Virus record (IMG/VR): IMGVR_UViG_3300035181_000091
Coordinates: 1-28,173 of that record
DNA from: a virus
DNA: 28,173 bases
Direction: 5' to 3' (one strand)
The notes beneath the pieces were generated by a model. That model was not told the DNA's origin. It did no database searches and saw nothing but the letters and a program-made list of their open reading frames with translations. Of this stretch, positions 1 through 28,173 are shown piece by piece (positions within the stretch are counted from its first letter, which is position 1; every line of letters begins with the position of its first letter). The position numbers were made by a program, and so were the translations under genes.

Positions 1-837
1 CAGGACATGCACCAGAAGTGGCGCTGGTTCCTCAACGCTTCGCTGAACAAGGCGGCTGTCACCGCGGCTCTCGCGGCCGGCGACCTGGCTACCGCTAAGG
101 CGATGCTCGCATCTCGCGTCGAGCCGATCCGCAACGAACGAGTCGCGGCGCTGTCTGCCAAGGCTGCCGAGCTCTCGACCCGCGTCATGGGCAAGACCAA
201 GGACGAGCGCAAGGCTGAGCTACTCGCACAGCGCGAGGCGCTCGTCGCTCGAGTCGGTCTCGCCGAAGCTCCTCCGCTTCACGTTCCCGAAGGGGACTGG
301 AAGGAAGCGCTTCACCCGCGTGATGACCATGGGCAGTTTCGCGATGTCCTCTTTCATCTCACCGGACTCCTCCACTCCAGTGACCCCGGAGCAAGCGGAG
401 TCGTAGCCGAGGTCGCCAAGGCGGCTGACGCGCAGGACGCCGGGAACAACACTCAGGCCAAGGAGCTAGGGCACGGCGCTATCGCCAAGCTCAATGACCT
501 GATCGGCAAGGCGGACTCGCCCGAGCAGCACGCCCGCCTGACGCAGGCTGTCGATGCGCTCACGCACACAGTGACGACTACGCCTGACGCTCCGCCGGTT
601 GAGGACCACATCCTCACCAAGCCCGCTGAGGACACGACGAACTACGTCATCGAGCAGCTCAAGACGAGCGTCGACCCTGGAGCAAAGCAGCTCCTTAAGA
701 AGCTCGAGCGTGCTACCGGCCAGGCCGGCGCGGTAAGCCCGCAAGAGATCGCCGCGTGGCTCGCTGAGGCGATGCGGTACATCGTGACACCAGACGCGAT
801 GCAGCGACCGCTGCAGCCGCAGATCCCCACACCGTAA
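1..837 (+). CDS. Phage head morphogenesis protein, C-terminal part (5' end outside window)
   Basis: The reading frame is open to the left edge, so the gene probably starts upstream; an in-frame ATG sits at 7 but no ribosome binding site can be seen. The visible 276+ residues are Ala/Lys/Glu-rich and helical. Around residues 102-112 (counted from the ATG) is a motif HPRDDHGQFRD, of a type often found in MuF-like head proteins and capsid maturation proteases of actinophages. The gene lies just upstream of decoration and capsid genes, which fits a head assembly role (protease tail, scaffold or MuF-like protein). No catalytic residues are visible in this part, so the exact role is inferred from motif and position only. 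The C-terminus ends in a Pro-rich tail. Confidence 0.6.
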   Translation, partial: QDMHQKWRWFLNASLNKAAVTAALAAGDLATAKAMLASRVEPIRNERVAALSAKAAELSTRVMGKTKDERKAELLAQREALVARVGLAEAPPLHVPEGDWKEALHPRDDHGQFRDVLFHLTGLLHSSDPGASGVVAEVAKAADAQDAGNNTQAKELGHGAIAKLNDLIGKADSPEQHARLTQAVDALTHTVTTTPDAPPVEDHILTKPAEDTTNYVIEQLKTSVDPGAKQLLKKLERATGQAGAVSPQEIAAWLAEAMRYIVTPDAMQRPLQPQIPTP

Positions 838-846
838 GGAAGTCTC

Positions 847-1437
847 ATGGCTATCTCAGTCGGTCCGCTGACCGTCAACCCCGTCCCGGCCGGTACCTCT
901 GAGGTAACCGTCCTCACCTGGGACGGCCAGGCCGTCTCGCTCGCCACCGCCGTTTCGCTCGACGGCTCCAACAATGTGTCGTTCGCGGTGAACAGCGCTG
1001 GTCGCTACCGCGTCGATGTCAAGAACGCGACGTTCCCGGGCTCGATCGGCCACAACCTCGTGGACGTGATCGACCCCAACGACTCGTCGTTCAACCCGTA
1101 CCCGCAGTACCGCAAGGCAACCGAGAAGGTCAACGTGGTCGCCGCGTCCGGCGCCGCGCAGACCGTCCCGGACCCGAGCACTGCTCGCTACAACGACATC
1201 ACGCTGACGGGCGCGTGCACGCTCACGTTCCCGGCTGCAACGGCAGGCAAGAGCTTCACGCTCCGCCTCAAGCAGGACGCAACCGGTTCGCGCCTCGTCA
1301 CCTGGCCCGCATCGGCCAAGTGGGTGGGCGGCGCTGCTCCCACCCTGTCGACCACTGGCGCGAAGGTCGACTACGTCGAGTTCCGCTGCGTTGACGGCAC
1401 CACCTGGTGGGGAACCGCAGCGCTCGACGTTCGCTAA
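847..1437 (+). CDS. Virion decoration or head-fibre-like protein
   Basis: A 196-residue protein with a good ribosome binding site (aaggaag, 838-844). It looks beta-rich and has two parts. Residues 1 to about 85 are a Val/Thr-rich sandwich-like domain ending near HNLVDVIDP. Residues 95-196 are a second beta domain with the pattern TLTGACTLTFPA, then SFTLRLKQDATGSRLVTWP, and a Trp-rich end (GTTWWGTAALDV). This C-terminal domain type recurs at the ends of phage tail and decoration proteins. Its place between the head morphogenesis gene and the capsid gene favours a head decoration or head fibre role, but a minor tail protein is possible. It is followed at once by a hairpin terminator, which separates it from the capsid gene. 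Confidence 0.6.
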   Translation: MAISVGPLTVNPVPAGTSEVTVLTWDGQAVSLATAVSLDGSNNVSFAVNSAGRYRVDVKNATFPGSIGHNLVDVIDPNDSSFNPYPQYRKATEKVNVVAASGAAQTVPDPSTARYNDITLTGACTLTFPAATAGKSFTLRLKQDATGSRLVTWPASAKWVGGAAPTLSTTGAKVDYVEFRCVDGTTWWGTAALDVR

Positions 1438-1455
1438 GCTCCACCCAAACGGAAC

Positions 1456-1491
1456 ACAATGCGGGGTCGCTAATACAGGACCCCGCATTGT
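1456..1491 (+). terminator. Hairpin terminator between decoration gene and capsid gene
   Basis: A perfect 13-bp stem: acaatgcggggtc (1456-1468) pairs with gaccccgcattgt (1479-1491) around a 10-base loop. It starts 18 bases after the stop codon of the upstream gene. There is no long T run after it (ttcgg), but GC-rich hairpins without a T tract are common as terminators in actinobacteria and their phages. Confidence 0.75.
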
Positions 1492-1497
1492 TCGGTA

Positions 1498-1503
1498 TAC
1501 GAT
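1498..1503 (+). promoter_or_regulatory. Candidate -10 element upstream of the capsid gene
   Basis: TACGAT lies just after the terminator hairpin and 111 bases before the capsid start. It matches the actinobacterial TANNNT -10 pattern and a TACNRT pattern that recurs in other gaps of this window. No convincing -35 box is seen at 17-18 bases upstream. The rest of the gap (1504-1599) shows no other clear signal until the capsid ribosome binding site ggaggg. Confidence 0.25.
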
Positions 1504-1614
1504 GATGTTGAGTGCCTCCGAGGTGTCCACCTGGAGCCCCTCCAAGACGGCAACGACGTTACTACCCGCAACGACGGGCAACAACGTTCGTCGCTTCACC
1601 GGAGGGCATTACGC

Positions 1615-3693
1615 ATGGACCAGATCCGCGCGATGCTCAATCGTCTCCCCGAGCTGTCTGACGACGAGCTCAGCACCCTAGAGGGTCAGATCCTCTCGGA
1701 GTTCGAGACGGTCGAGAAGAATGACCCAACGCAGGAGACCATTGCGACCATGTCGGAGCTGGCGGACGCGATCGACGCGGTCCGCGGCGAGACTACTGGC
1801 CGTACACAGGCTGCTGCTGCGCTGGTCAAGACACACGAGGAGCTGGCTTCCCGGGTGCGTGGCGCCCAGGATGTTCCGCCCTCCACGGACGCGGCTCCGG
1901 CCGACGCCCCCACCGACGCTCCCGTCGACACTGGCATCCCGCCGGTAGATGACGACAGCATGGGCCCCGACGCTCAGGACGCGGTTCCCGCGGCCCCCGC
2001 CGACGCTCCCGTGCCGGACGCCGTTCCCGCAGACGCCCCGCCGGCTGACGGCGATGGCGCTGACGCTGAGACTCCCGCCGACGTAGTCGACGACGAGAAC
2101 CAGAAGAAGGCTCCGGCCTTCTCGGCAGACGAGAGCATCGAGACGGCCGACGAGGTCGTCACCGCAAGCGCCGAGGACGCGGAGGTCGCCGACGAGGCGC
2201 CCGCCGAGGCCGACGCACCGGAGGCCATCGAGGCTTCCGCCGAGGTCGTGGACGAGGCGCCTGCCGCCGAGGCCGAGACCGAGACAGCTCCAGACGGCGA
2301 GGGCGTCACCGCCAGCGTCGAGGACACCGACAACACATCCAGCTCTGACCCGGAGGACACCGTGACCGCATCCGTCAACGGCGACAACCTCGACGCTCAG
2401 GCCTCGGGCGAGGTCCAGCCGCCGGCTGACCGCCGTCCCCGGGCACGCGCGGCGACTACCGCCGTCCCCGTCTCCATCACCGCAGGCGCCGACATCCCCG
2501 GCATCTCCGCGGGTTCGCCGTTCGAGAACATGGCTCAGGTTTCCGAGGCCATGGTCAACCGCATGCACACGATGCGTCGTGTACAGGGCGGCGACGGCGA
2601 GCAGCACACCGTGGCGACGCTCGTTGCCTCCTTCCCGGAGGGCCGCCACCTGCGCGCCAACGACCTGGAGGGCAACTCGGCGAAGGTCGAGAGCGTGCTC
2701 GCTCCTCAGGCCATCACCGCTGCCGGCGGCATCGCCGCCCCGCTCGAGGTCCGCTACGACCTCTTCGGCTTCGGCGTCGCTGACCGCCCCGTGAAGGACG
2801 CGCTGTCGCCCTTCACCGCGGACCGCGGCGGTATCCGCTACATCACCCCGCCGGTGCTGACGGACCTGAGCGGCGCGGTCGCTCTGTGGACCGTGCAGGA
2901 CGACATCGACGCGGCGACCGCGGGTGCTCCCGACCCGGTCAAGCCCTGCCTCCGCGTCGCGGCTGGCTCGGCGGTCGACGTGACGCTCGACGCGATCACG
3001 CTCTGCCTGACCTTCGGCAACATGGGCTCGCGGGCGTACCCCGAGCTCGTCGCCCGTCAGAACGAGCTCGGCCTCATCCAGCACGCTCGCTTCGCCGAGA
3101 CCCGGCTCCTGACCCGCGTGGGCGCGCTGTCCACCGCGGTCACGGCGGCCAAGGTCCTGGGCGCGGCTCGCGACTGGCTGGTCCAGGTCGACAAGGCCGC
3201 GGCTGCGTACCGCAACCGTCACCGCCTCAACGCGGACTTCCCGCTGCGAGTCATCGCGCCGGCGTGGGCGAAGAACCTGCTCCGCGCCGACCTCACCATG
3301 CAGATGCCTGGTGACGGTCAGGACGTCACGTTCAACCTCGCGGACAGCACGATCGAGGGCTACCTCTCGACGCGCAACATCTCCGCGACGTGGACGATGG
3401 ACGGCGTGAGCGGCCAGATCATCGGTGCCCAGAGCGCCGGCGCCCTGGTCGACTTCCCGCACACCCTGGTCTGGTACCTGTTCGCCGAGGGCACGTTCCT
3501 CTTCCTCGACGGCGGCACGCTCGACCTCGGTCTGGTCCGCGACTCGACCCTCAACGGGACGAACGACTACCAGATGTTCGTGGAGACCTTCGAGGCCGTT
3601 GCCAAGGTCGGCATCGAGTCCCTCGCGATCACCTCGACCATCGCCGAGAACGGCAACGCGAGCGCCCTGGTCGACACCACCGCGATCGCGTAG
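1615..3693 (+). CDS. Major capsid protein with N-terminal scaffold-like region (hexamer type)
   Basis: A 692-residue protein with ribosome binding site ggaggg before ATG 1615. Residues 1-85 are an acidic helical segment (LPELSDDELSTLEGQ) of a kind seen at the front of actinophage capsid precursors. Residues about 85-275 are low-complexity Ala/Asp/Glu/Pro, very acidic, and look like a built-in scaffold (delta) domain. From about residue 280 to the end is the HK97-type capsid domain, recognisable by RYDLFGFGVADRPVKDAL, GIRYITPPVL, TLCLTFGNMGSRA and VWYLFAEGTFLFLDGGTLD. In the family the front part is expected to be removed by the prohead protease; a cut near the basic stretch RRPRARAATTA is my inference. 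A second capsid-like gene follows, so this one is probably the hexamer-forming subunit. Confidence 0.88.
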   Translation: MDQIRAMLNRLPELSDDELSTLEGQILSEFETVEKNDPTQETIATMSELADAIDAVRGETTGRTQAAAALVKTHEELASRVRGAQDVPPSTDAAPADAPTDAPVDTGIPPVDDDSMGPDAQDAVPAAPADAPVPDAVPADAPPADGDGADAETPADVVDDENQKKAPAFSADESIETADEVVTASAEDAEVADEAPAEADAPEAIEASAEVVDEAPAAEAETETAPDGEGVTASVEDTDNTSSSDPEDTVTASVNGDNLDAQASGEVQPPADRRPRARAATTAVPVSITAGADIPGISAGSPFENMAQVSEAMVNRMHTMRRVQGGDGEQHTVATLVASFPEGRHLRANDLEGNSAKVESVLAPQAITAAGGIAAPLEVRYDLFGFGVADRPVKDALSPFTADRGGIRYITPPVLTDLSGAVALWTVQDDIDAATAGAPDPVKPCLRVAAGSAVDVTLDAITLCLTFGNMGSRAYPELVARQNELGLIQHARFAETRLLTRVGALSTAVTAAKVLGAARDWLVQVDKAAAAYRNRHRLNADFPLRVIAPAWAKNLLRADLTMQMPGDGQDVTFNLADSTIEGYLSTRNISATWTMDGVSGQIIGAQSAGALVDFPHTLVWYLFAEGTFLFLDGGTLDLGLVRDSTLNGTNDYQMFVETFEAVAKVGIESLAITSTIAENGNASALVDTTAIA

Positions 3694-3712
3694 TCAACCC
3701 GCTCTAGACGCT

Positions 3713-3822
3713 GAGTCCCCGAGTTCACGGTCCGTAGGAGGAAGACATGCCGCAGCTTTACCACCCGGTAGCGCCGCCGGTAACGTCTGCCGCATCCTTC
3801 GGGCTAGTGAACTCGGGGACTC
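3713..3822. repeat. 16-bp perfect inverted repeat flanking the start of the second capsid gene
   Basis: The arm gagtccccgagttcac (3713-3728) is the exact reverse complement of gtgaactcggggactc (3807-3822). The 78-base loop contains the ribosome binding site aggagg (3736-3741) and start codon (3747) of the next gene. In mRNA it could form a long-range stem that isolates the translation start; it might also be a DNA site. The function is unknown. Confidence 0.7.
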
Positions 3823-4601
3823 TCGTCAAGGAGACGGACGATCACTGGCAGGGCGGGTTCGCATTCACGAACCACCTCTGCCGGTCGACCATCCGCAACG
3901 TCGACCAGCTGAACGACTCCAACACCGACACGGTGTGGGCAGGCGACCTCACGCAGAACTACATCAACTGCACCCCGGCAGTGATCGACGTCGAGGACAA
4001 GATCTCGACCATCGGCCACACGCTCGAAGAGCTCCGGAAGCGGCTTGAGGACACGCTCGACAAGGCTTCTCAGAAGGCCCTCGAGCACGAGTTCTGGACT
4101 GGCAACCTGTCCACCATCTCGGGCTGGGGCAATCAGCACCTGGCGACGCCGGGAACAACTGACCTCACTCCGGCAGGCGGTCCCGTGACCGCAAAGACCG
4201 GGCTCGCAATGCTGGAAGAAGCAATCGGCTCGTGCGCCGGCGGGTACAACGGGACCATCCACGGAACCCGTGGCGCCATCTCATCGATCATCGTCTTCAT
4301 GGACAAGGGCGGCGACAGCGGCGACGTGCTGCTCACCCCGCTCGGCAACATGGTGATCGCAGGCGCTGGGTATCCGGGAACCTCTCCCGCGGGAGTAGCC
4401 CCGGGCGCAGGCACGAGCTGGCTCTACGCGACTGGCCCCGTGGCTGTTCGACTTGGCGAGATGCAGACCTTCCCCGAGAAGGGCGAGCGTCTCAACAACG
4501 CGTTCGACACCAGCATCAACAACATCTCGGTCAGGGCTGAGCGCTTCGGTGCCGCCTCGTGGTCGGGCTGCTGCACGTACGCCATTCACGTGACCCTGTA
4601 A
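3747..4601 (+). CDS. Second capsid-like protein (probable pentamer or minor capsid subunit)
   Basis: A 284-residue protein with a strong ribosome binding site (aggagg, 5 bases before ATG). Features fit a compact HK97-like capsid fold: an extended N-terminal arm, a long charged helix (residues about 80-115, with LEELRKRLEDTLDKASQKAL) like the spine helix, a central domain with GAISSIIVFMDKGG and GNMVIAGAGYP, and a final strand RAERFGAASWSGCCTYAIHV. It directly follows the 692-residue major capsid gene. Some actinophages are annotated with separate capsid hexamer and pentamer proteins in this order, so a pentamer role is the best reading. I see no protease or scaffold motif. A minor capsid or head-stabilising protein is the alternative. 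Confidence 0.65.
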   Translation: MPQLYHPVAPPVTSAASFGLVNSGTLVKETDDHWQGGFAFTNHLCRSTIRNVDQLNDSNTDTVWAGDLTQNYINCTPAVIDVEDKISTIGHTLEELRKRLEDTLDKASQKALEHEFWTGNLSTISGWGNQHLATPGTTDLTPAGGPVTAKTGLAMLEEAIGSCAGGYNGTIHGTRGAISSIIVFMDKGGDSGDVLLTPLGNMVIAGAGYPGTSPAGVAPGAGTSWLYATGPVAVRLGEMQTFPEKGERLNNAFDTSINNISVRAERFGAASWSGCCTYAIHVTL

Positions 4602-4625
4602 CGACCGTCACCAAGGAGAAGTTCC

Positions 4626-5546
4626 ATGAGCAACGACTACGCGGCGAGCGTACAGGGCGTCATGATGCGAGTGACTGCGCTGGATGCGCTGGGCACGCCG
4701 CTTTCTGACCCGTCTGGCACGCTCAAGACCTCGTACATCACCAACGCCTTCATGAAGGCGTCCTTCACGGTGGAGTTCGAGGACGGCCAGGAAATCCTCG
4801 AGAAGAACGCGGCCGGCGAGATCTGCGTGACCTACAAGGCCGCAGACACCCTCAAGCGCATCACCATGGAAATCGACGTGTGCGACCCGGACCCGGAGCT
4901 CACGAAGCTCCTCGCCGGCGGCGACACGCTCCTCCGTGGTGGAACAGGCCTGGGCGCCACGGACGTGGTCGGCTACGCCTCCCCGCAGGTCGGCCAGGAC
5001 GCCACGCCGAACGGCGTTGCGATCGAGGTCTGGTCGCTCGCCGTCACCAACGGCGGCAAGGCGTCGGTCGACCCGTACTGGCACTGGCTGTTCCCGCACG
5101 TCAAGGTCCGCGCCAGCGGCGACCGCGTGATCGAGAACGGGCAGCTCGCCAACGTCTTCACCGGCCAGGGCATCGGCAACGCGAACTTCGTGAACAACGC
5201 TCCCGGGCCGGCTGGCAAGACCGTCTCGAACAAGGCGCTCACGTCCAACGTTGCCACCCTCACCACAAGCGCGGCTCACGGGTTCAACGTCGGCGACACG
5301 GTGAACATCTCGGGCGTGGACTCCACGTTCAACGGCACCTTCACCATCCTGAGCACGCCGACCACGACGACGTTCACCTACGCCAAGACGGCGGCCGACG
5401 TGGTCTCCGCGTCGGCGACCGGTACGGCGCTCGTGACCAACGCCTGGCTCTGGACCTCGGACCGTCCGTACCAGTACGCGCGCCGTTCGAGCTACCCGAC
5501 CCTCGCGGGCGGCGGCAAGCGCGGCTTCTACACCTTCGGCTCGTAA
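4626..5546 (+). CDS. Major tail (tube) protein with an inserted domain
   Basis: A 306-residue protein with ribosome binding site aaggag (4614-4619). Residues 1 to about 195 and the last 35 residues (WLWTSDRPYQYARRSSYPTL) form the tube-protein body; the segment ITMEIDVCDPDPELTKLLAGG and the Trp-rich HWLFPHVKV strand are typical of actinophage tube proteins. Residues about 196-268 are an inserted Thr/Val-rich domain (ALTSNVATLTTSAAHGFNVG and following) of a kind often appended to phage virion proteins. It would project from the tube surface. The gene comes before the connector genes, a less common order than after them. The call rests on overall sequence character and location. Confidence 0.75.
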   Translation: MSNDYAASVQGVMMRVTALDALGTPLSDPSGTLKTSYITNAFMKASFTVEFEDGQEILEKNAAGEICVTYKAADTLKRITMEIDVCDPDPELTKLLAGGDTLLRGGTGLGATDVVGYASPQVGQDATPNGVAIEVWSLAVTNGGKASVDPYWHWLFPHVKVRASGDRVIENGQLANVFTGQGIGNANFVNNAPGPAGKTVSNKALTSNVATLTTSAAHGFNVGDTVNISGVDSTFNGTFTILSTPTTTTFTYAKTAADVVSASATGTALVTNAWLWTSDRPYQYARRSSYPTLAGGGKRGFYTFGS

Positions 5547-5597
5547 GCGCCGAGGCGATCACAACTCACACGCGACGAGACCCAGGAGGCAGCTGAC

Positions 5598-6368
5598 ATG
5601 ACGGTTGCCCCCTGGGTCTCCTCGTTTGACCTGGCAGACCCAACCGACCCGAACGCCGATGTTGCAATCGAGTTCGCGTCGAATGTCCTGTACCAGCTAG
5701 CCGGACAGCGTTTCGGCGGCGTGCACGAAGTAGTCGAGCGCTACTACGCCGCGTGCCGCAGGCACTACCGCATGTCTGCTGAGCTGTCCTTCGCTCTCAC
5801 TCACGTGTGGATCAACGGCATCAACTGCACCGCGCTTCGCGGCGACCTTGACTGCCGAACGATCCTGCTACGCGGCGGGCCTGTCCACCAGGTCATCTCC
5901 GTGTACCTCGTGAACTACGAGAACGAACGCGTACTCGTCGACCCAATCGAGTATGAGCTGATTGGGTCGCGAATGCTTAAGCCGATCGGCGGCAAGGGCT
6001 GGGCCCTCGGCAAGGACCTGGCCGTGAAGTACACGTATGGCGAGAAGCCGAACGCGATGGCAAAGGCCGCGTGCGTCGAACTCGCCAACAACATCATGTG
6101 GTCCATGTCCGGTGACAACCGATGCAAGCTGCCCAACCGCATCACGCAGATGACTCGCCAGGGCGTGTCGTGGACACTCCTCGACCCGCACGAGTTCATG
6201 GCCGATGGCCGCACCGGCATGTACACGATCGACCTCTTCCTCAAGACCGTGAACCCGGCTAAGGCGCTCAAGCGCTCGAAGGTCTTCAGCCCCGACCTTC
6301 CGACCGGCAAGCGGATCCGTCGCGGAACGCCGACGCCCTACGTCGACCCGTACAACGACGGCTACTAG
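5598..6368 (+). CDS. Head-to-tail adaptor protein
   Basis: A 256-residue protein with ribosome binding site aggaggcagc before ATG 5598. The N-terminal half is mostly helical ([13 protein letters not shown], then [20 protein letters not shown]). The C-terminal half carries the signature of actinophage adaptor proteins: a Gly-Val-Ser strand, then [20 protein letters not shown] and [20 protein letters not shown], ending in a basic, Tyr-rich tail. In related phages this protein forms the ring joining portal to tail. Its stop codon lies inside the ribosome binding site of the next gene (taggagggg), so the two are probably translated together. The fibre gene that follows is an unusual neighbour for an adaptor. 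Confidence 0.75.
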
Positions 6369-6379
6369 GAGGGGACTCG

Positions 6380-8461
6380 ATGGACCTCGAGCTTCCTCCG
6401 ACTCGCGTGCTGGGCGATGTCCAGCACACCAGCGACCACGAGCTTCTACGTGAGGCGTTCCTGACGGTAGAAGACGCCGTCAACGCCTTGAACGGGCTGG
6501 TTGGCGAGCAGGGCCCGCAAGGGCCGCAGGGGATTCAGGGCCCGCAGGGGGTCATGGGGCAGCAGGGCCCTGCAGGGCCGCGCGGTCCAATCGGGCTTAA
6601 GGGCGACACTGGCGCTGCCTCCACTGTTCCTGGCCCGCAGGGCGAGCAGGGGCCTCGCGGCTTTGACGGGCCCAAGGGCGATACGGGAGCAGCGTCTACA
6701 GTTCCCGGGCCGAAGGGCGACACGGGAGACCGCGGTCCGCAGGGAGACACGGGGCCGCAGGGAGTCCCTGGAGCGGACGGAGCGCCCGGAGCGCAGGGCG
6801 CCAAGGGCGTCAACTGGATGGGCGCGTTCGACACGGGTGGCTTCACGCTCTATGCTGTAGACGATGCTGTGTCCTTCAACGGATCCAGCTACGTCTGCAT
6901 CGTTGCGAACACCAACACGAGCCCGACAGCGTCTCCTTCGCGGTGGTCGCTGTTCACGTCCATCGGCTCGTCAGGTCCGGCAGGGCCGACAGGCGCGACT
7001 GGAAGCGCTGGCCCGACAGGGCCCACAGGCGCAACAGGGCCAACCGGAGCGCAAGGCCCGAAGGGCGACACCGGAGACCCGGGACCCATAGGGCCGACTG
7101 GTGCAACGGGCGCTGACGGTGCTACCGGCTCGACCGGGCCGCAAGGGATCCAGGGAATCCAGGGCCCGACCGGAACTACCGGTGCGACTGGCCCCGCAGG
7201 TCCTACCGGGCCTACCGGGCCTACCGGACCGACTGGATCGACCGGACCCCAGGGCGATTCCGCATACGCGGTGGCTGTCGCTAGCGGGTTTGTTGGTTCA
7301 CAGTCTGATTGGCTTGCCAGCCTCGTGGGAGCTACCGGGTCCACGGGCGCGACCGGATCTACCGGGCCGGCAGGTCCTACCGGATCTACCGGGCCGGCAG
7401 GGTCGACTGGCCCGGCAGGATCCACGGGCCCGCAGGGAGACTCGGCGTACGCAGTCGCGGTGGCTGCCGGATTTGTTGGTTCAGAGTCTGCTTGGCTCGC
7501 TAGCCTTGTTGGCCCCACAGGCCCGACGGGACCGACAGGACCGGCAGGACCGACTGGATCGACCGGACCCGCGGGGGCGGACTCCACCGTCGCCGGCCCG
7601 ACCGGCCCGACCGGCCCGACCGGCCCGACCGGTCCCACCGGCGGCTCGACGTCGGTGTTCACCTACAAGGCGAAGACGTCGTCGACCTCGGGCGACCCCA
7701 CGGCCGGCTACCTGCTATGGAACAACGCCAGCCAGGTCGCGGCGACAGCGATCAACATCGACCTGATCTCCCAGGACAGCCTCGACATCACCGTCGGACT
7801 GGCGACTCTGCGATCGGGCGACCGGATCTACCTCCAGGACAAGTCCAACTCGGCGAACTACCAGGACTGGCTGATCTCGGCGTCCGCGAACAACACCACC
7901 TACTGGACGCTCACGGTCAGTCTCAATGCCTCCGGAGGAACCGGCACCACGGGCTTCTCCAACAACGGCAACCTCGCCGTCGGCATCATCCGCCAGGGCA
8001 CCCAGGGCCCGACGGGCTCGACTGGGCCGGCAGGCCCTGCAGGATCCACGGGCCCCCAGGGCGATTCCGCATACGCGGTGGCTGTCGCTAGCGGGTTTGT
8101 TGGGTCAGAAGCAGCGTGGCTCGCCAGCCTTGTTGGCCCCGCAGGTCCTACCGGAGCAACGGGCTCGACTGGGCCGGCAGGCCCGGCGGGAACGCTCACA
8201 CTGACTGAAGTTGAAGTGGACTTCGGGACAGCGCCGGTCTATGACGCGACATTCGTGATCACCGACGCCGGTGTTGACGGGACCAAGCATATCATCGCGT
8301 ACGAGTCCGGCAACACGGCAACAGGACGAGTGAGCGATGACGCGGCCTGGGACAGCCTCATTCTGACAGCTCGAGCAGGGACCGGAAACCTGACCGTCAT
8401 CGCACGAGCGCTACCCGGCCCGGTCGTGGGCAAGCGTAAGATCTACTACCAGGCTAGTTGA
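6380..8461 (+). CDS. Collagen-like tail fibre / minor tail protein
   Basis: A 693-residue fibre protein. Residues 1-36 are a non-collagen anchor. Long Gly-X-Y runs ([13 protein letters not shown] type) follow, broken by other modules. Around residues 145-195 is a small domain ([20 protein letters not shown]) resembling carbohydrate-binding modules of the CBM5/12 type. A motif of the form [15 protein letters not shown] followed by WLASLVG occurs three times. Residues about 425-540 are a beta domain ([18 protein letters not shown], then [17 protein letters not shown]). The C-terminal 90 residues are another beta domain ([24 protein letters not shown]), a type common at phage fibre ends. Collagen triple helices make trimeric stalks, so this is most likely a trimeric fibre with several host-binding domains. 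The ribosome binding site aggagggg is strong. Confidence 0.88.
7247..7296 (+). repeat. 50-bp direct repeat, copy 1 (inside fibre gene)
   Basis: Bases 7247-7296 are identical to 8054-8103. They encode the start of the [15 protein letters not shown] module. The copies are 807 bases apart, a multiple of three, so recombination between them would remove 269 residues and keep the frame. Confidence 0.85.
7595..7630 (+). repeat. Four perfect tandem copies of a 9-bp unit in the fibre gene
   Basis: The unit ggcccgacc is repeated four times without change and encodes Gly-Pro-Thr triplets at the end of a collagen run. A similar three-copy run of cctaccgg(g/a) lies at 7202-7228. Such runs can expand or contract in steps of three codons by slippage. 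Confidence 0.85.
8054..8103 (+). repeat. 50-bp direct repeat, copy 2 (inside fibre gene)
   Basis: Identical to 7247-7296 over all 50 bases. A third, diverged copy of the same protein module lies near 7434-7515. Confidence 0.85.
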
Positions 8462-8472
8462 GGAGTACGGCA

Positions 8473-9927
8473 ATGGCAGTCATCGATGGCGGTAGCAGCA
8501 CCGCGGGAAAGGCCGATGTCACTACCGACCACGAGCTGGCGGTAGCGCTTCAGCGCGACGCGACCAAGTCCGGCTTCGCCGCCATGGTGGCAGAGCTAGA
8601 CAGCGGCGCAATCTCTGGCACCCGCGTCATGCGAACGCTGCGGGCGTCGCGCTTCCGCCGACTCCAGGTCTCGAGCGATCAGGTGATCTTCGACGAGTCC
8701 TTCTCGTCCACCGCACAGAACACCACCAAGTGGCGTTCCGCGGCGACTACCTTCACCCTGGGCCTAGCGTCTGGCTACGTCTCGTTCAACAACAGCCTCG
8801 TGACCACGGCCGCCTCGAGCCAGATCTATCAGACATGGCGTGTCTTCCCGCTGACTGGGCAGACCATCATGGCGTTCGAAGCGATGACGCTTATCTCCGC
8901 AGCACCCCCGTCCAACTGGACAGCCAACATTGGCTTTGCAGCAGCGAACGTCGGTGCTGCGCCGTACACGCCCACGGACGGCGTGTACTTCCGCGTCAAC
9001 AGCTCAGGTCTCTATGGCGTCCTGAACTACAACGGCACAGAGACCGTGTCAGGGCTTCTACTCCCGGCGGCCAACATCCCGATCAACACCAACATCGGAC
9101 TCAGCGTTCGCGTGAGCCAGGGCGAGACCGAGTTCTGGTACTCGGGCGTGGACAACGTCTGGACTCTGCTTGCCGCAATGGAGACCCCGGTCGCTAACGG
9201 CCAGCCGTTCTCCACCGGCGCAGTCCCGTTCACACTCCAGCTGAACCAGCCCGGTGCCGCATCGGCAGCTGTCAGCATCAAGTTCTCGGATGTCACTGTC
9301 TGGAACTCCGATGACATGACCAACAAGCTGAACACCCACGTGGCCGCGCTTCGCGGGATGCACTCGTCGCAGGGCCAGGACGGCGGCACGCTCGGCAGCA
9401 CGGCGCTCTACACGAACAGCCTTGCCGCAGGCGCCGGTGCCGCACTGACCAACACCACTGCTGCTGCGGGCTCCGGCCTGGGCGGTCAGTTCTCTGTCCT
9501 GCCGACCCTGGCAGCCGGAACCGACGGCATCCTCTGCTCGTACCAGAACCCGGCAGGCTCGGCCACGCAGATGCCGCGTCAACTGGTCATCACCGGTCTC
9601 CGAATGCAGGGGACCATCACGACAGTGCTCGCGGGTGGTCCGCTGGTCTACGCGATCTCGCTTGCTTACGGCCACACGGCGGTCTCGATTGCGACAGCTG
9701 AGGCCATCAACGCCAAGGCCGCGCGACGTATCCCGCTGGGCATCGACGCAGCGTACCCCGCAACAGCAGCTGTCGGCGTCACAGGGTCGCCGCTGGACTT
9801 CAAGTTCTCGACGCCCATCGTCGTGAACCCCGGCGAGTTCATCGCGGTTGTCCTCAAGAACTTCGGGACCGTGACCACTACAGGCGTCATCACGTACCTG
9901 GTCGGGTTCGAAGGCTACTGGGACTGA
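8473..9927 (+). CDS. Virion structural / minor tail protein
   Basis: I chose ATG 8473 because gaggag (8460-8465) sits 7 bases before it; an in-frame TTG at 8458 overlaps the end of the fibre gene and lacks such a site. The 484-residue product has a short helical head (TDHELAVALQRDATKSGF). A jelly-roll-like beta domain follows at about residues 60-285, rich in Asn/Thr/Ser and aromatic residues, of the concanavalin type (VIFDESFSS to VSIKFSDVTVWN). The C-terminal domain (about 345-484, ICSYQNPAGSATQMPRQL, LAYGHTAVSIATAEA, VVNPGEFIAVVLKNFG, GYWD) resembles a domain found in virion proteins of many phages. It follows the fibre gene directly and probably works with it at the tail or head surface; the exact place is unknown. 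Confidence 0.7.
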   Translation: MAVIDGGSSTAGKADVTTDHELAVALQRDATKSGFAAMVAELDSGAISGTRVMRTLRASRFRRLQVSSDQVIFDESFSSTAQNTTKWRSAATTFTLGLASGYVSFNNSLVTTAASSQIYQTWRVFPLTGQTIMAFEAMTLISAAPPSNWTANIGFAAANVGAAPYTPTDGVYFRVNSSGLYGVLNYNGTETVSGLLLPAANIPINTNIGLSVRVSQGETEFWYSGVDNVWTLLAAMETPVANGQPFSTGAVPFTLQLNQPGAASAAVSIKFSDVTVWNSDDMTNKLNTHVAALRGMHSSQGQDGGTLGSTALYTNSLAAGAGAALTNTTAAAGSGLGGQFSVLPTLAAGTDGILCSYQNPAGSATQMPRQLVITGLRMQGTITTVLAGGPLVYAISLAYGHTAVSIATAEAINAKAARRIPLGIDAAYPATAAVGVTGSPLDFKFSTPIVVNPGEFIAVVLKNFGTVTTTGVITYLVGFEGYWD

Positions 9928-9933
9928 CGGGAC

Positions 9934-9965
9934 TGCGGCATTACGCGCCGCACGCCTGGTACTGT
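9934..9965 (+). promoter_or_regulatory. Short hairpin and candidate -10 element before the 106-residue gene
   Basis: Six-base arms tgcggc (9934-9939) and gccgca (9947-9952) could form a weak hairpin just after the upstream stop codon. TACTGT (9960-9965) follows, matching TANNNT, 24 bases before the GTG start at 9990. No -35 box is seen. This is weak evidence for a terminator-promoter junction. Confidence 0.25.
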
Positions 9966-9989
9966 GTAACTACGTTCTAGGAGGCTATC

Positions 9990-10310
9990 GTGACGCTCGC
10001 TCGCAATCCGTTCGGCCCGCTCATCTCCGGCCACAAGTCGAACGCCGTAGAGCCCGCCGAGAAGGTCGCTGCGCCCGCAGCCGCCCAGACACCCGCACCC
10101 GCAGCTCCCGCCGCGCCTGAGGCCATTGAGGTCCCGAAGGGCACCGTTCCCGAGATCCTCGAGTGGGTCGGCGACGACCTCGAGAAGGCTCAGGCCGCGC
10201 TCGACGCTGAGCACGAGAGCAAGAACTCGCGCAAGGGACTCGTGCACGAGCTCGAGCAGCTCCTCGAGACTGACGACGCTGAGGGCGACTCGGACGCTGA
10301 CGACGAGTAG
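9990..10310 (+). CDS. Conserved small acidic phage protein, unknown function
   Basis: A 106-residue protein starting with GTG after a strong ribosome binding site (aggagg, 9979-9984). Residues about 20-45 are an Ala/Pro linker. Residues 48-92 are a compact helical module (VPKGTVPEILEWVGDDLEKA followed by AQAALDAEHESKN) that I recognise as recurring in actinophage proteins near the connector genes. The last 13 residues are nearly all Asp/Glu. The stop is 2 bases before the next start, so it belongs to the connector operon. The module may mediate protein contact, but no function can be given. Confidence 0.65.
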   Translation: MTLARNPFGPLISGHKSNAVEPAEKVAAPAAAQTPAPAAPAAPEAIEVPKGTVPEILEWVGDDLEKAQAALDAEHESKNSRKGLVHELEQLLETDDAEGDSDADDE

Positions 10311-10312
10311 TC

Positions 10313-10792
10313 ATGGCTGACTACCGCGACGTAGAGGACTACCAGCGACTCGCCGCGTTCCTCGTCAACCTACGGGACACGATCATTGCGACCTTCGAGT
10401 CGTACGAGATCGACATTCCCGCACGTCGCATCATCACGATGGGCCTGCCGCCGTACGACTGTGAGCAGCTCACCGTGTCGCTCATCCAGATGTACTACGG
10501 GCTTCCCGGCGCCCAGGCGCAGACGCCCCAGCGATGCGACGGGCCGATCACCGCCGTCGTGGCCGTGCAAGTCCTACGCGCCATCCCGCTCGGCGACATG
10601 AGCGGCAACCCGCCAAAGCCAGAAGACGCGACCAACTCGGTGCTCGCGCAGGTCACCGACGCCTGGGCGCTCATGCGCTCGCTTGCGGCTCTAGACGAGT
10701 TTGGCCTCGGCGTCATTGCGGATGTCGTCTCGGCTGAGCCGCAGGGCGGCTACGACGGTCCAGTGCTCACCCTGACGATGGCGGTGCCGTGA
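10313..10792 (+). CDS. Connector / tail-terminator-like protein
   Basis: A 159-residue protein whose start ATG lies 2 bases after the upstream stop, with little ribosome binding site, which suggests coupled translation. The central motif DCEQLTVSLIQMYYGLPG, then PQRC and a beta stretch AVVAVQVLRAIPL, is characteristic of a conserved actinophage protein found between the adaptor and the HK97 gp10-like gene. In that position siphoviruses encode stopper and tail-terminator proteins. The order adaptor, this protein, gp10-like protein, tail chaperones supports a tail-terminator or head-tail joining role. The assignment is from context and general pattern; no structure-level motif proves it. Confidence 0.55.
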   Translation: MADYRDVEDYQRLAAFLVNLRDTIIATFESYEIDIPARRIITMGLPPYDCEQLTVSLIQMYYGLPGAQAQTPQRCDGPITAVVAVQVLRAIPLGDMSGNPPKPEDATNSVLAQVTDAWALMRSLAALDEFGLGVIADVVSAEPQGGYDGPVLTLTMAVP

Positions 10793-11199
10793 TGGCTAAG
10801 GACATCGTCTTCGTGCCCAACGAGATCGGCATCATGTCGCTCTACCAGGGCGACGGCTCGCCCGTCGTCCGGCACATGCGTCGCAAGGCAAACCAGACAA
10901 GTCAGCTCGCCAAGCTTCGCGTTGGCAAGCAGACCGGCCGACTCGCCGAGAGCATTCGCGTCTGGCCCACCCAGTACGGCGCCGGCGGCGCTCCGTACGT
11001 GCGTATCGGCTCGCGTCTCAACTACTCGCTCATGCACCACACCGGAACGCGCCCTCACATCATTCGGGCCAAGGGCGGCGGAATGCTCAGCTTCAACACC
11101 AGAAACGGCCACGTGTTTGCTACAGTAGTCAAGCACCCAGGCACTCGTGCCAACTGGTACCTGAAGCGCGCACTCGAAGTAGCAATGAGCACGTCCTAA
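10792..11199 (+). CDS. HK97 gp10-like neck / tail completion protein
   Basis: A 135-residue basic protein. The start ATG 10792 overlaps the previous stop codon by one base (TGATG); a GTG at 10789 is also possible. Family hallmarks are RVGKQTGRLAESIRVW in the middle, YVRIGSRLNYSLMHHTGTRPH after it, and HPGTRANWYLKRAL near the end. HK97 gp10-like proteins act at the tail end that meets the head and often come just before the tail assembly chaperones, as here. All expected blocks are present and the length is normal for the family. Confidence 0.8.
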   Translation: MAKDIVFVPNEIGIMSLYQGDGSPVVRHMRRKANQTSQLAKLRVGKQTGRLAESIRVWPTQYGAGGAPYVRIGSRLNYSLMHHTGTRPHIIRAKGGGMLSFNTRNGHVFATVVKHPGTRANWYLKRALEVAMSTS

Positions 11200-11226
11200 C
11201 CGACACATGATGGAGAGACCCCAACG

Positions 11227-11637
11227 ATGACACGACACAAGGACTTCGGCTCCGAGCCCGTTGCAAACGAACCGGTGACGTTCACCCTTCACGGCCAGGC
11301 GTTCACCGCCGCGCCTGCGATCCAGGGCGCGTACCTTCTCCACTTCGTCTCTCAGGCTGACTCCGGAGACGGCGGCCAGGCTTCTGCGGCTCTCATGTCG
11401 TTCTACCAGCGCGTGCTCGCTCCCGAATCGTGGGAGCGTTTCGAGAAGCTCATCAACGACCCGGACACTATCGTGTCGATTGAGCAGCTGACCGAGATCG
11501 TCGGGTGGATGGTGAGCGAGTACACGAAGCGCCCTACGCCGGGGTCCTCGAGCTCGTCTCCTGGGCCCTCGATCGCTGGCCCTACATCGACGGCGCTGCC
11601 CTACTCGCCGGCGTCGACCTCACCGAGCTACCAGTAG
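11227..11637 (+). CDS. Tail assembly chaperone, short form (lambda gpG-like)
   Basis: A 136-residue protein upstream of the tape measure gene. Residues 1-100 form the chaperone domain (PVTFTLHGQAFTAAPAIQGA; MSFYQRVLAPESWERFEKLI). The last 30 residues are a Ser/Pro/Thr-rich tail that looks like out-of-frame filler, typical of gpG proteins whose gene overlaps a second reading frame. Start ATG 11227 has a gagaccccaacg leader with a weak ribosome binding site. The protein is expected to coat the tape measure during tail assembly and not to stay in the virion. Most ribosomes should make this form. Confidence 0.82.
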   Translation: MTRHKDFGSEPVANEPVTFTLHGQAFTAAPAIQGAYLLHFVSQADSGDGGQASAALMSFYQRVLAPESWERFEKLINDPDTIVSIEQLTEIVGWMVSEYTKRPTPGSSSSSPGPSIAGPTSTALPYSPASTSPSYQ

Positions 11638-11939
11638 ACCGAGCGCTCAACGTCATTCAGTCGATGGTCTCCACGGAAGCCGTCGTCGAGAAGGAAGAGC
11701 ACGAAGCCCGCGAGCTCGTCCGGTCAAAGCTCGATCGCATGCTGAAGACCGGAGCGTTCGGTCGCGGCCGCAAGATCTACGCTGGCGACGAGTGGGTCGA
11801 CGAGGAGAACTACTCGACCTCTCCTGGCCGAGAAGTTCAGTATGTCCCGGCAGTCCCCGACGACGCGACGCCCGAGGAAATGGCTCGATACGTCAAGCCG
11901 TTCGACCCGACTGCATCGCTCGGCGCCCCTCTGGGGTAA
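11227..11939 (+). CDS. Tail assembly chaperone, long form made by -1 frameshift (gpGT-like)
   Basis: A second open frame, one base back from the first, runs to the stop at 11939. It is closed upstream by a TGA at 11481, so the shift must occur between 11484 and 11637. The shifted part encodes ELVSWALDRWPYIDG, then DLTELPVDRALNVIQSMVS, an EKEEHEARELVRSKLDRM helix and a tail. This matches the T region of actinophage chaperone fusions and sits just before the tape measure. If the slip is at the GGG codon at 11542-11544, the fusion is 237 residues (106 plus 131). The T part links the chaperone to the tail tube protein in lambda. The exact slip site is inferred. Confidence 0.78.
11538..11544 (+). 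other. Candidate -1 slippery site in the chaperone overlap
   Basis: The zero frame reads acg ccg ggg tcc. A one-base slip back re-pairs GGG (11542-11544) with GGG at 11541-11543, though CCG would re-pair poorly with GCC. This is not a classic X-XXY-YYZ heptamer. Another weaker option is the cct codon near 11533-11535 (to ccc). Confidence 0.35.
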
Positions 11940-11993
11940 GCGACCGCCTAAAGTGGTACGTACGAGACCGGTGTACAAGGGCGGTGACGGCAC

Positions 11994-14900
11994 GTGGCGA
12001 TCGTAGGTGAAGCCTATGTGGTCGTCCGTGCCATCACCACCCAGCTGCGCAAGGACATCGAGAGCGCGGTCAACGACGCCGGAATCAACTTCGACAAGAT
12101 CGGCGCCGAGCACGGGCGACGCTACAGCCAGAGCTTTGGCAACAGCTTCGCCGAAGGAATCCACGGCCACCTGGGGACCGTCCTACAGGACGCGATGGAC
12201 CCCGGTGACATCGGCATCCGTGAGGGCGCCATCCTCGGCGACGGCTTCACCGCGTCCGTCAAGGACTCGGTTTCCACAGGACTTGCTGACATCGGCTCTG
12301 AGGTTGTCCCGGAGCTCGAGAACGTCGGCCGTGACGCCGTCCAAGCCGTCGAGAAGGAAGTCAACGGCAGCGGCGGGATGGGGAACGTCGGCAACAAGGC
12401 CGGCAAGTCCTTTGCCGACGGGCTAGCCAAGGGCGTCATCGGCGTTGTCCAGCTCGCGGGAAAGCTACTGTTCCTGGGCTCGGCCATCTCGGTTGCGGTC
12501 GGCGGCCTGTCCGCTCTTGTCAGCGGGCTGCTCGCTGTCGTCTCAGCGGCAGGGCCAGCTACCGCGGCGCTAGGCGCCTTTGCCGCGCAAGGCCTGACGC
12601 TCGCCGCACAGGCATTCCTCACGTTCAAGCTCGCATTCAGCGGCGTCGGCAAGGCACTGAGCGCGCAGAACTCGCAGATGGCCAAGACGGCCTCGGGCAT
12701 CGGCGGTAAGAGCGGCATTGGCGGATCGGCCGTATCGGCAGCGCAGAAGCTGCTCACGCTCATGCAGCAGCAGGACGCGCTCAGCAACGCGCAGCGCGCC
12801 GTGAAGTCCGCGAACGAGGGCGTCCTTCAGTCCGAGAAGGACCTGGCTGCCGCACGCGAGCAGGCCAAGAAGGACATCCGAGACATCAACGAGTCGCTCC
12901 AGCAGAGCGTCATCGACGAGGGCACGGCGAACATCGCGCTTCAGAAGGCTCGCGAGAAGCTCGCCCTCGTGTCCGAGCTGCCGCCTGACAACCGGCTACG
13001 CCAGGAAGCTCAGCTCGCCTACGACCAGGCTCAGCTGAACTACAAGCAGGCTGTCGAGAAGAACCAGGACCTGACCAAGGAAGCCAACAAGGCTAACAAG
13101 GCAGGGGTCGAGGGCTCGGACACCGTCGTCAAGGCAAAGAAGAACGTTGTCTCGGCGCAGCAGCAACAGGTCGACGCGGCGCGCAACCTGACCGAGGTTC
13201 TGCTTCAGCAGAAGATCGCAGCCGAGCAGGCGAACAAGGCTATGGGCGGCGGCGCCGCAGGCGCCAACGCGCTCAAGACCGCAATGGCCGGGCTGTCGCC
13301 GGCAGCGCAGGCGTTCGTGAAGTACCTGGCCAGCATCAAGCCGGAGCTTGACAAGCTCAAGGCTGCCGCCGGCGAGCAGCTGTTCCCAAAGCTTACGACC
13401 GCAATCCAGATGCTGGTCAAGAACGACTTCCCGCTGTTCGAGGGAATCCTCCGCGACACGGGCGGTGCGCTCGGTGACATCGCCATCGACATCGCCAAGG
13501 TCATCTCATCCGCGCAGGGCATGGGTGACATCAAGACTATTGCCGACGGCAATGTCTCGATCCTAAAGGAGCTCGGGAAGGCGCTCGCCCCGCTGATCTC
13601 GGCGTTCCTCACCCTCACCGCCACCGCCACGCCGTTCATCGTGGGGACCGCGAAGAACATGGCCATCGCGGCTGGGAAGTTCAACGACTTCATCCAGGCG
13701 TCGCGCAAGAGCGGCGACCTCACCAAGTTCTGGGCACAGGCGTGGATCGTCGGCGGTCAGCTCTGGCAGATCGTCAAGAACATTGCGAGCGGACTGTTCT
13801 CGTTCGGCAAGGCTGTCAGCCCCGCCGGCAACCAGCTGATCGACTGGCTCGTGAACGTGACCGGCCGTTGGGCGGACTTCAAGAAGTCGACCGAAGAGCA
13901 GAATGGCCTCAAGACAAGCTTCTCGACTATCGTCACGAACGTTGAGAAGATCCTCGTGCTCTTCGCCCACCTCGGCGCAGCGCTCGGCGACCTGGGCGCT
14001 AACCCGGCCATCGGCAAGACGGCTGACTCGCTCGACAAGAGCGTGCTCCCGCCCCTGACCAAGATCGTCAACCAGCTCATTGACCTGGCTCCGCAGTTCT
14101 CGGAGATACTTGGGAAGCTTGGACCCGTCCTCGACCAGGTCTTCGGGTCCGGCATCATCGACAAGTTCGTTGGAGCGCTTGACACCGTTCTCACGATCCT
14201 CGACAGGATCGCAGGCTCGGACGCATTCAAGGCCATCCGCGGGCCGCTCGCTGACATCACTGCGTCGGTGGCGGCGGCGGGCATCGGCATCAAGGTTGCA
14301 ACCAAGGTAGCCGCGCCGATCATCACAACGGCAAAGGGCATCTCGAACTTCGCCAAGGGCGTCCGCGATGTGGGCGCCGCAGCAGACGAGGCGACAGGCC
14401 TCATGGGGACCTTTGGCGGCGTTGCCAAGAAGGCTTCGGACAAGCTCATCCCAATGGCTAACAGCGTGGTTCCGAAGCTAAAGACAGGGTTTGGCACACT
14501 GCTGGACCGCGTCAAGAGCGGCGGAGACGCCGGGTCCATGAGCCTCGAGCCTCTCGCCAAGGGCTTTGACAAGGTCAAGGGAAAGATCACCGACGCGATC
14601 GGCGCGGTCAAGAACTTCGGTCTCCAGCAGAAGATCGCAGCGGCTGCTACAGCAATCTGGGAAGGCGTGCAGGCAGCGTTCAACGCGGTCATGGCGCTCA
14701 ACCCCATCGTCCTTATCGTCATCGGAATCGGACTGCTCATCGCGGCTATCATCCTGGCCTACAACAAGATCGGCTGGTTCCGAGACTTCGTCAACAATGC
14801 GCTCAAGGATGTGGTTGCGGCGTTCAACTGGATCATCGACGCCGCCAAGGCCGTGTGGCAGTGGATCAGCAGCAACTGGCCTCTGCTGCTCGCGATCATC

Positions 14901-15737
14901 ACCGGCCCGTTCGGGCTCGCGGTCAAGTTCATCATCGATCACTGGGACCAGATCAAGGCCGGTGCGACCAAGGTCAAGGACTGGATCGTCACCACGTTCA
15001 ACACAATCACATCGTTCATCACCGGGCTGCCGGCCCGGTTTGCGTCTGTCGCGTCTGGCATCTGGACGTGGATCACGGACAAGCTCACAACCGCCTGGAA
15101 CGTCCTTGTCGGGCTCGTTACCGGATACGTGTCGTTCTGGGCCCACCTGCCTGGTCGGATCATCTCGGCCGCTAGCGGGATCTTCAGCTGGCTCGGCGAC
15201 CACCTCCGTACAGCGTGGGGAACGATCACCGGGTACTTCACGAACACGGTCATCCCGTTCTTCACCGGGCTGCCGAGCCGGATTGCGACCGCGGCGTCGG
15301 GCATGTGGAACGGCATTCGCACGGCGTTCGTCGGAGCGATCAATGCGATCATCAGCGTGTGGAACAACCTCAGCTTCCCGTCCTTCAGCGTCGGCGGCTG
15401 GAAGGTCGGACCCGTCACCCTGCCGACGATCACCACCCCGTCGTTCGACCTGCCGAACATCAGCCCGATCCGGCTCGCGCTCGGCGGTGTTGTCTCGCCG
15501 TCGCCGGGTGGCACGATTGCACAGATCGCTGAGGCAGGGCGCGCCGAGCGCGTGACGCCGCTCGACAAGGATGGCTTCACGGCGGCCGAGCGTAAGCTCA
15601 TTGCGATGATGAAGGCTGGACAGAGCGGGCCCACCGTGCCGATCACCGTTCACCCGTCCGCAGGCATGGACGAGGTAGAGCTCGCCGCTCAGGTCTCGCG
15701 CCAGGTAGCGTGGACCATGAGGAGGTCGAACGCGTGA
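11994..15737 (+). CDS. Tape measure protein
   Basis: The longest gene of the window, 1247 residues, starting with GTG 11994. It has the usual tape measure features. There is a charged N-terminal part, then a hydrophobic Gly/Ala segment (residues about 140-215). A long coiled-coil zone rich in Gln/Lys/Glu/Ala follows (about 250-420, for example VSAQQQQVDAARNLTEVLL). A strongly hydrophobic helix lies near residues 903-922. Three related Trp-rich repeats with GLP-x-R and ASG motifs lie at about 1008-1125. The C-terminal LALGGVVSPSPGG with AEAGRAERVTPL is common at tape measure ends. At about 1.5 angstrom per residue the family rule predicts a tail near 185 nm. The gene follows the chaperones that should bind it and overlaps the next gene by 4 bases. 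I see no lysozyme or peptidase motif. Confidence 0.93.
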   Translation: MAIVGEAYVVVRAITTQLRKDIESAVNDAGINFDKIGAEHGRRYSQSFGNSFAEGIHGHLGTVLQDAMDPGDIGIREGAILGDGFTASVKDSVSTGLADIGSEVVPELENVGRDAVQAVEKEVNGSGGMGNVGNKAGKSFADGLAKGVIGVVQLAGKLLFLGSAISVAVGGLSALVSGLLAVVSAAGPATAALGAFAAQGLTLAAQAFLTFKLAFSGVGKALSAQNSQMAKTASGIGGKSGIGGSAVSAAQKLLTLMQQQDALSNAQRAVKSANEGVLQSEKDLAAAREQAKKDIRDINESLQQSVIDEGTANIALQKAREKLALVSELPPDNRLRQEAQLAYDQAQLNYKQAVEKNQDLTKEANKANKAGVEGSDTVVKAKKNVVSAQQQQVDAARNLTEVLLQQKIAAEQANKAMGGGAAGANALKTAMAGLSPAAQAFVKYLASIKPELDKLKAAAGEQLFPKLTTAIQMLVKNDFPLFEGILRDTGGALGDIAIDIAKVISSAQGMGDIKTIADGNVSILKELGKALAPLISAFLTLTATATPFIVGTAKNMAIAAGKFNDFIQASRKSGDLTKFWAQAWIVGGQLWQIVKNIASGLFSFGKAVSPAGNQLIDWLVNVTGRWADFKKSTEEQNGLKTSFSTIVTNVEKILVLFAHLGAALGDLGANPAIGKTADSLDKSVLPPLTKIVNQLIDLAPQFSEILGKLGPVLDQVFGSGIIDKFVGALDTVLTILDRIAGSDAFKAIRGPLADITASVAAAGIGIKVATKVAAPIITTAKGISNFAKGVRDVGAAADEATGLMGTFGGVAKKASDKLIPMANSVVPKLKTGFGTLLDRVKSGGDAGSMSLEPLAKGFDKVKGKITDAIGAVKNFGLQQKIAAAATAIWEGVQAAFNAVMALNPIVLIVIGIGLLIAAIILAYNKIGWFRDFVNNALKDVVAAFNWIIDAAKAVWQWISSNWPLLLAIITGPFGLAVKFIIDHWDQIKAGATKVKDWIVTTFNTITSFITGLPARFASVASGIWTWITDKLTTAWNVLVGLVTGYVSFWAHLPGRIISAASGIFSWLGDHLRTAWGTITGYFTNTVIPFFTGLPSRIATAASGMWNGIRTAFVGAINAIISVWNNLSFPSFSVGGWKVGPVTLPTITTPSFDLPNISPIRLALGGVVSPSPGGTIAQIAEAGRAERVTPLDKDGFTAAERKLIAMMKAGQSGPTVPITVHPSAGMDEVELAAQVSRQVAWTMRRSNA

Positions 15738-18133
15738 CAGTCGCACCGTCGTTCTACGGGACATCGTCGTACATCGACAAGGTCGGTCCGATCCCGTCCA
15801 CGAACCCTGAGCTCATCCCGGCAAACTACCCAGGCCGCCAGCGAGTGCTGCCGTTCACGTCGGACACCTTCGGCGTCATCACCCAGCTCGGCTATGCCGA
15901 AGGCGACCCGGCGCCAGGCTATACGTGGTGGACCTACACAATCTCGACCGGCAACCCGACGCTTACCGGGCAGTACGGCTCGACTGTCATTAGCCACCCG
16001 ACAGGGCTCGACGCTGAGTCCAGCCTGGTCATCGACAACGTCATCCCTCTTGACTCGTCCCGCGTGTTCATCACGGGCTCGATCAACAACTTCCACTCGC
16101 CGACTCCGCTGCCTACGCAGTACTTCGTCCAGGTTCTCCAGCTGGGCGCTGACAACACGATCACCCTCGGGACCCCGGTCTTCATCTCGACGTTCACGAA
16201 CACGACCGGCGGCTGGCGAGACGCCAACATGACGAACGGGACGACCGGGTACTTCCTCCAGTCGAGCACGGTCGTCGCGGCTGGGTACCCGAACTTCGCC
16301 GCGCCCGTCGCGTCGCTCGTAGCCTCTGACACCGTGGTCGTCGGCGTCTCGCTGATCCACCACTACGCTGATGGCCCAGGAACAGTCAACGGCGAAGCAA
16401 TGGCTCGGAAGTTCAACATCTCCGGGCTGACCGTCACGCCAGCGTCGTCGGGTTGGTCTACCGTGATGACGGTGACTGGAACCGAGACCTCGCTCCCTGT
16501 CTTCCAGCTTCTCGACGCCGAGAAGCTGACTAACAACAAGGCCACGTTCCTAACGCTCGTCGGCCCAAACTGCGAGCTTCGTGCGTTCACGGCCGACTCG
16601 ACCACAATGACTTCCAGCACGCACAACGTCATCACGGCGCTGTCCGCTTGCGCCGACGGCAGCGAGCGCTACTACGGCATGGTCAACGTCTCGGACGGAC
16701 GACTCGGGATCTACGTATCAGACTCGTCGCCGTCATTCTCGAAGGCCTGGTTCTACGCCGAGACCGGCGCGATCAACTCGACCGTGATCAGCGACGTGTG
16801 GACTGGTCCTGGGTGGGCGTCACGCAACCTGACCACGCCGAACAGCGGGCTCTTTGTCTCCTACTTCGACGGTGCGCTAGGCGTTGTCGGCGAGATCCGC
16901 TGGGACGACACAGGCGTTGCTAGCCTAGTCGGCCCAACAACGCTCAACTCGATGCTGTTCGACGGTGAGGCGTACGCCGAGGTCGTCGGTAACTTTGCAA
17001 TCCTAGTGTCGCCGTACGACAATGGGTTCGGCAACAGCAGCACTTCTCCTGGCAGCCGGGTAACGATCATCCAGCTCGAGGGCGCAGGGACCGTACTTCC
17101 CAGCGGGTTCATCACCCCGATCCAGAGCACTTCGAGCGGCATTGCGTCGTTCGTCAAGCTGCTCGGCGACTTCACGCTTGTCCACGTGAACGGCAACGAG
17201 GACATCACGAACGCTGACGTGGCTCTCGTCTTCAACGACTATGACGAGGACGGCACTCTGTGGCTCGTCAGCCAGGTCACGGGATGGTGGACCACCCCGG
17301 ACCCGGACTCCATTGACACGGAGCGCGGCTGGTCCGACGGTTCGTACTACGACACTGGTCGCTACAAGGCTCGCGTGTTCACGATCGCAGGGACGTTCAT
17401 CCCGAAGGAGTCGAACGGCCACTACGTGCAGCGCGCGCGTGACCGGCTCATCCGCGCGGTGGCGACCATCCGTCGAACGGGAGTGGCGTTCATTGCCAAG
17501 GAGGCCGACACGACGGCTCCTCCGCCCTTCTCATCCACCGACGACTACACGAACATCGCCAAGTACTCGTTCGTGCTGCCGAGCGGCGCGCCGCTGATCG
17601 ACACGGTGTCGATGACCGGACGCAACGACTGGGCCATCACGTTCCGCGCTCCTGACCCGACCAAGTACTCTGTGACCCCAGCGCCCGTTGCAGCGTTCGA
17701 GTCGCACCCGACCTTCTATTCCGACTTCGACGCAACATACGCGTTGTACAGCAACGCTATCGCTACGGGCTTGACCTACTCGGGCACTGAAGGAAACGTC
17801 AACCAGGTCGACGTGAACAACATCGGCAACTACCGGACGCCATGCACGATTCAGCTTACGGGCCCAGTGACGGCGCCGCCGCTTACCATCTCGAATGCCG
17901 CGACTGGCCAGAGCATCGTAATCACGCACACTGTCGGCGCAGGTCAGGTGCTGAAGATCGACACGAACACTCGTCGCGTGACGCTCGACGGCGCGTATGA
18001 CTACCGCTACTACCTGGCGCCTGACGTTGACTGGATCTACATCGACCCGGGCGTCAACACCATCCAGGCCGACACCGGCACGAACCCTGACGCGCTGCTC
18101 GAGCTCCAGTTCCGTCACGGGTGGATCGGGTAA
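15734..18133 (+). CDS. Distal tail (Dit-like) protein with a ~490-residue N-terminal extension
   Basis: I chose GTG 15734, which overlaps the tape measure stop in a GTGA and has gaggagg upstream; a GTG at 15710 is less likely. The product is 799 residues. The C-terminal 300 residues carry the distal tail signature: FNDYDEDGTLWLVSQVTGWW, then YYDTGRYKARVFTIAGTFIP, RDRLIRAVATIRRTG, the galectin-like strands NYRTPCTIQLTGPV and WIYIDPGVNTIQ, and final ALLELQFRHGWIG. A normal distal tail protein is about 250-350 residues, and its N-terminus would match residue 490 onwards. The preceding 490 residues are beta-rich with repeated Val/Ile/Thr strands and SDG/TDS turns, possibly propeller-like. They may bind host surface sugars. 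The family call for the C-terminal half is firm; the extension's role is inference. Confidence 0.8.
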   Translation: MTVAPSFYGTSSYIDKVGPIPSTNPELIPANYPGRQRVLPFTSDTFGVITQLGYAEGDPAPGYTWWTYTISTGNPTLTGQYGSTVISHPTGLDAESSLVIDNVIPLDSSRVFITGSINNFHSPTPLPTQYFVQVLQLGADNTITLGTPVFISTFTNTTGGWRDANMTNGTTGYFLQSSTVVAAGYPNFAAPVASLVASDTVVVGVSLIHHYADGPGTVNGEAMARKFNISGLTVTPASSGWSTVMTVTGTETSLPVFQLLDAEKLTNNKATFLTLVGPNCELRAFTADSTTMTSSTHNVITALSACADGSERYYGMVNVSDGRLGIYVSDSSPSFSKAWFYAETGAINSTVISDVWTGPGWASRNLTTPNSGLFVSYFDGALGVVGEIRWDDTGVASLVGPTTLNSMLFDGEAYAEVVGNFAILVSPYDNGFGNSSTSPGSRVTIIQLEGAGTVLPSGFITPIQSTSSGIASFVKLLGDFTLVHVNGNEDITNADVALVFNDYDEDGTLWLVSQVTGWWTTPDPDSIDTERGWSDGSYYDTGRYKARVFTIAGTFIPKESNGHYVQRARDRLIRAVATIRRTGVAFIAKEADTTAPPPFSSTDDYTNIAKYSFVLPSGAPLIDTVSMTGRNDWAITFRAPDPTKYSVTPAPVAAFESHPTFYSDFDATYALYSNAIATGLTYSGTEGNVNQVDVNNIGNYRTPCTIQLTGPVTAPPLTISNAATGQSIVITHTVGAGQVLKIDTNTRRVTLDGAYDYRYYLAPDVDWIYIDPGVNTIQADTGTNPDALLELQFRHGWIG

Positions 18134-18135
18134 CC

Positions 18136-19539
18136 GTGCCTACGTACCCAGACATTGTCACCGACGCGGCATCAGCACCCAGGCCGCGCTACCGCTACAT
18201 GATCTACGACCTGGTCTCCAACACGTACATCACCACTCTTCCGCTGTCCAACGTCGAGTATCAGAACGGCATCTACAAGGCGTACCAGATGACGGGTGAC
18301 ATCCCGGTCACGACGGACACGCTCGCTCTCGGGATCCGCAATGCAACGATCCCCGGGAAGCACGCTCTCTACATCCTGCGCAACGATGAATGCGTGTGGG
18401 GCGGGATCATCTGGTCGCGCGAGTACCAGGCCAAGGCGCGCTCGCTCAAGATCACCGCGCTAACATTCGAGGCGTACCTGTACTCGCGGCTGTGGCGCCG
18501 GACCAAGGTCTACTCGGGAGTGAGTCAGTACGCGATTGCTCGACAGATCCTAGCCTTCTGCTTCGATGACTTCAACTCGTACGACTCGAGCGGCGGCGGC
18601 GTCAGCGACTGGACCGGTGTCGTAAGCCCTGACCCGGCGCTGGGCGGGCCGACAAGTACCACAACGCCGAACCGGTACGTGCGAGCTATGACCACCGCCG
18701 CCAACGTCGGGATCACCGTCCCGGCCGCGCCGCTCACTGTCAACGAGTACGACGCGAGCTTCCTTCGGCAGGAGACCGACCTCTTCATGGGCTACAACAT
18801 GAAGACCATCGGTGACGTGCTCTACGAGTTTGCGACTGAGGAAGCCAACGCCGCAACGGTCGAGCCGCTCGTTCCTGAGGTCTCGTTCGAGTACCGGATC
18901 AACTGCGTCTGGGATCCCAGCACTCAGACGTTCTCGCGTCAGTTCCTCTTCGGGTACCGGAAGTTCGGACGACCCAATGACGGGTCGGTCAACGACAGCA
19001 CCAACTACGTCGTGTTCGACTACCCGGGCTCAATCTCAGACTACTCCACCAACGAGACAATCGAGGGCGCTGCTACTCGCGCATGGGAGACCGGAGCCGG
19101 CTCTGGCGTCGAGAAGATCGTGCAGCCGGTGTACGACCACCAGCGTCTAGAGGTGGAGGGGTGGCCGCTCCTCGAGCAGGTCGAGGCTGACGGCCGCATC
19201 TACGACCCGCGGACTCTCACGTACCGAGCGCGATCGTTCCTCACCGAGCGGCGTGCCCCGATCCCGAGCTTCTCCGTGACTGTAGAAGGCAACGAGTACC
19301 CGCAGTTCAAGCTGCCTGTCGGCAACCCAGCTCGGTGGGACGTAGGCGACTGGATTCGTCTGCGGATCGACGACCCGTACTTCCACGACTCGACCACCGG
19401 CTCCCAGATCCGTGTGTACGACGCACGCGTGGTTCGCTACAAGGTTAAGGTTTCTGGCGACCCGGATCACGCGCTCGAGTCCATCACGATGGAGTACGAC
19501 GACTTCCACCAGTATCACGCCCCGACCGTCGGACCATAG
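18136..19539 (+). CDS. Minor tail protein, siphovirus ReqiPepy6 Gp37-like
   Basis: A 467-residue protein. GTG 18136, three bases after the previous stop codon, gives a start VPTYPDIVTDAASAPRPRYR; a GTG at 18121 inside the upstream gene is also possible. Residues 20-90 (YMIYDLVSNTYITTLPLSNV, then ALGIRNATIPGKHALYILRN and VWGGIIWSREYQAKARSLKI) match the Gp37-like family of actinophage tail proteins that sit right after the distal tail protein. It probably forms the tail-associated hub, like the N-terminus of siphovirus Tal proteins. The C-terminal region includes EGWPLLEQVEADGRIYDP and a late strand block ending near SITMEYDDFHQY. No peptidase or hydrolase motif was seen. Confidence 0.82.
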   Translation: MPTYPDIVTDAASAPRPRYRYMIYDLVSNTYITTLPLSNVEYQNGIYKAYQMTGDIPVTTDTLALGIRNATIPGKHALYILRNDECVWGGIIWSREYQAKARSLKITALTFEAYLYSRLWRRTKVYSGVSQYAIARQILAFCFDDFNSYDSSGGGVSDWTGVVSPDPALGGPTSTTTPNRYVRAMTTAANVGITVPAAPLTVNEYDASFLRQETDLFMGYNMKTIGDVLYEFATEEANAATVEPLVPEVSFEYRINCVWDPSTQTFSRQFLFGYRKFGRPNDGSVNDSTNYVVFDYPGSISDYSTNETIEGAATRAWETGAGSGVEKIVQPVYDHQRLEVEGWPLLEQVEADGRIYDPRTLTYRARSFLTERRAPIPSFSVTVEGNEYPQFKLPVGNPARWDVGDWIRLRIDDPYFHDSTTGSQIRVYDARVVRYKVKVSGDPDHALESITMEYDDFHQYHAPTVGP

Positions 19540-19547
19540 GAGAAACG

Positions 19548-19718
19548 ATGGCACGACCAGAGACCGTCGGCACCGTGGTGGGCAAGCTGATGGAGCGGCT
19601 CGAGACCCTCGAGCAGACTTCAGTCCCCCACTCGAACGGCGCGCCCCCGACCTACACAGCAACGACCGTTCCCCAGAATGCGAGCTTTGGCACAGATCAC
19701 GAGGGCTTCGGCACATAA
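19548..19718 (+). CDS. Small (56-residue) tail-associated coiled-coil protein
   Basis: A short gene right after the Gp37-like gene, with a strong ribosome binding site (taggagaaacg) that overlaps the upstream stop codon. The product begins MARPETVGTVVGKLMERL and continues with a heptad-like helix (LMERLETLEQ). It then has a Pro/Thr linker (GAPPTYTATTVPQ) and a C-terminal NASFGTDHEGFGT. Similar short proteins with an N-terminal coiled coil occur at the end of tail operons in actinophages. A role as a trimerising tail tip or fibre piece is plausible but not shown. It is the last gene before a control region. Confidence 0.65.
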   Translation: MARPETVGTVVGKLMERLETLEQTSVPHSNGAPPTYTATTVPQNASFGTDHEGFGT

Positions 19719-19735
19719 CTAGCTGCGACTCGCAT

Positions 19736-19779
19736 TGTCATTGGCGTGTACTATGGCTTAGACAGCCAGGCCAATGACA
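19736..19779 (+). promoter_or_regulatory. Inverted repeat around a candidate -10 element at the start of the replication region
   Basis: Perfect 10-base arms tgtcattggc (19736-19745) and gccaatgaca (19770-19779) flank a 24-base middle that contains TACTAT (19749-19754), a fair actinobacterial -10. The layout fits an operator around a promoter for the genes that follow, at the junction between tail and replication genes. It could instead act as an RNA hairpin. A TTGTCA lies at 19735-19740 but is too close to serve TACTAT as -35. Confidence 0.45.
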
Positions 19780-19790
19780 TGGGAGACGCA

Positions 19791-20255
19791 ATGCAGGAAG
19801 TTCGCGACGGAGCACGGATTCTTCAGTTCGAAGGAACGTCAATCGCGTCGTCGTCTTCGCAGCGTCCCGGGGCGTACCGCTGGATTGAGTTCAACCTCTT
19901 CAAGACCATCGGCGGTCAGTACATCCTGTCGCGCATCGGACGCTCGCTGCTGTTTCACCAGGAGCCGTGCCTGGTCATCAAGCGAAACAACCTGCGGCCC
20001 GGTGACCCGGTCCCTGGCGTAGTCCCGTGCGACCTGTGCCACCCGGAGCTTGGCAACGGAGCTGCTGTCTACCTCGAGCAGCCGCGGTACTGGGCGCAGG
20101 TGTCAGACAGCCCTGAAGCCGTGCTCGAGGCTCTCTACAAGTACGACGATGCGGGCGCCCGCTACCTGACGCGCGTAGCGGAGAACCTCGTGCGCGACGC
20201 CTCACTTGCCGACAAGGCGATGGACCTGGCGTACCGCGTGGAGCACGTCCTGTAG
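19791..20255 (+). CDS. Conserved phage protein of unknown function
   Basis: I chose ATG 19791 because ggag (19782-19785) lies 5 bases before it; an in-frame GTG at 19746 would put the start inside the inverted repeat. The 154-residue product has a front beta region (AYRWIEFNLFKTIGGQYILS, SRIGRSLLFH). A Cys pair (PCDLCHP) lies near the middle and could be half of a metal site. The back half is helical (PRYWAQVSDSPEAVLEALYK, then YDDAGARYLTRVAENLVRDA). It stands alone between two control regions, ahead of the nucleotide cassette. An early regulatory or host-takeover role is possible from position, but I do not recognise a function. Confidence 0.6.
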   Translation: MQEVRDGARILQFEGTSIASSSSQRPGAYRWIEFNLFKTIGGQYILSRIGRSLLFHQEPCLVIKRNNLRPGDPVPGVVPCDLCHPELGNGAAVYLEQPRYWAQVSDSPEAVLEALYKYDDAGARYLTRVAENLVRDASLADKAMDLAYRVEHVL

Positions 20256-20301
20256 CTGATGTACATCGCGCATCAGCTAGTGTAAGGTCGCGCTTAGCGA
20301 C
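20253..20301 (+). promoter_or_regulatory. Two hairpins and a TAGTGT element before the kinase gene
   Basis: A 9-bp perfect stem, tagctgatg (20253-20261) with catcagcta (20271-20279), overlaps the upstream stop codon and has a 9-base loop; no T run follows. TAGTGT (20278-20283) matches the actinobacterial -10 pattern. A second small hairpin, gtcgc (20287-20291) with gcgac (20297-20301), follows. The site could be a terminator-promoter junction or an mRNA leader structure for the cassette. Confidence 0.4.
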
Positions 20302-20326
20302 GTGAAATGACGAAAGGACGATCGGC

Positions 20327-21367
20327 TTGTTCATCATTCTCGAGGGCGGCGATTACGTCGGCAAGACGACGATCGCAAACGCGCTCCAGGCCAAGCTTAC
20401 ACGACACCGCGACAGCAAGCACGGCGCCGGACCGTACTACCACGGCGGCCTGGTCATGGGCCACTACGGCCCTCCCGAGAAGAGCCCGCTCCTCGAGTAC
20501 ACGACCGAGATCGAGTGGTACCGCCCAGGTACCAAGATCGGGATGCTCTGGGACCGCTTCCACCTCGGCGGACCAATCTACGGACCGATCTACAGGCCCA
20601 AGACCAATCGTGAAGGCTTCGGCGAGATGGGCCGCGCGGGCTACCAATGGACCGAGCTGTTCCTGGCGTCACGCGGCGCAGTGACGTTCCTCGTGCGGCA
20701 GGACGAGTCCGTGATCCGCGAGCGCTTCGAGCAGCTCGGCGAAGACTCGTACACCGGCAAGCTCGAGGCGGTACTCAAGGTCAACGCCGCCTACGACGAG
20801 TTCTTCCGCGGCCCGAACCAGCCGATCACGTACGGCGGCAACATCGAAGGCCACTTCACGAACCCGCAGCGCCGCGACGAGTGGGTCGACGACATCACGG
20901 ACATGATGATCAGCGTCGCCGCGCACGAGGCCAACAAGGCCGCGCCGCTCGCTGACTTCCCGAGCTACGTCGGGCCGCGCGATCCGAAGGTGCTGCTTCT
21001 CGGAGAGAAGCGTCACCTCGGCGATGACTCGATCATGCGGTCAGCGTTCATGCCGCTGCACGGCAAGTCGGGTGAGTTCATGCTCGACAGCCTCCCGACG
21101 CACAGCACGCTGTGGAAGCAGATCGGCATCGCTAACGCGCTCGAGGAAGACGTGGCCCACCTCAACCACGTCCTCGGCTACCCGCAGATCGTAGCGCTTG
21201 GCAACACTGCCAGTGACGTGTGCGAGCGCGCCGACCTGGACCACGCAAAGGTCCCGCACCCGCAGTACGTCCGACGCTTCCATCACCACCGACAGAACGA
21301 GTACGGCGCCCTCATCCAGCGCGCGGCAACCCACCCACCGAAGGACTACACACCGTGGCCGACCTGA
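20327..21367 (+). CDS. Deoxynucleoside monophosphate kinase fused to a uracil-DNA glycosylase-like domain
   Basis: A 346-residue protein starting at TTG 20327 with agga 9 bases upstream. Residues 1-205 are a thymidylate-kinase-type P-loop kinase: Walker A GGDYVGKTT (7-15), DRF (76-78) and a basic lid region (RERFEQLGEDSYTGKLEAVL). It should transfer phosphate to a dNMP in the cytoplasm. Residues about 213-335 form a second domain: KVLLLGEKRHLG (221-232), then IVALGNTASDVCERA (288-302) and VPHPQYVRRFHHH (309-321). This order resembles uracil-DNA glycosylase family 4-like proteins (GE-x-PG, ALG-x-TA, HPS), with altered residues in the first motif. The gene overlaps the next by 13 bases. The kinase call is firm; the second domain is a motif-level match. 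Confidence 0.78.
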   Translation: MFIILEGGDYVGKTTIANALQAKLTRHRDSKHGAGPYYHGGLVMGHYGPPEKSPLLEYTTEIEWYRPGTKIGMLWDRFHLGGPIYGPIYRPKTNREGFGEMGRAGYQWTELFLASRGAVTFLVRQDESVIRERFEQLGEDSYTGKLEAVLKVNAAYDEFFRGPNQPITYGGNIEGHFTNPQRRDEWVDDITDMMISVAAHEANKAAPLADFPSYVGPRDPKVLLLGEKRHLGDDSIMRSAFMPLHGKSGEFMLDSLPTHSTLWKQIGIANALEEDVAHLNHVLGYPQIVALGNTASDVCERADLDHAKVPHPQYVRRFHHHRQNEYGALIQRAATHPPKDYTPWPT

Positions 21368-22389
21368 CACCATCCATCGTCATCCCTGACCTCAGGGACG
21401 GCTACGTAGACCTCGTCAACTGGGTCATCTCGGAGGGCACGCCCGTCTCCCCGCGAGGCCAGGCGACGCACGAGCTCCTCGGCGCTCGTGTCGTCCTCAC
21501 CAACCCGCTCGACGCTTTCCCGCTCGGCGTCGGTCGCAATCTCAACACGCTGATCGGCGTGGCAGAGGCGGCTCAGTCGTTCAGCGGCGTATCCGACGCT
21601 GAAATGCTGAACAGCGTCTCGAGCGGCGCGTTCCGCATGTTCATGAACGGCAACGTGCTCCGCGGAGCGTACGGCCCTCGAGTCGCTCCGCAGATGCCTG
21701 GTATCGCCGCGCGCCTCTTCGAGGACCCTGACTCGCGCCAGACGGTCGCACTGGTGTGGAAGCCAGACGACCTGTGGCGTGCCGACACAAAGGACCTGCC
21801 CTGCACGGTCTCGCTTCAGTTCGCAATCCGCGACGGCAAGCTTCACTGCTTCACAAGCATGCGGTCTAACGACGTGTGGCTCGGCGTGGCGTACGACTTC
21901 TTCATGTTCACGCGCATCCAGATCACGCTTGCCTGGGCGCTCGGCGTCGAGGTCGGGAACTACTACCACTCCGCGACTAGCCTCCACATCTACGACCGCA
22001 ACCTCGAAGCGGCAGCTGAGCTCGTCAAGGCGGGCCAGTCATTTGCTGATGTCCAGGTCCCGCTCGGGTTCACGAACGACAACGCTACCGCTCCGGCGCC
22101 AGAGTCTGCCGACGCTGTATCTCAGCGCGTCCTGCTCGCGCAGGACTGGGCAGCTATGGCCATCCTCGGGATGCGCGACGACCCGATGAACCCGCCGATT
22201 GGGAATCGAGCCTCCGAGTACGTTGACCTGCTCGAGCCGCACATCACCATCGGCGGCGTCTACTGCCCGATCTGCTCGTACGTCCGACCGACGAGCGAGT
22301 CCGTTGCCGCCATGAGCGAGCGTAGGGGCGGTCTGACGGGCGTTTGCTCGCGCTGTGCGGTAACTCCCGGGTCGGGCAATGTCAAGTGA
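21355..22389 (+). CDS. Thymidylate synthase-family enzyme, predicted dCMP hydroxymethylase
   Basis: A 344-residue protein starting at GTG 21355, overlapping the kinase gene by 13 bases. The thymidylate synthase core is clear: catalytic Cys150 in DLPCTVSLQF, phosphate-binding MRSNDVWLG (R170, S171, D173), and H211/Y213 in LHIYDRN. At the position of E. coli TS Asn177, which selects dUMP, the residue is Asp181 (GVAYDFFMF). That Asn-to-Asp change is known from dCMP hydroxymethylases such as T4 gp42. The histidine after the catalytic Cys in TS is Thr151. The enzyme would add a one-carbon unit from methylene-tetrahydrofolate to C5 of dCMP. The C-terminus adds a zinc-ribbon-like end (CPICSY and CSRCA). 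A dUMP-using synthase remains possible. Confidence 0.8.
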   Translation: MADLTPSIVIPDLRDGYVDLVNWVISEGTPVSPRGQATHELLGARVVLTNPLDAFPLGVGRNLNTLIGVAEAAQSFSGVSDAEMLNSVSSGAFRMFMNGNVLRGAYGPRVAPQMPGIAARLFEDPDSRQTVALVWKPDDLWRADTKDLPCTVSLQFAIRDGKLHCFTSMRSNDVWLGVAYDFFMFTRIQITLAWALGVEVGNYYHSATSLHIYDRNLEAAAELVKAGQSFADVQVPLGFTNDNATAPAPESADAVSQRVLLAQDWAAMAILGMRDDPMNPPIGNRASEYVDLLEPHITIGGVYCPICSYVRPTSESVAAMSERRGGLTGVCSRCAVTPGSGNVK

Positions 22390-22852
22390 TCTGAGGCCCT
22401 CCTGGGACGAGACGTGGATGGCCGTGGCGGGGCAGGTTGCGCTCCGCAGTCGGTGCTCCAAGGCCCAGGTCGGCTGCGTCGTCGTATCGGCGCTGAACCG
22501 CGTCGAAGCGACTGGGCACAACGGCCCGCCCGCGGGACTTCCTGTCGAGGGTCCATGCTCTGGCTGGTGCCCGCGGTACTCTGACGGAGCGACCGACGCA
22601 GGGTACGAGACCTGCTTCTCCGTGCACGCCGAGATGAACGCGCTCCTGTACGTCGACCGTTCGCGTATTGAGGGCGGCACACTGTACTGCACGGGGTCGC
22701 TGTGCATCGGCTGCGCCAAGGCGGTAGCCAACTCTGGCGTGGCGCACGTCGTCATGCGAGTCGAGGAAGACCGCGCGTACCGCAACCCGGACGCCGTGAT
22801 CAAGTTCCTGCTTGAGTGCGGCCTGACAGTGATGGCAGTGACCAATGAGTAA
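22379..22852 (+). CDS. dCMP deaminase
   Basis: A 157-residue zinc deaminase. Active site: HAE at residues 83-85 (H83 zinc ligand, E85 proton shuttle) and C109/C112 in GSLCIGCAKAV. Extra Cys at 60, 64 and 79 could form the structural zinc site seen in dCMP deaminases. The enzyme should convert dCMP (or a C5-modified dCMP) to the dUMP form, feeding thymidylate synthesis. The start ATG 22379 lies 11 bases inside the upstream gene, and its end overlaps the polymerase start by 8 bases, so it is part of one translated unit. The overall length fits the family. Confidence 0.85.
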   Translation: MSSDLRPSWDETWMAVAGQVALRSRCSKAQVGCVVVSALNRVEATGHNGPPAGLPVEGPCSGWCPRYSDGATDAGYETCFSVHAEMNALLYVDRSRIEGGTLYCTGSLCIGCAKAVANSGVAHVVMRVEEDRAYRNPDAVIKFLLECGLTVMAVTNE

Positions 22853-24626
22853 GCTCGCCGGCGTCGAGCTGCATCTAGTCAAGTCAGTCGAGGACGCCAT
22901 GGCGTTCAAGCGCTGGCTCGGCGAGCGGCACGAGAACGACACGATCGCAGTCGACACCGAGACGAGCGGGCTTGACCCGTACGAGTCCGGCGCCCGTGTC
23001 CGTCTCTGTCAGTTCGGCGACACGAAGACTGGGTGGGCCATCCCGTGGGAGGACTGGCGCGGCCTGGCGCTCGAGGCGCTGAAGGAGTATGAGGGCCACT
23101 GGGTCTTCCACAACATCGGGTTCGACGTGCGCTGGCTCGAGCAGCACTCCCCGTGGCGCATGCCGTGGCACCGGGGCTTCGACACCATGATCGAAGCGCA
23201 CCTCGCCGATCCGACCGACTCTGTCGCGCTCAAGAACCTGAGCGTGCGGCTGATCGACAAGAAGGCTAACTCGGGGGAGTTCCTGCTCAAGGAGTCGATG
23301 CACCGCAACGGGTGGACGTGGGACACGGTCCCGGTCGACTTCGATCAGTACTGGGCGTACGCCGCCCTGGACGTTGTCCTCACCGCGCAGCTCCACGATC
23401 ACTTCAAGACGATGGAGACGTACGCTCGAGCGTACGAGCTCGAGCTCGCCGTACGTCGCATCACCCTGCAGATGGAGCAGAACGGCTCCCGAGTCGACGT
23501 GGACTACTGCGAACGCAAGTACAAGGAGCTGAACGACTACGTCGAGACGGCGAAGGTCTGGGGCAAGGAGAACCTGGGCATCAGCATCGGCTCGTCTGTG
23601 CAGCTCATCAAGTACTTTGAGAGCCTCGGCGCCGAGATCACCGAGACCACCACGAGCGGCGGCAAGTCCGTCAACAAGGACCAGCTCAAGCTGTTCCGCG
23701 CCGAGGGAGGAAAGGCCGGCGAGATTGCTGACTGGATCCTGAAGGTGCGCAAGGCCGACAAGCTCGCGGGCACGTACTTCCTGAACTTCATCAACGGGAA
23801 CGTGGACGGACTCGTGCACCCGTCGATCCGAACGCTGGGCGCGCGCACGTCGCGCATGAGTATCACGAACCCCGCGCTACAGACACTGCCGAAGGGCGAA
23901 TCCACGGTCCGCCGGGCATTCATCCCGAGGACCGAGGACGAGTGCATCATCACGAGCGACCTCGACCAAGTCGAGTTCCGCATGTTCGCGAGCATGAGCA
24001 TGGACCAGGCCCTGCTCGACCTCTTCAGGAACGCCGACATCGGTGGGTCTGACGTGTTCACCGGGATCGGCCAGGAGCTGTACTCTGACCCGTCGATGAC
24101 TAAGGAAGACAAGCGCCGAGGGTCGATCAAGTCCATGATCTACGGCCGTCTCTACGGCGCCGGAGTCCCCAAGCAGGCCATGACCGCAGGCGTCCCCGTT
24201 GACGTGATGCAGGCCATGAGCGACCGGTTCGACTCCCTGTACCCCGGGATGGTCCAGTACCAGAAGGCCGTGGAAGACGCGGTGACTGGTCGGTTCGCCT
24301 CTGAAGGCCAGGGCTACGTGATGCTCCGCTCGGGACGCAAGCTCCCCGTTGACAAGACCCGCATGTACACGGGCGTCAACTACATGATCCAGGGCGGTGC
24401 GGCCGAGGTCTTCAAGCAGAACCTGGTGAATCTGGACATGGCCGGGTTCGGTGACATGATGATGGTGCCGGTGCACGACGAGATCGTGCTGTCCGTCCCG
24501 AAGGCTGACGCTGATGACGCCATGGAAGCTGTGCGCGAGTGTATGACCACTCGCACGGGCTGGGAGATTCCTCTTACCTCTGGCATCGACGGCCCACTTG
24601 CCAACTGGGGCGAGAAGTACGAATAG
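22845..24626 (+). CDS. DNA polymerase I-type (family A) with 3'-5' exonuclease
   Basis: A 593-residue replicative polymerase without a 5' nuclease domain, a form usual in phages. The exonuclease is intact: D37 and E39 (DTETSGLD), D94 (HNIGFD), Y172 and D176 (AYAALD). Polymerase motifs: A, SDLDQVEFR (D372, E377); B, KRRGSIKSMIYGRLYG (K429, Y433, Y437); C, VHDE (543-546). Tyr433 stands where E. coli Pol I has Phe762, as in T7 polymerase. It copies the phage genome and would have to accept any modified dNTP made by the upstream enzymes. It overlaps the deaminase gene by 8 bases and ends the cassette; a 116-base gap follows. Confidence 0.95.
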   Translation: MSKLAGVELHLVKSVEDAMAFKRWLGERHENDTIAVDTETSGLDPYESGARVRLCQFGDTKTGWAIPWEDWRGLALEALKEYEGHWVFHNIGFDVRWLEQHSPWRMPWHRGFDTMIEAHLADPTDSVALKNLSVRLIDKKANSGEFLLKESMHRNGWTWDTVPVDFDQYWAYAALDVVLTAQLHDHFKTMETYARAYELELAVRRITLQMEQNGSRVDVDYCERKYKELNDYVETAKVWGKENLGISIGSSVQLIKYFESLGAEITETTTSGGKSVNKDQLKLFRAEGGKAGEIADWILKVRKADKLAGTYFLNFINGNVDGLVHPSIRTLGARTSRMSITNPALQTLPKGESTVRRAFIPRTEDECIITSDLDQVEFRMFASMSMDQALLDLFRNADIGGSDVFTGIGQELYSDPSMTKEDKRRGSIKSMIYGRLYGAGVPKQAMTAGVPVDVMQAMSDRFDSLYPGMVQYQKAVEDAVTGRFASEGQGYVMLRSGRKLPVDKTRMYTGVNYMIQGGAAEVFKQNLVNLDMAGFGDMMMVPVHDEIVLSVPKADADDAMEAVRECMTTRTGWEIPLTSGIDGPLANWGEKYE

Positions 24627-24649
24627 CGGGCTAGTGATCTTCCTCGTAG

Positions 24650-24655
24650 TACCAT
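24650..24655 (+). promoter_or_regulatory. Candidate -10 element after the polymerase gene
   Basis: TACCAT fits the TACNRT pattern seen in other gaps; no -35 is visible. The gap 24627-24742 otherwise holds a direct repeat agaactt (24663 and 24698) and no clear hairpin or tRNA. Confidence 0.2.
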
Positions 24656-24742
24656 GACGGCAGAACTTAGAGCCGCGTTCGGGGAAGCGTTGCACTAGAA
24701 CTTCACCCGGGCCTGCCTCTCCGTATGAGGGATTGGATGCGC

Positions 24743-24994
24743 ATGGGACTCGCTAACGACCTGGCCGAAGAGATTGCGAACTACTCGACTGGGCCAAAGT
24801 GCTCCGTCGGCATCCTGCTCGCGTCGCTCGACAAGAAGGACCGTGAAGCGCTCGAGGCAGCTTTCGCCAACCCCGACGTGCCCGCGTCGGTGATCCTTCG
24901 CGCCATCCAGAAGAACAACAAGGTGGCCAAGACAGCGCCCGCACACCACAAGTCGAAGGCCTGCGCCTGCTTCACGCCCAAGAACTCGGCGTAA
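24743..24994 (+). CDS. Small actinophage HTH-like DNA-binding protein
   Basis: ATG 24743 gives MGLANDLAEEIANYS; in-frame ATGs at 24737 and 24725 are possible, and gaggga (24727-24732) serves 24737 or 24743. The 83-residue product has the plan of a widespread actinophage family. It has an N-terminal LA-x-x-LAEEI helix, then CSVGILLASLDKKDREALEA, a NPDVPASVILRAIQ helix pair and a C-terminal basic stretch with HHKSKACAC. Family members often end in H-x(2-4)-C-x-C and are thought to carry a helix-turn-helix. It may regulate phage or host transcription; no direct evidence for a target is present. Confidence 0.65.
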   Translation: MGLANDLAEEIANYSTGPKCSVGILLASLDKKDREALEAAFANPDVPASVILRAIQKNNKVAKTAPAHHKSKACACFTPKNSA

Positions 24995-24997
24995 GCC

Positions 24998-26035
24998 GTG
25001 GGCATGGAGGAAGATCTCGCCGAAGCGTCAATCGAGCGAGAGAACATCGAGCTACGTCAGTCGCTGAATCGCGTCCAGCGAGCGCTGTCCAAGGCCAAGG
25101 CCAAGGAAGAGGCTGTCGTCCAGGCTGTCTACGACGCAGCACGCGACACAATCCTTGCGCAGGGCCACGCCAAGGCAGTCAAGGCGCCCGTCAAGGACTC
25201 CAGGGTGCGGTCTGAGCACTTCTCGCTCTGGGACCTTGGAGACTGGCAGGGGACCAAGGTCACCACGTCGTACAACACTGACGTGATGGTGGACCGCGTT
25301 CGGCTGTACCTCGAGAAGGCCGCGTACTTCACGGCTGAGCAGCGCATGGCCCGCCCTGTCCGCCACTGCGAGGTAGCGTTCGGCGGCGACATGATCGAAG
25401 GTCTGTGGAACTACCCGACGCAGGCCTGGGAGGTCGAGCACGAGCCCATCACGCAGGTCGTGATCGTGGCCAACCTCATGGCCGAAGTCGTGCGTAACGC
25501 GCTCGCCAGCCACGAGACCGTCAACGTAACGCCCGAATGGGGCAACCACGGGCGCGTCGGCTCAAAGCGCGATGGTGTTCCGAAGGAAACCAACCTCGAC
25601 CGGATGGCCTTCATCCTGGCCCGCCAGCAGCTCATCCCTGACATCGAGTCGGGCCGGCTCACCTGGACAGACTCAACCGACGACATCCAGCGGCTCGAGT
25701 ACGGCAACTACAGGGCACTTGTGATTCATGGTGACGAGATCGGCCGGAACGGCTACGCGTCTCCGTCCACCATTGTCCAGCACGTGAACCGGTGGAAGTC
25801 GGCGTACCCGTGGGAGTTCCGCGACGTGTATTGCCACCACTACCACACGCTCATGGAGCTGACCCTGGCGGACGGCAAGGGTAGGGTTTACTTCAACGGA
25901 GCCACCGAAAGCGACAACCGATACGCACTCGTCGGTATGGCCGCATCGGGGACTCCGTCGCAGCGACTCCACTTTGTCGACCCGGAGAAGGGACTCGTCG
26001 TGCAGCGGCTAGACATCCTCCTGGACGGCTCGTAG
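24998..26035 (+). CDS. Mre11-like metallophosphoesterase
   Basis: A 345-residue protein starting at GTG 24998, 3 bases after the previous stop; ATG 25004 is an alternative. Residues 1-45 are a coiled-coil-like helix. The calcineurin-type metal site follows: D82 and Q84 (DLGDWQG), D131 (GGDMIEG), N183 and H184 (GNHGR), H244 (VIHGDEIG), and H281/H283 (HHYH). The last third has FNGATESDNRYAL. Phage relatives are annotated as metallophosphoesterases or Mre11/SbcD-like nucleases, and the site layout fits DNA end processing. No SbcC/Rad50-type ATPase is seen in this window. Its role may be in replication, recombination or degrading host DNA. Confidence 0.78.
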   Translation: MGMEEDLAEASIERENIELRQSLNRVQRALSKAKAKEEAVVQAVYDAARDTILAQGHAKAVKAPVKDSRVRSEHFSLWDLGDWQGTKVTTSYNTDVMVDRVRLYLEKAAYFTAEQRMARPVRHCEVAFGGDMIEGLWNYPTQAWEVEHEPITQVVIVANLMAEVVRNALASHETVNVTPEWGNHGRVGSKRDGVPKETNLDRMAFILARQQLIPDIESGRLTWTDSTDDIQRLEYGNYRALVIHGDEIGRNGYASPSTIVQHVNRWKSAYPWEFRDVYCHHYHTLMELTLADGKGRVYFNGATESDNRYALVGMAASGTPSQRLHFVDPEKGLVVQRLDILLDGS

Positions 26036-26038
26036 CGC

Positions 26039-26626
26039 ATGACCGTCGTCGTTGCCGCACGCACTAAGAACGACGGCATCGTCATGGCGTCCGACTCTGA
26101 GCTCACCGGCGGGTGGCAGCGGTCCCTCAACGCGGTACCCAAGATCTGGATCGTAGACGAGCGCGTGATGGGCTCCGCCGGCAGCGTTCGTGCTGCGCAG
26201 ATCGTGCGTCACATGGTGGAGTGGCCGGACCTCTGGGTTGACATGGAGGGCGGCTTCGGGCCGGACGACATCGAGCGCTTCATGGTCAAGTCCGTGTGGC
26301 CGGCAATCCGGTACGCCGCCGACTCGAACGGCATCCTAGAATCGCACCGCGGCAAGGAGCACCTAGACGCCGACTTCCTGATCGCGTACGGCGACACGCT
26401 GGTCGAAGTCTATGGCGACGGCTCCATCGTCATTCCACCGTCAGGGCGAGCCGCAATCGGAAGCGGGTACGCCGAAGCGCTAGGTCACCTTGGGGATGAT
26501 GGACCGTGGTCAAGGGCGCAAGTGGTGAAGGCCGCACGCAAGGCCCGGCTGACAGCAGTCGGAGTGGGCGGTCCGATCTACGTAGCGTCAACCCGGGACC
26601 TCATGGTGGAGCTGGAGCCGGAGTGA
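26039..26626 (+). CDS. Proteasome / HslV-like Ntn hydrolase
   Basis: A 195-residue protein with start ATG 26039, 3 bases after the previous stop. It begins MTVVVAARTKNDGIVMASDS, the plan of proteasome beta and HslV subunits. After Met removal, Thr1 would be the nucleophile, D18 (ASDSE) matches proteasome Asp17, and K34 (VPKIW) matches Lys33. Then GSAGSVRAAQIVRHM corresponds to the G-x-AG strand-turn and first long helix, and AAIGSGYAEALGHL to the later helix. All key catalytic residues are present and no propeptide is seen, as in HslV. No ATPase partner is visible here. It probably forms a ring peptidase that acts alone or with host unfoldases. Confidence 0.8.
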   Translation: MTVVVAARTKNDGIVMASDSELTGGWQRSLNAVPKIWIVDERVMGSAGSVRAAQIVRHMVEWPDLWVDMEGGFGPDDIERFMVKSVWPAIRYAADSNGILESHRGKEHLDADFLIAYGDTLVEVYGDGSIVIPPSGRAAIGSGYAEALGHLGDDGPWSRAQVVKAARKARLTAVGVGGPIYVASTRDLMVELEPE

Positions 26627-26724
26627 AGAACCGCTACTGGTGCCCAGTCCACGACAAGCACCACGTAGTCCCTAGCATGGTCGCCTGGTGCATCGAGCGT
26701 GCGGGCGGGGCAGACCCGACGTAG
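26623..26724 (+). CDS. Very small Cys/His protein (33 residues)
   Basis: A GTG start overlaps the previous stop codon (GTGA, 4-base overlap), with ggag 5 bases upstream. The product VKNRYWCPVHDKHHVVPSMV continues to a late Cys (AWCIER). C-x2-H-x3-H and the later Cys could bind zinc. The frame is open upstream to 26506, but a start there would overlap most of the Ntn hydrolase gene and is unlikely. The function is unknown. Confidence 0.5.
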   Translation: MKNRYWCPVHDKHHVVPSMVAWCIERAGGADPT

Positions 26725-26725
26725 G

Positions 26726-26731
26726 TACGAT
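26726..26731 (+). promoter_or_regulatory. Candidate -10 element before the second structural island
   Basis: TACGAT, identical to the one before the capsid gene, lies 31 bases before the GTG start at 26763. No -35 is visible. It could allow the virion genes here to be transcribed apart from the replication genes. Confidence 0.25.
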
Positions 26732-26762
26732 GGGTCGTAGATGCATTTGCTAGGAGCCCCGA

Positions 26763-27395
26763 GTGGCAGCTGACCCGGACCTTTCGCTGAGCGAGATCGA
26801 CATCGAGCTCACGCAAGGCGACTTCGACCTGACGGATACCGCGTCGTCAGGCGGGGATGTCGTGCTCGAACTCGAGACAGACGATGTCGTCATCGACATC
26901 GAGTACCCCGAGGCAGAGTTCGTCCTGGAGCTCGAGACAGACGACTACCTTCTCGAGATGGAGATTGACGACTACGTCATCGACATCGAGACGGAAGGCC
27001 TCCAGGGCCCCGCAGGTCCCGCATCTACGATTCCTGGCCCCCAAGGGCCGCCTGGGCCAGGGCTGAGCCCTGCGACGTTCTCCCGGTTGGGCGAGCTGAC
27101 CACGACTACCGGCAACCAGCGTTTCTACGTCGAGTACGGCGGAGAGGTGCTTGGTCTACGCGTCGCAGTCGGAGTGCCACCGATCGGATCAAGCATTGTC
27201 GTCGCGCTTCGGCAGAACAACGTCGTCATTGCAACCGCGACTGTGCTGTCCGCGCAACTCACTTCTGGCTACGTGACCGTTTCGGCGGGTACTATCGTAG
27301 CGGGAGACTACTTCACTGTTGACATCCAGCAAGTGGGGTCCGCCAACCCGGGCTCTGACCTAACCGTAGCTGTCTGGATCAAGGCCGTAGAGTAG
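26763..27395 (+). CDS. Short virion fibre protein with acidic beta repeats and a collagen-like neck
   Basis: A 210-residue protein; GTG 26763 has aggag 6 bases upstream. Residues about 10-78 are very acidic with alternating hydrophobic residues, built from repeated units such as VLELETDDVVIDIE and VLELETDDYLLEME. Residues 80-101 are a short collagen-like run (GPAGPASTIPGPQGPPGPG). The last 105 residues are a beta domain (NQRFYVEYGGEVLGLRVAVG, SSIVVALRQNNVVI, VAGDYFTVDIQQVGS, GSDLTVAVWI) of a type found at fibre and appendage ends. It is probably a trimeric surface fibre whose acidic part attaches to the particle, though which structure it decorates is unknown. Confidence 0.7.
   Translation: MAADPDLSLSEIDIELTQGDFDLTDTASSGGDVVLELETDDVVIDIEYPEAEFVLELETDDYLLEMEIDDYVIDIETEGLQGPAGPASTIPGPQGPPGPGLSPATFSRLGELTTTTGNQRFYVEYGGEVLGLRVAVGVPPIGSSIVVALRQNNVVIATATVLSAQLTSGYVTVSAGTIVAGDYFTVDIQQVGSANPGSDLTVAVWIKAVE
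26871..26990 (+). repeat. Internal repeats encoding acidic beta units
   Basis: ctcgagacagacga occurs at 26871-26884 and 26931-26944, 60 bases apart. cgtcatcgacatcgag occurs at 26888-26903 and 26975-26990. Near-identical DNA suggests recent duplication of a roughly 20-residue unit. Confidence 0.7.
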
Positions 27396-27424
27396 CCATA
27401 CCGCCGTCTCACTTAGGAGTTCCA

Positions 27425-27775
27425 ATGACAGAAGCTGTCGCGGGATCCGTCGAGCGTATCTCGTCGGACCGCCCTCTTCGCATCTGCGACGTGTGTGGCG
27501 GTGTGGACGACCACCCGCGACACGTGCTCGCTGCTGCGGTGGGCGAGATCCCCGTCAACCAGGAGAACCTCTCGAAGGTCCTCGCCGACGATTCCCTCTC
27601 CCCCGACGACAAGGCCGCTATCGTGGCCGACATCGTCGACACCACCACGCAGCTGCGCCACATGGACTGCTGCCGCTCCGTCGGGTGCCCCGACGGTACG
27701 TGCAACGCAATGCCGGCGCTCAAGGGTGCCGACCTTCTCGCGCACCTCGAGTCCCTTCCCCCTACGGAGGCCTGA
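27425..27775 (+). CDS. Cys/His-rich small phage protein
   Basis: A 116-residue protein with ribosome binding site taggagt. It has two groups of possible metal ligands: C21, C24, H30 and H33 (RICDVCGGVDDHPRH), and H79, C82, C83, C88 and C93 (RHMDCCRSVGCPDGTC). A helical middle lies between (DDKAAIVADIVDTTTQLRH). Proteins with a CDVCGG...DDHPRH start are familiar as unnamed actinophage proteins. It is 3 bases from a virion-type gene, so a virion or assembly role is possible; a zinc-binding fold is likely but function is unknown. Confidence 0.65.
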   Translation: MTEAVAGSVERISSDRPLRICDVCGGVDDHPRHVLAAAVGEIPVNQENLSKVLADDSLSPDDKAAIVADIVDTTTQLRHMDCCRSVGCPDGTCNAMPALKGADLLAHLESLPPTEA

Positions 27776-27778
27776 GCC

Positions 27779-28173
27779 ATGGCGCTCTCCAACATCGCGG
27801 GTAACCTCGTCTGCGACGTCATCCTCACTGCACTGCACCCGACTTCGGGTACGACGACGCTGGGCTCGCTGACCATCACCGCCCCGATCCGCATCGCGCT
27901 GCTCACCGCAGCGGGATCGCAGACCGCGGCTGGCACGCAGGTCTCCGGTGGTTCGTACGTAGCTGTCGGCGCAGGCACTGGCGGTATCTCGATCGCCACG
28001 AACTGGGCTGCTGCCGCGTCCGCATCGCAGGCGATCAACGCGACCGTGTCCCAGACCAACATGCCGGCGGCGACCATCACCTCCATCGAGCTGTGGGACT
28101 CGAACGCTACCAACAAGCGCCTCGAGTTCGGCAACCTGACCGCGTCGAAGACCACCGCGTCCGGAGACACCCT
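27779..28173 (+). CDS. Minor tail / fibre protein, Gp80-like family (3' end outside window)
   Basis: An open frame from ATG 27779 (ggagg at 27765-27769) runs off the right edge with no stop in 131 codons. It begins MALSNIAGNLVCDVIL. The following blocks IRIALLTAAG, GTQVSGGSYVAVG, MPAATITSIELWDSN and RLEFGNLTASKTTASGD match a phage virion family seen in actinophages and others (often called tail fibre protein Gp80-like). It should be nearly complete at about 140-150 residues. It extends the second structural island and is likely co-expressed with the upstream Cys/His protein. Confidence 0.65.
   Translation, partial: MALSNIAGNLVCDVILTALHPTSGTTTLGSLTITAPIRIALLTAAGSQTAAGTQVSGGSYVAVGAGTGGISIATNWAAAASASQAINATVSQTNMPAATITSIELWDSNATNKRLEFGNLTASKTTASGDT

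Follow-up and report, generated by a model that had tools for sequence, protein, structure and literature searches.

Why would a phage join a nucleotide kinase to a fold of the uracil-DNA glycosylase (UDG) superfamily in one protein? The question is raised by a gene of the window, which is an entire virus record of 28,173 bases and probably a fragment. A preliminary description had placed there a dNMP kinase fused to a UDG-like domain, and the reading frame is real, has exactly the coordinates then given, and carries the motifs quoted: GGDYVGKTT (residues 7–15), DRF (76–78), LLLGEKRHLG (223–232), ALGNTASDVCERA (290–302) and VPHPQYVRRFHH (309–320). It is a single open frame with a TTG start and a stop at 21367, and the alignment shows that its start point (M-x-I-x-x-E-G) is common to most homologues. 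Between the window and contig L006 the UDG-like domain differs mostly at third codon positions, with a dN/dS of about 0.49 (0.32 in the kinase part), indicating that it is translated and under purifying selection. An AlphaFold2 model of the whole protein, made with 35 homologues, has a mean pLDDT of 90 and a pTM of 0.90, and models, profiles and full-length homologues all bear out the division into two domains. The features of the locus are collected in Table 1.

Table 1. Features of the fusion gene and of the genes that follow it in the window
Feature	Coordinates	Strand	Basis or remark
Putative ribosome-binding site, GAAAGGA	20312..20318	+	8 nt 5' of the TTG; inferred from position
Whole kinase + UDG-like fusion gene, 346 codons (346 aa)	20327..21367	+	Full-length homologues
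Thymidylate-kinase-fold domain, residues 1–206 (about)	20327..20944	+	AlphaFold2 model, phrog_761, conservation
UDG-superfamily domain, residues 207–346 (about)	20945..21364	+	Profile and structure matches
Changed motif A, LLLGEKRHLG; G226-E227 align with UdgX G51-E52 (Tth UDGa E41)	20993..21022	+	Profile alignment
F241, at the position of the base-stacking Phe (Tth UDGa F54)	21047..21049	+	Invariant 35/35; role from PMC5387724
N270, at the position of the base-reading Asn (Tth UDGa N80, UdgX N91)	21134..21136	+	Invariant 35/35
ALGNTASDVCERA, strand + helix, invariant LG..A	21194..21232	+	Alignment
Motif B, VPHPQYVRRFHH; includes the positions H311 (Tth UDGa H155) and R317 (UdgX R184)	21251..21286	+	P-H-P-Q-Y and R-F invariant 35/35
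Thymidylate-synthase-family gene, predicted dCMP-hydroxymethylase type	21355..22389	+	PF00303, E 9.4e-20; Asp at EcThyA N177, Phe at W83
dCMP deaminase	22379..22852	+	PF00383, E 1.5e-17; phrog_174, E 8e-42
Family A DNA polymerase (3'-5' exonuclease included), with which the conserved block ends	22845..24626	+	PF00476, E 5e-50

The N-terminal half has the intact P-loop, the DR motif and the fold of the thymidylate kinase family, and the P-loop and a D-R-W-H-W-G-E-like motif (DRF/DRWHWGE) are conserved among homologues. Thymidylate kinases rank top in a Foldseek search with the fusion model, residues 1–207 align by VIA-align with Z 16.1 to Bacillus subtilis YorR (3kb2/2axp) and Z 13–14 to thymidylate kinases, and phrog_761 (thymidylate kinase) matches this half with E 1.2e-8. 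The idea that some members lack the P-loop was rejected for L046, where its absence is a start-codon artefact.

The C-terminal domain of the window matched no Pfam family when it was searched alone, and a profile of four sequences found only chance matches in the PDB. A profile of 35 sequences, however, found UdgX and family-4 UDG structures (E 7e-4), and Pfam UDG (PF03167) matches 20 of the 35 distinct member domains (best E 5.9e-6), the window's own domain not being among them. Modelled by itself the domain reaches a mean pLDDT of 90.2, and this model matches family-4 UDG and UdgX with a Foldseek E of 1.1e-5 and VIA-align Z scores of 12.2 for UdgX (rmsd 2.5 over 126 residues) and 11.7 for family-4 UDG. 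The structure prediction and fold search proposed at the outset as a check of the claim thus return a UDG-superfamily fold and do not refute it, and the assignment as family-4-like is right by Pfam on the members, by the PDB profile and by the isolated-domain model. We note that PDB entry 9qhs_A, the family A DNA polymerase of phage phiLo with a modified template, also has a UDG-like region (Z 9.4), which makes another link between the UDG fold and modified phage DNA.

The uracil pocket of Tth UDGa is formed by E41, G42, E47, F54, N80 and H155, with N89 positioning a water; E47 blocks thymine, most of the catalytic rate comes from H155, and the E41D change substantially lowered activity (PMC5387724). 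R184 of UdgX touches the DNA backbone (PMC10359453). In the fusion family E227, F241 and N270 were placed on UdgX by profile alignment; H311 and R317 were assigned from motif B, where the six-residue spacing is identical, rather than by residue-level structural alignment. F241, N270, H311 and R317 are each invariant in all 35 domain sequences, an acid (D or E) is found at position 227 in 34 of them, being Asp in most members, and the pocket residues are invariant among sequences down to about 20% identity. The motif A of family-4 UDGs, GE[AG]PG, is on the other hand reduced to G[DE] (34/35) followed by variable residues, with the proline-glycine lost; the sequence alignments contain no conserved residue that matches E47 or N89 of Tth UDGa, and the UdgX KRRIH loop with its cross-linking His is absent from the window sequence. 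Family-4 UDGs hold an iron-sulphur cluster with four cysteines, and residues 207–346 of the window protein include a single Cys. With the remainder of motif A and the iron-sulphur cysteines lost, and nothing conserved in the alignments at the C5-excluding position, the domain forms a UDG-superfamily branch of its own.

It had been suggested that the changed first motif hints at binding or a different chemistry rather than standard uracil excision, and this holds in part. The loop after G[DE] is indeed changed, and the Asp at 227 in most members, taken with the effect of E41D in Tth UDGa, means that the domain may be non-catalytic; against this, the pocket has retained its acid, Phe, Asn, His and Arg, and the domain may yet be catalytic. 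An Asn that reads the base forms bonds to N3 and O4 of uracil; in Brig1, a glycosylase for glucosyl-hmC, a Glu (E147) takes its place (PMC11078745). All 35 domains have the Asn and not the Brig1-type Glu, which indicates a U-type base, a preference that we infer from one sequence position, N270. Since E47 is not conserved, a base substituted at C5 could fit the pocket.

The distribution of the domain was studied with a profile of the four named homologues, which found it encoded by 50 viral contigs, nearly always as a kinase fusion; a search of the viral contigs with the window protein as sole query gave no matches. A pattern-based scan covering bacteria and archaea, with one genome for each species, gave 63 pattern matches, none of them confirmed, which does not prove absence from cells. 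We found no earlier description of a phage kinase-UDG fusion in the open literature, although coverage was incomplete and a prior mention is possible. Phage DSL-LC01 has a full-length homologue (E 3e-35, 99% coverage); the fusion of phage AXL3 is gp29, annotated as a thymidylate kinase; and in Pseudoxanthomonas phage PW916 (L004:2319-3299) it is an unannotated open reading frame, whose neighbour is named deoxyuridylate hydroxymethyltransferase, yet has the dCMP-type Asp described below. The two halves also occur apart. In record G001 the UDG-like domain has a gene to itself, and the record also contains a distinct gene for a homologous kinase, a thymidylate synthase-like (TS-like) gene with Asp at position 177, and ThyX; in the 368-kb record G003 the domain is stand-alone and the Asp-type TS-like gene lies far away. 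Gordonia phage Forza has the kinase and the TS-like gene with no UDG-like domain, fused or elsewhere, and in the metagenomic phage ctIqW946 (L068:8557-9453) a related kinase without the domain adjoins a gene named pyrimidine hydroxymethylase; as both phages pair a kinase with a TS-like gene and lack the fused domain, it is not essential to the pathway.

Most of about 45 loci share the gene order fusion, TS-like gene, dCMP deaminase and PolA. These loci are related gene blocks, so that their counts are not independent events; in L050 and L054 the order is reversed. The TS-like protein has Asp in place of EcThyA Asn177 and has lost Trp83 in all 41 aligned sequences, the window's included, and the Asp is also present in the TS-like proteins of L059 and L061, records with a stand-alone UDG-like domain (43 sequences in total). 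The window enzyme keeps the catalytic Cys and Glu58. Asp at this position is described as the key determinant for dCMP (PMC6400193). Among the controls it is D in T4 gp42, a known dCMP hydroxymethylase, and N in SPO1 gp29 and M6 gp58, which are dUMP hydroxymethylases. The "thymidylate synthase" neighbour in the window is thus predicted to be of dCMP-hydroxymethylase type. A TS-family gene is present in 31 of the 31 records tested, and ThyX in five of these. AXL3 has ThyX too and does not depend on its TS-like gene for dTMP, an argument that among the 31 records applies only to the five with ThyX. A search of the records for MazG (PF03819) missed annotated phage NTP pyrophosphohydrolases.

Several other features of these genomes may be mentioned. 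The C-terminus of the window's TS-like protein is extended by a segment bearing a zinc-ribbon-like motif, CPIC...CSRC; the segment is absent from the DSL-LC01 and AXL3 homologues. An HslV/proteasome peptidase relative (26039-26626; phrog_1040, E 2.7e-14) comes directly after a phosphoesterase/exonuclease-like gene, and collagen-like Gly-x-y repeats are found in a long tail-region protein (6380-8461) and a small protein (26763-27395). Downstream of the DSL-LC01 fusion, near its modification block, are a glycosyltransferase and a UDP-galactopyranose mutase (L002:23904-26040), possible makers of a sugar-decorated base.

AXL3 DNA was cut by just two of 37 enzymes, TasI and Tru1I, both of which have A/T-only sites, and its authors suspected modification of G/C (PMC7504290). 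The resistance to enzymes with G/C in their sites is compatible with a modified cytosine. The link to a modified nucleotide made in the preliminary proposal is well supported by this resistance, by the dCMP-hydroxymethylase-type neighbour and by the roughly 45 conserved loci, evidence on which that proposal did not draw, and its suggestion of sanitation or selection of a modified or uracil nucleotide is plausible. The fusion is most likely part of a phage modified-cytosine pathway. As a whole, the reading that we prefer, with the kinase acting on 5hm-dCMP and the UDG-like domain recognising or removing U-type bases, has somewhat less than an even chance of being correct. The TS-like neighbour would probably make 5-hydroxymethyl-dCMP, which the kinase would probably phosphorylate en route to 5-hydroxymethyl-dCTP; less certainly, the UDG-like domain would recognise a U-type pyrimidine, uracil and maybe 5-hydroxymethyluracil, and would bind such a base, or break the glycosidic bond, either within DNA or in a nucleotide, with the outcome that deaminated bases are kept out of the modified genome. 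5-Hydroxymethyluracil is the deamination product of hmC, and hydroxymethylcytosine pathways with a dCMP deaminase are expected to yield 5hm-dUMP. It is a possible target because the residue that excludes C5-substituted bases from family-4 pockets is not conserved, and the quality-control role is preferred because a U-type pocket with an opened C5 side coincides with the expected formation of 5hm-dUMP. The more specific proposal, that a virus-specific UDG branch together with a 5hm-dCMP kinase proofreads the modified-cytosine pool or genome by recognising 5-hydroxymethyluracil, is conceivable but doubtful.

The alternative that survives best gives the UDG-like domain no catalytic role: as a sensor or tether it would excise nothing, but through binding to DNA or to a pyrimidine nucleotide would regulate the 5hm-dCMP kinase or determine its location. 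The loss of the motif A proline-glycine, the lack of a conserved match to E47 or N89 in the alignments, and the Asp mostly found in place of Glu, would suit such a role; UdgX has been crystallised with dUMP (6ajp), so that a UDG fold can hold a mononucleotide, and the two domains model as a single confident unit (pTM 0.90). An invariant His at the catalytic position and an invariant DNA-contact Arg nevertheless exceed the needs of a loose binding module, and the domain is also found as a separate gene; we therefore regard this alternative as unlikely, if still a serious one. A reaction at the level of DNA, in which a modified pyrimidine, once flipped by the UDG-like domain, would receive a phosphate on its hydroxymethyl group from the kinase, much as 5hmdU DNA kinases act in thymine hypermodification, is improbable. 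A base-flipping fold and a P-loop kinase make an architecture suited to it, the UdgX residue at the R317 position touches the DNA backbone, and there are more candidate modification genes near the DSL-LC01 fusion, but Forza and ctIqW946 have related kinases that lack the domain, in G001 kinase and domain are separate genes, and the nearest kinase folds act on free nucleotides. The kinase profile also has no match at E 0.1 in the genome of M6, which is reported to have the pathway, itself weak evidence.

Slightly more improbable again is an active glycosylase directed against non-phage DNA, of host or competitor, which it would destroy or recycle while the modified phage DNA is spared. Brig1 and Brig3 are UDG-superfamily enzymes redirected, in the opposite direction, to tell modified from unmodified genomes, and the pocket residues are kept here; the Asn, not an acid, at the base-reading position disfavours cytosine, however, and the fusion to a nucleotide kinase is left unexplained. 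The fold, the database names and the pathway reading of the AXL3 authors would fit a dTMP kinase of the usual kind, engaged in thymidylate synthesis (as gp29 is annotated) and with a decayed C-terminal domain, but the neighbour enzyme has the dCMP-type Asp and not Asn, AXL3 encodes ThyX for dTMP, and a pocket so invariant at such low identity is the opposite of decay, which makes this very improbable indeed.

Phages that replace cytosine have a difficulty from which cells are free: the modified base deaminates to a product outside the design of ordinary repair enzymes, and the nucleotide pools contain look-alikes. A kinase and a base-reading fold in the same conserved block are a concrete candidate for quality control of modified DNA, and the fusion flags phages likely to have a modified cytosine. 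If 5-hydroxymethyluracil is indeed proofread, modified phage DNA would have a repair or quality-control step of its own. Annotations are also corrected, as the "thymidylate synthase" of AXL3 and DSL-LC01 and the "deoxyuridylate hydroxymethyltransferase" of PW916 look dCMP-type. What is novel here is the UDG-superfamily branch, its fusion to a kinase, the defined pathway setting and the dCMP-hydroxymethylase type of the neighbour.

Among known systems, the UdgX and family-4 enzymes (M. smegmatis UdgX, Tth UDGa and T. maritima TM0511) share with the fusion domain the fold, the pocket acid, Phe, Asn, His and Arg positions and an HPxYxxR-like motif B, but they have GE[AGQ]PG where the fusion family has G[DE] and a variable loop, and the window domain, besides having one Cys and no KRRIH loop, is shorter and kinase-fused. 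Brig1 and Brig3, phage-defence glycosylases for glucosyl-hmC and hmC, are like the fusion UDG-superfamily proteins tied to modified phage cytosines; they are host defence whereas the fusion is a phage gene, and Brig1 has Glu where the fusion family has Asn. The T4 cytosine-hydroxymethylation pathway (gp42) likewise brings together in one phage an Asp179-type dCMP hydroxymethylase signature, a dCMP deaminase and a nucleotide kinase, although sugar transfer, if any, was not identified in the window; we know of no UDG-like domain in the T4 pathway. The 5hmdU DNA kinases of M6 and ViI are P-loop kinases in a hydroxymethylpyrimidine pathway, as the fusion would be, but the M6 hydroxymethylase is dUMP-type (Asn), the kinase is not detectably related by profile at E 0.1, and their partner domain is helical rather than UDG-like. 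The thymidylate kinase family (SPbeta YorR and the phrog_761 phage enzymes) has the P-loop, DR motif and fold of the kinase half, from which the fusion differs in its C-terminal UDG-like extension and in its pairing with a dCMP-type enzyme.
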